Below, in pieces: positions 1-64,000 of a DNA stretch of 64,000 nt. Position numbers and translations under genes: made by a program. The notes below the pieces were generated by a model, which had not been told where the DNA came from, did not search any database, and saw nothing but the letters and a program-made list of their open reading frames with translations. Numbering within the stretch: the first letter of the stretch is position 1; the number at the start of each line of letters is the position of its first letter. The stretch is from Candidatus Hydrogenedentota bacterium (GTDB taxonomy: Bacteria > Hydrogenedentota > Hydrogenedentia > Hydrogenedentales > SLHB01), in NCBI GenBank assembly GCA_016215105.1, contig JACRLJ010000028.1:1-64000 (forward strand), read 5' to 3'.

Positions 1-190
1 AACCGTTCGTGATCCACGTCTCTTCCCGCGGAACGCTGCTCAGGCCGTATGCAGGAATGGCGGCTAGCGCCACGATTAGGCTTAGCCCCAGCGTCCAAGC
101 GCTTCCCAGTAACAATGCAAAGGAACCGCGAATCTTCCCCAGCGCAAGTGCGCTTCGCATTTTCCCCGCGGCTTTGGCTGTCCGTTCCAT
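1..190 (-). CDS. Partial membrane-anchored protein, N-terminus only
   Basis: An open frame of 63 codons starts at an ATG at 190 on the minus strand and runs off the left edge without a stop. The start is supported by a purine-rich GAAGGGG about 8 bases upstream. The N-terminus is basic (MERTAKAAGKMR), followed by a hydrophobic stretch at about residues 24-48 (ending VALAAIPAYG), so it looks like a signal anchor or first transmembrane helix. The visible part is too short to name a family. Between this start and the sigma-54 activator gene ending at 721 lie about 530 bases that hold only inverted and direct repeats. Confidence 0.6.
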   Translation of the reverse strand, partial: MERTAKAAGKMRSALALGKIRGSFALLLGSAWTLGLSLIVALAAIPAYGLSSVPREETWITNG

Positions 191-461
191 CGCTCGATCC
201 CCTTCTCTGCCCTCACACAAGGTGAGGATAAGAATCTCGTCCCACACCAACCGGCTCGTACCCGCTCGACCTGTTCCACCTTCCCGCCGATAGAAAGACG
301 CGGCGCAATCTAGGTCGATCCAAAAGCACTGCTGGCAAGCGGTAAAGCAAGAAGCGAGCCACTGCCGTTTTCGACACTGGACGGGCGCCCTAACCGGCGA
401 AATGGAGGATAGTTACGACGGGCATTTGGTGATTGACGACGCAGGATTGCGCGTACCAGAT

Positions 462-498
462 TCCGAAAATCGGACAATTCTTTTGTCCGGTTTTCGGA
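462..498. repeat. Hairpin-forming inverted repeat, 16-bp arms
   Basis: Left arm 462-477 and right arm 483-498 are complementary apart from one G-T position, with a 5-base loop. The core reads TCGGACAA / TTGTCCGG. It lies downstream of the minus-strand activator gene (end 721) and upstream of the truncated gene at the left edge. There is no T-run on either side, so it is either a weak terminator or a protein-binding site. Confidence 0.6.
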
Positions 499-599
499 CA
501 AAGCCGTTGGGTTCCCTAATGGAATCCGCGCTTCTGGCATAGCCCCTATTGATCGGAGGCCGCGTCGGCATATACCCGGCTTCGTGGCCACAGGACTTT

Positions 600-701
600 G
601 CCGGCTGGAAGCCGGCGTTACGGTGGCGCGGATATTACGCGGTGCGGCGCACGCGCGTTGGCGGGGCCGGCTGGAAGCCGGCGTTACGGGGGCGCGGATA
701 T
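600..701. repeat. Pair of 36-bp direct repeats
   Basis: The segment 600-635 recurs almost exactly at 666-701, a period of 66 bases. Each copy contains the self-complementary core CCGGCTGGAAGCCGG. The pair sits directly downstream of the activator gene's stop codon and does not encode a plausible peptide. Confidence 0.7.
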
Positions 702-720
702 GGGATCCTGACGGACGCGC

Positions 721-2565
721 CTAGTACGGAATCTTGTACAGGGTGAGTTTTTCGTAGAGGGTGCTGCGCGCAATTTGGAGCGCCGTGGCGGTCTTTCCAA
801 TTCGCCTGCCGCATCGCCGCAACACGTCCTCGATATGGCGTTTCTCGGCGTCGGCCAAAGTTAGCGACGCCGTCAAGGCGACGGCGTCATACTCGGGCTC
901 GTCGCGTTCGCGGACGTCCTCGACGGTGATCATGGCGCCTCGCGCGCAGGCGATCGCGCGCAAAATGTTATTGCGGAGTCCACGGATGTTTCCTCGCCAC
1001 GGCTGGGTCTGAAGATACTCGAGCGCTTCCGGAGCAAAACCGGTCAACGGCCGTTTGGCTCGCGGGCGGCCCAGCTTGAAGAAGTGCTCCGCAAGAAGCG
1101 GAATATCGGAAGGATGTTCGCGCAGCGGCGGGATCGTGATCTCGTAACCCGCAAGCCGGTAGTAAAGGTCTTCGCGAAATGAGCCGTCCTCAACGCCGGC
1201 CTTCAGGTTCTTGTTTGTCGCGGCGACGATTCGCAAGGCGACACGCCGCTCCTGCTGGCCGCCTACGGGACGGTAGGTCCCGCTCTCGACTACGCGCAGG
1301 ATCCTCGCCTGGTTGTCGAGACTCAGATCGCCCACTTCGTCGAGAAATAGCGTCCCTCCATCGGCTTCGGCCAGCAATCCCGGTGAACTGCCGGACGCGC
1401 CAGTAAACGCGCCTTTGACATAGCCGAAGAGTTCGCTTTCGAGCAGTTCACGCGGTATCGCGGCGCAGTTGACTATGACGAGCGGCCGATCGGAGCGCCC
1501 CGAATGCGCGTGCAGCAGGTGCGCGGCCAATTCTTTCCCTGTTCCGGTTTCGCCGGTAATGAGAACGTGGAGGTCGGAACGCGCCGCGACACCGATCTCA
1601 TGGCGGACGCGGGCCATAGCGCGGCTGGCGCCCACGATTTCCATCGAATCGCCAACTTGCGACCGCAGGCGCTCGTTCTCGCGCCGGAGCAACTCGCCGT
1701 GTTCCAAGGCGGTGATAAGAGGCGCCAAGGTGTGTCCCAGTAGAACCAGAAATCCTAAGGTGGCCTCGGGAAACCTGCCCGGCGCCGGAACGGTCCGCAG
1801 CGCCAGCACCGCAACAGCCCGTCCCGCAACCAAGAGGGGAACGACGAAGGTGATGGTTTGAGCCTGCCCGTCACCTCCCTGGGGAGTTGCCGTTACCAGG
1901 AAACCGCGATGATCCGTCGCTATGTTGCCCATCATGTTCATCGGCGGCATGTCGTCCGTGGTGGAAAACACTAATCCGCCGCTAAGCGTTACACGCCCGT
2001 CATCCTGCGTACGCACGATCCACAGGTCAAACGTCTCGAAACTCTCATGAAACCTGCGCTCCAATCGCATCAGAAGATCGTCGAGGTGGCCGGCCTGAGT
2101 AAGGTCGCTTATCATTTCATATAGACGGATCAGTTCGGCGACTGAAGGGGAGCGCTCGAGCCGCCAAATCGTCTTGGGGTCGTTCTCCAAGAAGAACGGT
2201 TCGCCATCACCTTCTGTGGGGAAAGCATCCGATGGTATGTCGCCATCGGCGCCCGAACCGGGCCACGCGGTCTGGACGTCGTCAGTGACGAGAAACACGG
2301 TGCTTCCAACCGCAATTTCATCGCCCAAACCGACGATCATCTCCTTTTCGGGCTTTCCATTGACCAAGGCGGGATTGCTGCTTTCCAGGTCAACAAACCA
2401 GAACTGCCCATCACGCAGCTCAATCCGAAAATGACGGCGCGATGCGAAACGTTCCTTCAGGGACACATCACACGTAGCGCTGCGCCCGACCAGGAGTCCC
2501 TGATCGCCAAAAGGCCAAACCTGGCCTTTGAGCGGTCCCGTGACCGCGGCAAGTTGGAAAGCCAT
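721..2565 (-). CDS. Sigma-54-dependent activator with FHA and GAF-like domains
   Basis: A 614-residue transcription activator for RNA polymerase with sigma-54. Residues 1-95 form an FHA phosphopeptide-binding domain ([14 protein letters not shown]). About 140-290 is a GAF-like sensor segment. The AAA+ domain follows with Walker A GETGTGKE (338-345), the sigma-54 contact loop GAFTGA (385-390) and Walker [10 protein letters not shown] (404-412). The C-terminus is a Fis-type helix-turn-helix ([17 protein letters not shown]). Replacement of the usual response-regulator receiver by FHA suggests control by Ser/Thr phosphorylation; a Ser/Thr kinase gene lies 8 kb away, but a link is only inference. 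The start has GGAGAGGG upstream. No clear -24/-12 promoter was found in the window, so the targets are unknown. Confidence 0.93.
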
Positions 2566-2691
2566 AGAGCCGCCCTCTCCGCGCGACTCACCTATCGCGA
2601 GCCGTGTCTACCCACTTCCAGGTTTCGCAGAACCGTGTCGCAAACAAACCAAAAACACGGCGCCACGCGTTGATCGGGATTCCCGCCTAGA

Positions 2692-2778
2692 GGCGCGGCC
2701 AGAAAGCCTCCTTCTACCGAGACCCCACAAAAGCGAGCGCTGGTGTTAGACAACTCTCAGATGCTTTCTGGCCGCGCC
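2692..2778. repeat. 87-bp element with perfect 16-bp terminal inverted repeats
   Basis: Arms at 2692-2707 and 2763-2778 (GGCGCGGCCAGAAAGC and its complement) are perfect and enclose 55 bases with no open frame. It sits in the 514-base divergent gap between the activator gene and the phosphoesterase lipoprotein gene, which otherwise holds no convincing gene. The layout recalls a miniature mobile element or a long hairpin in a shared regulatory region. Confidence 0.55.
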
Positions 2779-3079
2779 GCGTCATAAAGCTGACTCTCTG
2801 GCCGGATTCCTAGAACCATCGTTAGCCAGAAATAGAAACTACCAATTCCAATCGTACAGTCCATACCCAATGCTGTCAAGATGAATTCCCGCGGACAATC
2901 AGTGGCGCGAACGAGCGCTCAATCGAAGACCAGGCAAGCGGCTGGCGTTCATTGCGCGGACCGGCGGCGGCGGCGCATAATTGAGTTGTCCCGGAGGACA
3001 AAGCGGCGCGGGTGCGCCGCTCGATATTTATCCGTCAGTCCCGTTTTCGCTTCGCGGCAAAACCAGTAGGGTGCGAGCT

Positions 3080-5875
3080 ATGAAACAGCTTTTTTGTGTG
3101 TCTTCGAGTTTCCGTTTGGCGTTATGCGCCACGATGATAGCGGCGCTGGCGGGGTGCGCCTCGCTGTCCGGGCAAACCGCGACGCGCAACACGATCATGC
3201 GGGCGCCGGCGGGCGAACGCTACGTGGAACTGAATCCGGACGGAACGACCGTGCTTCCGAATGGGCGCCTGATCACTCCGGCGGGGAAGAGTTACCGGAT
3301 TCATCCGCATCCCTACGGCATGACGCTGAGCCCCGACGGGCGCTGGCTGGTCACGGCGAACAGCGGCCACCCCATTTGTATCTCGATCCTCGACCTGGCT
3401 CAGCAGCCCGATCCCGCCATCTACCAAATACCCGAGAAGCTCGACAAGCGCGAGGGCGTGCTCGAAGCGGTGTACATGGGACTGGCGATAGACGCCAAGA
3501 ACGAAGTGGTGTACGCCGCGGGCGGGCGCGACTGGAGCGTGATGGCGTTCGATCTCAAGACGCGCCAGCGCATCTTCCGTTTGGGCTGCGAACATACCGC
3601 GGACGGTGTGACGTATGAGCACGGGTACGTGAGCGATATGCGCTTGTCGCCCGACGGAACGACCTTGTACGCGATGGATCAGTCCAACTTCCGCATGTTG
3701 ATCATTGACGTGGCCGGGCGCAAAGTGTTGCGCTCGATTCCGGTGGGCCGGTACCCGTTTGGGTTGGCGCTCTCGACAGACGGCAGGCGGGCGTTCGTGG
3801 CGAACGTGGGGATGTTCGAGTACTCGCTTATCCGCGATACCGCCGGCAAAGAGGGCAAGATGGATTTCCCGCCGTTCGGCGTGCCGTCGAAGGAGGCCGA
3901 AGAAGGCGTCACCGTAGACGGTCTCGTCGCCAAGGGTCTCGGCAGCATGAACGATATTAACGGCATGTCGGTGTTTACCGTCGATATCTCCGAGCGCGGC
4001 AAGGAACACGTCATCGAGAAGACGAAAACGGGACATCTTGTAGGCGAAAAGCTGGAGGACTTCCCGGCGGTGGGCGGAAGCAGCCCGAATTCGCTCGTGG
4101 TAACGGAAAAGTATGTGTACGTGTCGAACGGCAGCAACGATAGTCTTACCGTGATCGACGCCAAGACGGGGAAGCGTGTGCGGGACATTAATCTGTCGCT
4201 GGGGGCGCCGTTTGATCGGTTGCGCGGCATGATTCCATTTGGATTGGCGCTGGCGCCGAATCACCAGACGCTGTACGTCGCGGAGGCGGGCATTAACGCC
4301 GTGGGCGTGGTGCGGCTGACGGATCACAAGGTGCTCGGGCACATCCCGACGGCGTGGTTCCCAAGCCGCTTGGCGGTGTCGCCGGACGGCAAAACGCTGT
4401 ATGTCGCCAACGCGAAAGGCATGGGCGCGGGACCGAGCACGGGTCCGGGCCACAAGGAGGGCGACCCGACGGGCGTGGGCGATCTAATGCGCGGCTACGT
4501 GTCGATCATTCCGATCCCAGGGTCGCAGAACGAACTCGCGGCGATGACGGAGAAGGTGCGCAATAACAACGTGACGTTGGCGGCGCTGAATACAGACTCG
4601 CGGCCCGAGGGCTTTCCCGTGCCCGCCGCGCCGCGCCAATGGAAGAGTCCGATCAAGCACATCATTTACGTAACGAAAGAAAACCGCACCTACGACGAGG
4701 TGTTTGGCGCGCTACCCAACGGGCGCGGTGACGGGCAGGTGTGCCGGCTCGGACGGCCGGTTACCGTATTCAGCAAGGACAATTCGCGCAAGGTCGAGGG
4801 CGTGACCGTCATGCCGAACCACATCACGCTCGCCAAACGCTTCGCGATTGGCGACAACTTCTACTGCGACTCGGATCACTCGGTGGACGGCCACCGCTGG
4901 CTCGTGGACACCTATCCGAACGAATTCATGGAAGCCAAGATCGGCGAGGACACCAAAGGAAACGGGCCGGGAAAGTTTGCCTTCATCGGGTCGTCGGGCG
5001 CGATTTATCCCGAAGACTACAACGAAGCGGGTTCCATGTGGGAGCATTTCGAGCGGGGTCACGTCACGTTTCGCAATTACGGTCTTGGCTTCGAGTTTTG
5101 GCCCGGCGACGAAGAACAGTCATACCGGTACACCGGCATCAAGCTGCCGGTAAATTATCCCATGCCGAAAGTGCTGTTCGACAACACGTCACGCAAATTC
5201 GCGACGTTCAACATGGCTGTGCCGGATCAATTCCGCATCGACCAGTTCGAGATCGAATTCAAAGAGCGGTGGCTGTCCGGTAAGGAGCCGCTGCCGCAGT
5301 TGATCACCATGATGCTTCCGAACGACCACGGTTCGGGCGAACGTCCGGCCGATGGCTATCCGTTTTGGGCGTCGTATATGAGCGATAACGACCTGGCCCT
5401 GGGGCGGCTGGTCGAGATGATCAGCCATAGCCCGTTCTGGAAAGACACCGCGATCTTCGTGACCGAAGACGATGCGCAGGGGTTTGTGGACACGGTGGAC
5501 GCGCACCGCTCGGTCTGCATGGTCATTAGTCCCTATGCGAAGAAGAACCACATTTCCCACACGCACAGCAGCATCGCCAGCATCATCAAGACGATGTTTC
5601 TCGTGCTCGGTTTGGCGCCGCTGAATCAGTACGACGGATTTGCCTCGGACTTGTCGGACATGTTTACCGAAAAGCCCGACAACGCCGCGCCGTATAACGC
5701 CCTGCCCGTGAACAAGGAGATCTTCGATCCGCAGAAAGCGCTGACGCCCTTCGACGCAAACTTTAACTGGAAGGCCTTGGCGGAGTCTCCCGTCATCGAC
5801 GACGAGCAGTACCTGGAGAACGACGAGTACGGGTTCCATGCGGAACTCAATCCGAACGAGATTCGCGCGAAGTAG
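3080..5875 (+). CDS. YncE-like beta-propeller / phosphoesterase lipoprotein
   Basis: A 931-residue two-part exported protein. The start at 3080 gives a lipoprotein signal ending in the lipobox LAGC, so the mature protein should be membrane-anchored outside the cytoplasm. About residues 60-480 contain repeated SPDG-type beta-propeller blades (LSPDGRWLVTANSG, VSPDGKTLYVANAKG) of the YVTN/YncE kind. The C-terminal half is an alkaline-phosphatase-superfamily phosphoesterase, with HIIYVTKENRTYDEVFG, CDSDHSVDGHRW and the metal-site region VTEDDAQGFVDTVDAHRS. This matches the family annotated as bifunctional YncE/alkaline phosphatase family protein; the substrate is unknown. An in-frame upstream ATG at 2981 would lose the signal peptide at the N-terminus, so it was not chosen. 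It stands alone on the plus strand. Confidence 0.88.
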   Translation: MKQLFCVSSSFRLALCATMIAALAGCASLSGQTATRNTIMRAPAGERYVELNPDGTTVLPNGRLITPAGKSYRIHPHPYGMTLSPDGRWLVTANSGHPICISILDLAQQPDPAIYQIPEKLDKREGVLEAVYMGLAIDAKNEVVYAAGGRDWSVMAFDLKTRQRIFRLGCEHTADGVTYEHGYVSDMRLSPDGTTLYAMDQSNFRMLIIDVAGRKVLRSIPVGRYPFGLALSTDGRRAFVANVGMFEYSLIRDTAGKEGKMDFPPFGVPSKEAEEGVTVDGLVAKGLGSMNDINGMSVFTVDISERGKEHVIEKTKTGHLVGEKLEDFPAVGGSSPNSLVVTEKYVYVSNGSNDSLTVIDAKTGKRVRDINLSLGAPFDRLRGMIPFGLALAPNHQTLYVAEAGINAVGVVRLTDHKVLGHIPTAWFPSRLAVSPDGKTLYVANAKGMGAGPSTGPGHKEGDPTGVGDLMRGYVSIIPIPGSQNELAAMTEKVRNNNVTLAALNTDSRPEGFPVPAAPRQWKSPIKHIIYVTKENRTYDEVFGALPNGRGDGQVCRLGRPVTVFSKDNSRKVEGVTVMPNHITLAKRFAIGDNFYCDSDHSVDGHRWLVDTYPNEFMEAKIGEDTKGNGPGKFAFIGSSGAIYPEDYNEAGSMWEHFERGHVTFRNYGLGFEFWPGDEEQSYRYTGIKLPVNYPMPKVLFDNTSRKFATFNMAVPDQFRIDQFEIEFKERWLSGKEPLPQLITMMLPNDHGSGERPADGYPFWASYMSDNDLALGRLVEMISHSPFWKDTAIFVTEDDAQGFVDTVDAHRSVCMVISPYAKKNHISHTHSSIASIIKTMFLVLGLAPLNQYDGFASDLSDMFTEKPDNAAPYNALPVNKEIFDPQKALTPFDANFNWKALAESPVIDDEQYLENDEYGFHAELNPNEIRAK

Positions 5876-5920
5876 CGTTTTCCGTACGCTGGTCTTGGAA
5901 TGCGCTGTGTCTGGTTCGGC

Positions 5921-6499
5921 CTACCCCGCTTGGTCGGGGTACTTGGCGGTGACAGCGGCGTAGAACTCCTTGATGGTCTGCATGTCCGCGTCCAGGTCGC
6001 CGGTGGGGGAAAACAATGGTCCGAAGCCGCCGGCCTTTCGCTTGTAGTCCAAGTACACTAGCGCGACCGGCGCGTTTGCGCCCACAGCGATGTGGTAGAA
6101 CCCTTTTTTCCAAGCGACCACCTTCTTGCGCGTGCCTTCGGGGGCGAGCGCCAACACAAACCGTTCGTGCGCATCAAAGGCCTGAATGTATTGGCTGACG
6201 ACGCTTACCGATTTGCCGCGATCGATCGGAACGCCGCCGAACCAGCGAAAAAGGCCGTGGAATGGCCAACGGAACAGTGTGTGCTTGCCGAACCACCGCG
6301 CGTTGACCCGAAGCACGAACGCCATGGCGAGCAGGATCACGAAGTCCCAGTTACTGGTATGCGGCGCCACGATGGCGACGTACTTGGGGACATCCGGAGT
6401 CTGGCCTTCGACGCGAAAACCCATGATCTTTAGAAAGGCGAGCGCAATCCCGCGCAAGACGGGCCGCACGACGGGCGTATCGAATACGGTGTATTTCAT
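5921..6499 (-). CDS. PlsC-like 1-acylglycerol-3-phosphate acyltransferase family protein
   Basis: A 192-residue member of the lysophospholipid acyltransferase superfamily. The catalytic HX4D motif is visible as HTSNWD, followed by hydrophobic VILLAMAFVLR; a second conserved block reads GGVPIDRGKS and a third LALAPEGTRKK (the usual EGTR). The protein is at the short end for PlsC, as in the YihG-like or MSMEG-type small acyltransferases, so the substrate may not be lysophosphatidate. I use the ATG at 6499 rather than the GTG at 6532 because the protein then begins directly with MKYTVFDTP. It lies 46 bases after the polysaccharide-lyase-like gene on the same strand and may be cotranscribed. Confidence 0.85.
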   Translation of the reverse strand: MKYTVFDTPVVRPVLRGIALAFLKIMGFRVEGQTPDVPKYVAIVAPHTSNWDFVILLAMAFVLRVNARWFGKHTLFRWPFHGLFRWFGGVPIDRGKSVSVVSQYIQAFDAHERFVLALAPEGTRKKVVAWKKGFYHIAVGANAPVALVYLDYKRKAGGFGPLFSPTGDLDADMQTIKEFYAAVTAKYPDQAG

Positions 6500-6545
6500 T
6501 TGACGGCGCTTTCGGCGCGCGCGGAGTTCCACTGGAAGCGCGAAC

Positions 6546-7298
6546 TCATTGTTTCATAATACTTATCTCGTCAATGTACACCCAGTTCTCGGTATTGATA
6601 TCCGGATGACGGTATTGGCCGAGTTTGAAGTAGTGCTGAAACGCGTTAAACATATTCGGACCATGAGCGGCGAATGCGGGAGCGGCGCTATCGTCAAGAT
6701 ATAGCGATGCGCTTCCATCCGCTCCTTGCGACCAGTGGATTTCCATGCGGATGCGAAGCCACTGACCCCGCGAAAGCGGGACGAGCCCGATTGGGGTAAG
6801 GGAGCTCACGCCGTACTGAAACAGGAGGTAGTCCGCAGCGTTCTTCATGCCATATCCCAAGAGCAGCGCGGGTGAATGCGAGGGAAAGCCGTTCCAGGTC
6901 TCACCGTTGTTCGGATTGGGTTGATCGTGCCATTGCGCCATCACCCACCAACGGTTGGCGGGCGCGTCCGAGGGAAATACTTCGGGCAGCATGACCTTCC
7001 AGCTATAGCAGACGCTATCGCCGGGAGAATACGGATAGTCAATCGAGATTTCGGCGCGCTTGCCGCTGTTCACCTTGGGCTGATGGGGATACACGCGCAA
7101 CCCCACATAAGGGTTGGTCCCATCAACCAAAGCGATCGCGCTTGTGTTCGCCACTTCGAGCTCCGCGTACTTGCCCAATTCCGGTTGCACGATAAGCGCG
7201 TCAATGTACGTCCTGGCCTGTTCGCGAGTTGGCTGCGCCAGATCAGCGCACGAAGTTGCTAGCAACAAGCTTCCGAGGACACAATAGGCTTGTCTCAT
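6546..7298 (-). CDS. Lipoprotein resembling heparin-lyase-like polysaccharide lyases
   Basis: A 250-residue exported protein. Beginning at the ATG at 7298 it has a short lipoprotein signal (MRQAYCVLGSLLLATSC). The body has the jelly-roll signature of the polysaccharide lyase family that includes heparin lyase I: WWVMAQWHDQP, then LRIRMEIHWSQ and a late YHPDINTENWVYIDEI-like strand (here YRHPDINTENW). Such proteins cut uronic-acid-containing glycans or act as their binding modules. Catalytic residues cannot be assigned by eye, so lyase activity is uncertain. The longer reading from 7379 overlaps the upstream gene and lacks a signal at its start. It follows the 212-residue hypothetical gene by 58 bases. 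Confidence 0.65.
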   Translation of the reverse strand: MRQAYCVLGSLLLATSCADLAQPTREQARTYIDALIVQPELGKYAELEVANTSAIALVDGTNPYVGLRVYPHQPKVNSGKRAEISIDYPYSPGDSVCYSWKVMLPEVFPSDAPANRWWVMAQWHDQPNPNNGETWNGFPSHSPALLLGYGMKNAADYLLFQYGVSSLTPIGLVPLSRGQWLRIRMEIHWSQGADGSASLYLDDSAAPAFAAHGPNMFNAFQHYFKLGQYRHPDINTENWVYIDEISIMKQ

Positions 7299-7356
7299 CA
7301 GTGCATTCCCAAGGTGTCTTGCAAAGAAGTCGAAAGATCCACGCAAGCCGCCGCGC

Positions 7357-7995
7357 TCACTCCACATCCGGCGCGACACTCGTTTCCACGACGGCAGGCC
7401 GGGCCGAAGGCGGGGCTTCCATGGGAAACGCGAACTCCATCTGCTGGTAGCGGATCAGGCGGTAGCGCTTGAGCAGACGCAGCGTTTGCAGCGTCTGCGA
7501 GCCGGTGTATGCGCTGTTCACGTTGAGCGCGCTGAGCATGTCTTGCAGGATTGTTGGAAACTCGAGGATGTGGCCGATGCCCGCTTCGCCGAGCAGTTGC
7601 AGCGCGCGCGCACGGGGCTCGGGACTCTGCGGCAGCTCGGAGATCACCAGGATCGTCGTGAACGGGCGGCCGTCGAAAATGCCGCCGGCGACCGCCAGCC
7701 CTTCCTCTTTGACGAATTCTGACAGCACAGGATTGTTCTCGATGACGGAAGGATAGAACCGATCCGCGTGCCACGCGCGGACCTCGACGACAGCGCGCGC
7801 CAGAGTCCGCACTTGGTTGGCGGTGAGCACGAAGTCCAAGTCTCGCGGGAAGGTCACTTGGCTATTTTCGACGTAGAGGCGAACGCTATGATCGCCGACA
7901 GGCTGCCTGAACGCGTCCTGCTGCCAATGGGTCAAGACCCGAAACAGATTCAGTTCAAAGAACTCGCGGACCAGTTGCAGGTTGACGTCGCTCAT
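7357..7995 (-). CDS. Conserved-looking hypothetical protein, 212 aa
   Basis: I do not recognise this family. The protein is soluble, mixed alpha/beta, with no signal peptide or membrane helix; it has an acidic-hydrophobic N-terminus (MSDVNLQLVREFFELNLFRV) and a low-complexity Pro/Ala tail. Its ATG overlaps the stop of the upstream TPR gene (ATGA arrangement at 7993-7997), so the two are likely translationally coupled and may act together. It is the third gene of the aroB-TPR-hypothetical operon. The phrase GGIFDGRPFTTILVISELP suggests a central beta sheet, but no function should be read from it. Confidence 0.75.
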   Translation of the reverse strand: MSDVNLQLVREFFELNLFRVLTHWQQDAFRQPVGDHSVRLYVENSQVTFPRDLDFVLTANQVRTLARAVVEVRAWHADRFYPSVIENNPVLSEFVKEEGLAVAGGIFDGRPFTTILVISELPQSPEPRARALQLLGEAGIGHILEFPTILQDMLSALNVNSAYTGSQTLQTLRLLKRYRLIRYQQMEFAFPMEAPPSARPAVVETSVAPDVE

Positions 7996-8792
7996 CAGAG
8001 ATTCTTCAGGGCCTGTCCTAGTTTATGCGTTGGGTCCAGTTTAAGGATGCGTTCACCGAGATCGCGGGCGCGCTCGGGCTTATTCAGGCGCAGGATATCG
8101 ATAAGGGTAAAGTTCTCGCCATAGGCCGTATACGCCTTCTGGGGATCGCAACGCTGCTCCGCGCCGAGGTAATGCTCGAGCGCGGACGAGAATTGGTCCT
8201 GAGCGAAACTGACTTCGCCGCGCAGGTAGAACCCCTCGGGCTGGTTCGGGCTCAAGTCCGCAGCTTTCTCGATAAGCACGGCGGCGTCCTGGAGTGATCG
8301 CTGCGACAACTCGATGTTGCCGGCGAGTTTCGCCGCGCGGCCCAGGATATAGAGCGCCGCGAAGTTCGGCCCCGTGCCGTTCAACGCGATTTGCGCCTCG
8401 GCCATGGCGGCCGGCCAGCGTCCTTCGCTGAAACAGACATGCGCCAAGCCAATGTGTGCGCGCCCGTTGCTCGGGTCCAGCGTTATCACCTGTTCATATT
8501 GGTCGCGGGCTTGCTGCGTAAGGCCCAGGGCCAGCAGCGCGGCGCCCAAGTCCAAGCGAAACGGAACTTGCATGGGTTTGAGGCTGACCACTTTTTTGAG
8601 GATTTCGACGGAGCGTTTGCCGTCACCCAGCCGGGAGTAACAGCGGCCCAACTGGTGATACGCCGCAAGAAAGGACGGGTCGAGCTGGACGGCCTTTTCG
8701 AGGTGCTGAATGGCATGCTTGAGATCCCCCTTCATGCTGGCCGTCAGCCCCTCGTCATAGTAGCTTTCCGCGTTATCGCCGCCAAAGGTCAT
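7995..8792 (-). CDS. Tetratricopeptide repeat protein
   Basis: A 265-residue protein made almost wholly of TPR helix pairs: AESYYDEGLTASMKGDLKHA, AAYHQLGRCYSRLGDGKRS, LDLGAALLALGLTQQARDQ and GRAHIGLAHVCFSEGRWPA. TPR proteins are scaffolds for protein contacts; no enzyme domain is present. The start at 8792 is preferred because AAAGGAAG lies about 8 bases upstream and the TPR begins there; the longer frame to 8894 would overlap aroB and encode an arginine-rich shadow. It starts 13 bases after aroB and its stop overlaps the start of the hypothetical protein at 7995. Confidence 0.88.
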   Translation of the reverse strand: MTFGGDNAESYYDEGLTASMKGDLKHAIQHLEKAVQLDPSFLAAYHQLGRCYSRLGDGKRSVEILKKVVSLKPMQVPFRLDLGAALLALGLTQQARDQYEQVITLDPSNGRAHIGLAHVCFSEGRWPAAMAEAQIALNGTGPNFAALYILGRAAKLAGNIELSQRSLQDAAVLIEKAADLSPNQPEGFYLRGEVSFAQDQFSSALEHYLGAEQRCDPQKAYTAYGENFTLIDILRLNKPERARDLGERILKLDPTHKLGQALKNL

Positions 8793-8805
8793 CGTGTGCT
8801 TCCTT

Positions 8806-9897
8806 TCAGCCGGTCTTGAGCGCCTCGAGCGCGCGCCGGGCCTGCGCCTCGGTAATATCGGTCCGTTGGACGGCATGTCCCATGCGGTCCACAACGATGA
8901 ACTTCATCGTGCCCGCGCGCGCCTTCTTGTCGTGCTTCATCAACGCCAGCGTCTCGTCCACGGGGATTTCATTCCACGCGACCGGCAGACCGTAGGCTTC
9001 GAGGCAGCGTTTTTGCCGCTCGACGAACGCCGCGTCCACCAGTCCCAAGTCCTCCGCTAATGCGCCTGCGGCGATCATGCCCAGCGCGATCGCTTCGCCG
9101 TGCAGAAACTGTTTATAGCCGGTAACGGCCTCGATGCCGTGACCGAACGTATGACCGTAGTTGAGATTGGCGCGCCGTCCTTCTTCCCGCTCATCCTCGG
9201 CGACGATGGCGGATTTGATCTCGCACGACCGCCTCACGGGCGTTTCGAGCGCGGTCAGGTCCTTCGCCAAAATGGCCGGAGCGTTCCGCTCCATGAACTC
9301 GAACAACCCTTCATCTTCAATGATACCATGCTTTATGGCTTCGGCGAGGCCGGCGCGCAATTCACGAAGGGGAAGCGTGGAAAGATAGTTCAAGTCGCTC
9401 AATACCGTGGAAGGCTGGTGAAACGCGCCAATGATGTTCTTCGCGAGCGCATGATTGACCGCGGTCTTGCCACCGACACTCGAGTCCACTTGTGCCACGA
9501 TGGTCGTCGGAATCTGTATAAAGCGAATGCCCCGCATAAACGTGGCGGCGGCAAATCCGGCGACATCACCGACAATCCCGCCGCCGAGCGCAATGACGAT
9601 GCTCGATCGGTCCAATCCCCCTTCTAGGAAGTTGCCGCAAAGGAGGTCGATCTGGGTCAGGCGTTTGTTCTCTTCCCCTGCGGGCATCACGCACAGCGCG
9701 GGCTTGAGTCCCGCGGCCTCGACGAGCTTCCGAATCGGTTCCGAATGCAGTGGCGCGACATTCGAGTCGGTGACGATAGCGGCGGCGCCTTTGGCGCGAA
9801 GCGACGCCAGCGTTTCGGGCAAGCGGTCAACGGCTCCCCGCCCGATATGAATCGGATAGGAACGATCGCCGAGTTCGACTATAACAGTGGATATCAT
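8806..9897 (-). CDS. aroB: 3-dehydroquinate synthase
   Basis: This 363-residue enzyme converts DAHP to 3-dehydroquinate, step two of the shikimate pathway, using NAD and a divalent metal. Signature stretches are GGGIVGDVAGFAAATFMRGI, QIPTTIVAQVDSSVGGKTAV and the metal-ligand region NYGHTFGHGIE with its HxxxH spacing. The length is normal for the family. I start at 9897 (MISTVIVELGD), because the longer frame adds 30 residues with no similarity to AroB. It is the first gene of a minus-strand operon with a TPR protein and a hypothetical protein, and it diverges from the Ser/Thr kinase gene across about 260 bases in which I see no gene. Confidence 0.97.
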   Translation of the reverse strand: MISTVIVELGDRSYPIHIGRGAVDRLPETLASLRAKGAAAIVTDSNVAPLHSEPIRKLVEAAGLKPALCVMPAGEENKRLTQIDLLCGNFLEGGLDRSSIVIALGGGIVGDVAGFAAATFMRGIRFIQIPTTIVAQVDSSVGGKTAVNHALAKNIIGAFHQPSTVLSDLNYLSTLPLRELRAGLAEAIKHGIIEDEGLFEFMERNAPAILAKDLTALETPVRRSCEIKSAIVAEDEREEGRRANLNYGHTFGHGIEAVTGYKQFLHGEAIALGMIAAGALAEDLGLVDAAFVERQKRCLEAYGLPVAWNEIPVDETLALMKHDKKARAGTMKFIVVDRMGHAVQRTDITEAQARRALEALKTG

Positions 9898-10156
9898 ATG
9901 GACCCTTGGCGCTTGGGCTTCCCTATCAAATCGCGCTTCGAGGCATGAACCCCCGAGACGCGACGGATGACTCATTGCCCGCGGCATAGGACTGAAATAT
10001 ACGGGTTGCGCGAACGAGGGTCAACACGAGCGGGATCAACGGACGTGTTTACTTCACCTCGGCGCGTTCCGTAGAATCCAGGAAACACACCGCTACGTCC
10101 TTTGGGAGCGCGGCGCCGGAATTGTCTGAATTTGCGGAACGTGAGGTCTCCTTCGC

Positions 10157-12862
10157 ATGGATCGGGACAAGAATCTCCTTTTTGGAATCCTCGCCGCTCA
10201 GCTCAAGCGGGTGACCTCATCGCAACTGGCGGAAGCCGCCGCGGCGTGGGTTGCGGACCCTCAGAAGGAACTAGCGCAGCACTTGGTCGAGTCGGGGGTC
10301 TTGGACGACGCCGGGCGCAAGCTTGTTGGCGATGTTCTCGAAGTGATCCTCAAAGCGCACGACGGCTCGAGCGTCGCGGCGCTGGTGTCAATGGGAGGGA
10401 CGGAGCAAGTCGACCAGTCCTTTGATGGGCGCGTCGTGTTGACGTCGTCCGGCGGAGTGAGGCTGGGATCGGTCACCCCGGACGTTCGCGAGTTGTCGGA
10501 GAGCGTCTTGGATGCCGGAGTCCGGGAGACGCCAGGACGCTATACCCACCCGAGTCTGTATGCGTCCGGGGGCATGGGTCGCGTGCTGCTCGTTCATGAC
10601 GAGCATCTGGGCCGCGACATCGCGCTCAAGGAGCTGATGCCCTCGTGGTCCACCGAGTCGCCAACGCTGCAACCCGGTACGCCGATGCGGATGGCCATGC
10701 CCCAGATCGCGCGCTTTCTGCAGGAAGCGCGGGTCACCGGCCAATTGGAGCATCCGTCCATTGTTCCAGTGTACGAAGTGGGCTATCGGACCGACGGCAC
10801 CCTGTACTACACAATGAAGCTGGTTCGCGGCAAGACCCTTCGCAAAACGCTCAAAGAAGCGGGCTCGTTGCGTGAGCGGCTACGGCTTCTGCCGCACCTC
10901 CAAGACCTGTGTCACGCGATCGCGTACGCGCACTCGCGAGGCGTGATTCACCGGGACATCAAACCCGCCAATGTCATGATTGGCGAGTTTGGCGAGACCG
11001 TGGTGATTGACTGGGGACTTGCGAAGGTAAAGAACAGGGAAGATATTCACGCCGGCGAAATGGCCGAAACGGCGCGCTTGATGCGGCAGGGCGAACGGCC
11101 GCCCGCCGCGCAAACGGTCTACGGCGACGTGGTGGGCACGCCGGATTATATGCCGCCGGAACAAGCTCGGGGCGACATCGCCGCGATCGACCAGCGCTCG
11201 GATGTGTACTCGCTCGGGGCCGTGTTATACGAACTGCTCACGGGACGCCCGCCGTACGAGGCCGGCGAGGTCGACGTGATCGTCCAGCGCGTCATCAACG
11301 AGGCGCCACCGTCGGTGCTCTCCTGCGAGCCGGAAGCGCCGCGCGAGCTCGCGGCCATCTGCGAACGGGCGATGCGGAAGCCTCCGGAGGAGCGCTACCA
11401 AAGCGCCAAAGAACTGGCCGACGATATGCGGCGCTTCCTCTCGGGCGCGATCGTACAAGCGTACGCATATTCGTTCTCGGAGTATCTGAAGCGGTTTGTC
11501 CGAAAACACAAAGCGATACTCGCTACGGCGGCCGCGGGGCTTGCGCTGCTCCTGGTCACGGGAATCGTCTACAACGTGCAACTGATCGTCGCACGCAACA
11601 ATGAGCACGCCCAGCGCGTTGCGGCGGAGGCGGCCAATCAGCGCCTCGTATGGGAAAACTACTCGGTTACGCTGGGGGCCGTGCAGCGGCACATCGACGA
11701 TCGGCGCACTGGGCGCGCTCTGGCCCTGCTAGACCAGTCGCCTCCTGAACACCGGAACTGGGAATGGGGGCGGTTGAAGCGTGAATGCCAACCTGAAATC
11801 TGGCAGCTCTACGATTCCGATACCGGCGACAACACGTATGGCATGCCGGTGCGCATCCTGCTAAGTCCCGACCAACGCTACGTCCTGTGTCACCGTTTCC
11901 ACAGCGGTCTGAAACATGTCTTTGACCTTCAGACGGGACAGAACATCTATGTCGAAAAGGCCGGAGCTTACACGGGCTGGCCGGATTGCACCCAGTTCGC
12001 GCCGGATAGCCGCCGCTTCGCGACCGCCGTGGATGCGCAACACGTTGGACTGTGGGATTTCGTCGAAAGACGGCAGGTCACCGCGTATGAAAGTGCGAAA
12101 GGCGAAATCCATTCGGTGGCGTTCAGTCCGGACGGCCGCCTCCTGGCCGGGTACATCGTAGACGACACGCAGACACCGGAAATCGTACTCTGGGACACCG
12201 CCAGCGCGGCCGTGGTCAAACGGTTTCCATTGGACCGAATCGACGGCGCGCTCCAAGACGATCCGGGCCCGTCCGGCACGTCAGCGCGCTACTTCGCACA
12301 TGTACAGGGTTCGGTCTTGGGATTCTTTCCGGATAGCGTTCGTCTTGCGTTCACGGACAATCGCCTCGGGGTATTGAACACCGGGACAGGCGAGCGAACG
12401 TATGCGGGGCCAAGTCACCGTCTCGCGCGGTTTGCGCCCGCGAGCGGCGCCGCGGCAACGTGCGCGCTATCCGGAGCCGTACAGATTTGGGATCTGAATA
12501 CGAACGTCAAAGTCTCGACGCTGGAAAAGGCGCCTCAACTCCCACGGGACATGGCGCTGAGTCCGGATGGAAAACTCCTACTGACCTCCAGCGGCCGCCT
12601 TCAGAAGTGGGACACCGCGTCGGGGAAATTGTTGTACGAAACGCCTCACGGCGTGTTCTCAATCAACTTCAGCGCCAACGGGAACGTGTTCGCGTGCCTG
12701 GAAGAGCATACATTTCAGATTTGGGACACGAAGGCGGCGTTGGATACGGAATACCCGCGTTTCCATAAGGATGACGGCACGCCGGACAGCACGGAACTGT
12801 TCTTCGATTTTGGCAAGCAGCCCGCCTACGCGTACGACCCGCAGTGTACTGAACTGGCCTGA
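10157..12862 (+). CDS. Ser/Thr protein kinase with WD40 repeats, ends at an internal TGA
   Basis: A 901-residue reading frame. About residues 1-115 are an uncharacterised acidic N-terminal domain. The kinase domain spans about 128-440: glycine loop YASGGMGRVLLV, lysine in IALKEL, catalytic loop HRDIKPANVM (about 264-273), DWG in place of DFG in VIDWGLAK, and MPPEQARG as the APE region. One transmembrane helix follows at about 452-475. After it come WD40-like blades (VAFSPDGRLLAG, IVLWDTASAAV, MALSPDGKLLLTSSG). The frame stops at a TGA (12860-12862) in the middle of a WD40 blade, and the same frame continues beyond it for another 311 codons of WD40. The gene is therefore probably one 1,213-residue protein broken by a nonsense change, or it is read through. 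Confidence 0.92.
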   Translation: MDRDKNLLFGILAAQLKRVTSSQLAEAAAAWVADPQKELAQHLVESGVLDDAGRKLVGDVLEVILKAHDGSSVAALVSMGGTEQVDQSFDGRVVLTSSGGVRLGSVTPDVRELSESVLDAGVRETPGRYTHPSLYASGGMGRVLLVHDEHLGRDIALKELMPSWSTESPTLQPGTPMRMAMPQIARFLQEARVTGQLEHPSIVPVYEVGYRTDGTLYYTMKLVRGKTLRKTLKEAGSLRERLRLLPHLQDLCHAIAYAHSRGVIHRDIKPANVMIGEFGETVVIDWGLAKVKNREDIHAGEMAETARLMRQGERPPAAQTVYGDVVGTPDYMPPEQARGDIAAIDQRSDVYSLGAVLYELLTGRPPYEAGEVDVIVQRVINEAPPSVLSCEPEAPRELAAICERAMRKPPEERYQSAKELADDMRRFLSGAIVQAYAYSFSEYLKRFVRKHKAILATAAAGLALLLVTGIVYNVQLIVARNNEHAQRVAAEAANQRLVWENYSVTLGAVQRHIDDRRTGRALALLDQSPPEHRNWEWGRLKRECQPEIWQLYDSDTGDNTYGMPVRILLSPDQRYVLCHRFHSGLKHVFDLQTGQNIYVEKAGAYTGWPDCTQFAPDSRRFATAVDAQHVGLWDFVERRQVTAYESAKGEIHSVAFSPDGRLLAGYIVDDTQTPEIVLWDTASAAVVKRFPLDRIDGALQDDPGPSGTSARYFAHVQGSVLGFFPDSVRLAFTDNRLGVLNTGTGERTYAGPSHRLARFAPASGAAATCALSGAVQIWDLNTNVKVSTLEKAPQLPRDMALSPDGKLLLTSSGRLQKWDTASGKLLYETPHGVFSINFSANGNVFACLEEHTFQIWDTKAALDTEYPRFHKDDGTPDSTELFFDFGKQPAYAYDPQCTELA

Positions 12863-12883
12863 GGCGATCGCGACGGCAATCTC

Positions 12884-13798
12884 ATGTTCTGGAGTGTGCC
12901 GGATTTCAAACGAATTCGGACTTGGGCAACCGGCGGCGGGCGGATCAACAGCGTGGCCTATAGCGCGGACGGCCGGCGCGTCGTGTCGGCGGCGGCGCAA
13001 AAGGTCCAGGTCTGGGACATCGCGACCGGCGCGGTACTGCTCACGGTCCCGCCGCGCGCGGGCGACTCCATGACGTGCGCGGCGCTCTCGCCCGACGGCG
13101 CGCGGCTGGCGGTCGCCAGTTACAAAACCGGCGGACGAAGCGACGAAGGCTCGGACCAAGTGTGGGTTGTGGACGCAACGACGGGCGAGCGCATCTACAC
13201 GGTGTCGGGTCATCCCTACTCCGCGAACTACGTGCGGTTCAGTCCCGATGGTCAATGGCTGTTGACGGGCACGTACGGGGCCACCGAAGTCGATACCGAC
13301 GTGTCGATCCGCATCTGGGACGCCGCCACGGGAACGCGCTTGGCCGGGAGCGTTCCGAGCATGAACTGGCCCTGGCACGCGTCGTTTTCGCCGGACAACA
13401 CCAAGATGCTGGTACTGGGTCTCAGCCTCGAACCGGTGCTATGGGACCTCGTCGAACAGCGGGAAGTGTACCGGTTGAAAGGGGCCGGCGCGTTCCAGGT
13501 GTTGTTCCACCCGAACGGTGAGCGATTTGTGGTGATCGACGGGAACGGCGTGCGTATACATGCGGTGAGCGACGGGCGCGAGCTTGTCACGCTGGATCGC
13601 GGACACGTGTCGTTGATTGATCCGCCGGGCGGGGGCATTCCCGCGGCGTTTACCCCGGACGGTCGGGAACTCATCTGCCGGCGCGACGGGTCGACCATGA
13701 TCCGTTTCAAGACGGCGGACTGGACAACGCCCGATCGCAAGACCGAATTCGCGCAGGGACTCGATGAGGTGCGGCGGCTTCTGGCGCTGCCGAAGTAG
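12884..13798 (+). CDS. Detached C-terminal WD40 half of the upstream kinase
   Basis: 304 residues of WD40 propeller in exactly the same frame as the kinase gene upstream, with only 21 bases between the TGA and this ATG. Reading across the stop gives CTELA-stop-GDRDGNLMFWSV, the normal shape of a WD40 blade where serine or a similar residue would be expected at the stop. Blades visible here include VAYSADGRRVVSAAAQKVQV, FSPDGQWLLTGTYG and IRIWDAATGTRLAG. No ribosome binding site is evident before the ATG. I infer a C-terminal fragment of the kinase protein rather than an independent gene. Confidence 0.7.
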   Translation: MFWSVPDFKRIRTWATGGGRINSVAYSADGRRVVSAAAQKVQVWDIATGAVLLTVPPRAGDSMTCAALSPDGARLAVASYKTGGRSDEGSDQVWVVDATTGERIYTVSGHPYSANYVRFSPDGQWLLTGTYGATEVDTDVSIRIWDAATGTRLAGSVPSMNWPWHASFSPDNTKMLVLGLSLEPVLWDLVEQREVYRLKGAGAFQVLFHPNGERFVVIDGNGVRIHAVSDGRELVTLDRGHVSLIDPPGGGIPAAFTPDGRELICRRDGSTMIRFKTADWTTPDRKTEFAQGLDEVRRLLALPK

Positions 13799-13836
13799 TC
13801 GGCACAGATTCCCCGGGGCGGGGCTTCTGCGAATAG

Positions 13837-13915
13837 ATGGGATCGGTCGGATCGGTCGGATCGGTCGGATCGGTCGGATCGGCCGGATCGGTCGGATCGG
13901 TCGGATCGGTCCGGT
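13837..13915. repeat. Nonamer tandem repeat (GATCGGTCG)n
   Basis: Eight or more near-perfect copies of a 9-base unit reading GTCGGATCG lie between the convergent WD40 and guanylyltransferase genes. It belongs to a family of GTC-led nonamer arrays seen in several other intergenic gaps of this window (near 17480, 32100, 37527, 41507, 53323 and 58364). Confidence 0.9.
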
Positions 13916-13955
13916 GGATCGAGCGACGCGTCCACGCCCGCGCCGGATCTACGAC

Positions 13956-15083
13956 CTACACCTGCGGCGCGTTGCGGCGCTTGAGCTCCTGCACGGCATG
14001 GCGGACGTCCTGGGCGCGATCTTTCGGGATGACCAGCACCGCGTCTTTGGTGGCGACGACGATAAGTTCTTCGCACCCGACCACACACACGGCCATGTTC
14101 TCCTGGCCGGTGTCGTTGTAGACGATGCAGTCCTTGCTGTCCACGACGATGGGCTGGCCGATGGCGACGTTGCCATCGGCGTCGTGCGCCTGGGCGCGGT
14201 CGAGGGCGTTCCACGCGCCGACATCGTCCCAGGGGAAATCGGCGCGGGCGACGACGACATTCCGGGCGTGTTCCATGAGCGCATAGTCTATGGAGATGTC
14301 CTCGAGCCCCTCGAAGATCTCGCGGACTTTGGCGCTGTCGTTGTGGCGCAGCGCCTCGGTCATAGCGTGGATCGCCTTGGTGAAGTCCGGGCGCGGCCGC
14401 TCGAGTTCCGCCAGAAACGAAGAGATTTTCCAGAAGAACATGCCGCTATTCCAGAAGTAGTGGCCGGTGGCGATGAAGTCTTCGGCTACTTCCTGGCTGG
14501 GTTTCTCATGAAACGCCTTAACGGGGTAGACCGGATATCCCTCGCGCCGGCTGGCAAGGGGCTTCGCGTTCTCGGAGATTTGAATATAGCCGAACCCGGT
14601 CTCCGGCCGAGTTGGCACGACGCCCAACGTGGCGAGGGCGCCTTCCCGTTCGGCGGCTTCGAGCGCGGCCTCGACCGTCCCGCAGAAGCGGTCGGCGTCG
14701 CCAATGGTATGGTCTGCGGTGGTCACCGCCATGGTCAGCGCGGAGCCGTCTCCGCCGTACTTGGACAGCAGGTAGGCCGCGGCATAGGAAAGGGCGCCCG
14801 CCGTATTGCGCTTGGCGGGTTCCGCGAGAATGTTGGCGTCCGGGATGCCGACGCCCGCGTCCCGTATCGGGTCGACCAGGTGTTCGCCGGTCACGATATA
14901 GATGTGTTCCCGCGGAATCAGGGGCGCCACGCGGGCGACGGCCTCCCCTAACATGGTCTGGTCCGGACTGGTCAGACGAAGTAGCTGCTTCGGTAATCGG
15001 CGCCTGGACAGCGGCCAAAACCGCTCACCGGAGCCTCCGGCAAGAATGACTCCAACTCGCTGCGCTACGGCCTCTTTGGCCAT
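13956..15083 (-). CDS. manC: Mannose-1-phosphate guanylyltransferase
   Basis: A 375-residue nucleotidyltransferase that makes GDP-mannose from mannose-1-phosphate and GTP for polysaccharide or glycan synthesis. The N-terminal nucleotide-binding signature is VILAGGSGERFWPLSRRRLP with KQLL after it. The sugar-phosphate site appears as FHEKPS (family FxEKP) and NSGMFFWK. The length fits the short, single-domain form without a fused phosphomannose isomerase. The start is supported by GGAGGGTCGAAC before the ATG. The gene is alone on its strand and diverges from ftsH. The gene symbol rests on family resemblance; a close relative using another sugar cannot be excluded. Confidence 0.92.
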   Translation of the reverse strand: MAKEAVAQRVGVILAGGSGERFWPLSRRRLPKQLLRLTSPDQTMLGEAVARVAPLIPREHIYIVTGEHLVDPIRDAGVGIPDANILAEPAKRNTAGALSYAAAYLLSKYGGDGSALTMAVTTADHTIGDADRFCGTVEAALEAAEREGALATLGVVPTRPETGFGYIQISENAKPLASRREGYPVYPVKAFHEKPSQEVAEDFIATGHYFWNSGMFFWKISSFLAELERPRPDFTKAIHAMTEALRHNDSAKVREIFEGLEDISIDYALMEHARNVVVARADFPWDDVGAWNALDRAQAHDADGNVAIGQPIVVDSKDCIVYNDTGQENMAVCVVGCEELIVVATKDAVLVIPKDRAQDVRHAVQELKRRNAPQV

Positions 15084-15248
15084 GTTCGACCCTCCGCGTA
15101 TTCCGCGCTTGGCGCTACATGTAGTTCACCTGGATTCGGGGAATGGTACTCAAAGCCAGGGCCTGGCGCAACGCAAACCGGCTTTCCCAAGTCTAAGAAA
15201 GGTAATCCCATACGAACACCGTAGCCATGTCAAGAGAAGTTTACGGGA

Positions 15249-15277
15249 TTGTATGGACCGCCATCGTGTGTTATGAT
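15249..15277 (+). promoter_or_regulatory. Likely sigma-70 promoter of ftsH
   Basis: TTGTAT at 15249-15254 and TATGAT at 15272-15277 are separated by 17 bases, in the divergent gap before ftsH. Transcription would start near 15284, leaving a leader of about 60 bases. Confidence 0.45.
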
Positions 15278-15342
15278 GGACTATGAGGCATATCGCACCC
15301 GGCCAACGACGGATGCGCTAACACAAGGTAAATTCACCGTTT

Positions 15343-17310
15343 ATGGGTGGTCTGTTTAAACAAGCGTCGTTTTGGATCATTGTCGTCCTGCTCATTGTCT
15401 TCGCCCTCTCCCAGTGGTCCGGAGAGCTTCAGCGCGGCAAGAAGATACTGGGGGTCTTGGACTTCGAGCAGCAACTTGCGGACAAGAACATCAAAAGCCT
15501 GAAGTGTGCGAAGTCCGCCAATGAACAATACTCATTCCGCGCGGAATTCAAGAACCCGTTACCCGATGGGTCGGGCAAGATGACCTTTGAAAGTGACGAA
15601 TTCCCGAAGGAGTGGAAGGCGGCCCTCAAGGAACAGGGCGTTAGCTGGGAAGTGGACCGGCAGGACACCTTGCTCTATTCGCTGCTGCTCAATTTCCTGC
15701 CTATCCTTTTACTGATCGGCGTCTTCTGGTTCTTCATGTTCCGCCAGATGCAGGGGGGCAACAATAAGGCCCTGTCCTTCGGAAAAAGCCGCGCGCGCCT
15801 GGTGAACCACAGCGACAAGGTCGTGACGTTTAACGACGTGGCCGGGGTGGACGAGGCCAAGGAAGAGCTTCAGGAGATCATCGAATTCCTGAAGGATCCC
15901 AAGAAATTCACGCGGTTGGGTGGCAAGATTCCCAAGGGCGTGTTGCTTGTCGGCCCTCCAGGGTCCGGCAAGACCCTATTGGCGCGGGCCGTGGCAGGCG
16001 AGGCCAACGTGCCGTTCTTCAGCATCAGTGGGTCGGATTTCGTCGAGATGTTCGTCGGCGTCGGCGCGAGCCGGGTTCGCGACTTGTTTCAACAGGGCCA
16101 GAAGCATGCGCCCTGTATCATTTTCATCGATGAAATTGACGCCGTGGGCCGCCAGCGGGGCGCCGGCTTGGGCGGCGGACACGATGAGCGCGAACAGACG
16201 CTCAATCAGTTGCTGGTCGAGATGGACGGCTTCAACACCAGCGAAGGCGTCATTTTGATGGCCGCGACCAACCGTCCGGACGTGCTGGACAAGGCGTTGC
16301 TGCGGCCGGGCCGGTTTGACCGGCAGATCGTCGTGGCCAATCCCGATATCACCGGCCGCGAGAAAATCCTCGAGATCCATATTCGCAATAACGGTCTTCC
16401 CTTGGCGCCGGATGTGGCGGTGCGGACCATGGCGCGCGGCACACCGGGATTCTCGGGCGCGTATCTCGCCAATATGGTCAACGAGGCCTCGCTCTTGGCG
16501 GCCCGGCGGAATCAGGAAAAAGTCACGATGCAGGACTTCGAGGACGCGAAAGACCGCGTGCTGATGGGTCCGGAACGCAAGAGCCTCGTGATCAGCGCGA
16601 AAGAAAAACTGAAGACGGCCTATCACGAAGGCGGGCACGTCCTGGCGGGCCGTTTGTTGGGCGAAGCCGATCCGGTCCATAAGGTCACGATTATTCCCCG
16701 CGGCCCGTCGCTTGGCGCGACGAGCATGCTGCCGGTCGAGGATCGCCACAACTACTCGAAGTCGTATTGTCTGGCCCACATCCGCGTGCTGATGGGCGGG
16801 CGCGCGGCCGAGGAAGTGGTTTACGGCGAATTCACGAGCGGCGCTTCCAACGATCTCCGGGTCGCAACGAAGCATGCGCACGCGATGGTGTGCGAGTGGG
16901 GCATGAGCGAGCTGGGTCCCATTTCGTTCGGGACGAACGCCGAGGTGTTTCTCGGACGCGATTTCGTGCGCGAGCGCGATTTCAGCGAAGAGACGGCGTC
17001 TGCTGTGGATAAGGCGATACACAAGATCCTCGAGGAGGCCTACGCCGATTCGAAGGAAGTCATGCTGAAATACAAGCATATTCTCCAGGCGATTGCGGAA
17101 GAGCTCTACGAGAAAGAAACGCTGGATCTCGCGGAGATCGACGAAATCATTCGCCGGAATGGCGGCGAGGATCTCCTGCCGGCTCCGCCAGTCGAAAAAG
17201 TGTCGCCGCCTCCGAAGGCCGCCGTCGCCGCCCCGGCGCCGAAGACGGAAGTTCAGGAGAAACCCGGTATCACGGGCATCCCCGTGGACATCATTCCAGG
17301 TACCGCGTAG
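15343..17310 (+). CDS. ftsH: ATP-dependent zinc metalloprotease FtsH
   Basis: A 655-residue membrane protease that degrades misfolded or regulated membrane and cytosolic proteins. Two transmembrane helices (about residues 9-24 and 111-133) flank a periplasmic segment. The AAA domain has Walker A GPPGSGKT (204-211), Walker [16 protein letters not shown] and the second region of homology at [20 protein letters not shown]. The protease domain carries the zinc motif HEGGH (428-432), where most family members have HEAGH; the HExxH pattern is intact. A Pro/Ala-rich tail ends the protein. The order ftsH-folP-glmM downstream is the same as in E. coli. Confidence 0.97.
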
Positions 17311-17467
17311 CAGACCTGCGAAACACATCATGTGCGCGCGCCCGCGAATCGTGTGGCGCCATTGTTGACCGTAGGAGCACAACTCCGAATATGCGCGCGT
17401 CAAAACTCGGGAATCTCGCCTCGCGCTGGGACTGCCTGCGCTCATCGAGCGCAGGCGTACGTAGGCA

Positions 17468-17515
17468 GATCGGACACGTCAGACAGGTCAGACAGGTCGG
17501 ACACGTCAGACAAGC
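17468..17515. repeat. Nonamer tandem repeat, GTCAGACAG type
   Basis: Five 9-base units led by GTC or TCG (GTCAGACAG, GTCAGACAG, GTCGGACAC, GTCAGACAA) lie in the 262-base gap between ftsH and folP. No gene is seen in this gap. Confidence 0.8.
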
Positions 17516-17572
17516 CGAAGCGACGCTGAGCGCACCTCTAAGAAATTCTCAGCTCGGGTCAGCGCCCTAACT

Positions 17573-18409
17573 ATGGCGCCGGGGGCTCTGGGACTCCGCT
17601 CGGCGGAGAAGACTCTGGTGATGGGGATCATCAATGCGACGCCGGATTCCTTCTATCCGGAAAGCCGCATCCAAGCGCCGACCGAGGCGTTGGAATACGC
17701 TACTCGGATTCTGGCCGAAGGCGCCGATCTTATCGACGTGGGCGGCGAGTCCTCGCGCCCTCATTCACAGTCAATTGGCCTGGACGAAGAACTCCAGCGG
17801 GTGCTCCCGGTGCTCGAGGCGTTGTCGCCGCTGGACGCGGCGATATCGATCGATACCTACCGTGCGGAAACGGCCCGGCGCGCGCTGCATTGCGGCGCAT
17901 CGCTGGTGAACGATATCACGGCGTTGCGGGGCGACCCGAAGATGGCCAGTGTCATCGCCGAGGCGGAATGCCCGTGCATCCTGATGCACATGCAGGGAAA
18001 CCCGTCTACGATGCAGGAGGCCCCCGCGTACGAGGACGTGATTGACGACTTGTGCGCGTTCTTCGAGGAGCGTATTGCGTTCGCCGTCGAGGAAGGCATT
18101 TCGGAAGCGGCGCTATGGTTGGATCCGGGATTTGGTTTTGGTAAGACAGTGGCGCACAATTTGGAGATACTGCGCCGTTTGGATACATTTGGACAGTTCG
18201 GGCTTCCCGTGGTAATTGGCACCTCGAACAAGTCCACCATCGGGGCGGTGCTGAACCTTTCCGCCGATGAACGGATGGAAGGGACAGCGGCGACCGTGGC
18301 GATTGCCATTTGGAACGGGGCGGCGTGCATTCGAGTACACGACGTGAAGGCCATGGCCCGCGTGGCTCGGATGGTTGACGCGATCAAAGGACAGGAGCGC
18401 TATGAGTGA
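17573..18409 (+). CDS. folP: Dihydropteroate synthase
   Basis: A 278-residue TIM-barrel enzyme that joins p-aminobenzoate to dihydropterin pyrophosphate in folate synthesis. The first signature is MGIINATPDSFYPESR, followed by DLIDVGGESSRPHS, NDITALRG, ILMHMQGNPSTM and LDPGFGFGKTVAHN. All the expected pterin- and pABA-site blocks are present. The start at 17573 keeps the usual short leader before the first beta strand, although no strong ribosome binding site is visible. Its stop overlaps the start of glmM by 8 bases, so the two genes are coupled. Confidence 0.95.
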   Translation: MAPGALGLRSAEKTLVMGIINATPDSFYPESRIQAPTEALEYATRILAEGADLIDVGGESSRPHSQSIGLDEELQRVLPVLEALSPLDAAISIDTYRAETARRALHCGASLVNDITALRGDPKMASVIAEAECPCILMHMQGNPSTMQEAPAYEDVIDDLCAFFEERIAFAVEEGISEAALWLDPGFGFGKTVAHNLEILRRLDTFGQFGLPVVIGTSNKSTIGAVLNLSADERMEGTAATVAIAIWNGAACIRVHDVKAMARVARMVDAIKGQERYE

Positions 18410-19745
18410 GCGTCTTTTTGGAACGGACGGCATACGCGGGGTAGCCAATCTCCACCCGATCACGGCGGAGATGGCCCTTAAAGTGGGACGGGCCGCCGGC
18501 CACATCTTTCAAAAGGAGGATAGGCCGCACACTATCCTCATCGGAAAAGACACGCGGCAGTCGGGCTATATGCTCGAGAACGCGCTGACGGCGGGGTTGT
18601 GCTCGATGGGGGTGAACGTGCTCCTGGTCGGGCCTCTGCCCACGCCGGGCGTCTCGTACATCATGCGCAGCCTGCGCTGCGACGCCGCGATCATGATCTC
18701 CGCCTCGCACAATCTGTACATGGACAACGGGATCAAATTCTTCGGCCGCGACGGCTTCAAGCTCGACGACGAAGTCGAAGACGAAATCGAGCGCCTCGTG
18801 ACCGAAAACGAGGTGGACGGCATCCGGCCCACGCACGAACATATCGGCACGGCGCGGCGCATTGACGACGCCGTGGGCCGATACATCGAGTTCGCCAAGG
18901 CGTCATTTCCGAAAGGGATGCGCCTCGACGGTCTGCGCATCGTCGTGGACTGCGCCCACGGGTCCGCGTACAAGGTCGGACCGTTCTCGTTCTCGGAATT
19001 GGGCGCGGACGTGATCCACTTGGGCAACACGCCGAACGGGCGCAACATCAATATGAATTGCGGTTCGACGCACCCCGAAGAGATGCGCGCCATGGTCATT
19101 CGCGAGCGCGCCGATCTCGGCATCGCGTTCGACGGCGATGGCGACCGTATCGTGATGGCGGATTCGGACGGGCGATTGCTGGACGGCAACGCGCTGCTGG
19201 CGATACTCGGGCTGGACCTGTTGGAGCGCGGCGAACTTCCCAACAACACCATTGCGACGACGATCATGGCCAACGGCGGCCTCGAACGCGCGCTCGATCC
19301 CCTGGGTGGAAAGATCCTGCGCACGAAGGTCGGCGACCGCTATGTGGTCGAGGCGATGCGCGAGCATGGGCTGAACGTGGGCGGCGAATCGTCCGGTCAC
19401 ATCATCATGCTCGAACACAACACCACCGGCGACGCGTTGATCACCGGCTTGCACGTATTGGCGACGATGATTCGGAAGGACCAGCCCTTGTCGGAGCTCG
19501 CGGGCGTCTATCAGCCGCTGCCGGAAGCGCACACGAAGGTCCCGCACAACGGCCTGCACCGGCCGGACGATGACCAACTCGAGGCGCTGCAAACCGAAGC
19601 GGAAACCGATCTTCACGGCAAAGGCCGCGTGGTGATTCGCGCGTCGGGAACGGAACCGATCATACGCATCATGGTGCAGCACGAAGTGCAGAAATCCGCG
19701 GAAGCCCTCGCCAAACAACTCGCGGACCGCATTACGACGATGTAA
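18402..19745 (+). CDS. glmM: Phosphoglucosamine mutase
   Basis: A 447-residue alpha-D-phosphohexomutase that converts glucosamine-6-phosphate to glucosamine-1-phosphate for UDP-GlcNAc, peptidoglycan and lipopolysaccharide synthesis. The N-terminus LFGTDGIRGVAN is typical; the phosphoserine loop is MISASHN with Ser102; the metal loop is DGDGDR; the sugar loop is GGESSGH; and the phosphate-binding loop is RASGTEPIIRIM. The ATG at 18402 has AGGAG 6-7 bases upstream and overlaps the end of folP. It is the last gene of the ftsH-folP-glmM block. Confidence 0.96.
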   Translation: MSERLFGTDGIRGVANLHPITAEMALKVGRAAGHIFQKEDRPHTILIGKDTRQSGYMLENALTAGLCSMGVNVLLVGPLPTPGVSYIMRSLRCDAAIMISASHNLYMDNGIKFFGRDGFKLDDEVEDEIERLVTENEVDGIRPTHEHIGTARRIDDAVGRYIEFAKASFPKGMRLDGLRIVVDCAHGSAYKVGPFSFSELGADVIHLGNTPNGRNINMNCGSTHPEEMRAMVIRERADLGIAFDGDGDRIVMADSDGRLLDGNALLAILGLDLLERGELPNNTIATTIMANGGLERALDPLGGKILRTKVGDRYVVEAMREHGLNVGGESSGHIIMLEHNTTGDALITGLHVLATMIRKDQPLSELAGVYQPLPEAHTKVPHNGLHRPDDDQLEALQTEAETDLHGKGRVVIRASGTEPIIRIMVQHEVQKSAEALAKQLADRITTM

Positions 19746-19868
19746 TGGCGTCGCGCCTGGTTTTGGAGGTTGGCCCATACTTCGTAGTCGGTGACGAATT
19801 TCGGAAATTCTGGACAAGCCAAATTGCCACTGTGGTGTGAGAACGGTTTGGATGGATCGTATTCTTAA

Positions 19869-20099
19869 GCCCTGAAAGGGCGATTCTATACCAGCCCAGG
19901 GCAACGCCCTGGGAATAGGGCATTGGTGTCATGTGAGCCCTGTAAGGGCGTACTATTCGGAAGGTTCCGTTTTGACGCCCTCGGGAACATATCGACATCA
20001 CGAACGAAGGCTTAGCACGCCCTTTCAGGGCTGACACTAAGGCAATTACGTGTTCCCAGGGCGATGCCCTGGGCTGAAATAGTTCAGCCCTTTCAGGGC
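19869..20099. repeat. Mirrored pair of two-hairpin REP-like elements
   Basis: Unit A (19869-19913) is a small palindrome GCCCTGAAAGGGC, 13 bases, then CCCAGGGCAACGCCCTGGG. Unit B (20055-20099) is the same two parts in reverse order with the same 13-base gap. Two extra small palindromes lie at 19937-19949 and 20019-20031, each 23 bases from its neighbouring unit. The whole block is a symmetric imperfect palindrome centred near 19984, between glmM and pdxJ. It holds no gene. Confidence 0.9.
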
Positions 20100-20184
20100 T
20101 GTAATCCAGTACGAACGCTTGAATACGCAATGCGCATGCCGCCAGATATGGGTTGATGGAACTCGAACGAACAGGGAGCAGACC

Positions 20185-20907
20185 ATGATCGATCTTGGGG
20201 TCAACATTGACCACGTCGCCACGTTGCGCGAGGCGCGCAAAGGCCACGCGCCGGACCTCCTAACCGCAGCGAAGATTTGCGAGCTGGCCGGCGCGCAGCA
20301 GATCACCGTGCATCTGCGCCAGGATCGCCGGCATATCCAGGACCACGACGTGGAGTTGCTGTCCCAGGCGCTGACGGTCCGCCTCAATCTCGAGATGGCC
20401 GCGGTGGACGAGATCATCGCCATCGCCCACCGCATTCGTCCGCACACGGTGTGTCTGGTTCCCGAGAACCGGAGCGAGATCACCACCGAAGGCGGACTCG
20501 ACGTCGCCGGGCAACGCGCCCACCTCAAGAAAGTGGTCGCGGGATTCAACGAGGCCGGCGTCAAGGTGAGCATGTTCATCGACCCGGAACTGCGCCAAGT
20601 CGACGCCAGCGCGGCCGTCGGCGCCGACTACGTCGAACTGCACACCGGCGCGTACGCCAACGCCAAGCAGGAAGACGTGGTGAACGAGCTTAACCGCCTC
20701 GTGGACGCCGCCACGCACGCGATCGGCTGCGGATTGATCTTCAACGCCGGTCACGGCCTGACCGTCCGCAACCTCCGGCCCGTCGCCTCGATCCCCGGGC
20801 TGAACGAGGTCAACATCGGCCACGACATCATCGCTCGCGCGGTGTTCATCGGCCTTGAGAACGCGGTCAAAGAAATCCTCGCGGTACTGCAGTCCTGCTC
20901 GCCGTAG
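20185..20907 (+). CDS. pdxJ: Pyridoxine 5'-phosphate synthase
   Basis: A 240-residue TIM-barrel enzyme that condenses 1-deoxyxylulose-5-phosphate with 3-amino-2-oxopropyl phosphate to form vitamin B6 phosphate. The N-terminus MIDLGVNIDHVATLREAR is diagnostic, as are ITVHLRQDRRHIQDHDV, VCLVPENRSEITTEGGLDV, VSMFIDPE, YVELHTGAYA and the C-terminal NIGHDIIARAVF. The length is standard. The ATG at 20185 has AGGGAG 9 bases upstream; the longer frame from 20119 has no support. It follows glmM after a 440-base repeat region. Confidence 0.97.
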   Translation: MIDLGVNIDHVATLREARKGHAPDLLTAAKICELAGAQQITVHLRQDRRHIQDHDVELLSQALTVRLNLEMAAVDEIIAIAHRIRPHTVCLVPENRSEITTEGGLDVAGQRAHLKKVVAGFNEAGVKVSMFIDPELRQVDASAAVGADYVELHTGAYANAKQEDVVNELNRLVDAATHAIGCGLIFNAGHGLTVRNLRPVASIPGLNEVNIGHDIIARAVFIGLENAVKEILAVLQSCSP

Positions 20908-20925
20908 AGGCCGGCGTCGAATGCC

Positions 20926-21230
20926 CTATAGTAGACGCGTCCGTCCCGGCGCGTTGCTGGGGCGCCGACAACCAGACCCATCACAACTGCCACGCTCTGG
21001 CGCCATAGCCCAATAGTAGACGCGTCCGTCTCGGCGCGTCGCCGGGGCGCCAAGATCATTGCCGCGCGGCGCGATTACTCCGGGCGCGATGCCTGGTGTT
21101 CCGCCTTGTAGTCTCACCCGCCGTGTAACACCCCATTACCTCCGCCAAGACTACCCGGCACGGAGTCTATTCGGCCGGGCCAATCAGCCCGCGCCCCGGC
21201 AACGCGCCGAGACGGGCGCGTCTACTATAG
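20926..21230. repeat. Three copies of a TAGTAGACGCG palindromic repeat
   Basis: Copies at 20926-20966 and 21011-21051 read CTATAGTAGACGCGTCCGTC and go on to end in GGGGCGCC; a third at 21190-21230 is the same element inverted. Each can fold on itself. The same family appears again as three copies at 25330-25595, so the PadR operon between them is bracketed. No gene is seen in 20908-21385. Confidence 0.85.
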
Positions 21231-21304
21231 GCGCCAGGCAAGGTCATTCCCTACGCCCACCCCAGACCCTGAACCCCGAACCCCCGACCCCGCCTTCCCC
21301 CCTC

Positions 21305-21333
21305 TTGACACATATCGGAATCCGATGTATTGT
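21305..21333 (+). promoter_or_regulatory. Promoter of the first PadR operon with a spacer palindrome
   Basis: TTGACA (21305-21310) and TATTGT (21328-21333) are spaced by 17 bases. The spacer holds the palindrome ATCGGAATCCGAT (21314-21326), extended by ACAT on the left and ATGT on the right. A palindrome filling the -35/-10 spacer is where a repressor would block polymerase. PadR proteins are usually autoregulated, so this is a candidate operator; that link is inferred. Confidence 0.6.
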
Positions 21334-21385
21334 GGTGAGGAACTCGAAACCAACATTCAGGGGTCGAAAAAGGCTGGCGCGAACC

Positions 21386-21700
21386 ATGAATCTCAAAGGC
21401 ACACTACCCACACTCATCCTGCAAACACTGTCGTCACCGGAGCCAAAACACGGCTACCGGATCGCGCAGGAGATCAAAGCCAAATCCAAAGGCGTGCTCG
21501 ATTTCCGGGAAGGCACGTTGTACCCCGCGTTGCACGGCCTCGAAAACCGGGGACTTCTGGAGTCCTTCGAGGCGCCCGAGAACGGACGCGTGCGGCGCTA
21601 CTACCGCTTGACCGAAGATGGCCGCAAAGAACTCGCCAAAGAGCGTAAGGAATGGAAGAAGCTCGCCACGGGGGTGCGACTGGTGTTGGAGGGGGCGTAA
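21386..21700 (+). CDS. PadR family transcriptional regulator
   Basis: A 104-residue winged-helix repressor. The PadR hallmarks are plain: LKGTLPTLILQTL, KHGYRIAQEI, the GTLYPALHGLENRGLLES wing and RRYYRLTEDGRKEL. It lacks the long C-terminal dimerisation arm of larger PadR proteins, so it belongs to the small (PadR-s1) class. Its stop overlaps the next start (TAATG at 21698-21702), and four more overlapping genes follow, making a six-gene operon. Because every downstream product is a membrane protein with the same N-terminal helical domain, the regulator is likely controlled by, or controls, those partners. The longer frame from 21059 runs through repeats and was not used. Confidence 0.93.
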   Translation: MNLKGTLPTLILQTLSSPEPKHGYRIAQEIKAKSKGVLDFREGTLYPALHGLENRGLLESFEAPENGRVRRYYRLTEDGRKELAKERKEWKKLATGVRLVLEGA

Positions 21701-22422
21701 TGACGCAGTTTCATGGCTTTCAAGCATGGCTTGACGAAGCCACGCGCGACCTGTGCGACGAAGCACGGGCGCGGGTGGAACGTGAGCTGCTGGCACACTA
21801 TGAGGATGCGGTCAGGTCCGCAATTGCGTCTGGCGCTACTGAAGCCGACGCGCATGCGGAAGTCTTGGCGCGTCTTGGAGATGCTGACGCTGCGCGAAAG
21901 GGGTACAACGACGCACATCTGACTCGGGATGAGGAATCGGCCCTTAAGGACAGACTGGCAATCTCGGGGCGTCAGTTTCTATTTCAGCTCACCGCGCTCG
22001 TGGCGGTATCCCTGAACGCCGCGAACGCTGTTGACATTATCACGAGGTATTCCAGTGATCTTGAGAACCGCATAACACAGAACTTTCCTACGGCCTCGTT
22101 CACCATGCTTGCCATGATTTTGTGTGCTGTCGGATTGGGTGTGTATGGAGTAGTCGCTGTCCGCGTGTCGCACAAAAGAAGCGATCTTCGATCGGCATTA
22201 CGATGGTACCGTTCGCTATGGTTAGTATCGGGCTTCATTTTTGGAGCGAGTTACTTCGCCGCGTCGTTGATGATCATTCAGTCTGTAACGATTCTTGATG
22301 TGACTGTCGGCATGTCTCAAATCGTGGTCGGCGCCCTTGCCGCGATATTCGAAAGTCGAAGTCTGGCGCGCAAACTGTCGTACGGTAGTTTCCCTGGCGG
22401 CGTTTCAGGAGCGACATCGTGA
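21700..22422 (+). CDS. HAAS-like domain membrane protein, paralog 1
   Basis: A 240-residue protein, first of five head-to-tail paralogs. Residues about 1-75 are a helical domain with the pattern WLDEATRDLCDEARARVE, AHYEDAV and a closing LARLGDADAARKGY. About four hydrophobic helices follow (for example LFQLTALVAVSLNAANAVDI and FTMLAMILCAVGLGVYGVVA), so the C-terminal part lies in the membrane. The N-terminal domain resembles the HAAS/DUF1700 type that is commonly encoded beside PadR regulators. Start and stop overlap both neighbours (TAATG, GTGA). Function unknown; a membrane sensor or effector coupled to PadR is inferred. Confidence 0.85.
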   Translation: MTQFHGFQAWLDEATRDLCDEARARVERELLAHYEDAVRSAIASGATEADAHAEVLARLGDADAARKGYNDAHLTRDEESALKDRLAISGRQFLFQLTALVAVSLNAANAVDIITRYSSDLENRITQNFPTASFTMLAMILCAVGLGVYGVVAVRVSHKRSDLRSALRWYRSLWLVSGFIFGASYFAASLMIIQSVTILDVTVGMSQIVVGALAAIFESRSLARKLSYGSFPGGVSGATS

Positions 22423-23108
22423 CGCTCACAACCGAAAATCAATGGATTGACGAAGCCACCCGCGGCTTGTGTGACGAAGCGCGCGTGCGGGTGAGGCGGG
22501 AGATTCAGGATCACTGCGCCGATATCGTCGCGGATGAACTCCAAAAGGGACAAAGCATCGCGCGGGCTCATAAGGCCGCCGTGGAAAGCTTGGGTAGTGC
22601 GAAGACCGCGCGGCACGACTATCGGCGGACGTACCTGACTCGGGGTGATGAACGGAAGCTCAAGCGGCTTCAAAATCGAGTATTCGAGGACGCTGCGGTT
22701 GGCCTGCAATTCGCGGCGACAACCTTCATGGGAATCGCGATGGTATGGCACGCTCTCACGCGCATTCTGGCCCACCACCCTGCAACCCTCGCATATGGCG
22801 CATGCGCGCTATTCATAGTGTGCCTCTTCGGACGGTCTTGGCTGATTCCACGTATGTACCAACGAAGCCGAAGGCGCGCGGCGGTTTTTCTCGATACTGC
22901 TTCCCTATTCGGTCATAGTGTTTCGGTCAGTCTGTTGATGCTATCGCTTGCAATTGGACCTGGTCTGAGACCTGTTGGCTCGTGGGCCCTATTCGTCGCG
23001 ATGTCGGTGTCAACAGTTGTCTGCATACCGGTAGCGTTGCTCGACGATGTCCGGCTGTGCCGCAAGTTACGCGGAGAGCGGCATGACCAACCACGGGGCG
23101 TTAGCTAA
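22419..23108 (+). CDS. HAAS-like domain membrane protein, paralog 2
   Basis: A 229-residue paralog. The GTG start at 22419 overlaps the previous stop (GTGA). The helical domain reads WIDEATRGLCDEARVRVRRE, then VESLGSAKTARHDYRRTYLT; the RRTYLT ending is shared with paralogs 3 and 4. Four hydrophobic segments follow (FMGIAMVWHALTRILAHHPA, ACALFIVCLFGRSWLI and others). No catalytic motif is visible. Compared with paralog 1 the soluble domain is better conserved than the membrane part, which is what a shared docking domain with diverged sensors would look like. Confidence 0.85.
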   Translation: MTLTTENQWIDEATRGLCDEARVRVRREIQDHCADIVADELQKGQSIARAHKAAVESLGSAKTARHDYRRTYLTRGDERKLKRLQNRVFEDAAVGLQFAATTFMGIAMVWHALTRILAHHPATLAYGACALFIVCLFGRSWLIPRMYQRSRRRAAVFLDTASLFGHSVSVSLLMLSLAIGPGLRPVGSWALFVAMSVSTVVCIPVALLDDVRLCRKLRGERHDQPRGVS

Positions 23109-23788
23109 TGGCGGCGATGGACGTTTATCACTGGATCGACGAGGCCACGCGGGGCTTGTGCGAAGAAGCGTGTGCGCGGGTGACGCGGGAGATTCTGGGC
23201 CACTACGAAGACGCCGTCGCGGATGCACTGCAAAGCGGGCAAACCGAAGACGAGGCACGTGCGGTTGCCATGGAAAGCTTGGGTAGCGCGAAGGCCGCAG
23301 GGCGCGAGTACCGGCGGACGTATCTGACCGCGAAGGAGGCGAAATGGCTTCGGGCTCGATTGGGGCGCACCGACCCAGAGCCGGAAAAGGTTCGACAAGC
23401 GATGTGGTGGGCTGCCGCTATGGGCCTTATCGCGTGCTGGTCCGCGTCGTCTTCCATCGTTCAGTTCGCTCTACTAATCTTGATTACGACCGGCTATTTT
23501 GTGTTCTTCCATTGGGCGATGACTACGAGGCGCGCCGCCAAGTTGAGACGGCAGGGACGACGTCAGCTCGCGTGGGCGCTGGAAATATCTGTCGGTAACT
23601 ACTACGCGTTTGTCGTCATCCTGGGGACGTATCGCGACCTGTTCAATAGCGGCCAGGATCGATACTACGCGCTGTTCATGCTCGTGCTTATGTGTGTTCT
23701 TGAAGTCTATATGGTCTTTAGGTCCGTCGCCTTTGAACTCAAGCTCCGCCGCCTCAACTACCCCGACAATCCAGCGGGGTCAGCATGA
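23108..23788 (+). CDS. HAAS-like domain membrane protein, paralog 3
   Basis: A 226-residue paralog starting at an ATG that shares its A with the previous TAA. Its domain reads WIDEATRGLCEEACARVTRE, HYEDAVADALQSGQ, MESLGSAKAAGREYRRTYLT. The membrane half has about four helices (MWWAAAMGLIACWSASSSIV, FALLILITTGYFVFFHWAM). Near-identity of the N-terminal domain to paralog 2, down to the ESLGSAK phrase, points to recent tandem duplication. Its stop overlaps the next start by 4 bases. Role unknown; see the operon finding. Confidence 0.85.
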   Translation: MAAMDVYHWIDEATRGLCEEACARVTREILGHYEDAVADALQSGQTEDEARAVAMESLGSAKAAGREYRRTYLTAKEAKWLRARLGRTDPEPEKVRQAMWWAAAMGLIACWSASSSIVQFALLILITTGYFVFFHWAMTTRRAAKLRRQGRRQLAWALEISVGNYYAFVVILGTYRDLFNSGQDRYYALFMLVLMCVLEVYMVFRSVAFELKLRRLNYPDNPAGSA

Positions 23789-24501
23789 TGGCCAGTCATG
23801 ATCTCTATCAATGGCTCGACGCGGCGACCCGGGGCTTGTGTCGGGACGCCCGTGAGAGGGTGGCGCAGGAAATTCGCGCGCATTTTTCGGACGCCTTTAA
23901 TAGCGCGTTCGAGCGGGGACTGACGAGGGCAGACGCCTACGTGAACGCGTTGAAAGGCCTGGGCAGCGCTCGGGCCGCCCGGCGCGCATATCGGCGCGCA
24001 TATCTGACGATGAATGACGAGCGCCGGCTCGGCGTATTGTCGCGATCGAAGAAACACTTTCGCTCGGATTCCACCTTTCAGTTAGTGCTGCTGACCCTGT
24101 ATTTCGTGTGTCATTTGGGCGCCGTGACGAGTGGCTTTGACGATATTGGGATGTACGCGGCAGCGAAGGCCGGTTGGGGCTTGGGACTTTCCGTGTTGGG
24201 GTTCTATCTCGTTGTTAAGCTATGGATCATTCCAATGCTGTGCCGGAATGGGCAGGCCAGGTTCGCGCTGGCGCTGGCGTGTCTGGTGGAGTCGGTCTAC
24301 TGGATAATCGTTCTAGGCGTGCCCTCGGTGAGCAGCTACCGGGTGTCGTCCCTTGGAACGGGCGTCGAGTTCTGGACCGTGGTGATTGACGAAGGCCTCT
24401 TCTTCCTCACCCTTTTCGTTCCGTTCAAGGCGTACCTGAACTTGCCGCTGTGGTGGAAGCTGCGTGCGCGGGAGCGTTCGGCGCCGGAGGGATGGGCGTG
24501 A
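23785..24501 (+). CDS. HAAS-like domain membrane protein, paralog 4
   Basis: A 238-residue paralog. The domain reads WLDAATRGLCRDARERVAQE, IRAHFSDAFNSAFERG, LKGLGSARAARRAYRRAYLT. The C-terminal half has about four hydrophobic helices (LLTLYFVCHLGAVTSGF, LSVLGFYLVVKLWIIPM, EGLFFLTLFVPFKAYLNL). The start could be the first or second ATG at 23785 or 23788; the first overlaps the previous stop. Its stop overlaps the fifth paralog as TGATG. No enzyme or transporter motif is visible. Confidence 0.85.
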   Translation: MMASHDLYQWLDAATRGLCRDARERVAQEIRAHFSDAFNSAFERGLTRADAYVNALKGLGSARAARRAYRRAYLTMNDERRLGVLSRSKKHFRSDSTFQLVLLTLYFVCHLGAVTSGFDDIGMYAAAKAGWGLGLSVLGFYLVVKLWIIPMLCRNGQARFALALACLVESVYWIIVLGVPSVSSYRVSSLGTGVEFWTVVIDEGLFFLTLFVPFKAYLNLPLWWKLRARERSAPEGWA

Positions 24502-25319
24502 TGGCCAAGAGGAATATGGCTCGCGAAGACATAGCGCGCTGGTTGCAGGAAACCACGGAGGGTCTGTCGCCGGACGAATGCGAGCAAGTCCACGAGTTCT
24601 TGATGGAGCATTACGCCGACTTGGTGGATGAGGACTGGTCGAAGCTATCGGAGTCCGAGTACTCGTCCCTCCGGCGCCGCGTGTTGCACTTTCCTATAGA
24701 TCCGACGAACTTGCATGACTGGCTCGATATCGCCACCAAAGGCCTGACAGCCGAATCCGCACAACGCGTCGGCCGCGAAATCACCGAGCATTACCGGGAT
24801 AGGATGACCGCAGAGCGGCGCGAAGGCCGAGACAAACTCGAAGCGCGCGCGGCGGCGATGGCGTCGCTGGGAAATCCCAAAACCGCGCGGCACATGTACC
24901 GGCGCGAGTATGCGACCGTGTCGGACGAGCAGACACTGAAGCCATCGGGGACGCAATTGGGCGCCTGTGCATGGTTTCCGCTCGCGGCTTCAACACATAC
25001 GGGCCATCTGGAGTACCTGATTCCGTTTGGGATCTTCTACGCAATCTATTGCTGGGTGGCCGCGTGGCAGGCGCCCGCGCTTCTCCACAAGGGGCATGTC
25101 AAGTCCGCGCTGGCGTTGCGCTTGTTAGGGGAATCGTACATCTTCTTTCTTCTAGCGTTCCTCATAATGTATTCGCGCCAGCCGTTTCCATTTCACACGG
25201 TCTGGTTGGTGCTTCTGGTTCTACTGGCCGTGTTTGACGTACGGCGCCTCTCGAGGGTTTTCCGCAAGCTGGGCTACGGCTCCGCCAATGTCCCCGGCAG
25301 CGCGCCGCGGCCCGATTGA
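24501..25319 (+). CDS. HAAS-like domain membrane protein, paralog 5 with a doubled domain
   Basis: A 272-residue protein, longest of the five. It carries two helical domains: a degenerate copy at about residues 8-60 (IARWLQETTEGLSPDECEQV, FLMEHYADLVDEDW) and a full copy at about 72-145 (WLDIATKGLTAESAQRVGRE, ITEHYRDRMTAERREG, MASLGNPKTARHMYRREYAT). Four hydrophobic helices follow. The first copy lacks the closing LG-K-AR segment. The start ATG overlaps the previous TGA. After its stop comes a cluster of palindromic repeats, so this is the end of the operon. Confidence 0.85.
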   Translation: MAKRNMAREDIARWLQETTEGLSPDECEQVHEFLMEHYADLVDEDWSKLSESEYSSLRRRVLHFPIDPTNLHDWLDIATKGLTAESAQRVGREITEHYRDRMTAERREGRDKLEARAAAMASLGNPKTARHMYRREYATVSDEQTLKPSGTQLGACAWFPLAASTHTGHLEYLIPFGIFYAIYCWVAAWQAPALLHKGHVKSALALRLLGESYIFFLLAFLIMYSRQPFPFHTVWLVLLVLLAVFDVRRLSRVFRKLGYGSANVPGSAPRPD

Positions 25320-25329
25320 TGCGTTGCCC

Positions 25330-25595
25330 AGAGTAGACGCGCCGTCTCGCCGTCTCGCCAAGGCGCTGACGGCCTCGCAAGTTGATGAGCTCGCCGTGGG
25401 CGTGTTGGCCGAACCGAATGCGAGCGGATTTGTCTTCTGGGCCGCTTTGCGGTGTGGAGGAGCTTCTGGCGCCCAGGCCGACGCGGCGAGACGGCGCGCC
25501 TACTATGAGCGACCTCGCCTATTGCGGGTTATTGGTGACGGGTGAGTTGCCGCGCCCCGGCCGACGCGGCGAGCCGCCGCGTCTACTCTAGCGCC
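25330..25595. repeat. Three more copies of the TAGTAGACGCG palindromic repeat
   Basis: Copies lie at 25330-25366 (direct), 25469-25508 and 25553-25595 (both inverted, ending GCGCGCCTACTATG and CCGCGTCTACTCTAG). They are the same family as the cluster at 20926-21230. The gap 25320-25765 before the DeoR gene shows no believable gene. Confidence 0.8.
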
Positions 25596-25765
25596 AAGTG
25601 CGGCTTCTTCGATCCCGCGTAGCTCCCCCGAGTACCCCCGCGTTCGCCGAGCGCGGCGAGAACACACTACCTACTCGAGTCAGTCCCGCCGTCTCTTGCG
25701 CATCACGACGCTCGTGCGCAGTCGAACACCGATCCGGTCTTGGAAAGACCGGACTACCTTGCGCG

Positions 25766-26548
25766 CTATTTCACCTTGGCGTAGATGACGTTCTTGGCGG
25801 CGGCCTTGAGCCAGCGCCGTGACGCGGCGGGTACGGCGGTATCGGTGACGATGTGGTCGAACGCGTTCAGTTCGGCGAAGCGGGAAAATGAGGGGCGGCC
25901 GATCTTGCTGTGGTCAACGGCGAGAATGGACGTCGTTCCCGAAGCCAGCACCGATTGGCAGATGCGGGCGAGATCGACGGCGGTCGTGTACGCGCCTTCG
26001 CGGGTGACGCCGTCGGCGCCAACGACGGCAAAGTCCACGTGGAACCGCTTGAGGTTTTCCTCGGTGAGCCAGCCTGTCAGATCCGGGCTGCCTTTGCGCG
26101 CGGCCCCGCCCAGCAGCACCGTCTCGAGGCCTTCACGGGTGTAGAGTTCCGCGGCGATGGCTAACGACGATGTGAGGACCGTCGCGCCTTCGATTCCGGC
26201 CATTGCCTTGGCTACTTCGAGCGTTGTCGTGCCGCTGTCCAGGGCGACCGTGCTTCCGGGTTTGATCATTGCGGCGATCACGCCGGCGATGGCCTGCTTT
26301 TCCGCCGCGCACCGCTCGCCGCGCTCGAGAAATGAAAACGCGACCACGCCCGGCCGCGACAGAATCGCGCCACCATGGGTGCGCGTGACCCGGCCCGCCT
26401 GCTCGAGCAGCATCAAGTCGCGCCGGACGGTCATGAGGCTGACGTTGAACTCATTCGCCAGTTCCTGCACCGACGCCTCGCCCTTGGCGCCAATGAAGTC
26501 CACGATGCGGTCATGGCGTCCATTCATTCTCGCAGTCTTTCTAATCAC
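25766..26548 (-). CDS. DeoR/GlpR family transcriptional regulator
   Basis: A 260-residue repressor of the DeoR family, which usually senses a sugar phosphate. The N-terminal helix-turn-helix reads RHDRIVDFIGAKGEASVQEL and VSLMTVRRDLMLLEQAGRV, with the family phrase RTHGGAI next. The C-terminal sugar-isomerase-like sensor has ALDSGTTTLEVAKAM and DLTGWLTEENLKRFHVD. A GTG at 26548 is preferred as the start because AAGGAGG lies 6 bases upstream; the ATG at 26527 is the alternative. It stands alone on the minus strand; its target is not obvious, though sugar genes lie a few kilobases away. Confidence 0.92.
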   Translation of the reverse strand: MIRKTARMNGRHDRIVDFIGAKGEASVQELANEFNVSLMTVRRDLMLLEQAGRVTRTHGGAILSRPGVVAFSFLERGERCAAEKQAIAGVIAAMIKPGSTVALDSGTTTLEVAKAMAGIEGATVLTSSLAIAAELYTREGLETVLLGGAARKGSPDLTGWLTEENLKRFHVDFAVVGADGVTREGAYTTAVDLARICQSVLASGTTSILAVDHSKIGRPSFSRFAELNAFDHIVTDTAVPAASRRWLKAAAKNVIYAKVK

Positions 26549-27240
26549 TACCGTCCTCCTTGTTTGCCGCAGTTTTCGTATTTCTGCCGCCGCATTATCC
26601 TCGGCCGGCCCCGGCAGTACAACCCAAGATTTCGATTGACAGCCCCAACGCTGTATGTTAGCATAACGCACATATCCGAACAGATTCTACCATCCTGTGT
26701 CCCGCGTCCGGCGGAGGCGCAAGAAGGACACGGAACACATGCTGTCAAAGGCTATGGCTGCGGAATACGACAGGGGTGTCCCGGGGTGCGTCGGCTGGAA
26801 CACGCTGCGACGCGCCAGATGGCGTGTATCCCGGCTCTCGCCCGTGAAGAAGCCGGTGTACCGCCTCCGCCTCCGTTGCGTCTCCTTCAGCCTGCGTATT
26901 ACGGCAGTACTCGAAACCGCGCCGGCAATCTTCCACCCCAAGGCGGTGAGCTTCGCTGTGACCGGATCGAACTTCCGCGGCAACCACGACCATCCCTCCC
27001 GCAGCGCGCCGGAAAGCATAAATCCGCTGTTTCTGGGGATGCGTCATGGGTGGCGCTGTGTCCGCGCGAAAGGGGGTGATACGCGTTAACCGCTTGCCGA
27101 GCGACGAAAAGGCGCGGGCGTTAGCGGCGCCCGAGACGGCAAGAGACGCGCAATGAAATTCGTAGTAAACGCACGATACCAAAAGTAACCAATCAATGTG
27201 TTCTTAACGCAACTACCACCGAAATGAGGAGTCGTATCCT
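26549..27240. other. Gene-poor 690-base gap
   Basis: This stretch between the DeoR gene and the prepilin gene shows no convincing gene. A frame at 26739-27089 has a plausible ribosome binding site but encodes an arginine-rich peptide with no domain shape. Near 26636 a TTGACA is followed at 17 bases by TAGCAT on the plus strand, a weak promoter-like pair with no gene directly after it. Confidence 0.5.
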
Positions 27241-28188
27241 ATGCAAAAGAAGGGGTTTACACTTATCGAGTTGCTGGTCGTTATCGCGATCATCGGCATC
27301 CTGGCGGCAATTCTGTTGCCCGCCCTGGCGCGTGCGCGTGAAGCTGCGCGCCGCGCAAGTTGTCAAAACAATCTCAAGCAGATGGGCGTCGTGTTCAAGA
27401 TGTATGCCAACGAATCCAGAGGGGAGAAGTTCCCGCGGAATGGTTGGCAGGGTAACATGAATCCGTTTCCCGGTGGCGGCACACTGACGAATTTCTGCGA
27501 TCCGCTGCCGGTTCCCTCGGGCCCCGCGGTCTACCCGGAATACCTGACCGACTTGAACGTCTACTTCTGTCCGTCCAATAAGCTCGTCGCTGCGAACTAT
27601 CTGGACTGCGCAAACGGCGGCAAGTGGTGTACGAATAACGCCTTGAACGCGACCTACTTCGGTGCGACCGATGGCGAATGGTCCTATGTGTATTGGGGCT
27701 ACGTCCAAGAAAACGCCGGCGTCTATGTTGCGCGCCTCGCCGCCGTGTACGAAGCCACGTGGGATGCTCCGACCTTCGGAAACTTCCTCGACGCCGACCT
27801 GAACGTCGGATCGTCTCCGACGGTCGCCGCAGTCAAGGCCAATCCTGACCTGGTGCTGCACGACGCCGCCGGAAACTCGGCAAGCTCGCTCGGATTGGTA
27901 GTCAACGTCGCCGGTAACGGCGGCGGCGGCACCGTGTACCGCCTCAAGGAAGGCGTCGAGCGCTTCCTGGTGACGGACATCAACAATCCCGCCGGCAGCG
28001 CAGTGGCGCAAAGCAGTCTGCCCGTTGCGTGGGATAACTTTGCATCCGAAGGCCGGGGCTTCCGTAACTTCGCTCACATTCCCGGCGGATGCAACGTGCT
28101 GTACATGGACGGTCACGCCTCGTTCATCAAGTACCCGACCCAGTACCCGATCGACAAGGCGATTGGTTTGGCTGGACCGGGCGTGTAA
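27241..28188 (+). CDS. Prepilin-type protein with H-X9-DG tail (type II secretion/pilin-like)
   Basis: A 315-residue pseudopilin-like protein. The N-terminus is a classic type III signal peptide: [19 protein letters not shown], cut after the glycine with the phenylalanine methylated and E5 present. The helix continues as [20 protein letters not shown], and the [19 protein letters not shown] block follows. The C-terminus carries the H-X9-DG motif ([13 protein letters not shown]) seen in the large prepilin families of Planctomycetes, Lentisphaerae and Hydrogenedentota. It is probably a secreted or cell-surface structural protein rather than a true pilus subunit. The ribosome binding site GAGGAG lies upstream. 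A decayed copy of its last 40 residues follows directly. Confidence 0.9.
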
Positions 28189-28231
28189 CGCGCGCCTCGG
28201 AAGACGGTGAAGTTTGCCGCAGAGTCGCGCC

Positions 28232-28364
28232 TGTGGAACTGCGCTTTACGCTTGCCAACGGCGGCGCCAACGCGCTCCACATGGACGGCCAAGTGAATTT
28301 CATCAAGTGCCCCGGTGAGCATCCCGCAAGCAAAGTCGAAGGGATACTTGGTATCGGGTTCTAG
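28232..28364 (+). pseudogene. Remnant of a second prepilin C-terminus
   Basis: The frame ending at 28364 encodes ELRFTLANGGANALHMDGQV followed by NFIKCPGEHPASKVEGILGI. This mirrors the end of the intact prepilin ([20 protein letters not shown]), including the DG motif, and ends with a normal stop. No prepilin N-terminus precedes it. I read it as the tail of a duplicated gene that lost its front part; it shares the terminator with the intact copy. Confidence 0.65.
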
Positions 28365-28417
28365 AGTGTCGGCTCCAGATGCGTCATCGGTGTCTGGGTG
28401 GAGGACTCGCTGACAAA

Positions 28418-28453
28418 GGCGCCCGCGCGAATTCGCGCGGGCGCCTCTCTTTT
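28418..28453 (+). terminator. Rho-independent terminator of the prepilin unit
   Basis: A perfect 28-base palindrome at 28418-28445 (arms GGCGCCCGCGCG, centre AATT) is followed by TCTCTTTT. The stem is very GC-rich and the T-rich tail lies on the plus strand, 54 bases after the prepilin remnant. Confidence 0.85.
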
Positions 28454-28598
28454 GGTCTCGACAACGCCGCCCCTGGAATGCGTCCGCAACGGTCCGCGCA
28501 AATGAATTCAATTCGGCGAGTTGGGGCGCTCCAATTCCTTCTGATAGAGTGAAGGCGGCTGATGAGGAACTGCGAACCGCAAAAGGAGCGATATCAGC

Positions 28599-28967
28599 AT
28601 GCCAACCCATATTGCGAAACCGACGGTGATTGCGGCGGCGGGAAACAAACCGAAAACTATCCGCGAATACATTGGGCGGGTGAATTCGAAGACAGACACG
28701 CTTAGCGTAGCTCAAATGATCAGTCCGGGCGGATGGATCGAGCCCGGGCAGCGTCCGGAGTTCGACGAGTTCACGGTGGTGTTGAAGGGGACGCTTCACG
28801 TGGAAACGGAGGACGGGGCGGTATTGGAAGTGAAGGCGGGCGAAGCCGTGATTGCGCACAAAGGCGAATGGGTTAAGTACAGCACCCCCGGCGCCGAGGG
28901 CGCGGAGTATGTCGCGGTGTGTCTGCCGGCGTTTGCGCCGGGAATTGTGCATCGGGATGAGGGATAG
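28599..28967 (+). CDS. Cupin domain protein
   Basis: A 122-residue single-domain cupin. The beta-barrel pattern is seen at residues about 45-110: GGWIEPGQRPEFDEFTVVLK, then GTLHVETEDGAVLEVKAGEA and VIAHKGEWVKYSTPG. The first cupin motif lacks a clear HxH pair (positions carry E and D), so a metal site is doubtful, and it may bind a small ligand or act as a sensor. AAAGGAG about 10 bases upstream supports the start. It is a single gene with a terminator before it and a convergent epimerase gene after it. Confidence 0.85.
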   Translation: MPTHIAKPTVIAAAGNKPKTIREYIGRVNSKTDTLSVAQMISPGGWIEPGQRPEFDEFTVVLKGTLHVETEDGAVLEVKAGEAVIAHKGEWVKYSTPGAEGAEYVAVCLPAFAPGIVHRDEG

Positions 28968-29012
28968 GGTCTGGGATCTGGGATCTAAGATTTGAGATCT
29001 GAGATCCTGGTG

Positions 29013-29960
29013 TCACATCCCGGCTTGGTGGCTGCGGGTCCAGGCTACGGATTTGGGAATGCCCTCGCTGAGGGGCGTGCGCGGGTCGTAGCCCAGGAGC
29101 GCGCGGGCCTTGGCGATGTCGGCGACGTAGTGGGTGACTTCGCCCACTCGGGCGGGCTGGACCTCGATGTCCGCCGTGACGCCAAGGGCCTTGGCGACGT
29201 ACTCGGCCATGGCCACGAGGCTTTGGCCCTGGCCGTACGCGAGATTGATGGTGTGGCCCGTCTTTCCGCCGCGCTGGAGCAGTTGGATGCCGCGAACGAT
29301 ACCGTCCACGCAATCGTCCACATAGGTGAAGTCGAGCACCTTGTCCTTTCCGAAGACAGTGACGCGTTCGCCGTCTTGGATCTTCCGGATAAACAGCGGG
29401 ATGACGCGTTCCATGCGTTCGATGTCGTTGTCGAAGCGGCCGTAGACGTTCGAGAAGCGAAATACGATGTAGGGCAGGCCGTAGCATTGGGCGTAGGAAT
29501 AGACGAGCGCCTCGCCGGCAATCTTGCTGGCGGAGTACGGGCTTTCGGTGAACGCAAAGTCGGCGTGAGCCTCTTCGGTGATGTAGCGATGGATGTCGCC
29601 GTAGACTTCGCGGGAACTGCTGAACACGATGGGGACGCGGTTCTCGCGGCAGTACTCGAGAACGTTGAAGATCATCGTGATATTCGAGAGGGCGCGTCCC
29701 GGGCGTTGAACCAGTTCGTGTACCTTGGCGTGGGCGGCGAGGTGAACGACTACATCGAGCTTGCCGGGGTAGACGGCCTGGCCGATGCCGCCCTTGAACT
29801 CGCCGTACGGCATGCTGAGATCCTGGAGCAGCGTTTCAATGCGGTTGGTCCAGGTGTTGGGCCGGACGTCAACGCCGAAGACGTAGTGGCCTTCGTCCAT
29901 GAGGCGGAGCGCGAGATTAGTGCCGATTTGGCCGCTGCTACCCGTAATCAATACACGCAT
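29013..29960 (-). CDS. NAD-dependent epimerase/dehydratase
   Basis: A 315-residue extended short-chain dehydrogenase of the nucleotide-sugar type. The NAD loop is ITGSSGQIGTNLALRLMDEG, the acid after strand two is FGVDV, and the catalytic pair is YSASKIAGEALVY (YxxxK), with S in VFSSSREVYG before it. FRFSNVYGRFD is the usual substrate-binding segment. Such enzymes make or convert UDP- or GDP-sugars, fitting the glycosyltransferase gene upstream on the same strand. The exact sugar cannot be told from sequence by eye. The purine run AAGGAAGGG precedes the start. Confidence 0.92.
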   Translation of the reverse strand: MRVLITGSSGQIGTNLALRLMDEGHYVFGVDVRPNTWTNRIETLLQDLSMPYGEFKGGIGQAVYPGKLDVVVHLAAHAKVHELVQRPGRALSNITMIFNVLEYCRENRVPIVFSSSREVYGDIHRYITEEAHADFAFTESPYSASKIAGEALVYSYAQCYGLPYIVFRFSNVYGRFDNDIERMERVIPLFIRKIQDGERVTVFGKDKVLDFTYVDDCVDGIVRGIQLLQRGGKTGHTINLAYGQGQSLVAMAEYVAKALGVTADIEVQPARVGEVTHYVADIAKARALLGYDPRTPLSEGIPKSVAWTRSHQAGM

Positions 29961-30070
29961 CTGAGCGAAACCCTTCCTTCGGTTCGTCTAGGTTAGTTCA
30001 ATTCAAGACTGCGCCTTGTCGAGGCGTTATTCTCCCGCCAGGATCGATGCGGTCCGGGCAGGCTATCGGA

Positions 30071-30092
30071 CGCGGCGGGGACGCCGCGTCTA
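30071..30092. repeat. Short palindromic repeat near the glycosyltransferase end
   Basis: GCGGCGGGGACGCCGC followed by GTCTACG matches half of the TAGTAGACGCG family seen beside the PadR operon. It overlaps the last codons of the glycosyltransferase gene. Confidence 0.5.
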
Positions 30093-31397
30093 CGTTGGCG
30101 ACGCGCACGTCGTACGCAGACATTCGAGCAAGCGCCGTTGTTCGGCGGTATTATGCCGCAACTCGTCCCATGCGATCCCGTCGACGGAGCCGCCAAGCCA
30201 GCCGAGCACCGTGGCGATAGCGGAAAACATCTCCTGTTGCGGATAACCGTTATCGCGCAAATGGTGGATCATCTTCAAGGTTCGGAATCCGTCGAACCAG
30301 CCGTGAAACTGCTGGCGCATCTGCTCGGCGGTTTTGCTGTGCTTGCGCAGACGTTCCCACACTTCGACAAATTGGTTGTCCCGCAGGAAGCGGCGAAGTT
30401 CCTCGTTGACTTCCCCCGCCTCGGCAAGCAGGTCCTTGGCGTGGCTATCCCAGCGTTCGCACGCGAGAGCAAGCCAGCTCTTCAGGATGCGGTAGCACTC
30501 GGGGTTGTACAGTTGGTACTCGTCTTGGGTCCCGCTGAGATAGCGAAGCACGCGCTGACCCGTGCCCAGCGGCGCGCGTTCCGATGGGCGCCCAGAAGGG
30601 CAAACCGTGGTGTTGCGAATGCGCGTGACGCCGCCGGTCTTGGCCAACTGTTGAAGAAAGTAAAAGTCCTCGCCGCCTTGCCGCCGGTTCATACCGCCTA
30701 CGGCCGCGTAGGCCTCGTCGCGGCAAACCATTGTTGAGCCAATGGCCGCGTAGGCGTACGGCGATCCCGCGTAGCGCAGCGCGAGTTCGTGGTAGCGCAG
30801 ATAGAGTTCGTAACACACAATCGCCGCCGCGTGGTCCGGAGGCCCGTCCAGCGGGTGCGCGTAATCAACTACCGCGGCCCACGCGTCGTGCGTTTCGAAA
30901 TGGTTCCGGACCGCAGCGAGATAGTTTGGCTTGACTCGTGTGTCGGCGTCGAGCGAGAGGATGATACGCAGCCGCTTGGGCGAACCATCGAGCACGTGGA
31001 GCGCCCAGTCCATGCCAATCTTGCGCGCAAGGCCCACGCCCTCTTTCGCGGAAAGCTCGTGACCCGCGGACGCCGCGTCCACGTACGCCAATCGCAACGG
31101 CGCGCGTTCGTTGGAGCGCACGAGCGCGTCGAGCGTGGTCAACGTGTCGAGGTTTTCGGCGACTTGTGCGGCGCCGGCGTCCGTGCGGTTGTTCACCACG
31201 CAGATGACAATCGTTCGTTCGAGGTCCGGCGCGGGGTTGGCGGCAAGGCTCTCAAGGGTGTGCCTGAGATAGCCCTTCTCCGCCAGGACTGGTATGACGA
31301 CAGCCTGGTCCACGCCTTCCAACGCGCCGGAGACGAGCGGGCGCTCGGCGAGATCCGCGCGTTTGGCGAGATAGGCGGATACCCGATCGGTCATCAT
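30090..31397 (-). CDS. Family 2-type glycosyltransferase
   Basis: A 435-residue protein with a GT-A fold. The N-terminal nucleotide-binding strand is QAVVIPVLAEKGYLRHTLES, the metal-binding DxD-like site is IILSLDADTRVKPNY, and further conserved features are YAAIGSTMVCRDEAYAAVGG and the GGEDFYFLQQLAKTGG acceptor region (family ED). A helical C-terminal domain of about 150 residues has no family I recognise. No membrane helix is present, so it probably acts in the cytoplasm on a soluble or lipid-bound acceptor. An epimerase gene follows 129 bases downstream on the same strand. The start is one of two adjacent ATGs. Confidence 0.85.
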   Translation of the reverse strand: MMTDRVSAYLAKRADLAERPLVSGALEGVDQAVVIPVLAEKGYLRHTLESLAANPAPDLERTIVICVVNNRTDAGAAQVAENLDTLTTLDALVRSNERAPLRLAYVDAASAGHELSAKEGVGLARKIGMDWALHVLDGSPKRLRIILSLDADTRVKPNYLAAVRNHFETHDAWAAVVDYAHPLDGPPDHAAAIVCYELYLRYHELALRYAGSPYAYAAIGSTMVCRDEAYAAVGGMNRRQGGEDFYFLQQLAKTGGVTRIRNTTVCPSGRPSERAPLGTGQRVLRYLSGTQDEYQLYNPECYRILKSWLALACERWDSHAKDLLAEAGEVNEELRRFLRDNQFVEVWERLRKHSKTAEQMRQQFHGWFDGFRTLKMIHHLRDNGYPQQEMFSAIATVLGWLGGSVDGIAWDELRHNTAEQRRLLECLRTTCASPT

Positions 31398-31520
31398 GGG
31401 GCAGGCTCACACGGCGCGGCTGGACATAGCGGCGCCGATCCGTAACCCGTGGCCCGGTTTATCAGCGCCGCGGCCGAAAAATGGCTAAGTGCGCACGTTA
31501 AGTAGTGTATAGCGTCGCCT

Positions 31521-31997
31521 CTAGATCAGTTTCTTAAGCGCGCCGATGGCTCCAATGTGCATGCCTAAGTGAACCGCATGAAAAGCGGCGGTCTCGTTTG
31601 CGTTGTGAAGGGTCATGCCGGGAAAGAGTTCGACCGTCTTGAAGCCGTCAAACTTTCCCGCGGCGGCATCGGCGAGAACGGTCTCCGTGAGGGAGGCAAA
31701 CTGGGCCTGGACTGCGGCAACGTCCGGCTGACTCTTCCAGGTTTTCGGCGAAGTCCCGTCCGCGAACAGCTCCTTGTACTGTTCCTCACATCCGGCGGGC
31801 AGCGGGAACGGTTGCTGCGTGAGGCCGTAGAAGAAATTGCACTGGTAGTAGAGGAGATGCCCCAAGTTCCACAACACGTTATTGTTGAAATGGTCCGGCA
31901 CCTTGAGCAGCTGGTCCTTGGTGAGGGACTTAGTAGTCTCGACAGCGAATCCCCCCATCATCTTCATGACATCCCATTCATATCCCTTAGCGGCCAT
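31521..31997 (-). CDS. DinB-like four-helix-bundle protein
   Basis: A 158-residue protein of the DinB/YfiT superfamily. The pattern is NNVLWNLGHLLYYQCNFFYG in helix two and FHAVHLGMHIGAIGALKKL in the last helix, which together give the three histidines of the metal site. DinB-like proteins include metal-dependent thiol S-transferases (with bacillithiol, mycothiol or glutathione) and proteins of unknown role. AAAGGAG upstream supports the start. It is a single gene between the glycosyltransferase and the aldolase. Confidence 0.85.
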   Translation of the reverse strand: MAAKGYEWDVMKMMGGFAVETTKSLTKDQLLKVPDHFNNNVLWNLGHLLYYQCNFFYGLTQQPFPLPAGCEEQYKELFADGTSPKTWKSQPDVAAVQAQFASLTETVLADAAAGKFDGFKTVELFPGMTLHNANETAAFHAVHLGMHIGAIGALKKLI

Positions 31998-32099
31998 TGA
32001 TCGGTCTCCTTTGTCTGTTCGCGTTGCTCATCAATTCATCTGCCTCACGGTGTTGCGGACAGGTATTGTAACTGGAAACGGGCGAAAAGCCCAACGCGG

Positions 32100-32126
32100 G
32101 TCAGACAGGTCCGACAAGTCAGACAG
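32100..32126. repeat. Short nonamer repeat, GTCAGACAG type
   Basis: Three units (GTCAGACAG, GTCCGACAA, GTCAGACAG) downstream of the aldolase gene, in a 190-base gap before the DinB-like gene. Same family as at 17468 and 37527. Confidence 0.7.
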
Positions 32127-32187
32127 AGAATGGGCGCTGTCTTCAACGTGCGAGACAGCGCCCACGTATTTCTTGCTGCGAAACGTG

Positions 32188-33228
32188 TTACTTCGCGGTG
32201 TATTTTTTCTTCATGTCTTCGAGGGTGAGCGGCGCGTAATCCTTGGCGTGACCGGCGCTGCCGAACGCGGTCATACGGGCCTTCACGACGGCCTGCATGG
32301 CGGTACGCGCGGGCGCGAGGTAGTCGCGCGGGTCGAACTTGGCCGGCTCCTCGGCGAACACTTTGCGGATGGCGCCGGTGATGGCCAGGCGGCTGTCGGT
32401 ATCGACGTTGATCTTGCGGACGCCGTGCTTGATACCATCCTGAATCTGTTCGACCGGAATGCCGTAAGCTTCCTTCATCTTCCCGCCGTACTGGTTGATG
32501 ATGGCGACCAGTTCCGGCGGAACGCTGGACGAGCCGTGCATCACCATGTGGCACTTGGGCAGGCGCTTGTGAATCTCGTGGATAAGTTCCATGGCCAGCG
32601 CCGGCGGCATCATTTCGCCGGTCTTGGGATTCTTGCGCATGGACTTGTAAGCGCCATGGCTGGTGCCGATAGCGACGGCGAGGGCGTCGAGGCCGGTGTC
32701 GGCGACGAAGTCTTCGGCCTGCGCCGGATCGGTGAGGTGTTCGGAATCGTCCGCCGCGAGTCCCGCGCCGTGTCCGTCTTCAATTCCGCCCAGCGCGCCC
32801 AATTCGCCTTCGACGGTGACGCCCTTGGCGTGGGCCATCTCGACGACTTCGCGGGTGATCTTGACGTTGTAGTCGTAGCTGGCGATCTTCTTGCCGTCAG
32901 CTTCGAGCGAGCCGTCCATCATGACCGAGGTGAAGCCCAGTTCGATCGCCTGTTTGCAGGTCTCGACGCTGTTTCCGTGGTCGAGGTGCATGGCCACGGG
33001 AATGCCCGGATTCAGTTCGACGGCGGCAAGCATCAAGTGGCGAAGGTAATTCAATTGCGAGTACTTGAGGGCGCCGCGGCTGGCCTGAATGATCACCGGG
33101 CTCTGAACTTCCTCGGCGGCGGCCATGATCGCCTGAATCTGTTCCATGTTATTCACATTGAACGCGCCAACGCCATATCCGCCCTTGGCGGCCTCATCGA
33201 GGATTTGTCTCATGGGTACAAGTGGCAT
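32188..33228 (-). CDS. fba: Class II fructose-bisphosphate aldolase
   Basis: A 346-residue zinc-dependent aldolase that splits or forms fructose-1,6-bisphosphate in glycolysis and gluconeogenesis. The metal-binding start HLDHGNSVETCKQAIELGFT and DGSLEADGKKIASY are typical, as are VEGELGALGGIEDG, DALAVAIGTSHGAYK and HGSSSVPPEL. The length fits the class IIB group that also includes tagatose-bisphosphate aldolases, so the substrate may differ. AGGAG lies 9 bases before the ATG, and a candidate promoter lies at 33321-33350. Confidence 0.95.
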   Translation of the reverse strand: MPLVPMRQILDEAAKGGYGVGAFNVNNMEQIQAIMAAAEEVQSPVIIQASRGALKYSQLNYLRHLMLAAVELNPGIPVAMHLDHGNSVETCKQAIELGFTSVMMDGSLEADGKKIASYDYNVKITREVVEMAHAKGVTVEGELGALGGIEDGHGAGLAADDSEHLTDPAQAEDFVADTGLDALAVAIGTSHGAYKSMRKNPKTGEMMPPALAMELIHEIHKRLPKCHMVMHGSSSVPPELVAIINQYGGKMKEAYGIPVEQIQDGIKHGVRKINVDTDSRLAITGAIRKVFAEEPAKFDPRDYLAPARTAMQAVVKARMTAFGSAGHAKDYAPLTLEDMKKKYTAK

Positions 33229-33320
33229 ATAAGAATCTCCTAACAGTTAGAGGTAGTGTTCCCGATAGCGCAGGCTTTCCGCCCTGCGGGGGCTGGGCGG
33301 GCGGGTAATTTTCGAGCGCT

Positions 33321-33350
33321 AGTATAGCACTCTTGGGTGTTGACGCGCAA
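33321..33350 (-). promoter_or_regulatory. Possible promoter of the aldolase gene
   Basis: On the minus strand TTGCGC (33345-33350) and TATACT (33321-33326) are separated by 18 bases. Transcription would begin about 85 bases before the aldolase start. Confidence 0.4.
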
Positions 33351-33501
33351 AGGTTTGACTCGCGCGGCGCCGCCGCCATTTGCTATTATACCGCGCCGTA
33401 TAGGTTGGCTGCGCGCGCCCGTGTTTCGGCCGAAATATCCGCCGTACAACCCGTGTTGACCCTAACGCGGCCTGGCCGCAACGGCAGCGTGATTGGTATG
33501 A

Positions 33502-33554
33502 CTTCTTTGTCCGCAACATCTACGCGAACAACGTGGAAGTTGCGGACAAAGAAG
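33502..33554. repeat. Perfect 16-bp inverted repeat before ispH
   Basis: Arms CTTCTTTGTCCGCAAC (33502-33517) and its exact complement (33539-33554) enclose 21 bases. The second arm ends 40 bases before the ispH start, so a hairpin would form in the ispH leader or on its promoter. No T-run follows, so it is not a plain terminator. Confidence 0.75.
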
Positions 33555-33594
33555 CTAAAGGCGGCGTGAGCCTCGTAAGTAATCTGGAGAACGA

Positions 33595-34521
33595 ATGAAG
33601 ATCATACTCGCGAAACCGCGCGGATTTTGCGCCGGGGTGGACCGGGCCATCAAGTGCGTCGAGGAGGCGTTGGAGCGGTACGGCGCCCCCGTATATGTGT
33701 TGAACGATATCGTGCACAATGCGACGGTCGTAAACGATTTGCGGGTTAAAGGCGCCGTGTTCGTCAAGGACATCGCCGAGGTGCCGGCTGGGTCGCATCT
33801 GCTGTTCAGCGCGCACGGCGTGGGCCCGGATCGGTATGACCGCGCGAACGAAATGAACATGGAAGTGATTGACGCCACGTGCCCGCTGGTCGAGAAAGTA
33901 CACAACGAGGCGCGGCGGTTCGCGACGAAAGATTTCACGATCATTCTCGTCGGCGAGCCGGGTCACGACGAAACCGTGGGAACGATGGGCTGGGCGCCGA
34001 GGCATATCCGGCGCGTCCTCACTACGGACGATGTCGCCGCGCTCGAGGGGCTGAACGAGGAGAATCTCTCCTACATTACGCAAACCACACTGAGCGTGGA
34101 CGACTGCCAGAAAGTGATCGCGGCGTTGAAAGCGCGCTTTCCAAAGATCCAGGGACCGCCAACTTCGGACATCTGTTACGCGACCACCAACCGCCAGGCG
34201 GCGGTGAATGCCCTGGCGCCGCAGGTGGACCTCGTGCTGGTCGTCGGCGACCGGCAGAGCGCCAACTCGACCCGGCTGGCGGAGATCTGTGTTGCGAAGG
34301 GCAAGCCGAGTTATCTCATCAGTGATTCGACCATGATCGAGGAGGCCTGGCTGGCAGGCGTCGAGACAATTCTGCTGACCTCGGGGGCGTCCGCGCCGGA
34401 AGGCTTGGTCCAGGGCGTGATCGAATACTTCAAATCGCGGGGGCCGTGCGAGGTCGAGGAACGCGCCATCGTCGGCGAAAACGTCCACTTCAATCTCCCC
34501 AAGACTCTGGCGGCGCTGTAG
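33595..34521 (+). CDS. ispH: 4-hydroxy-3-methylbut-2-enyl diphosphate reductase
   Basis: A 308-residue iron-sulfur enzyme that makes IPP and DMAPP in the last step of the MEP pathway of isoprenoid synthesis. The three cluster cysteines are at 12 (PRGFCAGVDRAI), 96 (DATCPLV) and 194 (SDICYATTNRQ). AHGVGP, VGEPGHDETVGTMGW, TQTTLS and TSGASAPE match the family blocks. The length is normal. The start lies 40 bases after a strong inverted repeat, and GGAGAACGA precedes the ATG. It stands between convergent and same-strand neighbours with no obvious operon partner. Confidence 0.97.
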   Translation: MKIILAKPRGFCAGVDRAIKCVEEALERYGAPVYVLNDIVHNATVVNDLRVKGAVFVKDIAEVPAGSHLLFSAHGVGPDRYDRANEMNMEVIDATCPLVEKVHNEARRFATKDFTIILVGEPGHDETVGTMGWAPRHIRRVLTTDDVAALEGLNEENLSYITQTTLSVDDCQKVIAALKARFPKIQGPPTSDICYATTNRQAAVNALAPQVDLVLVVGDRQSANSTRLAEICVAKGKPSYLISDSTMIEEAWLAGVETILLTSGASAPEGLVQGVIEYFKSRGPCEVEERAIVGENVHFNLPKTLAAL

Positions 34522-34688
34522 TGGGGACTCGGCAGGTAGTCCGGCTTTTCCAAAGCCGGATTCCTCGGGCATAATGCGTCGGCACGCCACGCGAACTCCA
34601 TATATGTGTAAAGTGATCCGGCGTTGGAAACGCCGGACTACTCGGGCGTGAAAGTGCATGCTGACACGCAACGGATGGGCCTTGAACG

Positions 34689-37541
34689 ATGAATACTTCC
34701 CAACAACGCGCGGTGGTGCATGGCGCCAAATGCGAGGTGCGTTTTGACGCGCTGACGCGCCGCTTGTATGCGACCGACGCGTCGCTGTACCAGATCGAAC
34801 CGCTGGGGGTGGCGTTTCCGCGAAACGCCGAAGAAGCCAGCTCGGCAATTCAGGCCGCGGCGGAAGCGGGCATGCCGGTCATTCCACGCGGCGCGGGGAC
34901 GGGCCTCTGCGGGGGCGCGGTAGGCGAAGCGCTGATCATCGATTTCTCGCGGCACAACCGCCAAATCTCCCCACTCGATTTCGACCGCATGACCGTGCGC
35001 GTCGGCTCGGGCGTGGTGCTTGATCAACTCAACGGCTACTTGAAGCTGCATGGCTTGTGTTTCGGGCCGGACGTTGCCACGAGTTCACGGGCGACGCTGG
35101 GCGGAATGATCGCCAACAATTCCTCCGGGGCGCGCGTGCCGCGCTATGGCACGACCTCAGACCATGTGGTGTCGCTCGACTTGGTCCTGGCCGACGGCCG
35201 GATCGCGAAAGTCGGTAACGGCGACGGCATTATGGCGGAGTACCAGCAACGGGTTGACGCAATCGTTCGTGGCGTCGAGGCGGCCGTGGCCGAACGCATG
35301 CCGCCGGGTCTGCTGAAACGGTGGCCGGGCTACGCGTTTGATCGGTATCTCCGTGGAAACGGCAATCTCGTCCAACTTTTCGCGGGAAGCGAAGGCACGC
35401 TGGCGGGTATTTCGTCCGCCGAGCTCAAGGTCGTTCCGCTGCCGCGCGAAAAGGGCGTGGGGCTTCTCTATTTTGCGTCGGTGATGGAAGCCATGCAGGC
35501 ATCGGTCGAGTTGGCCGATCTCAAACCCGTCGCCATCGAACACATTGATCGGGTGCTGTTCGACCAAACGCGCGGGCAGCTTCCGTTTGCGGCGGCGCGG
35601 CGCCTCTTGCGGCTGGACGAGGAACCGTGCGAAGCGATACTGATCGTCGAGTTCTATGAAGACATCGCCGAGCGTCTTGATGCGCTTCCACGCAGGAAGC
35701 TGGGATTGCGCAATTCGATTCATACGGACGCGCACGAGATGGAGCTGATCTGGAACCTGCGCAAAGCCGGTCTGTCGTTGTTGACGGGCTGCAAAGGATC
35801 GAAGAAACCCGTCGTCGGGATCGAGGACGTCGCGGTGCGTCCCGAGCAGTTGCCCGCGTATGTCGAGGGCCTGATGGGGCTGATGACGCCGCTCGGACTC
35901 GAGGCGTCGTATTACGGTCATGCCGCGTCGGGTCTGCTGCACGTGCGCCCCGTGCTCGATTTGCACACTGCGGAAGACATGGCGAAGTACCGCAAACTCG
36001 GCGATGACGTATCGGCGCTGGTGAAGCAGTTCAAGGGCAGTCTGGCGGCCGAACACGGGGTGGGCATTTCGCAGACGGAATTCGTGGCGGATCATCTTGG
36101 ACCGGAGCTGATGGCCGCCATGCGCGAAATCAAGACGCTGTTCGATCCGAACAATCTCCTGAACCCGGGCAAACTCATCGACGACGGACGCTATCACTTC
36201 GACGCCCAAATGCGCAGTAGCGCCGGATATAAACTCGAATTGCCGTTCACGCCGGTACTGGCGTTTGCGGCCAAAGACGATTCGTTCATCGGAAATCTCG
36301 AACAGTGCAACGGCTGCGGCGGCTGCCGCAAAGACGCGCCGACGATGTGTCCGACCTTTGCCGCGACCGGCGATGAAATCATGTCCACGCGCGGCCGCGC
36401 GAACACGATACGCGCCGCGCTCGAAGGCCGCTTCGCGGACCAAGGGCCCGATCCGCTCCTCTTGGCCGAGTTGGACGAGGCCCTGAGCAATTGCTTGTCG
36501 TGCAAAGCGTGTACGACGGAATGTCCATCGAACGTGAACATGGCCTTGCTCAAGTCAGAGTTGCTCCACGCCAAACACCAGCGTCATGGGGTGAAGTTGA
36601 GTGAATGGCTGGTGAGCAACGTCGATCTCATGGGCCGGCTCGGATGTATCGTTCCCGGCGTAGCGAACGCCATGCTCACGTGGGAATGGCTTCGCAAGCA
36701 GATGGAAAAGCACGCGGGGTTGGCCGCCAAACGGCCCTTGCCACCGTACACCAAGCAACGTTTCGATACGTGGTTCACGAAGCGTTCGCAGCGTGGCGGC
36801 GCAACGCGCGGGCGTGTGATTCTGTGGGACGACACCTTCGTGCGGTATCACGAGCCACACATCGGCATAGCCGCCGTGAAAGTGCTCGAAGCGGCGGGGT
36901 TTGAGGTGGCGCTGTTGAAGGGCCGAGCCTGTTGCGGACGTCCCGCGTTCAGTCAGGGCCGCTTGGATATGGCGGCGCGATTCGGGAAGCGCAACCTGGG
37001 ATTGCTGGCGGCCGCGGGCGGAAACGATCCGATCCTGTTCCTCGAGCCGTCCTGCCTGTCCATGTTCAGCGAAGACTACCGCGAACTGAGCGTGCCCGGC
37101 GCCGCCGGCGTGGCGAAACGGTGCTTCCAGTTCGAGCAGTTTATCTTCGACCTGCTCGAACGCGAGCCGGACGCGCTGAAGTTTCAGGACGGCTACTCGC
37201 ACGTGGCCATCCACGCGCACTGCCACGCCAAGGCGTTGACCAACACCGCCTACATGACCAAGCTAGCCCAACGCCTGCCAAACAGCGAAGTCACCATGCT
37301 CGATACCGGATGCTGCGGCATGGCCGGCGCCTTCGGCGCAATGGAGTCGAAATACGACCTATCCCTGAAAGTCGCACGGCCCTTGGTAGACAAGATCAAT
37401 CACCTGCAGGCCGGCTCGCACGTAGTGGCGTCCGGCACGAGCTGCCGTCACCAGATCGACCATCTAACCGACGCCGCGCCAATTCACATGGCGGAGTTGT
37501 TAGCGGAAGCGTTGGAGCGGGGATCGGTCTGGTCGGTCTGA
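34689..37541 (+). CDS. FAD-linked oxidase fused to Fe-S and CCG domains (YdiJ/D-2-hydroxyacid dehydrogenase type)
   Basis: A 950-residue flavoprotein likely to oxidise a D-2-hydroxyacid such as D-lactate or D-2-hydroxyglutarate. An FAD-binding domain (about 40-200) has the signature RGAGTGLCGGAVGEALIIDF; the FAD-oxidase C-terminal domain follows, ending in AEHGVGISQTEF and LFDPNNLLNPGK. Two [4Fe-4S] sites are at about 539 (CNGCGGCRKDAPTMCP) and 601 (CLSCKACTTECP). Two cysteine-rich CCG motifs follow at about 746 (ACCGRPAF) and 875 (GCCGMAGAFG), as in GlpC and HdrB-type proteins. It is about 70 residues shorter than E. coli YdiJ. The last codons (GSVWSV-stop) fall inside a nonamer repeat array, so the C-terminus may be variable. 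Confidence 0.9.
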   Translation: MNTSQQRAVVHGAKCEVRFDALTRRLYATDASLYQIEPLGVAFPRNAEEASSAIQAAAEAGMPVIPRGAGTGLCGGAVGEALIIDFSRHNRQISPLDFDRMTVRVGSGVVLDQLNGYLKLHGLCFGPDVATSSRATLGGMIANNSSGARVPRYGTTSDHVVSLDLVLADGRIAKVGNGDGIMAEYQQRVDAIVRGVEAAVAERMPPGLLKRWPGYAFDRYLRGNGNLVQLFAGSEGTLAGISSAELKVVPLPREKGVGLLYFASVMEAMQASVELADLKPVAIEHIDRVLFDQTRGQLPFAAARRLLRLDEEPCEAILIVEFYEDIAERLDALPRRKLGLRNSIHTDAHEMELIWNLRKAGLSLLTGCKGSKKPVVGIEDVAVRPEQLPAYVEGLMGLMTPLGLEASYYGHAASGLLHVRPVLDLHTAEDMAKYRKLGDDVSALVKQFKGSLAAEHGVGISQTEFVADHLGPELMAAMREIKTLFDPNNLLNPGKLIDDGRYHFDAQMRSSAGYKLELPFTPVLAFAAKDDSFIGNLEQCNGCGGCRKDAPTMCPTFAATGDEIMSTRGRANTIRAALEGRFADQGPDPLLLAELDEALSNCLSCKACTTECPSNVNMALLKSELLHAKHQRHGVKLSEWLVSNVDLMGRLGCIVPGVANAMLTWEWLRKQMEKHAGLAAKRPLPPYTKQRFDTWFTKRSQRGGATRGRVILWDDTFVRYHEPHIGIAAVKVLEAAGFEVALLKGRACCGRPAFSQGRLDMAARFGKRNLGLLAAAGGNDPILFLEPSCLSMFSEDYRELSVPGAAGVAKRCFQFEQFIFDLLEREPDALKFQDGYSHVAIHAHCHAKALTNTAYMTKLAQRLPNSEVTMLDTGCCGMAGAFGAMESKYDLSLKVARPLVDKINHLQAGSHVVASGTSCRHQIDHLTDAAPIHMAELLAEALERGSVWSV

Positions 37542-37606
37542 TCAGTCTGATCGGTCTGATCAGTCCGACCCGTCCGGTCCGTCCGACAAGTCTGATCTGT
37601 CCGAAT
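37524..37606. repeat. Nonamer tandem repeat overlapping a gene end
   Basis: About nine 9-base units led by GTC (GTCTGGTCG, GTCTGATCA, GTCTGATCG, GTCCGACCC, GTCCGGTCC, GTCCGACAA and others). The first two units encode the last residues and the TGA stop of the FAD/Fe-S dehydrogenase. It is the most diverged array of the family. Confidence 0.85.
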
Positions 37607-37626
37607 AGCCCACCCCGGTCTACCCC

Positions 37627-38032
37627 ACCGGCCTCGTTCCCGAGTTGTACTCGGGAACGCACCTGTCCCCGAAGCTGTGCTTCCTCCGCCTCCTCTCCGC
37701 AAACTCTGCCGGAAGCGCCGCCATCATCGCCGAGTTGCGCCGCCTTCTTGTCATTCTGAACGAAGTGAAGAATCTGTCCCGTACGCGCCCGAAGCCTTGG
37801 CTCTTACCGCCCAGCCCTATTACGTCGGTACCGGCCTCGTTCCCGAGTTGTACTCGGGAACGTACCTGTCCCCGAAGCTGTGCTTCCTCCGCCTCCTCTC
37901 CGCAAACTCTGCCGGAAGCGCCGCCATCATCGCGGAGTTGCGCCGCCTTCTTGTCATTCTGAACGAAGTGAAGAATCTGCCCCGTACGCGCCCGTAGCCT
38001 TAGCTCTTACCGCCCAGCCCTATTACGTCGGT
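37627..38032. repeat. 203-bp tandem direct duplication
   Basis: The segment 37627-37829 is repeated directly at 37830-38032 with only a few differences. Each copy has a hairpin TTCCCGAGT / ACTCGGGAA near its start and the phrase GTCATTCTGAACGAAGTGAA, which recalls a common environmental-genome intergenic repeat. All six frames look like noncoding shadows. It lies between the dehydrogenase and the secreted protein at 38185; I see no gene in 37542-38184. Confidence 0.9.
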
Positions 38033-38184
38033 AGTAAATCCTTCGTCCGCCGCGGCGGACTCACGAGGACACGATGCGCTCTCGGAAGCGTTGGCGTGGA
38101 AATTGTGCCTATAACCACTGGCATCCGCTATGCTCTATGTTGCCATTCAGGCTTGTACGTCGTATCGACAGAAGGGAGCACGGG

Positions 38185-39219
38185 GTGAAACAGATCGCTT
38201 ACTTCACGCTATTGACAATCTTCGGAAACGCGTTCCTGGCTTCAGCATTCGCCCAGGCCGCAAACGCGGCGCAGCAACCTGGAGCCAAGGATTCCGCGCC
38301 ACCAGCCCAAACCGCGCCGAGTCCAGCGACGATCGATATTCAACAATTTGAAGTGTTAAAGCTGGATACAGTCACGCTTGAAAAACTCGTTGTATCCCAG
38401 GACGTGCTTACGTTCAAGAACTCCGATATTCGAATCAAAATGGGAGCCTCGGCTGAACTCGTAAAGGGAGTAGACCCGTGGCCCTACTATCACGCCTATT
38501 ATACGGACTCGGAGTCCCTGAACGTGAGTTGGCTTATCAAAGATAAGATACTTCGGGCGACATGGCAAACATTCGCTTGTGGCACAGGAATCTATGATAC
38601 GCAGGTAGACGTCTTGGTCCTTGTTAAGGGCGCCAAAGGGACCGAGATTCTACGGCAAGAGTTTACCATCACTGCACGCTCCAGCTCCCAAGAGCACACG
38701 CATACCTCCGTCACATTTTCCGCCAAGGAAGAAGGAAGGGGTCCGAATCGCGCGACTGTCTTTCGTTCGGTCGAAGTTGAAGACGTATTCGTCGAATTGA
38801 ATGCAAGCGTACCGGTACCGCTGGGCGACGATTCCCATCGTCAAATGTCGGTCGTACGAGAAGTGACACGATATGAACTATGCGCGGACGGTTCGCTTGT
38901 CGAAGACGTTAACACCCGAGCGTACATAGACCTTTCTGAGAAATACGTAAACGTGGAGGGGGCCGAGGTCAATATGTACAAGAAAGATATTTCGCTCGAC
39001 GAGTTATCGGACTTTCTTGTTCTTTACGTGAACCCGCGATTCGGATCGCACCGGGGCAAAGGCGTTAGCATGCCCGAGGAACGAAAACGGATGGTAGGGG
39101 AGCTAAAGAACTTGAATCACGGAATCTCGGACAAGCCGTTTTGCACGGGGAAGATTGAGATCCCTCACAGGGGAATACTCTTCTCGCCACTGAAGCCGGG
39201 ACAGGCGCCTGCGGGATAG
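38185..39219 (+). CDS. Secreted hypothetical protein, 344 aa
   Basis: I do not recognise this family. A GTG start at 38185 with AAGGGAG upstream gives a signal peptide (MKQIAYFTLLTIFG, ending SAFAQAANA), so the protein is probably exported. A low-complexity Pro/Ala linker is followed by a beta-rich region (SLNVSWLIKDKILRATWQTF, TEILRQEFTITARSS) and an acidic C-terminal part. Only two cysteines are visible in the mature chain outside the linker. The base composition is lower in GC than its neighbours, which may mean transfer. The longer frame from 38074 has no signal at its start. It converges with the hydrolase at 39254. Confidence 0.75.
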   Translation: MKQIAYFTLLTIFGNAFLASAFAQAANAAQQPGAKDSAPPAQTAPSPATIDIQQFEVLKLDTVTLEKLVVSQDVLTFKNSDIRIKMGASAELVKGVDPWPYYHAYYTDSESLNVSWLIKDKILRATWQTFACGTGIYDTQVDVLVLVKGAKGTEILRQEFTITARSSSQEHTHTSVTFSAKEEGRGPNRATVFRSVEVEDVFVELNASVPVPLGDDSHRQMSVVREVTRYELCADGSLVEDVNTRAYIDLSEKYVNVEGAEVNMYKKDISLDELSDFLVLYVNPRFGSHRGKGVSMPEERKRMVGELKNLNHGISDKPFCTGKIEIPHRGILFSPLKPGQAPAG

Positions 39220-39253
39220 TGACATTTACGGGAGAGCTCGATATTACAGAGCG

Positions 39254-41485
39254 CTACTGGGGCTCAAGAATATCGAGTGCACTTCTTCGGTCAAGGGGCG
39301 TCACTTTCAAGTGCTCAACCTTACCGCCGCGGTACACGCCTTCGACCACGGTGTCAAACGGCGCGTTGAGTTTGAAGTCCACGTCCCAGTCTTTGGGCCA
39401 CGCCGGGAACATCCGGATGGCGCGGCCTTCGCATTGGAGCAGCATGGTTTGCAGCGCCATCACGCCGTTGGCGCCGTGGTCCTGGTCGGGAATCCAGTCG
39501 AAGTTCGGACCCCAGAACGCGGGGAAGCGGCTACCCTCGTCTTTCGTGGCAAAGCGTTTCGCGACGTAGTCGCGCGCCTGCGCAGCCAGGCCCAACAACG
39601 CGGCCTGGGTGTCGTCCTGCTGCCAGCCCTTGGCGCCTTTGACCATGCGTTTCTCAAAAGTTCGCCGTGCAAGTTCGAGATCCGGCTTGCCGACTCCATA
39701 GAGCCGATACGGAAAAATCGCATAAAGCTCCGGGTTCTCGGCGTTCTTCGCCTTCTCGAGGATTTCCTGCGCCGGTGACAGAACTGTGACTCCCTCGACT
39801 TCGCGCCGAGGCAACCCGGGCGCCTCGTTTCTCAGCTTGGTCCACGCGGCCCGGTGTGACTCGTCCACGAGATCATCCGGCAAGGCGAGAAGGCGGTCCA
39901 ATACATATCGCAGCCCGGCGATGTCCGGCGCCGGATTGACGACCTGCTGCCACGTCTCGAGGCTTTGTCCGGGTTTGAGTAGCAGTTTGCCGGACGTATC
40001 GCGCGGATAGTGCTGATCGTAAAACTGAAGCACGGCGTCTGCCAAAGACAGAAGCGACGAGGTCGCGAACGCGTTATCGTTCGTGTAGGCATGATACTCA
40101 AGCATGAGCGCGAGCAGCTCCAACGCGCCCGAGTAGTAATAGCGGATGTAGGTATTGTCGATGTACGCGGCAGGATGTCCTTCGCGCTTCCACCCGTAAT
40201 TGTCGTTCGCATAGCCGCCCCAGAAATACATCGTTTCCGGAAAGAAGGCGCCGTCGTGGTTGAAGTAGGTCTTGGTGCGGACTTGCGCAAACGGCAATGC
40301 ATCGAGGTACATGCGAAAGAGCGGCAGCATCATTTCTGTGTCACCGGACGCGGGCATGGACCAATACGGCAGGCGCGTGTTCTGGAACCAGTAGGGCCCG
40401 CCCCAACGCCGATAGTCCGCGTCGAAATGCTTGTCTTTTTCCGTTGCGTCGACGGTAAAGATAGAGCCGTTGAACTTGATGGGGTACGCGCCGCGTCCGG
40501 CGCAGGCGGTGACGTAGCGCTGCAACGTATAGCCGCGAGTCACCGTATCGGTGTCGGCGGCGCCGGTCACCCGAATCCAACTCCGGTCCCAGAACGCGCG
40601 CCACCACGCGCGATGTTGGTCGAACGCGGTGTTCCAATCCACGGCATGAACGCTGTCGCGCAGCTCAGCCACCCGTTCCAGCCACTCCTTTTCGTTCGCG
40701 GTTTGGGCGGTGAGCACGGTAATCGTGGCGCGAAATGTTTTGGATAGTTTCTCCGATGCCAAGGTCGTGTCGCCGCGCGCTGCAAGCCCGTCGCCCTCGA
40801 TCATCCCGCCGTAGGTTCGGTTGAGCAACGGATCGGTCGCGTCTTGCGCCCACGCGTCCATGCCTTGCAGTTTCATGGATTCAGGCCAGATCGACTTCAC
40901 GTTGCGGTGATACCACGTGACGCGATTGTCATGGATCGGCGCCAGCGTGTCCGGCATGACAATGACAGGGTGAGGCGCCTCGGCCATGCCGTAGGCGCTG
41001 AACAGTTCCTCCTTGCCGAGAACGCGCTCCTGCGTGCGCCACATTTCGAGACTCACGCTCGCCTCGAACGGCTGGGCGCCTTCGGCCTCGATGCGGACTA
41101 TCGGCCGAGTGGCGTCCACCCACACGCGAAGGACAATCGGCGCCTCGGCGCCGGCCTTTATCTCAACAACGCCGTCGCGCAACAGCAAAGACTGACTATA
41201 CGGCGCGCCCTTCGCGAAAGGATTGGGGGTGAGCTTTACGCGAATACGACCGAGCTTCACGAGCCGGGCGTTTTCGTCCCAGGCGTCGGTCTTGCTGATG
41301 TAAGAGAGCAGGTCGCCGCCCTCCTCGACCCACACATTCAGCCCGATGTCGCCGTTGCCCAAGGGCATGGAGCCGGAAGAATCGTGGCTAGGCGCGTCCC
41401 AGACGACGTTGCAGGCGTCGAGCGGCGACCCCTCGCCGCTCGACGCGGCTGCCAAAAGCAGCGAAAACACAGAAAGGGCCTGCAT
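39254..41485 (-). CDS. DUF5703/GH95-like glycoside hydrolase
   Basis: A 743-residue secreted enzyme. Residues 1-20 are a signal peptide (MQALSVFSLLLAAASSGEGS). The mature start matches the DUF5703 N-terminal domain: NVVWDAPSHDSSGSMPLGNG and DIGLNVWVEEGGDLLSYISK. The centre has helical-toroid features of the GH95-like six-hairpin superfamily (WWRAFWDRSWIRV, ALELLALMLEYHAYTNDN, GPNFDWIPDQDHGANGVMAL). Such enzymes act on fucosylated or galactosylated plant and animal polysaccharides; the exact sugar is unknown. It is the last gene of a minus-strand group with an isomerase-like protein and an oxidoreductase, pointing to carbohydrate breakdown. Confidence 0.8.
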   Translation of the reverse strand: MQALSVFSLLLAAASSGEGSPLDACNVVWDAPSHDSSGSMPLGNGDIGLNVWVEEGGDLLSYISKTDAWDENARLVKLGRIRVKLTPNPFAKGAPYSQSLLLRDGVVEIKAGAEAPIVLRVWVDATRPIVRIEAEGAQPFEASVSLEMWRTQERVLGKEELFSAYGMAEAPHPVIVMPDTLAPIHDNRVTWYHRNVKSIWPESMKLQGMDAWAQDATDPLLNRTYGGMIEGDGLAARGDTTLASEKLSKTFRATITVLTAQTANEKEWLERVAELRDSVHAVDWNTAFDQHRAWWRAFWDRSWIRVTGAADTDTVTRGYTLQRYVTACAGRGAYPIKFNGSIFTVDATEKDKHFDADYRRWGGPYWFQNTRLPYWSMPASGDTEMMLPLFRMYLDALPFAQVRTKTYFNHDGAFFPETMYFWGGYANDNYGWKREGHPAAYIDNTYIRYYYSGALELLALMLEYHAYTNDNAFATSSLLSLADAVLQFYDQHYPRDTSGKLLLKPGQSLETWQQVVNPAPDIAGLRYVLDRLLALPDDLVDESHRAAWTKLRNEAPGLPRREVEGVTVLSPAQEILEKAKNAENPELYAIFPYRLYGVGKPDLELARRTFEKRMVKGAKGWQQDDTQAALLGLAAQARDYVAKRFATKDEGSRFPAFWGPNFDWIPDQDHGANGVMALQTMLLQCEGRAIRMFPAWPKDWDVDFKLNAPFDTVVEGVYRGGKVEHLKVTPLDRRSALDILEPQ

Positions 41486-41506
41486 GGCGGATTCCCTCAG
41501 CTCACA

Positions 41507-41527
41507 GTCCGACAGGTCTGACCCGTT
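41507..41527. repeat. Short nonamer repeat, GTCCGACAG type
   Basis: Two and a half 9-base units (GTCCGACAG, GTCTGACCC) in the 55-base gap between the isomerase-like gene and the hydrolase. Same family as the other GTC-led arrays, and the shortest. Confidence 0.5.
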
Positions 41528-41540
41528 CGCGTGAGCCCGG

Positions 41541-42443
41541 TTAGGCCCACGTGGCGCAGCGGAGAACGGCCTTCACGGCGCTCTCCTTGTCACTGAGGGC
41601 GCCGAATTCCATCGCGACGAAACCTTCGTATTTCGTTGCGGCGATCGCTTTGAAGATGTTCTGGTAATTAAGCTCGCCTGTGCCGGGTTCGTGGCGGCCG
41701 GGATTGTCGGCGACGTGGAAGTGCCCGATGGAATCGATGTTCTTGGTGATATTGGCTATCACGTTCCCTTCGCTGATCTGCATGTGATAGACGTCGAACA
41801 GCATCTTCACATTGGGGCTGCTCACGGCCTTGAGGATTTCGAAGGTCAGGGCGCTGCGATCCAGGAAGTAGCCCTTATGGTCTACGAGCGTATTGAGGGC
41901 TTCCATCACGATCGTCATCTTGTTCTGCTCGGCGATGGGAGCGAGCTTCTTGAGGCAACTCACAATGTGCTTCGTTTGTTCTTCAGGGGAAATGTCCGTG
42001 CGCGTGTTGCCGGTAAGACCGACGAGACGCTTGCACCCGATTATCGTCGCGATCTCGACGTTCTTCTTGAAATCCTCTACCAGTTTCGCGTGGTCGTCAG
42101 GGTTGACCATTCCGCCGGGGCTGATGGCGCCGGCGCCGACGATGCAACTGCATTCCAGGCCCAGCGCATCGGTCTTCTTGCGCGTCTCGTCGAACGGCGC
42201 ATGCGGCCGCAACGTCTCGTAACCGGGCACGCCCAATTCCGAGATCCGCTTGATCTGTTCGTCAAAGGTCCCGTCGATCAGGCCCGGAGGAAACGAGAGT
42301 TTGACCTTGGCGTTCTTGAAGGCGCCTGCCGGAACTTTGTCCGCGGCGGGAGCGGCGGGCTTGGCGTCCTCGGCGGCGGCGTTTAGAAATGAAAGGCTGC
42401 CCGCGACAGCCGCCCCCGAAGCGAGAAATGTGCGTCGATCCAT
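41541..42443 (-). CDS. Sugar phosphate isomerase/epimerase family protein, Tat-exported
   Basis: A 300-residue xylose-isomerase-like TIM barrel of the AP endonuclease 2/hydroxypyruvate isomerase group. The N-terminus MDRRTFLASGAAVAGSLSFL is a twin-arginine signal, so the folded protein should be exported. The barrel shows EALNTLVDHKGYFL, MLFDVYHMQISEGNVIANI, IGHFHVADNPGRHEPGTGEL and VAMEFGALSD, with the acidic and histidine metal ligands of the family. The start at 42443 has GAAAGGAG upstream. It lies between the oxidoreductase (upstream) and the hydrolase (downstream) on one strand. Confidence 0.9.
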   Translation of the reverse strand: MDRRTFLASGAAVAGSLSFLNAAAEDAKPAAPAADKVPAGAFKNAKVKLSFPPGLIDGTFDEQIKRISELGVPGYETLRPHAPFDETRKKTDALGLECSCIVGAGAISPGGMVNPDDHAKLVEDFKKNVEIATIIGCKRLVGLTGNTRTDISPEEQTKHIVSCLKKLAPIAEQNKMTIVMEALNTLVDHKGYFLDRSALTFEILKAVSSPNVKMLFDVYHMQISEGNVIANITKNIDSIGHFHVADNPGRHEPGTGELNYQNIFKAIAATKYEGFVAMEFGALSDKESAVKAVLRCATWA

Positions 42444-42481
42444 GGTGACTCCTTTCGTTGTACGAAGCTGATTTCCACATA

Positions 42482-42517
42482 CAACGAGGTGGCCTTCGTG
42501 GGAAGGCCACCTCGTTG
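42482..42517. repeat. Perfect 16-bp hairpin between two cotranscribed genes
   Basis: Arms CAACGAGGTGGCCTTC (42482-42497) and its complement (42502-42517) enclose a 4-base loop. It lies after the oxidoreductase and before the isomerase-like gene on the minus strand. There is no T-run, so it may stabilise or process the transcript or uncouple the two genes. Confidence 0.8.
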
Positions 42518-42544
42518 ATTCATTCAACATAGTACTCGACGGCG

Positions 42545-43825
42545 TTACGCGCCCGAGCCCGGCGCCGGAATCGGGCCAACCGGATAACTCTTCTTCCAGT
42601 CAAGATCCTGGGGCACGATACTGAGGTCGGACTTCATCGCGTCCTCCCACGTGATCTTCTTGCCGGTATAGGCGGACATGCGGCCCATGATCGCCGTCAG
42701 CGTGCTCTCGGCGACTTGCACGCCCTCGTTCAAGTACGGCCCCGTACCGCGAATGCTGTTCACCAGATCGACGTGCTCCTGAACGTAGGGATCGAGACCG
42801 CTCCCGCCCTGATCGTGGCAGTTGCTCTTGCCTTTGGTCCCGACGACTTCCTCGAACACGCCGCCGTCGCACCCGTTCCAGTGGCGCGAGAAGCTCGAGA
42901 AGTGAACACCGTTCGGGAACTCGTAATCGCAGGAGAAGTTGTCATAGATATCGCCGTACTTCTCTTCCTTCGGCTTCCACGTGCGGCCGCCGGAAGCGAA
43001 CACGGACTTGGGCGGTCCGCCCATGACCCAGTTCATGATGTCGAGATTGTGTACGTGCTGCTCGACGATGTTGTCGCCCGCGATCCAGCAGTACGCGTAC
43101 CAATTGCGGATGCGCGTCTCGAGATCGTTCCACTCGGGCTTGCGTTCGTGGACGAACGGAAGGCCGCCGCACCAGTAGACGCGGCCCGCGAGGATGTCGC
43201 CGATGGCGCCGTCGCGCAGTTTCTCAATCGTCTCGACGTATTCCTTCTGATGGCGGCGCTGGGTGCCGGCGACCAGCGAAAGGCCAAGCGACTGCGCCTC
43301 TTTCGCGGCGGCCATGAACTGGCGAATACCCGTGGGATCGACAGCCACCGGCTTCTCGGTGAAGATATGCTTCTTCGCTTTGACCGCGGCTTCGATGTGC
43401 ATCGGGCGGCAATAGGGAAGCGCGCCGTGAATGATGATGTCAATGTCGGTGGCGAGGATTTGCTTATATGCGTCCAAGCCGATAAAGCAGTTCTTGTCGC
43501 TCACTGCGTATTGCTTCTTGACCTGCGCGTCCTTGTGATTCTTGATCGAGTTGCGGGACGCGTCCAGCCTGTCCTTGAACGTATCCGTCATCGCGACGAG
43601 ACGAACGTTCCTGTTGCCGAGCAGCATCTGCGTCGCCGCGCCGGTTCCCCGGTTACCGCAGCCGAGCAAACCCACCTTGAGCAAGTCGGTCTTGCCGTGC
43701 TTCTTCACACCCGTCTTCGTGGCCGCCGCCGCCGATGCAACACCCGACGCCAGGATCGCAAATCCCGCCGCCGTCGCGCGCCCAAAATCCCGGCGCGTAA
43801 TCCCTTGATTGTCGTGACTGTTCAT
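42545..43825 (-). CDS. Gfo/Idh/MocA family oxidoreductase with Tat signal
   Basis: A 426-residue NAD(P)-dependent sugar oxidoreductase. The signal ITRRDFGRATAAGFAILASG is twin-arginine type, so the cofactor is bound before export. The Rossmann loop is VGLLGCGNRGTGAA; the catalytic lysine region is HIFTEKPVAVDPTG (EKP motif). The C-terminal half has the usual HNLDIMNWVMGGPPKSVFAS and FPNGVHFSSFSRHWNG. It probably acts on a sugar or inositol derivative outside the cytoplasm; redox cycling of an exported nicotinamide enzyme is an open question for this group. It is followed by the isomerase-like gene. Confidence 0.93.
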   Translation of the reverse strand: MNSHDNQGITRRDFGRATAAGFAILASGVASAAAATKTGVKKHGKTDLLKVGLLGCGNRGTGAATQMLLGNRNVRLVAMTDTFKDRLDASRNSIKNHKDAQVKKQYAVSDKNCFIGLDAYKQILATDIDIIIHGALPYCRPMHIEAAVKAKKHIFTEKPVAVDPTGIRQFMAAAKEAQSLGLSLVAGTQRRHQKEYVETIEKLRDGAIGDILAGRVYWCGGLPFVHERKPEWNDLETRIRNWYAYCWIAGDNIVEQHVHNLDIMNWVMGGPPKSVFASGGRTWKPKEEKYGDIYDNFSCDYEFPNGVHFSSFSRHWNGCDGGVFEEVVGTKGKSNCHDQGGSGLDPYVQEHVDLVNSIRGTGPYLNEGVQVAESTLTAIMGRMSAYTGKKITWEDAMKSDLSIVPQDLDWKKSYPVGPIPAPGSGA

Positions 43826-44340
43826 GGTCGCCTCCCGCTTTGATTGTGGTTTATGAAACCGCGGACACGGCGGACGGCCCGCCAGCCGTGGCCCGCATTT
43901 TTCCGTGACGCGTAGAATAGGGGATAGCGATGCGTTTCCGCAATAAGGACGAAATCACGCCGGCCCTGCGTTACCTTCCAATCCAAAAGGCATGTAACGT
44001 GTCATTCCGAACAGCGCACACCGGGGCGGAGCTGTTTGTGAAACGAACACCGAGTCGAAGCGCTATGGCCGGGAGGGCGAATGTCCTCATTCGCCGGTCG
44101 GGGCGCGTCAACCTTTGCCGTTTTGTGAGCGATGTTAGGCTCGATACCTCGGCCAAGCGGTGGTTATTGTCAAGAGTTCCGCCTGCTGAAAGTACACGAC
44201 TTACGTAATTGTGTTCCAAGGAGACTTCCTCAGACAATTACCTTCGCCGGTAGTAGTCGAGCGAGTTGCCCCCGAAGAAACATATGCCACGTAAAGGTAC
44301 TAGCAACACTATGTTATGTCATTCTATGGACTCTTCTCTA
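43826..44340. other. Gene-poor 515-base gap
   Basis: This gap between the divergent oxidoreductase gene and the second PadR operon holds no gene I can support. A 92-codon frame at 43930-44208 has no ribosome binding site or domain shape. It contains GGGCGAATGTCCTCATTCGCC, a short inverted repeat near 44076. Confidence 0.5.
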
Positions 44341-44375
44341 GCTAGCTTGCATTACAAGCTAGCTTGTTATATAAT
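44341..44375 (+). promoter_or_regulatory. Promoter and palindromic operator of the second PadR operon
   Basis: TTGCAT (44347-44352) and TATAAT (44370-44375) are separated by 17 bases. The -35 lies inside a perfect 9-bp inverted repeat: GCTAGCTTG (44341-44349) and CAAGCTAGC (44355-44363). A repressor on this site would block polymerase, and the PadR gene of the operon is the natural candidate. The palindrome sequence differs from that of the first PadR operon. Confidence 0.65.
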
Positions 44376-44430
44376 TAGATACTGAGGTTGTGCGAAGGCG
44401 TTCCACTACGAGGGAAAGGTGGGAAAGGTC

Positions 44431-44817
44431 ATGCGAACCCGAACGGCAGGAAGTGTTCTCGTCACTACGGTCACCGTTTGCGCCGTGCTTGGCGTGCTCG
44501 TGCTTGGCGGGGTTTTCTGGGGCATTCACCAGTCCGTCGCCAAGTATAGCGCGGTCGCGCAAGACGCCCATCCCCACCCATCGGACGACATCGCGGCGCT
44601 CACTGACTTCGTGGGGGCGTCGGAGCACGGGTTACCGCAACGCAATCATGCCGTCTGGACCCTGGGACGCCTCAGCGATCCGCGCGCGCTATCCGTGTTG
44701 GAGGCGAACTACACGGGTGAACTGTGCGACCACAATACGATGCTTTGTCAAGACGAGCTTGAGAAAGCCATCAAACGGTGCGGAGGAAAGCCCGCGCCTC
44801 GCCAAACAAGGAGATGA
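44431..44817 (+). CDS. Small membrane-anchored HEAT-like protein
   Basis: A 128-residue protein. The start at 44431 (MRTRTAGSV) has GGGAAAGG about 6 bases upstream. One hydrophobic helix (TVTVCAVLGVLVLGGVFWGI) anchors it. The soluble part has a short HEAT-repeat-like block, GLPQRNHAVWTLGRLSDPRA with LSVLEANYTG, and two cysteines (ELCDHNTMLCQ). It is the first gene of the PadR-exosortase operon, 56 bases after the TATAAT. Function unknown; HEAT repeats usually mediate protein contact, so a scaffold role is inferred. Confidence 0.8.
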   Translation: MRTRTAGSVLVTTVTVCAVLGVLVLGGVFWGIHQSVAKYSAVAQDAHPHPSDDIAALTDFVGASEHGLPQRNHAVWTLGRLSDPRALSVLEANYTGELCDHNTMLCQDELEKAIKRCGGKPAPRQTRR

Positions 44818-44820
44818 CAG

Positions 44821-45135
44821 ATGCATGCGGCCGTAGTCATTCCTGTATTAATCATGATCGGGTTGGGGGCGATCTCAGGATTCGTTTGGCATTGGAAACT
44901 AAAGCGGTACTGGCTCGCGTCCGCGGCCGCGGCCCTTACGGCGGGAGCGGTCTGGACTATCGGCTGCGCCCTGTTTCTGCAGTTCACCGCGCCGTCCGAA
45001 GGATTCACCGGTATGGCTGACGCGCCGTATGCCGCCGCTGCGTTGGCGGTGACCTCGCTTGTCGCGCTGCCGCCCGCGCTGCTGAGCGGGCTTGTCGTCC
45101 GTGGACGCTACGGGCAACGCCAGACCTCTCACTGA
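44821..45135 (+). CDS. Small integral membrane protein
   Basis: A 104-residue protein with three hydrophobic helices (VVIPVLIMIGLGAISGFVW, LASAAAALTAGAVWTIGCAL, AAAALAVTSLVALPPALLSG). AAGGAG is 9 bases upstream of its ATG, and it begins 3 bases after the previous stop. The family is not recognised. Position in the operon, just before the PadR gene, suggests it belongs to the same PadR-controlled membrane group. Confidence 0.75.
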   Translation: MHAAVVIPVLIMIGLGAISGFVWHWKLKRYWLASAAAALTAGAVWTIGCALFLQFTAPSEGFTGMADAPYAAAALAVTSLVALPPALLSGLVVRGRYGQRQTSH

Positions 45136-45163
45136 CTGCAACTACAGAAGGATCATCAACGCG

Positions 45164-45526
45164 ATGCCGGCGCCACCCGAAATGGACCTCAGCAATTGGA
45201 TTACGCAGCTCCGCAAGGGGCTGCTCGAGCTGTGCATCGTCAGCCTCCTCGGAAAGCGGGAAATGTACGCCTACGACCTGGTGAAGCGGCTGGCGCGTAT
45301 CCCCGGACTGGTCCTCACGGAAGGAACGGTGTATCCGCTCCTATCCCGCCTGAACGCAGCGGGATTGGTCGAGACGCGGCTCGAGGAGTCGCCCACCGGG
45401 CCCGCGCGCAAGTACTACGTACTGTCCGACGAAGGCAAACAGGCGATGAACTTGATGCAGACCTATTGGGCGGATCTGGTTAACGGTGTCAACCAGTTGT
45501 TGGAAAGTGAGGAAGAGCATGGCTGA
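45164..45526 (+). CDS. PadR family transcriptional regulator
   Basis: A 120-residue winged-helix regulator. PadR marks are LRKGLLELCIVSLLGKREMY, AYDLVKRLARIPGLVL, EGTVYPLLSRLNAAGLVETR and ARKYYVLSDEG. It is again the small class. AGAAGGA lies about 11 bases before the ATG. Its stop overlaps by 8 bases the start of the HAAS-VIT protein, the same arrangement as in the first PadR operon. It likely represses its own operon through the palindrome at 44341, and its activity may be set by the neighbouring helical domain protein; both points are inferred from context. Confidence 0.93.
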   Translation: MPAPPEMDLSNWITQLRKGLLELCIVSLLGKREMYAYDLVKRLARIPGLVLTEGTVYPLLSRLNAAGLVETRLEESPTGPARKYYVLSDEGKQAMNLMQTYWADLVNGVNQLLESEEEHG

Positions 45527-48239
45527 GTGGACTCCCGAAGCGGGGCGGCGATTGCAGCAGTACCTCGAGCGCGTAGCGGAACTCTCCCGCGCCCGCGGCG
45601 ACGACGCCGACGACATCACCCAACAGTTGCGCGCGCACATCACGACCGAAACTGAAAGCCAGTCCGGCGCCGTCGTCACGCTTGAGCATATCAACCGCGC
45701 GCTCGCGCTGCTGGGCACGCCGGAACAGGTCGTTGGGGTCGAAGCTGTTTCCGTGATCGAGCCCCGAGCCGAGCAGTCGGCGCCTTCAGTCCGAGGGTAC
45801 GGGAAGAACACCAGCATATACGTTTGGATCTTGGGAGTAATCATTCCCGCGTTCTCCTTGGGATTTGAGCTTTTTACCGGCGTGATGTCGCAGATGTACA
45901 AGGATCCCATTCCAACGTGGGGTCACTTGGCGGCGGGCGTTGCGCTAATCGGCAGCATCATCTATGTGGACAGGACAATCACCGGTCTGCGCGCGGGCAA
46001 ACCAGTCAGCCGTTGGGCGTTCATTCTGAACGCGTACGCGACCTTGGTAGGAGCAATCTACTTCGCCATTTACTTGCCCATACTTCCGATCGCGGTCCTT
46101 GCCGTGGCCGCGTTTGGACTGGGGATCATGGGATTCTCGCCGCTTTTTGTTTTCGCGGTGAGCCTGGGTCAGATGCGGATTCTCTATCGCAACCTACCAG
46201 CCCTCGGCATAGATACGTCGTGGGCGCGGAGGCGCAGCCTGACGGGGGCGGCGATCGCGGCGGCGATCCTCGGCGTTCTGAACGGGCCGGACCTCGCTGG
46301 CCAAACCCTGCTCCAAATGGCTACATCGGATAACCCCCAAACGCGATCGCGCGGGACATGGTGGCTTGAGACAATGCACATGGAGAATTACGTCCTGGAC
46401 TCGTGCTATCACCGCGTCGTAACCGGTATCGGCCCCACCCGCCGCTGGAACGACGCCGACATCGCCAATTGGCGCGCTTGCCGGGAACTCTATTTCCGCC
46501 TGACCGGCGTTCCGTACAACAGCGTCCCTAAGCCCAAGCCGGTGTTTGGGCTTTCGGGACGTTCCACCGCGCGTAACTGGCAAAACCAAGCCATTACGAA
46601 CAGCGAAATCGGCGGAACGGAAGTCGCCGGACAGGTGGACGGCTTGAGCCTGTCCTCGAGCACACTCGACGCGAACGCCTCGAGCGCGGAAGATGGCACG
46701 GCCGGTCCGGCGATTGCCTACATTGAATGGGTGGTCGAGTTCAAGAACACGTCCGACGTTCAACGCGAGGCGCGCGGCCAGATCGCGCTGCCGCACGGCG
46801 CCGTGGCAAGCCGCTTGACCTTGTGGATCAACGGCGAAGAGCGCGAAGCCGCCTTCGGGACGCGCGGCCAAGTGCGCGCCGCCTACCAGGAGGTCGCGGT
46901 GGTTCAGCGGCGGGACCCGGCGCTGTTGAGCGCCGTCGGGCCGGATACGGTCTTGCTGCAATGCTTCCCCGTGCCCGCGCAAGGCGTCATGAAAGTCAAA
47001 GTGGGTATATCCGCGCCACTGACCATTCGCAACGGAAAGGCCTACTTACGCCCGCCGTATTTCGAGGAGCGTAACTTTGGGATTCCGGACGACCTCGAGC
47101 ACCACGTGTGGGCCGAATCCGCAACCGCCACGCTCACCGGTTCACGCAGCCTGACCGCGGACGCTAACGGCGGCAAACATTCAGCGCACGGCAAATTGAC
47201 GAATGACCAACTTTCCAACCTGACCTCCGGTGTAATTGAGTTGCCCGCGCCGAATGCGATGGGCATAACGTACGCCGACACGCTCGGTTCAGAATCCGCC
47301 TCGATGACGCTTCGGCCTTACGCCGCGTCATCGAGCGACCCGGTGAGCATTTGTCTCGTCATCGACGGATCAGCGTCCATGAACCAACTGGAGAACAGCC
47401 TGGATTGGCGAGAGATGGTGAATGCGCTTCCGGCCAACGCACTGGTGAACGCTGTCTTCGCCGGACGCGATGTGGAGGCGTGGTCTCGCGACTTCGCATC
47501 GCCGTCACCCGCGCTGGCCGAGTGGCTCACGAACCGCGAGTACCGCGGCGGCCGTGACCCAGTCCCGGCGCTGGAGAAAGCGTGGGACATGGTTTCCACC
47601 AAGCCGCACGCCGTCATCCTCTGGATTCACGGCCCCTTGCCGATTGATCTCTCCTCGATAGACGGACTGAACCAATGGCTCCAGCGCCGTCCCGCGAGCG
47701 CGTCCGGCGAGTTGATCCGCCTGCTGGAAGTCTCGGCGGTTGCCGGTCCCAACCGCGTCATCGAAAAGTGCGGCGACTTGGCGGGTATCGAGCGCGTGCC
47801 CGTGATTGGCTCGCTGAAGGACACCTTGGCTTACGCAGCGAAGTCCCTCCACGGCGAAGATGTCGAACGCGTCTATACACTTGCCCCCGATCCCGCGGCA
47901 TCCAACGCAGGCGCGACAGCTGCGGCACACGTGGTTCGCTTGGCGATCAACCAGCGCGTCCACGAAGCGGTGCGCCGTCAAAATAAGAAGGAACAATCGG
48001 AACTGGCTGATCTGGCAGTGAAGGCCCGGTTGGTGACTCCGGTCAGCGGGGCCGTTGTGCTCGAACAGCAGGCGCAATACACGCGGCACGGTCTCGATCC
48101 CACGCGCAACGAAGAAGCCATACCGGGCATTCCCGAGCCCGAAGAATGGGCGTTAATGGCCATCGCCGCGTGCGCGCTCGTGTTCATGCTCGTCCGCCGC
48201 AAGACGCAACGTCCGGCAAGCGCGCATACAGCGGCGTAG
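45519..48239 (+). CDS. HAAS-VIT-vWA surface protein with PEP-CTERM tail
   Basis: A 906-residue fusion. Residues 1-85 are a helical HAAS-like domain (AGRRLQQYLERVAELSRARG, DADDITQQLRAHI, ALLGTPEQVVG). About 98-215 hold four to five transmembrane helices. A VIT domain lies at about 395-500 (QREARGQIALPHGAVASRL, AAYQEVAVVQRRDPALL), followed by a von Willebrand-like segment with the MIDAS start VIDGSAS (614-620). The C-terminus is IPEPEEWALM plus a hydrophobic helix and RRK, a PEP-CTERM sorting signal. The ATG has GTGAGGAA upstream and overlaps the PadR stop. The exosortase gene follows 14 bases later. This is the predicted substrate of that exosortase. Confidence 0.9.
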   Translation: MAEWTPEAGRRLQQYLERVAELSRARGDDADDITQQLRAHITTETESQSGAVVTLEHINRALALLGTPEQVVGVEAVSVIEPRAEQSAPSVRGYGKNTSIYVWILGVIIPAFSLGFELFTGVMSQMYKDPIPTWGHLAAGVALIGSIIYVDRTITGLRAGKPVSRWAFILNAYATLVGAIYFAIYLPILPIAVLAVAAFGLGIMGFSPLFVFAVSLGQMRILYRNLPALGIDTSWARRRSLTGAAIAAAILGVLNGPDLAGQTLLQMATSDNPQTRSRGTWWLETMHMENYVLDSCYHRVVTGIGPTRRWNDADIANWRACRELYFRLTGVPYNSVPKPKPVFGLSGRSTARNWQNQAITNSEIGGTEVAGQVDGLSLSSSTLDANASSAEDGTAGPAIAYIEWVVEFKNTSDVQREARGQIALPHGAVASRLTLWINGEEREAAFGTRGQVRAAYQEVAVVQRRDPALLSAVGPDTVLLQCFPVPAQGVMKVKVGISAPLTIRNGKAYLRPPYFEERNFGIPDDLEHHVWAESATATLTGSRSLTADANGGKHSAHGKLTNDQLSNLTSGVIELPAPNAMGITYADTLGSESASMTLRPYAASSSDPVSICLVIDGSASMNQLENSLDWREMVNALPANALVNAVFAGRDVEAWSRDFASPSPALAEWLTNREYRGGRDPVPALEKAWDMVSTKPHAVILWIHGPLPIDLSSIDGLNQWLQRRPASASGELIRLLEVSAVAGPNRVIEKCGDLAGIERVPVIGSLKDTLAYAAKSLHGEDVERVYTLAPDPAASNAGATAAAHVVRLAINQRVHEAVRRQNKKEQSELADLAVKARLVTPVSGAVVLEQQAQYTRHGLDPTRNEEAIPGIPEPEEWALMAIAACALVFMLVRRKTQRPASAHTAA

Positions 48240-48253
48240 CGGAGGTCTTCGAC

Positions 48254-49696
48254 GTGAGTGTTCAAGCGGTCCAGCCGGCAATAAATACCCGAACAGTCCT
48301 CGTGGCGAGGGCCGCCCTGGCGCTTGCCGTTTCATTGGCGTGCTGGGCCGCTGCGCTTGCGCTATGGGATCGGTGGTGGGCGCCGTGGGGCTCGCAAGCT
48401 AGCGCGATGGTGTTTGCCATCGGCGTGTTGAGTTGGGCATGGCTGGCGGTCCGCGGCCGCGAGGCGTGGACCCCGGCCCACGCCTGCGCTCCGGCGTTCC
48501 TCGCCGCCTCCGCCGCCTGTCTTCTGGTATACGCCGCGCTCTACACGCGCCTTCCGCAACTGGTCTCGTGCGAACTCGCATTGACCGCGCTGGGGTGCGT
48601 TCTGATGGGCACGCTCCCCGCTATCACGCGCCGGCAATCGTGGGGTGTATTCTTCCTAATCGTACTGTCCGCCCACGTCGCGACTTCCCTCGAATTCTTC
48701 ATTGGATTCCCCCTGCGCCTCGTCGTGGGCAAGATCGCCGCACTGATGCTCGGACAATCCATCCAGGCCGTCGGTACGGGCCTCACCGACGGCGCAAACA
48801 CAGTCTTCATCGACGCCCCGTGCAGTGGAGTACGTATGCTGTCCACGTCGCTGGTATTGGCGTCGGCGCTCGCGGTACTGATGCGCTTGCGCCTCTACCG
48901 GACACTGTTGCTCCTCGCGATTGCCGTGGTCCTGGCGGTCTTGGGAAATGCGGAACGCGCCGCAACCCTGTTCATCGTAACATCCGCGGGAGATTCCGAC
49001 TCGGATATGGATTTGGTATTCGGTATCATCGTGTTTGCGGGGTGTGTCTGCGCGTTGACGTACGCGGCAAGCGTGCTGAAGCGGCGCGAGAACCCGGCGC
49101 CGCAATCGCCGCTCAAGTCCAGGCCGGAACGCGCGGGGCGCCCAGTCCTATATTCGCTGTTCGCGCTGGCGTGTGTCGCGGCCGTGATACGACCGGTATT
49201 CGCGATAGCGGCAGAAGGCGCCGAAGTTCGCACGCCAACGCAATGGCCAACGACATGGGAAGGCCAGCGGCTAATCCCCGTCCCGGTTTCCGAAGGCATG
49301 CGCGAGTACCTGCGCGATTTTCCCGGCGACTCGGCCCAGTTCCAGGTCGGCGATACCGGCAAACTGATCCTGTTGCGCCGGACCGCCTTCGCGACACGGA
49401 AACTTCACTCCTCCGAGAACTGCTACCGCGGTAAAGGCGTCACCCGTAAGCCGATGCCCGCCGTCCGGGACACCGGCGGGCGCCTGTGGAGTCAGTTCTG
49501 GCTCAATCGGCCTTTTTCGGCCCCACGCACCGTGCGTCAATGCTATTTCTCGATTGACCCCGCCGCCGCCGGAGGCGCGCTCGAGGACTGGGTGCGGGAC
49601 GCGCCATCCTGGCCCGATGCGTCGAGCTGGTACTGGGCCGCCGCCCGCCCCGGCTCGCCAGTCAGGACGACGCTGGCAGTCACCGTGCTGGAATGA
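48254..49696 (+). CDS. Dedicated exosortase with C-terminal extension
   Basis: A 480-residue multi-pass membrane protein of the exosortase group. About ten hydrophobic helices cover residues 13-275. The catalytic cysteine is at 190 in FIDAPCSGVRML, and the arginine at 235 in GNAERAATLF; the usual histidine about 18 residues later is not visible, the matching stretch reading GDSDSDMDLVFG. A 160-residue soluble tail (about 320-480) resembles the extension of other exosortases that work with one partner. The GTG start has GGAGG 8 bases upstream. It follows the VIT/PEP-CTERM protein, as in the described XrtN-VIT pairing. It should cleave the PEP-CTERM of that protein and attach it to the envelope. 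Confidence 0.88.
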   Translation: MSVQAVQPAINTRTVLVARAALALAVSLACWAAALALWDRWWAPWGSQASAMVFAIGVLSWAWLAVRGREAWTPAHACAPAFLAASAACLLVYAALYTRLPQLVSCELALTALGCVLMGTLPAITRRQSWGVFFLIVLSAHVATSLEFFIGFPLRLVVGKIAALMLGQSIQAVGTGLTDGANTVFIDAPCSGVRMLSTSLVLASALAVLMRLRLYRTLLLLAIAVVLAVLGNAERAATLFIVTSAGDSDSDMDLVFGIIVFAGCVCALTYAASVLKRRENPAPQSPLKSRPERAGRPVLYSLFALACVAAVIRPVFAIAAEGAEVRTPTQWPTTWEGQRLIPVPVSEGMREYLRDFPGDSAQFQVGDTGKLILLRRTAFATRKLHSSENCYRGKGVTRKPMPAVRDTGGRLWSQFWLNRPFSAPRTVRQCYFSIDPAAAGGALEDWVRDAPSWPDASSWYWAAARPGSPVRTTLAVTVLE

Positions 49697-49708
49697 GAGC
49701 CTGTCTCC

Positions 49709-50032
49709 GTACCACCGGACGTCAACTTCATTCAATCACCCGCAAGAAATCACGCGGGAGGGTCGGCGTCCCCGCCGACCGGTCTCGGCGCAGGCCACAC
49801 GCAAACAAATCGAGCCGTAGATCGCGCGGCAAGGTATCTGCCTAATCGCAAATGTCCGGGCGACAACCTCGTACCACCGAACGTCAACATCATTCAATTA
49901 GCCGCAAGAGTTCGCGCGGGCGGGTCGGCGTCCCCGCCGACCGGTCCCGGCGCAGGCCACATGCAAACACATCGAGCCGTGGGTCGCGCGGCAAGGTATC
50001 TGCCGAACGGCGAATCTACGGGCGACAACGGT
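49709..50032. repeat. 162-bp tandem direct duplication
   Basis: The segment 49709-49870 is repeated at 49871-50032 with scattered changes. Each copy holds the hairpin GGTCGGCGTCCCCGCCGACC and CAAGGTATCTGCC. A third, inverted copy of the hairpin follows at about 50030-50055. No gene is seen in 49697-50159. Confidence 0.85.
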
Positions 50033-50159
50033 CGGCGGGGACGCCGACCCTCCCGTCCTCTCGCCATTCTCATTTGTGGTTCCGGCCCTGTCGTCCGTGT
50101 TTCTTCCTGCGTTCAATACCGTATAATGCTGTCACATCTAGACTCTACAGGAGAGTGCG

Positions 50160-50480
50160 ATGACGAATGTGGCGGATCCCATTCCAGAGGCGGTGCGGCG
50201 GATTGTCGCCGAGGCGCATCCGTTGAGCGTAGTCGTGTTCGGTTCAGCCGCCCGCGGCGACACGCGGCCGGATAGCGATTTGGATTTCATGGTGGTGATG
50301 CCGGATGGGACCAACCGGCTCGATACCGCCGGACGGATCCACCATAGCTTCCGGGGACTGGAGTGCCCTAGCGATCTTGTCGTCGTTTGGGAAAGCGAAG
50401 TCGAAGCCCTGCGCGATAATCCGAACCTCATTATACACACCGCACTAACCGAAGGCCGAGAAGTCTATCATGTCGCCTAG
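50160..50480 (+). CDS. MNT-type nucleotidyltransferase
   Basis: A 106-residue minimal nucleotidyltransferase. The motif VVFGSAARGDTRPDSDLDFM has the GSxxRG and DSDLD metal site. Such proteins often act as antitoxins to HEPN ribonucleases by AMPylating them, or stand in repeat-rich intergenic regions. No HEPN gene is adjacent: the next gene is an oxidoreductase. A TATAAT at 50122-50127 and CAGGAGAG before the start support expression. It is a stand-alone gene in a region of repeats. Confidence 0.88.
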   Translation: MTNVADPIPEAVRRIVAEAHPLSVVVFGSAARGDTRPDSDLDFMVVMPDGTNRLDTAGRIHHSFRGLECPSDLVVVWESEVEALRDNPNLIIHTALTEGREVYHVA

Positions 50481-50544
50481 CGCAGCGCTTGGCGCCTGAG
50501 TCGTTTTCACAAGAGATACCGATTGTCTGGCCGAGAGGAGATTC

Positions 50545-51621
50545 ATGAAAACCTGGCGCGTTGCGGGAATCAATTTCGATCACATGCACATGGGCGACCT
50601 GCTTCGGCAAGCGCATGAGCATCCGAGCGCGGAAATAGTCGGCATTTCCGATGAAACACTGGAGCGGATGCAGTCGGTGATCACAAACTTCGGAATTGCG
50701 CCAGAGCGGGTCTTCACGGATTACCGCAGGTGCATTGAAGCGACGAAGCCGGACATTGTCATCCTGTGTCCCGCCACGGCGAAACACGGCGAGTGGACGG
50801 AGAAAGTCGCGCCATTTGGCACGCACATCATCATGGAAAAGCCTTTCGCGGCGTCGTTGCCGGAGGCGAACCGAATGATCGCCGCCGTGAAGGCGACGGG
50901 CAAGCAGTTGGCGATCAACTGGCCGCTGCGCTGGTATCCGCCGCACGTGACCACCAAGCGCCTGATTGACGAAGGCCGCATCGGCGACGTGATCGAGGTG
51001 CATTATTACGACGGCAACCGCGGGCCGATGTGGCACGTTGCTGACAAAGTCGAGAACACCCCGGAAGTGGTCGCGCGGGAGAAGGGCAAGAGCTGGTTCT
51101 ACCGCAAAGCAGACGGCGGCGGCTCGCTGCTCGACTACCTCGGCTACGGCGTCACGCTCGGCACGTGGTATCACGGCGGCCGCGCTCCAATCGAAGTGAC
51201 GAGCATGGTGGACGAGCCGGCCGGACTCGAAGTGGACGAGCACAGCGTGACCATCGCGCGCTACGCGAGCGGTCTGTCCAAATACGAAACGCGTTGGGGG
51301 ACCTTCACCGATCCCTGGACCCTCCAGCCGCAGCCCAAATGCGGGTTCGTCGTGGTGGGGAGCAAAGGGACCATCAGCAGCTACGATTACGAGAAGACCA
51401 TTCGCGTACAAACGCCCGATTGTCCGGAAGGAAAAGAAATCCCTGTGGACGCCTTGGAAGCGCCCAATCGTCATCCGATTGAATACGTGATTGACCGTCT
51501 GGAAACCGGCAAACCCATCGAGGGGCCGCTCTCGCCGATCATCGCGCGGATCGGACAGCAGATCGTCGATACGGCGATTCAAAGCGCGCGGGAAAAGCGG
51601 TCAGTCTCGCTGATTTCCTAG
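50545..51621 (+). CDS. Gfo/Idh/MocA family oxidoreductase
   Basis: A 358-residue cytoplasmic NAD(P)-dependent oxidoreductase, with no signal peptide. The N-terminal Rossmann loop is degenerate (VAGINFDHMHMGDLL, lacking the GxGxxG seen in the others), while the second conserved region HIIMEKPFAASLPEANRMI keeps the EKP motif. The C-terminal half contains SLLDYLGYGVTLGTWYHGGR and KCGFVVVGSKGTISSYDY. GAGAGGAG precedes the ATG. The weak nucleotide loop suggests a changed cofactor use or a non-catalytic role. Confidence 0.9.
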   Translation: MKTWRVAGINFDHMHMGDLLRQAHEHPSAEIVGISDETLERMQSVITNFGIAPERVFTDYRRCIEATKPDIVILCPATAKHGEWTEKVAPFGTHIIMEKPFAASLPEANRMIAAVKATGKQLAINWPLRWYPPHVTTKRLIDEGRIGDVIEVHYYDGNRGPMWHVADKVENTPEVVAREKGKSWFYRKADGGGSLLDYLGYGVTLGTWYHGGRAPIEVTSMVDEPAGLEVDEHSVTIARYASGLSKYETRWGTFTDPWTLQPQPKCGFVVVGSKGTISSYDYEKTIRVQTPDCPEGKEIPVDALEAPNRHPIEYVIDRLETGKPIEGPLSPIIARIGQQIVDTAIQSAREKRSVSLIS

Positions 51622-51668
51622 AAACGCTATCGTCTGCAGAGGTTTGCTACCGAGAGGAGGCGAGTGTT

Positions 51669-52079
51669 ATGGAACATCACCTGGCTTTGCTGTCATCCAT
51701 GTTTGTGTTCGGTGTGTCGCTAACGTGTATCTTCGCGCTGGTGGAATGTTTCTTGACGAAGCGTTTGCGGACGATGTCTCCGTCTTTCCAACGCGCCCCC
51801 AAATGGATTGGTTTGGAATCGTTTGGCGGAGATATCGGAGAATTGATTGTGCGACTCGTCGCCATATCCACGTTTTCAATGCTGGCGTTTGGCGGCGGCC
51901 AATTGCTCGGCAGGGCGTTTCCGTTCCGATTGGCATACGCGTTGGGAGCGGGCGTTGTAGTACTGGCCGGGTTTCTATCGTCAAAAAAACTTCGTCTACC
52001 GGATCCGGCGTTCATCACCTCTTCATTTGAATTGACTGTTGCCGCTATGTTTTGGCTGGCGTTTGGCGGCTTAACGTAG
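51669..52079 (+). CDS. Small membrane protein, unknown
   Basis: A 136-residue protein with three or four hydrophobic segments (MFVFGVSLTCIFALVECFL, LVAISTFSMLAFGGGQLLG, LAYALGAGVVVLAGFLSS). GAGAGGAGG precedes the ATG. I do not recognise the family. It lies between two Gfo/Idh/MocA genes on the same strand and may be cotranscribed with the second, which starts 12 bases after its stop. Confidence 0.7.
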   Translation: MEHHLALLSSMFVFGVSLTCIFALVECFLTKRLRTMSPSFQRAPKWIGLESFGGDIGELIVRLVAISTFSMLAFGGGQLLGRAFPFRLAYALGAGVVVLAGFLSSKKLRLPDPAFITSSFELTVAAMFWLAFGGLT

Positions 52080-52090
52080 GGAGACAAAGT

Positions 52091-53197
52091 GTGGCGGAAG
52101 ATAACATCACCTGCAGCGCGGGCGCTTACGGGCCGGAGATTCCGGCGCCGGAATTGGCGTACTTGCCGCGCGATCCGAAGTCGTATCGTCCATCGATTGG
52201 GCTCGTTGGCTGCGGTGGGATCACCGCGCACCACCTGGCGGCGTATAAGGCGGCTAAGTACCGCGTGGTCGCGCTGTGCGACGTTGACCGGGCGAAAGCG
52301 GAGTCCCGGCGGAAGCAGTTCTTCCCAAAGGCCACGGTCTACACCGATTACGGGGACCTGCTGAAACACGAAGGAATCGAGGTCGTGGACACTGCGACCC
52401 ACCCCGAAGTGCGCGGACCGATCATCAAGGCGGCGTTGCGCGCGGGGAAACACGTACTGAGCCAGAAGCCCTTTGCCCTGGATCTCGACAAGGGGCAAAA
52501 GCTGGTCGACCTCGCCGACAGACATAAAGTGAAGCTGGCCGTCAATCAGAACGGACGCTGGGCGCCGCATTTCAGCTACGTGCGAAACGTGGTCGCGGCG
52601 GGACTTATCGGCGACGTTATGGGCGCGCATCTTGCGGTGCATTGGGACCATGGCTGGACGGCCGGCACAGTGTTCGACAAGATCCGCCATCTGATCCTCT
52701 ACGATTTCGCGATACATTGGTTCGACATGCTCTGCTGCATTATGGGCGACCGTCCGCCGCGGCGCGTCTACGCCTCCATGACGCACACCTCCACACAGAA
52801 GGCCAAGCCACCCCTGTTAGCGCAAGCGCTCGTCGAGTACAAAGGCGCGCAGGCCACGCTCGTGTTCGACGCGGACACGCGTTTCGGCGCGCGGGACTCC
52901 ACGGTCGTCACGGGCACGAAAGGGACGCTGACGTGTTCCGGACCGGACCTGAATCGCCAAAGCGTAACGCTGTACACCGAGGAGGGATTCGCCACGCCGC
53001 GTCTGGAAGGAACATGGTTCACGAACGGCTTCCACGGCACGATGGGGGAACTGCTTTGTGCAATTGAAGAAGACCGCGAACCCTCAAACAGCGCGCTAAA
53101 CAATCTCCGCGGCCTCGCCCTCTGCTTCGCCGCAACCGCCAGCGCGGAAACCCACCGGCCAAAGAAGCCGGGTCAGATCCTGCGGATGAACAAATAG
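52091..53197 (+). CDS. Gfo/Idh/MocA family oxidoreductase
   Basis: A 368-residue cytoplasmic oxidoreductase. The Rossmann loop is IGLVGCGGITAHHLAAYK, the acid after strand two is VVALCDVDRAKA, and the catalytic region is HVLSQKPFALDLDKG (EKP becomes QKP). YDFAIHWFDMLCCIMGDRPP is the typical C-terminal helix. A GTG start at 52091 with AGGGAG upstream is chosen; the longer frame overlaps the membrane protein gene. The QKP variant is common in the myo-inositol and glucose-6-phosphate-type subgroups and still permits catalysis. Confidence 0.9.
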   Translation: MAEDNITCSAGAYGPEIPAPELAYLPRDPKSYRPSIGLVGCGGITAHHLAAYKAAKYRVVALCDVDRAKAESRRKQFFPKATVYTDYGDLLKHEGIEVVDTATHPEVRGPIIKAALRAGKHVLSQKPFALDLDKGQKLVDLADRHKVKLAVNQNGRWAPHFSYVRNVVAAGLIGDVMGAHLAVHWDHGWTAGTVFDKIRHLILYDFAIHWFDMLCCIMGDRPPRRVYASMTHTSTQKAKPPLLAQALVEYKGAQATLVFDADTRFGARDSTVVTGTKGTLTCSGPDLNRQSVTLYTEEGFATPRLEGTWFTNGFHGTMGELLCAIEEDREPSNSALNNLRGLALCFAATASAETHRPKKPGQILRMNK

Positions 53198-53231
53198 CGC
53201 CGCGAAGCTCTTAGAATATGGCCGACATGCC

Positions 53232-53261
53232 ATTCTTCGTCCGCCGCAGCGAACGAAGAAT
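53232..53261. repeat. Hairpin after the oxidoreductase gene
   Basis: ATTCTTCGT (53232-53240) and ACGAAGAAT (53253-53261) form a 9-bp stem with a 12-base loop, 35 bases after the stop at 53197. No T-run follows. The 200-base gap holds no gene. Confidence 0.55.
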
Positions 53262-53322
53262 CTACGGCTAGTGGGGGAATACGTCATGCAATAAGTAGTG
53301 CGCCACCCGCGCTCGTCGCCCT

Positions 53323-53378
53323 GTCCCTTGCGTCTCTTAGGTCTCTTAGGTCCCTTTGGTCCCTTTATGTCTCTTTCC
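53323..53378. repeat. Nonamer tandem repeat, GTCTCTTAG type
   Basis: Six units led by GTC (GTCCCTTGC, GTCTCTTAG twice, GTCCCTTTG, GTCCCTTTAT, GTCTCTTTC), period 9 apart from one 10-base unit. Their content differs from the GA-rich arrays but the length and leading GTC are the same. Lies between two convergent genes. Confidence 0.65.
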
Positions 53379-53395
53379 TTCATTCTTCTCAGCCA

Positions 53396-54961
53396 TCAAT
53401 TCCCCGCGCCGTTCAACGCCCCACGCATCTTCTCCAGCACGAAGTCCACCACCTCATACCCCGCGATGAGCGGCAGCTTCGTCAACGCGCTAGGCGGACA
53501 CCCGGCCTTGTACGTTTGCACGCTGATGTCCAATCCGGCGGCGTTGAGGTGCTGGGCGAACGCCGTCGCCGGTTTGAGGTCGTGAAAGTAAATGCCGGCA
53601 AGATGCCGCCGCCCTTCGATGGCGCTAATGCGATCCGAGAACTCATCACCGAGTTCACGAAGCCGCGCCTCGTAGTACTCGCCCACGGCGGACGTAACTT
53701 CCGCGTTCGCCTCAGCCCAGCGCATGGTGATGAGATAGGCGAGCGAGGCGAGTTCCTCCTGGCCGTTAGTGACGAGCGCGCCGAACTGAGGCAACGTGTC
53801 CAGGTCCGCGGTGAAGAGTAGCCGGGAAGCCGGGTACTCGCCGCCCGGAAAACCTTTCCCGATCGCCACGAGCGCGGGCTTGAGACCGTACTCGCGGTAC
53901 ATGAACAACTCGGGACTCCACAGCCCGGTCTGAATCTCGTCCACCATCGCGGGCACATCGTGACGCGCGCAGAGGGCATAGGCCCGGCGGATAAACTTTT
54001 CACTGAGTCGCTTGCCCGCGTAGTTCATCAACACCAACTCGTGAAAGAAACCCGCGATCTTATACGGCGCGGAATCGAACTTCTCGAAGGCGGCGTTGAG
54101 TCCCGCGATATCGTTGGGCCGTACCGCGCGCACCACGAGGGTCCCGCTCTTCTCGAGGCGCTTACGCATCTCTGGCCACATCCCGCGCATAATCTGCGCC
54201 GTGATGTTGGTTCCATGGTAATTCGCCTGCAGACCGCCCTCGTCATCGCCAATTACCACCAGCACGGGGACGCGTCCCGCATACTTTGGCGCCGCACCTC
54301 CGTCTTGGACGGCGTAAAACCGGTTAAGAACAATCTTGATGGCGGCCTCGGCGGCCAGGCTTCCCGTTTCAAGATTGAGGACGCGGTTGAGCGCGCCGTG
54401 ACGTTTCGCGCGCAGCTCGTGGTCGAGCGCGGTGCGATCATCCGGCATGAGACCGCCCGCGACCCGCACCAATTCCTCTTCGAGCATGCGCGCAATATGG
54501 CCCCGCGTATTGTTGTGCGTCGCATTGGGAACGCCAAGCGCGCCCGCAAGCTCGACGAGGCGGTACCCGGGAAACGCGTGGCCCAGCGGCGTGTGGTAGT
54601 GCTCGCTCTTCGTGATGAGATACAGCCGTCCGTCCTCTCCCACACGATAGTACCCCATCGTCGAAAGCGGCGCCGAGGCGTTCTTGCTGTGAGCGGCAAA
54701 CTGCGCCGTAGTGGCGCCGCGGGCGGAATTCTCGAACGGCGCGGTGAAATCGCGCCCGACTTTCCGCAGCAGCGACAACATCCGTTCCTGGATTCGGACC
54801 GGGAAGAATTCGACCTTGACGTTCGCCAAGGTCCTGGGCTCGGCGATGGGTTCCCCGGTCAAGCGGGCGCACGCGGCGCACACCGTGTCGGTGTAGTCCG
54901 CCCCAAGCAAATCCCGCAGCGACAGACGAACGGAACGAAAAGCGGTATGTCTCGATTTCAC
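53396..54961 (-). CDS. Class III aminotransferase-like PLP enzyme
   Basis: A 521-residue PLP-dependent enzyme of the class III aminotransferase fold. The pyridine-ring aspartate is in VDEIQTGLWSPELF and the lysine is in VAIGKGFPGGEYPA, with the TNGQEEL phosphate-side segment nearby. The N-terminal 200 residues are longer than in standard members and of unknown role. Substrate specificity is not clear. A GTG start at 54961 with TTTGGGAG upstream is preferred over the ATG at 55090, which would add 43 residues from a promoter-like region. The thiolase gene starts divergently about 300 bases away. Confidence 0.85.
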   Translation of the reverse strand: MKSRHTAFRSVRLSLRDLLGADYTDTVCAACARLTGEPIAEPRTLANVKVEFFPVRIQERMLSLLRKVGRDFTAPFENSARGATTAQFAAHSKNASAPLSTMGYYRVGEDGRLYLITKSEHYHTPLGHAFPGYRLVELAGALGVPNATHNNTRGHIARMLEEELVRVAGGLMPDDRTALDHELRAKRHGALNRVLNLETGSLAAEAAIKIVLNRFYAVQDGGAAPKYAGRVPVLVVIGDDEGGLQANYHGTNITAQIMRGMWPEMRKRLEKSGTLVVRAVRPNDIAGLNAAFEKFDSAPYKIAGFFHELVLMNYAGKRLSEKFIRRAYALCARHDVPAMVDEIQTGLWSPELFMYREYGLKPALVAIGKGFPGGEYPASRLLFTADLDTLPQFGALVTNGQEELASLAYLITMRWAEANAEVTSAVGEYYEARLRELGDEFSDRISAIEGRRHLAGIYFHDLKPATAFAQHLNAAGLDISVQTYKAGCPPSALTKLPLIAGYEVVDFVLEKMRGALNGAGN

Positions 54962-55263
54962 GCGAAACTCCCAAAGGTAGAAGGTGGCGCAATGGGCCGG
55001 TTGAAATAAGGATTGCGGATCACGATACGAACAAACACTATGGTAGACGGTAGTGGTTTCGGGATCAATCGAAGCGCCCCGCGAAGGCAAAGGTGCCGTC
55101 GCCGGGGTAGGGCGGATTTGCCAAAACCGCCGTCGCGATTTCGAGACGCTACGTGCTACACTACCACCCCGGCGAACGAGATTGCATCATTCGTCTATCG
55201 AACCGAAAACAGGACCTACGAGCGTGGCCCGTCCTTTTCCAGCGGCGCCCAAGGAGTTGAACC

Positions 55264-56283
55264 ATGCGTGAAGCGTTTATTGTCGAGGCAGTGCGGACAC
55301 CTGTAGGCCGGGGCCGGGAAGACGGCGCGTTGCACGGCGTGTATCCCGTGGATTTGCTGGCCGCGGTTCTGGCGGAAGTCACCAAGCGCGCCGGCGTTGA
55401 CAAGGCCCAGGTCGAAGACGTCGTTGGCGGCTGCGTGTCGCCCACGAGCGAACAAGGCGCAAACCTGCCGCGGCTGGCGCTGTTGAAGGCCGGCTTTCCC
55501 GTAGAGGTCCCGGGTGTTCAGGTCAACCGCATGTGCGGGTCGAGCCAACAAGCCGCGCATTTCGTCAGCCAGGCGATCATCTCCGGCGACATGGATCTCG
55601 CCATCGCGGCGGGAGTCGAGATGATGGGCCGCGTGCCTATGGGCAGCGACTGGGGCATCCTGACGGACGATTTCCTCAAGACCTTTCCCTATCCGCTGAC
55701 CAGCATGGGCGTATGCGCCGAGAAGGTGGCCGCAAAATGGAATTTGTCGCGCCGTGAACTGGACGAGTTCTCCGCGGAAAGCCACGTCAAGGCCGTGCGC
55801 GCCATCGAGAGCGGCCACTTCAAGAGCCAGATTCTGCCGATCGCCGTTAAGCGCAACGGCGATTCGGTGATCGTGTCCGGAGAAAAGGCCGACGCGCTCG
55901 GCCTGAAGAAGCGCGCCCGAATCAAGACGCGCGTCGTCGTCGGAAGCGACCCCGAGCTCACCCTCTCCGGTCCGATTCCCGCGACGCAGAAGGCGCTCGC
56001 CAAGGCAGGACTGAAGATCGACGATATGGATGTGATCGAAATCAACGAGGCGTTTGCCAGCGTAGTGTTGGCCTGGGCTAAAGAGATCAAGCCCAAGATG
56101 GACCGCGTAAACCCGAACGGCGGCGCCATCGCGCTCGGCCATCCCCTCGGCGCCACCGGCGCCATCCTTATGACCAAGATCGTCCACGAACTCGAACGCA
56201 CTGGCGCCCGCTACGGCCTCCAAACCATGTGCATAGGCCACGGCATGGCCACCGCGACAATTATCGAGCGGGTGGGCGCCTGA
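55264..56283 (+). CDS. Thiolase (acyl-CoA acetyltransferase), internally shortened
   Basis: A 339-residue thiolase, about 50 residues shorter than usual. The acyl-cysteine is C91 (NRMCGSSQQA), the NEAF loop is present, the catalytic histidine is H293 (GGAIALGHPLGATGA) and the second cysteine is C323 (MCIGHGMA, where most have CIGGG). The block normally lying between about residue 200 and 202, with the TAGN-SS-NDGAAA motif, is missing; the frame passes from KRNGD straight to SVIVSGEKADALGLKKRARI. With that loop lost the enzyme may be inactive, or may have a changed acyl site. The start has CCAAGGAGTTGAACC upstream. Confidence 0.88.
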   Translation: MREAFIVEAVRTPVGRGREDGALHGVYPVDLLAAVLAEVTKRAGVDKAQVEDVVGGCVSPTSEQGANLPRLALLKAGFPVEVPGVQVNRMCGSSQQAAHFVSQAIISGDMDLAIAAGVEMMGRVPMGSDWGILTDDFLKTFPYPLTSMGVCAEKVAAKWNLSRRELDEFSAESHVKAVRAIESGHFKSQILPIAVKRNGDSVIVSGEKADALGLKKRARIKTRVVVGSDPELTLSGPIPATQKALAKAGLKIDDMDVIEINEAFASVVLAWAKEIKPKMDRVNPNGGAIALGHPLGATGAILMTKIVHELERTGARYGLQTMCIGHGMATATIIERVGA

Positions 56284-56306
56284 ACGGCGAAGGCCGCCGG
56301 TCTTGA

Positions 56307-56397
56307 GCCCCGGTAGGGGCGTTCGGAGAGTAGCCGGGGGTGACCGCCAGGGAACCCCCGGATCAGAGCGCAACCCACCGGACAGCCCCAACGGGGC
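56307..56397. repeat. Two-hairpin REP-like element, second type
   Basis: GCCCCGGTAGGGGC (56307-56320), then a hairpin CCGGGGG / CCCCCGG (56334-56361), then GCCCCAACGGGGC (56385-56397). The layout of a small palindrome followed by a larger hairpin matches the elements at 19869 and 20055, though the sequence differs. It follows the thiolase gene; no gene lies in 56284-56586. Confidence 0.8.
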
Positions 56398-56532
56398 GCA
56401 GCATACCCCCGTGCTCCGCAGTGGCGTCTTACCCTGAATAGCGCTACGCTCTCGTGCGAGATGTCCGGATGAGCCAATTGCCCATCGTCCGTCTGGGGAA
56501 GACTATGTTGTAATAATAGAAGCCATGTCACC

Positions 56533-56578
56533 TCTTTCCGTTGGAACGCCACTGCTATATAGTGATCAACGGGAAAGG
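56533..56578 (+). promoter_or_regulatory. Leader stem that may cover the ribosome binding site
   Basis: CTTTCCGTTG (56533-56542) is nearly complementary to CAACGGGAAAG (56568-56578). The right arm contains the GGGAAAGG that should act as ribosome binding site for the sigma factor gene at 56587, so folding would hide it. The 25-base loop holds a TATATAG. Confidence 0.4.
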
Positions 56579-56586
56579 CGTTTCCG

Positions 56587-58311
56587 ATGGAACTCATTCA
56601 TCAAATCGAGGCGAGTTTGGCGGGGGACAAGGATGCCTTCGGGCAGATCGTGTCGCGGTATCAGGGGGTGGTGTGCGCGACGGCGTACAGCGTGACGGGG
56701 CACCGGCAGCAAAGCGAGGATGTCGCGCAGGAAACGTTCGTGACCGCGTGGCAGCGCCTGGGCGATCTGCGCGACCTGAACAAACTTCCGGCGTGGTTGT
56801 GCGGGATCGCGCGGAACATGGCGCGGAACGCGGCGCGGAGGCAGGCGCGCGATCCCTTGCACGCGGCGGCGGATCTCGATGAGTCGCAGGCCGCCGGGCG
56901 CGACGATGTGGTCGAGACGCCGAGCCAGGCGGAGCGGGAATCACTCTTGTGGCAGACCATGGCGCAGATCCCGGAGGAGTACCGCGAACCGCTGGTTCTG
57001 TTCTACCGCGAGGGACACTCCGTACGCGCCGTCGCCGAAGCGCTCGATCTGTCCGAGGACGCCGTCAAGCAACGCCTTTCCCGTGGCCGCAAGATGCTCA
57101 AGGGGCGCGTCGCGGCGATGGTCGAGTCCACGCTCGAGCAGACCGGCCCCGGTATGGGATTCTCGGCGGCGGTGCTCGGCGCGTTGCCGCTGCTTCCAAG
57201 CCAGGTTGCGGTGTCGGGTGCGCTCGGGACCGCGGCCGGGAAAGGGCTGGCCGCAAAAAGCGCGCTCGGCGGCGCCTTCGTGACTGCGGCGGGAGTTGGC
57301 GCCATTGGCGGGCTTATCGGCGCCGTAGCGGGGATGACCGGCGGATTCTTCGGCATGTGGGCGGGCATACGCAACAGCCCCACCCTGCGCGTGCGCCGTT
57401 GCATGCTCAAGTGCTGCGCCGTGACCTACGCGCTCTTTTGGGCATTCCTGGGCTATCAGGGGATGACCGGAGCGTTGTTCTGGAAAACTCCCATTGTGAT
57501 GGCGTCGCTCTCTGCCGCGGGCTGGGCCGTCTACATTCCAGGGCTTCTTCTGCTCATTGTGACGAGCAATCGAAGGGGGGAGCGGATTCTGAAAGAAGAC
57601 CGCGGCACGCTGCCAGCTCCGGGCCGATCGCTCGAAGAATCCGAGTTGTCCCTTTCCCGAGTGTGGCGGACATTTGTCTGGACCTTTGCGTTGGCCGCGC
57701 TGGGATCGGCGGGCATTGTCCTCTGGGTCTATTCAATGCCATGGTACCGAGCCATCTGGTTGAGCGCCGCTGGGCTTGCCGCGGTGTCTCACTTCACCTT
57801 TGTTGAATTGTATCGCAAAGGAGTACAAATGGCGCACGACGAAGCGGCATTCGAGGCCAACCCACCCGCGGCCCATTCGCGGATGGAAGCGTATATGGAC
57901 CGGGACTCGACAGCGGAGCCGGGCCCGCGCGTCGGGTTCTACAACGACCTCGCCGCATACACCGGTTCGATATTCGGGCCGATGGCCGCGTTATTGGCGG
58001 GTTCGATCATCCGGGGAAGTCATCTGATAACGCTCGTCCTCACGGTGTTCTGTTTGGTGGCGCTCGCCATCGGCATGACACTGAGGACCCCGCGTGCGGC
58101 CCGTCGATGGGGCGCGCTCCTGTCATGCCTCATCATGGGTATCGTCAGTGGAGTAGGATACGGCGTATTCTGGCCCGAATGGGGCATGGGCGGATACGGC
58201 ACGACGTTTCTGAGGGGCTACTGGGCCGGCGCGATTCCCCTCGCGCTCTATTGGTGCGTGGGCATTGCGGCGTTCGTTACCCTGTCCAAAGGAACGGCGC
58301 CGCGCAAGTAG
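56587..58311 (+). CDS. ECF sigma factor fused to a membrane domain
   Basis: A 574-residue protein. The first 175 residues are an extracytoplasmic-function sigma factor: sigma-2 (DAFGQIVSRYQGVVCATAYS, SEDVAQETFVTAWQRLG) and sigma-4 (IPEEYREPLVLFYREGHSVR, DAVKQRLSRGRKMLKGRV). After a linker the rest has about eight hydrophobic helices, among them LSAAGWAVYIPGLLLLIVTS and SLLVLTVFCLVALAIGM-like segments. A fused membrane domain would tether the sigma factor and could take the place of an anti-sigma factor. No separate anti-sigma gene is visible. The ribosome binding site is weak and lies in a possible hairpin. Confidence 0.88.
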   Translation: MELIHQIEASLAGDKDAFGQIVSRYQGVVCATAYSVTGHRQQSEDVAQETFVTAWQRLGDLRDLNKLPAWLCGIARNMARNAARRQARDPLHAAADLDESQAAGRDDVVETPSQAERESLLWQTMAQIPEEYREPLVLFYREGHSVRAVAEALDLSEDAVKQRLSRGRKMLKGRVAAMVESTLEQTGPGMGFSAAVLGALPLLPSQVAVSGALGTAAGKGLAAKSALGGAFVTAAGVGAIGGLIGAVAGMTGGFFGMWAGIRNSPTLRVRRCMLKCCAVTYALFWAFLGYQGMTGALFWKTPIVMASLSAAGWAVYIPGLLLLIVTSNRRGERILKEDRGTLPAPGRSLEESELSLSRVWRTFVWTFALAALGSAGIVLWVYSMPWYRAIWLSAAGLAAVSHFTFVELYRKGVQMAHDEAAFEANPPAAHSRMEAYMDRDSTAEPGPRVGFYNDLAAYTGSIFGPMAALLAGSIIRGSHLITLVLTVFCLVALAIGMTLRTPRAARRWGALLSCLIMGIVSGVGYGVFWPEWGMGGYGTTFLRGYWAGAIPLALYWCVGIAAFVTLSKGTAPRK

Positions 58312-58363
58312 CGCTACATTGAATGGCCCTGCAACCGGACACTTCCTAAGCAGGTTTCGCCAA

Positions 58364-58408
58364 GTCCGCCAGGTCCGGCAAGTCCGACCCGTCTGATCCG
58401 TCTGATCC
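58364..58408. repeat. Nonamer tandem repeat, GTCCGACCC type
   Basis: Five 9-base units (GTCCGCCAG, GTCCGGCAA, GTCCGACCC, GTCTGATCC twice) directly after the sigma factor gene. Same family as at 37524 and 17468. Confidence 0.85.
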
Positions 58409-58526
58409 GCCCACTTCCCATGCGCCACCACTCCACACTAGTTTGGACAATCCTGACGCTACGCGGCTATGCTAGATAGGACGAAGGTGCGGGACACAAT
58501 GCGCCCAGCACGGTGGAGATGAGCAT

Positions 58527-58835
58527 ATGAACGCCATTCTAGCGGATCGGAGTGAGGACCTTCAGGCGCTTTGCAGTCAATACCACGTGGAACGCCTCGA
58601 GCTCTTTGGCTCCGCGGTAGGGGACACGTTTGACCCGGAGCGCAGTGATTTCGATTTCCTGGTTCGCTTTGAACCGTCGTCACCGGAAGACCATGCAGAT
58701 CGGTACTTCGGGCTCCTGGCCGCGCTCCAGGATCTGCTGGAACGGAATGTTGACTTGGTTGAGTCCACCGCTATCCGGAACCCCTTCTTCTTGCGCAGCG
58801 TCGAATCATCCCGGACTCTCATATATGGAACCTGA
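58527..58835 (+). CDS. MNT-type nucleotidyltransferase
   Basis: A 102-residue minimal nucleotidyltransferase. The motif LELFGSAVGDTFDPERSDFD with FLVRFEP shows GSxxxG and the SDFDF metal site; the RNPFFLRSVESSRTLIYGT end is typical of antitoxin-type members that sit before HEPN genes. The ATG at 58527 has GGTGGAG upstream. A short frame beginning at 58825 (MEPDSAPRHCRAARV) looks like the first residues of a HEPN partner but ends after 28 codons. The pair is therefore probably a decayed MNT/HEPN module, in contrast to the one at 50160, which has no partner at all. Confidence 0.88.
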   Translation: MNAILADRSEDLQALCSQYHVERLELFGSAVGDTFDPERSDFDFLVRFEPSSPEDHADRYFGLLAALQDLLERNVDLVESTAIRNPFFLRSVESSRTLIYGT

Positions 58836-58907
58836 TTCTGCGCCTCGGCATTGCCGCGCAGCAAGGGTGCCAGGCATCCCTTGTCCGATTCATGCTAGAA
58901 TTACTTC

Positions 58908-59129
58908 ATGACCGCCGCAAAACACGTTCTGCTCCACTTGCTGGTCTCGGGCTGCACCATCCTATTGGTCTTGGTGTGGGCTCATGGTATCGTCTCTGAG
59001 TCTTGGTTTGGCCAGTGGGGTGTGTATTTCGTACCTCTGCCATTGGGCTGCTATTTCTTCTTTCTTTATGTTCCACCCGCGCTGAAGCAAGTTATGGCGT
59101 GGGAAGCGCGGCGAAACCGCCGACTCTGA
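58908..59129 (+). CDS. Small membrane protein, possibly leaderless
   Basis: A 73-residue protein with two hydrophobic helices (HLLVSGCTILLVLVWAHGIV, YFVPLPLGCYFFFLYV). No ribosome binding site precedes the ATG, but TAGAAT at 58896-58901 lies 6 bases before it, the spacing of a leaderless transcript. Family unknown. No neighbour suggests its role. Confidence 0.6.
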   Translation: MTAAKHVLLHLLVSGCTILLVLVWAHGIVSESWFGQWGVYFVPLPLGCYFFFLYVPPALKQVMAWEARRNRRL

Positions 59130-59327
59130 GCGGATAGGACCCTGGCACCCACCCGCCCCGCCCTCTTCTTGGACTTTCCCTTCGTCCTCCGCTATCCTGA
59201 TTCCATTGGTTGACCCTCATCTCAGGGGCATTCCCGCGAACATCACGAGCATGTCCCTGGCTGGGGGCCGTTGGTGGTGGGAATGAAGCAGGCGGCCTCA
59301 CCGCGAGGACGCCAGAGGGATATAATC

Positions 59328-60698
59328 ATGAGTGACTTGGGTTCCGTTTCGCGCCCGGTGCGCGTCGCCATAGTGGGCAGCGGTCCGAGCGGCTTCTACG
59401 CCGCCGAGGCGCTGCTGAAATCGCAGACCGTTGTTGCCGTAGATATGTTCGACCGGCTTCCAACGCCGTTCGGTCTCGTCCGGCTAGGCGTTGCGCCGGA
59501 CCATCCGAAGATCAAGAGCGTCACGCGCGTGTTCGAGAAGATCGCCGCGCACGAACGCTTCGCCTTCCTCGGCAACGTCCACATCGGGAAAGACATCACC
59601 GTCGAGGAATTGCGCCGGCACTACGACTCGCTGCTGTTCACCTGCGGCGCGGAGACGGATCGCCGCCTCGGCATTCCGGGCGAAGATTTGCCCGGAAGCT
59701 ACACCGCAACCGAGTTCGTGGCGTGGTACAACGGGCATCCCGATTACCGGAACCGCAAATTCGACCTGTCGCACGAGGTGGCCGTCGTCATCGGTCAAGG
59801 AAACGTCGCGATGGACGTGACACGCATCCTCGCCAAGACGGTGGACGAACTGAAGTCCACCGACATCGCCCAGCACGCGCTCGACGCCCTAGCCGAGAGC
59901 AAGGTCAAGGAGATCTACTTGATCGGACGCCGCGGCCCGGTACAGGCGGCCTTCACGCAACCCGAAATCAAAGAGATCGGCGAGCTGGCGGACTGCGATC
60001 CCCTCGTGAGTCCCGCGGACCTCGTCCTGAACGCCGCCAGCCAAATCGAGTTGGAGAATCCGGACAATCAGCATAGCCAAAAGAACTTCGCAATATTGAA
60101 GGACTTCGCGGAACGGACCGTTCGTCCAAGGCACAGGCGCTATCACGTCTGTTTCTACAAAAGCCCGGTCGAAATACGGGGCGCCGGCAAGGTCGAGAGT
60201 GTGGTGCTCGAAAAGAACGAACTCAGTGGAGAGCCATTCAAGCAATCCGCGCATGGGACCGGCGTGAAGGAAGAAATGGCCTGCGGGCTGATCTTCCGCA
60301 GTGTCGGGTACCGGGGCATCGCCATTCCCGGCGTGCCCTTCGACGAGAAGCGCGGCGTGTTTCCCAACACGAACGGGCGGATCGGGGCGGACGGCGCCGC
60401 GCCCGGCATGTACGCGGCCGGGTGGATCAAGCGCGGCCCCAGCGGCGTCATCGGCACCAACAAGCCCGACAGCCAAGCGACCGCCGAGACGCTGTTGTCC
60501 GACGTTCCGCGCCTCACGCCGTGCGAAATTCCGAGCACGCAGGCCGTACTCGACCTCGCGAAATCGCGTGGCGTTCGCGTGGTGAGCTTCGTCGACTGGC
60601 AGAAGATCGACGCCGCCGAAATCGAACGCGGCAAAGCCAAAGGCAAACCCCGCGAGAAATTCGTCACCAAGGAAGAAATGCTCGCGGTACTGGATTGA
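59328..60698 (+). CDS. FAD-dependent ferredoxin/adrenodoxin reductase-like protein
   Basis: A 456-residue flavoprotein of the FprA/adrenodoxin reductase family, which moves electrons between NADPH and ferredoxin. The FAD loop is [18 protein letters not shown], the [20 protein letters not shown] block is diagnostic, the NADPH site is [16 protein letters not shown], and the C-terminal [20 protein letters not shown] finishes the FAD site. [15 protein letters not shown] is also typical. The ATG at 59328 with AGAGGGAT upstream is preferred over 59271. It stands alone on the plus strand, and the Pro/Lys-rich tail ([12 protein letters not shown]) is as in relatives. Confidence 0.93.
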
Positions 60699-60853
60699 GT
60701 CAATTCTAGGGTAGAATGCCGCGGACGAACGGCGCGATTAGCCACCGTCCGCGGCGCTTGAGTTAGTGAAGACGGTGAAAGAGAACATTCGCCCTCCCGT
60801 TGCGCCTCGACAGGGCGCCTAGGCGGTCCAATAGCAACCCGTGGAGTTTCGAT

Positions 60854-61723
60854 ATGGGGTGGCCAGTCATCGAAAGTGAAGGATACGATTACCCTAACTA
60901 TGAACGCATCACGCGCGCCGATCTCGAGGACGGTGGCCGAGCGATTAGGTTCCGCGTTCTATGCGGCGTCGAGTATGTCGTTCAAACGGAGGACTTGATA
61001 ACCTGGTATAAGGGGCCGTACTACTTCTGCTCAGAAAACGGCCTTCGACGTTGGAAGGCGAAGTACTCCTACGACGGGAGCGCCAAGAAGGCAATCCGGT
61101 GTAGGGTGGTGACTCGCTACGAATCTTTTGGTCTTCGTCGCGATTACGCACATATCTATATGCAAGGTGGCGCTGTCTTCGTAGTCTCGGGGGAGGATTT
61201 GATCGTAACGCTTGAACCGGGTTACCAGTTCTTCGGTGGGTGGGCGGAAAAGTCGTACCAATTCTCGCGAAAACGTATTCTGGCGGGAACGTCTTGGGCC
61301 GTCATACTGAAAGACACTGCGATTACGCCCAAGAACTTCGGGACATATCGGAAGTGCCGCGTAGACGACATGGGGCGAACACTTGTGTTCGTGATGGCAT
61401 GCGGAGACATCTATCGTGTCCCGGCTAGCGAGGCGCTGAAATGGCCTGCGCTTACCCGTGGAACGTCCACACGGGGTTCGTCCAACGGAGCTCGCTCAAG
61501 ACGCGCTGCGTCGAAGTGCAAGCCTCTGCGCTGCCGGCGCATAAACGACAATACCTGTGTGCGCATCTACCTAGACGACGGTTCCTCTTGCGACATTGGC
61601 TGTCGGGACCTCCTTACTAACTACGACGAGAGGTACGAAGGGTACAAAGGAAGACGATCCTCTAGATCGCAACTCATACGGCAGTTATGCCAATTACGTC
61701 TTAGAAATGTGGCGATGTTCTAG
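60854..61723 (+). CDS. Repeat protein of unknown family (four beta-rich repeats)
   Basis: A 289-residue protein with no family I recognise. It contains about four related units, each a beta strand, a DG or CG turn, another strand and an acidic DL or AL pair before a short tyrosine-rich helix: RAIRFRVLCGVEYVVQTEDL, YMQGGAVFVVSGEDLIVTL, RTLVFVMACGDIYRVPASEA and RIYLDDGSSCDIGCRDLLTN. The last recalls DUF2442-type units, which bind DNA or act with toxins in some settings, but the match is loose. The start at 60854 has GTGGAG upstream. Lower GC and an atypical Cys/Arg-rich C-terminus suggest transfer. No operon partner. Confidence 0.65.
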   Translation: MGWPVIESEGYDYPNYERITRADLEDGGRAIRFRVLCGVEYVVQTEDLITWYKGPYYFCSENGLRRWKAKYSYDGSAKKAIRCRVVTRYESFGLRRDYAHIYMQGGAVFVVSGEDLIVTLEPGYQFFGGWAEKSYQFSRKRILAGTSWAVILKDTAITPKNFGTYRKCRVDDMGRTLVFVMACGDIYRVPASEALKWPALTRGTSTRGSSNGARSRRAASKCKPLRCRRINDNTCVRIYLDDGSSCDIGCRDLLTNYDERYEGYKGRRSSRSQLIRQLCQLRLRNVAMF

Positions 61724-61902
61724 GCGCGGAATGTCTGTTAGAATCGGACAATCTGCGGCACGTGGCCGCGTTGTTCCGTCAGCTCTTTCTCGAGCGGTCG
61801 GCTGTTCCGATTCGGATGAGGTCGTCCACCTTTTTTCGAGTCTGCAGCCTGACGTTGATGAACGACCGTATAGTTTTACTCAAGAAACAGGATACAGAGC
61901 GA

Positions 61903-62679
61903 ATGGCTGCACGTTGGATGACGCAAGTGGCGATAGGCTTAGCCCTCTTGGTATGCGCGATGTCGTGCCACTCCGGCGAGACTCTGCAAACCAAACCGGA
62001 CGAACCCGCGGCGCCATTCGTCCCGGGTTCCAGCGCCATCACGGGAACCATCAAGTACGACGGCGCGGTTCCCGAGTTTCTGAAAGTCCCTATTGACACC
62101 TCCGCGGTCCCCGACTGCGCCGCGCACCGCACAACGCCGTTGTACCGTGAGGACCTCGTCCTCGGCGAAGGCCAGGCGCTCGCGAATGTCATCGTACACA
62201 TCACCAGCGGTCTGCCGAAGCGCGCCTATCCCGTGCCCACCGAGCCGGTCGAACTCACCCAAGCGGGCTGCCAATACGCCCCGCACGTGTTTTGCATTCG
62301 CGTGGGTCAGCCGCTGAAAGTGTTGAATCCCGAACCGATGATGCACAATGTCAACGCCAACGGAAAAGCGAATTCGCCGTTCAACATGTCTATGGTAAGT
62401 TCCGTCAAGGAAAAGTCCGTGGAGTTTGACAGGCCTGAATTCGTGGTTCCGTTCAAGTGCGATGTGCATCCGTGGATGAACGCCTATTGCGCGGTAATGG
62501 ACCATCCGTTCTTCGCCGTGACCGGCAAGGACGGCAAGTTCACGATAGCGAATCTCGACGCCGGGACCTACGATATCGAAGCGTGGCACGAAGCGCTTGG
62601 CGTGCAAAAGGCGAAACTTCAGGTCGCGAAGGACGAAACGAAGACCATTGACTTCACATTCACCAAGCCTTCCAAGTAA
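61903..62679 (+). CDS. Cupredoxin-like/CarboxypepD-like lipoprotein
   Basis: A 258-residue exported protein beginning the oxidase operon. A lipoprotein signal (MAARWMTQVAIGLALLVC, lipobox AMSC) is followed by a repeat region with ITGTIKYDGAVPEFLK. A plastocyanin-like section has H and C ligands in EPMMHNVNANGKAN and VPFKCDVHPWMNAYCAVMDH, the pattern of blue-copper or methylamine-utilisation proteins. The end is a small beta domain GKFTIANLDAGTYDIEAWHE. It probably hands electrons to the oxidase encoded next, whose start overlaps it by 32 bases. The exact family is uncertain. Confidence 0.8.
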   Translation: MAARWMTQVAIGLALLVCAMSCHSGETLQTKPDEPAAPFVPGSSAITGTIKYDGAVPEFLKVPIDTSAVPDCAAHRTTPLYREDLVLGEGQALANVIVHITSGLPKRAYPVPTEPVELTQAGCQYAPHVFCIRVGQPLKVLNPEPMMHNVNANGKANSPFNMSMVSSVKEKSVEFDRPEFVVPFKCDVHPWMNAYCAVMDHPFFAVTGKDGKFTIANLDAGTYDIEAWHEALGVQKAKLQVAKDETKTIDFTFTKPSK

Positions 62680-64000
62680 AGCGGAGCGGAATCCCGCGGC
62701 GTTCTCCTTTCGGGCGGCGCTCGTTTCCACAGACCACAAGGTCATCGGCATACTCTACGGAGTCACCGCCCTGACCTTCTTGCTGACCGGCTTTCTCATC
62801 ATGATGCTGATGCGCTGGCAACTGGCTTATCCCGGCCGCGCGCTTCCCGGCGCAAGCGCCCTATTTGGATCAAACAGCGCCCGCATGCCCGGCGGCGTCA
62901 TGGTCCCGGAGTTCTACTATCAATTGGGCGCGATGCATGGAACCATCATGGTCTTCCTCGCCATCGTTCCGCTGTTGGTGGGCGCGTTCGGAACCTATCT
63001 CGTGCCGCTCCAACTAGGCGCGCCGAACACGGCGTTCCCGCGCCTCACCCGCCTGGGGTACTGGTCCTACCTCGCCGGCGGCGTGGTCTGGCTCTCGAGT
63101 TTCGCGTTACCCGGTGGCGCCGCGCAAAGCGGCTGGACATCCTATCCGCCGCTCTCCATCATCGCCGGTCATGGCCAGACCTTCTGGCTTATCGGCATGA
63201 TTCTAATCATCGTGTCGTCGATCGCCGGCGCGATAAACATGATTGTCACGATCATTCAGCTTCGCGTGATCGGCCTCACCTACATGCGCCTTCCATTCTT
63301 CGTCTGGTCCCAACTCGTCACCGCGTTTCTACTCCTGCTCGCATTCCCCCCACTCGGCGCCGCCGGTATCCTGCAACTCATGGATCGCGTGGTGGATACG
63401 AGCTTCTTCCTGCCCAGCGGGCTCGTGGTATCCGGCGCCGCGCTCACCGCCAACGTCGGCGGCCAGACCATCCCGCGCGGCGGCGGAAGCGCGTTGTTGT
63501 GGCAACACCTGTTCTGGTTCCTCGCGCATCCCGAAGTCTACGTTCTGGTTCTTCCCGCCATGGGAATGGTCGCCGAAATCCTCGCGAACAACGCGCGCAA
63601 ACCCCTCTGGGGTTACAAGTCTATGGTCTACGGCACGATCTTCCTCGGTGTGATGTCCATGTTGGTCTGGGCGCATCACATGTTTCTCACCGGTATGGGC
63701 ACGGTAATCACCGCGTTCTTTCAAGCCACCACGATGATTGTTTCGATCCCCTCGATCATCGTGCTGACCGCGTTGCTGGCGTCACTTTGGGGCGGGGCGA
63801 TTCGATTCAATACGCCGATGCTCTTCGCGCTCGCGTTCTTGCCCATGTTTGGTATCGGCGGATTGACCGGGCTGCCGCTCGGCCTTGCCGTCACCGACAT
63901 CCATCTCCACGACACCTACTACGTCATCGACCACTTCCACTACATTGTCGTCTGTGGAACGCTCTCCGCCATCTTCGGCGGCATCTACTATTGGTTTCCC
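62648..64000 (+). CDS. Cytochrome c oxidase subunit I, cut by the window edge
   Basis: About 451 residues of the catalytic haem-copper subunit. Ligand and channel motifs are clear: STDHKVIGILYG, the low-spin haem histidine in GAMHGTIMVFLA, the CuB histidine and cross-linked tyrosine in AHPEVYVLVLP, the paired histidines in WAHHMFLTG, and HFHY near the edge. The HPEVY form indicates the proton-pumping aa3 type (class A1). The start is a TTG at 62648, within the previous gene; no ATG exists in frame before the second helix (LIMMLMRW), so another start is unlikely but TTG use should be confirmed. No subunit II gene precedes it. Confidence 0.92.
   Translation, partial: MTSHSPSLPSKAERNPAAFSFRAALVSTDHKVIGILYGVTALTFLLTGFLIMMLMRWQLAYPGRALPGASALFGSNSARMPGGVMVPEFYYQLGAMHGTIMVFLAIVPLLVGAFGTYLVPLQLGAPNTAFPRLTRLGYWSYLAGGVVWLSSFALPGGAAQSGWTSYPPLSIIAGHGQTFWLIGMILIIVSSIAGAINMIVTIIQLRVIGLTYMRLPFFVWSQLVTAFLLLLAFPPLGAAGILQLMDRVVDTSFFLPSGLVVSGAALTANVGGQTIPRGGGSALLWQHLFWFLAHPEVYVLVLPAMGMVAEILANNARKPLWGYKSMVYGTIFLGVMSMLVWAHHMFLTGMGTVITAFFQATTMIVSIPSIIVLTALLASLWGGAIRFNTPMLFALAFLPMFGIGGLTGLPLGLAVTDIHLHDTYYVIDHFHYIVVCGTLSAIFGGIYYWFP

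Follow-up and report, generated by a model that had tools for sequence, protein, structure and literature searches.

A putative PadR-HAAS signalling operon whose candidate sensor is also a candidate exosortase substrate

Background

Proteins that carry a PEP-CTERM signal are usually regarded as cargo. In the PEP-CTERM/exosortase system as originally described (PMC1569441), the substrates end in a PEP motif, a transmembrane helix and a basic tail and typically begin with an N-terminal signal peptide, and the exosortases carry conserved Cys and Arg motifs together with a third catalytic residue, His, in the motif His-x-x-x-Gly. Large proteins with a C-terminal sorting tag also make up the families TIGR04477 (XrtN-system VIT), which are VIT proteins named for exosortase XrtN, and TIGR04286 (MSEP-CTERM).

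PadR regulators, for their part, are paired with membrane proteins in the HAAS-PadR-like wHTH systems, which have been proposed as an alternative to two-component systems (PMC11237479). HAAS, described there by a GxP kink in its third helix, forms the N-terminus of a multi-transmembrane protein, and PadR is encoded by a separate adjacent gene. The main-text passages of that work name HAAS fusions to PspC, Toastrack, LiaI-LiaF-TM, VanZ, FtsX/MacB, FtsW/RodA, pentapeptide repeats and uncharacterised transmembrane domains, but neither a VIT/vWA/PEP-CTERM sensor nor an operator motif. In Listeria, the PadR repressor LltR represses its own operon, including a DUF1700 protein of the HAAS superfamily (LltR-Lmo0600 operon; PMC6624303).

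The locus analysed here comes from Candidatus Hydrogenedentota bacterium (GCA_016215105.1, contig JACRLJ010000028.1); the window is the whole stretch examined, positions 1-64,000 of the forward strand. Like the HAAS-PadR systems, it encodes a putative N-terminal HAAS domain with a predicted third-helix kink on a multi-transmembrane protein and a separate adjacent PadR; unlike them, it has a VIT/vWA/PEP-CTERM sensor candidate and a predicted operator. The LltR operon differs in that it is Gram-positive, has DUF1700 and DUF4097 proteins as partners and lacks an exosortase or sorting tag. Compared with the typical PEP-CTERM substrate, the protein would be held by five transmembrane helices, and the exosortase beside it has Asp for the third catalytic residue. 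The protein scores 143.8 bits against TIGR04477 (cut-off 250) and 46 bits against TIGR04286 (cut-off 150), and seven wider relatives score 99-143 bits against TIGR04477. Both halves of the locus, PadR-HAAS and PEP-CTERM/exosortase, are known; neither their combination nor its common operator and distribution turned up in the open-licence papers searched. Of 5.39 million such papers none contains both 'PEP-CTERM' and 'PadR', and absence from open-licence papers is weak evidence.

Organization of the locus

The region 44,340-49,696 contains a candidate promoter and a perfect palindrome, followed by genes for a HEAT-like protein, a small membrane protein, PadR, a 906-residue protein and an exosortase:

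44340..44364, no strand: perfect palindrome AGCTAGCTTG-CATTA-CAAGCTAGCT, predicted PadR operator (arms 100% complementary, repeat search)
44347..44375, plus strand: promoter candidate (TTGCAT at 44347-44352, 17 nt, TATAAT at 44370-44375; from reading the sequence)
44431..44817, plus strand: HEAT-like protein, 128 aa (one N-terminal hydrophobic stretch; Pfam HEAT_2 0.011, HEAT_PBS 0.015)
44821..45135, plus strand: small membrane protein, 104 aa (passenger gene)
45164..45526, plus strand: PadR family repressor, 120 aa (Pfam PadR 3.5e-18)
45519..48239, plus strand: HAAS/five-transmembrane/VIT/vWA/PEP-CTERM membrane protein, 906 aa (Pfam, NCBIfam, alignment, AlphaFold, Foldseek)
48254..49696, plus strand: exosortase with a fused C-terminal domain, 480 aa (Pfam Exosortase_EpsH, PF09721, 5.5e-21)

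An earlier sequence-only reading had placed five genes behind one promoter; this layout is confirmed, with all five genes co-directional and the promoter remaining a candidate read by eye. The PadR gene, whose product is 55-66% identical to the PadRs adjoining the homologues of the large protein in the same class, overlaps the gene of the 906-residue protein by 8 nt. The exosortase gene starts with GTG, with GGAGG ahead of it. The 906-residue protein is the candidate sensor and the candidate exosortase substrate.

The same reading had described the first gene as encoding a HEAT-like membrane protein; the gene and its N-terminal hydrophobic stretch stand, and the HEAT assignment is weak. No homologue of this gene was found among the 67 other genomes of the class. 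Homologues of the small membrane protein occur in three other genomes of those searched, and neither a HEAT-like nor a PadR gene was seen next to these homologues. We therefore rejected both genes as core parts, as they are missing from the homologous loci, and regard them as operon passengers.

Domain architecture of the 906-residue protein

The protein can be divided into an N-terminal helical domain, a membrane part, a large VIT/vWA part and a C-terminal sorting tag:

45519..45734, plus strand: HAAS domain, residues 1-72 (Pfam HAAS 1e-4 on residues 1-88; AlphaFold)
45804..46322, plus strand: five predicted transmembrane helices, residues 96-120, 134-158, 165-199, 201-229 and 233-268 (AlphaFold)
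46713..47003, plus strand: VIT domain, Pfam core residues 399-495 (Pfam 4.8e-7; fold match to ITIH1 heavy chain, E 6.9e-19)
47340..47888, plus strand: vWA-like domain with non-canonical MIDAS, about residues 608-790 (Foldseek VIT+vWA alignment)
48129..48209, plus strand: PEP-CTERM signal IPEPEEW, then transmembrane helix and start of the basic tail, residues 871-897 (alignments)

Pfam HAAS matches the N-terminus at 0.0041 when the whole protein is searched and at 1e-4 when the first 88 residues are isolated; the PF22564 score of 23 bits is below the curated cut-off of 27, which a paralogue on contig C91 of the host genome exceeds (29.1 bits). HAAS is also matched in seven of nine close relatives (best 1e-6) and in 24 of 54 wider relatives (best 2.3e-8), and PCP_red is matched as well in 11 of these 54. 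An AlphaFold model from 54 sequences, with pLDDT 90-96 over blocks of residues 1-70, places helices at 6-26, 30-49, 55-65 and 68-71, the last two separated by a break at G66-T67-P68, that is, three helices of which the third is kinked at the GxP motif by which the domain is described. The motif is not universal, being present by a simple pattern in 28 of 63 HAAS ends. Foldseek found no significant solved relative of this model (best E 0.59, with a PCP_red structure among the weak matches), and a profile of the HAAS alignment retrieved only designed and unrelated proteins from the solved structures. HAAS, which the sequence-only reading had proposed for this end, is the best label for the N-terminus and is accepted with the reservation that the copy in the window lies under the Pfam cut-off.

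The AlphaFold model of the entire protein (mean pLDDT 80.8, nine-sequence alignment) has helices at 6-72, the VIT/vWA part after the five transmembrane helices and, at the C-terminus, a helix spanning 874-896. Lys and Arg cluster in the predicted inner loops across the nine aligned sequences. Taken together, the five helices and this bias predict an inner HAAS and an outer VIT, and the PEP-CTERM helix would return the basic tail to the inside. The topology suggested earlier, HAAS in and VIT out, is thus borne out as a prediction.

The closest fold match to the VIT/vWA part is ITIH1 (inter-alpha-inhibitor heavy chain 1, PDB 6fpy), the best Foldseek match, which aligns over 594 columns (E 6.9e-19) and shares both VIT and vWA. 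It is an animal protein with 11% identity, and the window protein adds HAAS, the transmembrane helices and the PEP-CTERM signal. Pfam found no vWA in the window protein; evidence for this fold comes from the AlphaFold model and from Foldseek. The window domain keeps DGSAS, of which D616-G-S is conserved, and the Thr and third-loop Asp positions of the MIDAS are replaced, the latter by His704. Across 84 members the first MIDAS Asp is invariant, the second Ser is retained in 20, the Thr position usually holds Gln, Cys, Arg or His, and in 82 members His stands at the last Asp position. Since these positions are replaced in most members, we rejected a canonical metal-binding vWA, and an adhesion site of that kind is unsupported.

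A signature DGS / GG-x-D / W-x-H, with His at the place of the MIDAS Asp, is conserved in the vWA part of the 84 VIT-family proteins, and possibly marks a new binding site.

Distribution and association of PadR with HAAS

A scan of the genome collection with the single 906-residue protein as query gave no match. An alignment-based scan of the contigs of this collection gave 206 relatives, and the best 80 were examined together with those of the window's own class. Nine other genomes of this class (68 genomes in all) encode long homologues, complete or partial, and PadR adjoins every one that has upstream sequence except that of genome G021, in which no PadR of this kind was found.

The presence of PadR tracks that of the HAAS end. 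PadR lies directly upstream of 60 of the 63 HAAS-bearing homologues versus one of the 18 HAAS-less ones (loci with sufficient flanks; Fisher 1.5e-13), a value that overstates independence because the tree contains few independent changes. HAAS changes at least six times on the tree and PadR nine times, and the three independent pairs on well-supported branches are mostly concordant and never discordant (p 0.25). The HAAS-bearing loci without PadR are L041 (the G021 homologue), L069 and L108, and the sole HAAS-less locus with PadR, L082, encodes a degenerate HAAS-like N-terminus (E 0.0024 when searched alone).

The unit of a HAAS-VIT-PEP-CTERM protein and PadR is found in Verrucomicrobiota, Kiritimatiellota, Lentisphaerota, Planctomycetota, Omnitrophota, Elusimicrobiota, Sumerlaeota and Hydrogenedentota, with phylum labels that come partly from MAG records and may be wrong for single loci. 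Absence of PadR from all similar loci would have told against the sequence-only reading, and the counts above show the contrary. That reading had also taken the arrangement to be unusual, which is not borne out, as the unit recurs over these phyla.

A predicted PadR operator common to the homologous loci

Palindromes recur upstream of the PadR genes across the loci. A symmetric position weight matrix trained on 60 PadR upstream regions, with the window excluded, gives the consensus GCTACCTTG-N5-CAAGGTAGC, with the core TACCTTG-N5-CAAGGTA. When this matrix is scanned over the window and the loci, the top site of the 64 kb window is 44,341-44,363 (25.5 bits; the next site has 9.2 bits). A site above the 99% shuffle threshold (9.3 bits) precedes PadR in 50 of the 60 training loci, a somewhat generous count in that the shuffles were scored using the finished matrix. 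The held-out loci of PadR-HAAS paralogues without VIT all exceed the threshold (14/14, 16-29 bits), and none of the 17 HAAS-less control loci does.

The window core, TAGCTTG-N5-CAAGCTA at 44343-44361, is a variant in which both arms are altered alike, as expected if selection keeps the dyad. The -35 of the candidate promoter sits within the predicted operator, which covers the -35 region ahead of TATAAT; a consensus promoter scan called nothing at 44347-44375, where the -35 is poor (3/6 matches). The site is about 800 bp upstream of PadR, and the two passenger genes occupy the interval. The control by PadR that had been suggested from the sequence thus gains a predicted palindromic operator over the operon's own candidate promoter, with a motif common to the homologous loci. 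By comparison among loci, and given the LltR precedent, autorepression of PadR through this palindrome is well supported. Genome-wide, a search with the bare pattern gave 93 sites versus 105 for a reversed-pattern control; without enrichment, the supported target is PadR's own operon or operons, and no wider regulon is evident.

A scan had flagged the palindrome as a terminator, a reading that we rejected since the motif recurs before PadR genes.

The PEP-CTERM tag and its exosortase

The C-terminus carries the PEP motif, transmembrane helix and basic tail that had been assigned to PEP-CTERM, the tag in full being GIPEPEEWALM (IPEPEEWALM as read earlier), with a subthreshold match to profile TIGR02595 (14.7 bits, cut-off 16). 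The Glu-Pro of the motif is aligned in 83 of 84 homologues, and a hydrophobic stretch and basic tail follow it in the C-termini examined.

The exosortase belongs by profile to the EpsH family (PF09721, 75.5 bits, cut-off 25.7). In an active-site alignment it retains Cys190 and Arg235 and has Asp253 in place of His, so that of the motifs Cys-x-Gly, Asn-x-x-Arg and His-x-x-x-Gly the third lacks its His. Among the aligned exosortases only the window copy has Asp at this position, three others have Glu and the remainder His. In the window copy a Cys pair retained in most close relatives is also replaced at both positions. The catalytic activity of the window exosortase is uncertain, the Glu of the three other members arguing against a conclusion that it is lost.

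An exosortase gene is adjacent in 16 of 56 HAAS-bearing loci, versus 15 of 18 HAAS-less ones. The PEPEEW tag and an adjacent exosortase go together: all 16 testable PEPEEW proteins have one adjacent, and PEPEEW occurs in none of the 43 loci without an adjacent exosortase (Fisher 4.5e-8 for PEPEEW versus exosortase adjacency). Most verrucomicrobial members lack an adjacent exosortase and mostly have VPEP- or IPEP-type tags; they would depend on an exosortase encoded elsewhere. Because 40 of the 56 testable HAAS-bearing loci have none adjacent, the PadR link does not need a dedicated exosortase, which is a separate, optional partner of the PadR-HAAS unit. Elsewhere in the host genome lie further exosortase matches and at least 12 matches to PEP-CTERM, and the pair in the window therefore looks dedicated.

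Two further exosortase genes appear interrupted. In the host genome (G000:C68:12446-13158) an exosortase match is split over two frames, either a broken gene or an assembly error, and at L044:3692-5619 an exosortase beside a VIT protein lies in two overlapping frames, an apparent frameshift.

Proposed mechanism and alternatives

Our analysis suggests that the locus is probably a PadR-HAAS signalling operon in which the sensor is also a substrate of the exosortase. PadR would bind the palindrome at 44,340-44,364, where it would cover the -35 and spacer, and repress the whole operon including its own gene. The 906-residue protein would lie in the inner membrane with HAAS in the cytoplasm, five transmembrane helices, VIT/vWA outside and the PEP-CTERM helix at the C-terminus. 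HAAS would touch PadR and relay the state of the outer part, upon which PadR would be released or reconfigured, and the neighbouring exosortase would recognise the PEPEEW tag and process the outer end. As five helices would still hold the protein, such processing would modify or tether the outer end rather than simply free it. Comparison and prediction lend good support to repression through the operator and to the topology. Family precedent makes signalling from HAAS to PadR likely, given the proposal for this family (PMC11237479) and the absence of PadR where HAAS is absent, and processing by the exosortase is suggested by the exosortase family and the pairing with PEPEEW.

PadR might instead answer a small molecule, as LmrR does, and control a surface protein that gives no feedback, with HAAS only anchoring, assembling or co-repressing. 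Small-molecule-responsive PadR repressors such as LmrR and LftR are known (described in PMC6624303), but where the HAAS end is missing PadR is missing too, though the remaining protein and the exosortase stay, and plain co-regulation predicts otherwise; we hold this reading to be unlikely while giving it some weight. It is quite unlikely that the protein is a two-ended receptor, in which the exosortase joins the VIT/vWA outer end to an envelope polymer or lipid and the joined state is read through the five transmembrane helices by HAAS and PadR. If it were, the cell would measure its own surface sorting or matrix attachment, and the replaced MIDAS, in which His almost invariably takes the Asp position, would be a novel binding or metal site.

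Sorting itself could be the signal, as the sequence-only reading had it: the HAAS end of the unprocessed protein would fix the state of PadR until the exosortase acts, and PadR would tune sorting capacity. Substrate, exosortase and PadR do share one operon in Hydrogenedentota and some other phyla, and each testable PEPEEW protein has its own exosortase. Since most HAAS-bearing loci have no exosortase beside them, and nearly all of those 40 loci retain PadR and HAAS, an exosortase that ends the signal is unsupported; together with the Asp for the catalytic His in the window exosortase, this makes sorting feedback very unlikely. The same Asp, confined to the window copy among aligned members, the lost Cys pair and the two passenger genes that part the operator from PadR would fit a decaying operon with an inactive exosortase, a relic. 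This is highly improbable, as all frames are open, the exosortase Cys and Arg are retained, the operator is near perfect and other members have Glu at the same exosortase position.

On the preferred reading of a PadR-HAAS signalling operon, one large PEP-CTERM family has members with a likely regulator-contacting domain at the end opposite the tag, and PadR is tied to that domain. The recurrence of the repressor-receptor pair and its control site over several phyla hints at a capacity of tagged surface proteins to serve as signal receptors. We propose this as a concrete route that would link the surface to transcription, for instance in Verrucomicrobiota and Planctomycetota, and by which the proposed HAAS-PadR signalling would gain a defined, predicted operator and a defined surface sensor.

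Related loci

All three PF22564 matches of the host genome adjoin PadR genes. At G000:C110:26360-26672 (L180) in the same genome, another PadR has a near-operator palindrome, TACCATGAACTTCAAGGTA (one mismatch), just upstream and a HAAS-like protein downstream. A second PadR (2.1e-23) is encoded within the window itself, at 21320-25316, followed by five membrane proteins with Pfam HAAS values of 0.019-0.16 or no match. These had been said to share the helical domain of the 906-residue protein; this holds at the superfamily level only, the HAAS models built here giving no match at E<0.1 to the proteins of this operon, which is likely a PadR operon of the wider HAAS superfamily.

At L042:6295-7281 and L043:561-2792 a further HAAS-bearing protein lies downstream of the exosortase and has the C-terminal pattern NVLYLDGHVEYV, which we take to resemble that of DUF1559-type proteins. 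Behind the exosortase gene of the window, positions 49708-50049 contain a 160-nt direct repeat whose units are 88% identical and lie 162 nt apart; the palindrome GGTCGGCGTCCCCGCCGACC occurs there three times, once inverted, where none is expected by chance.
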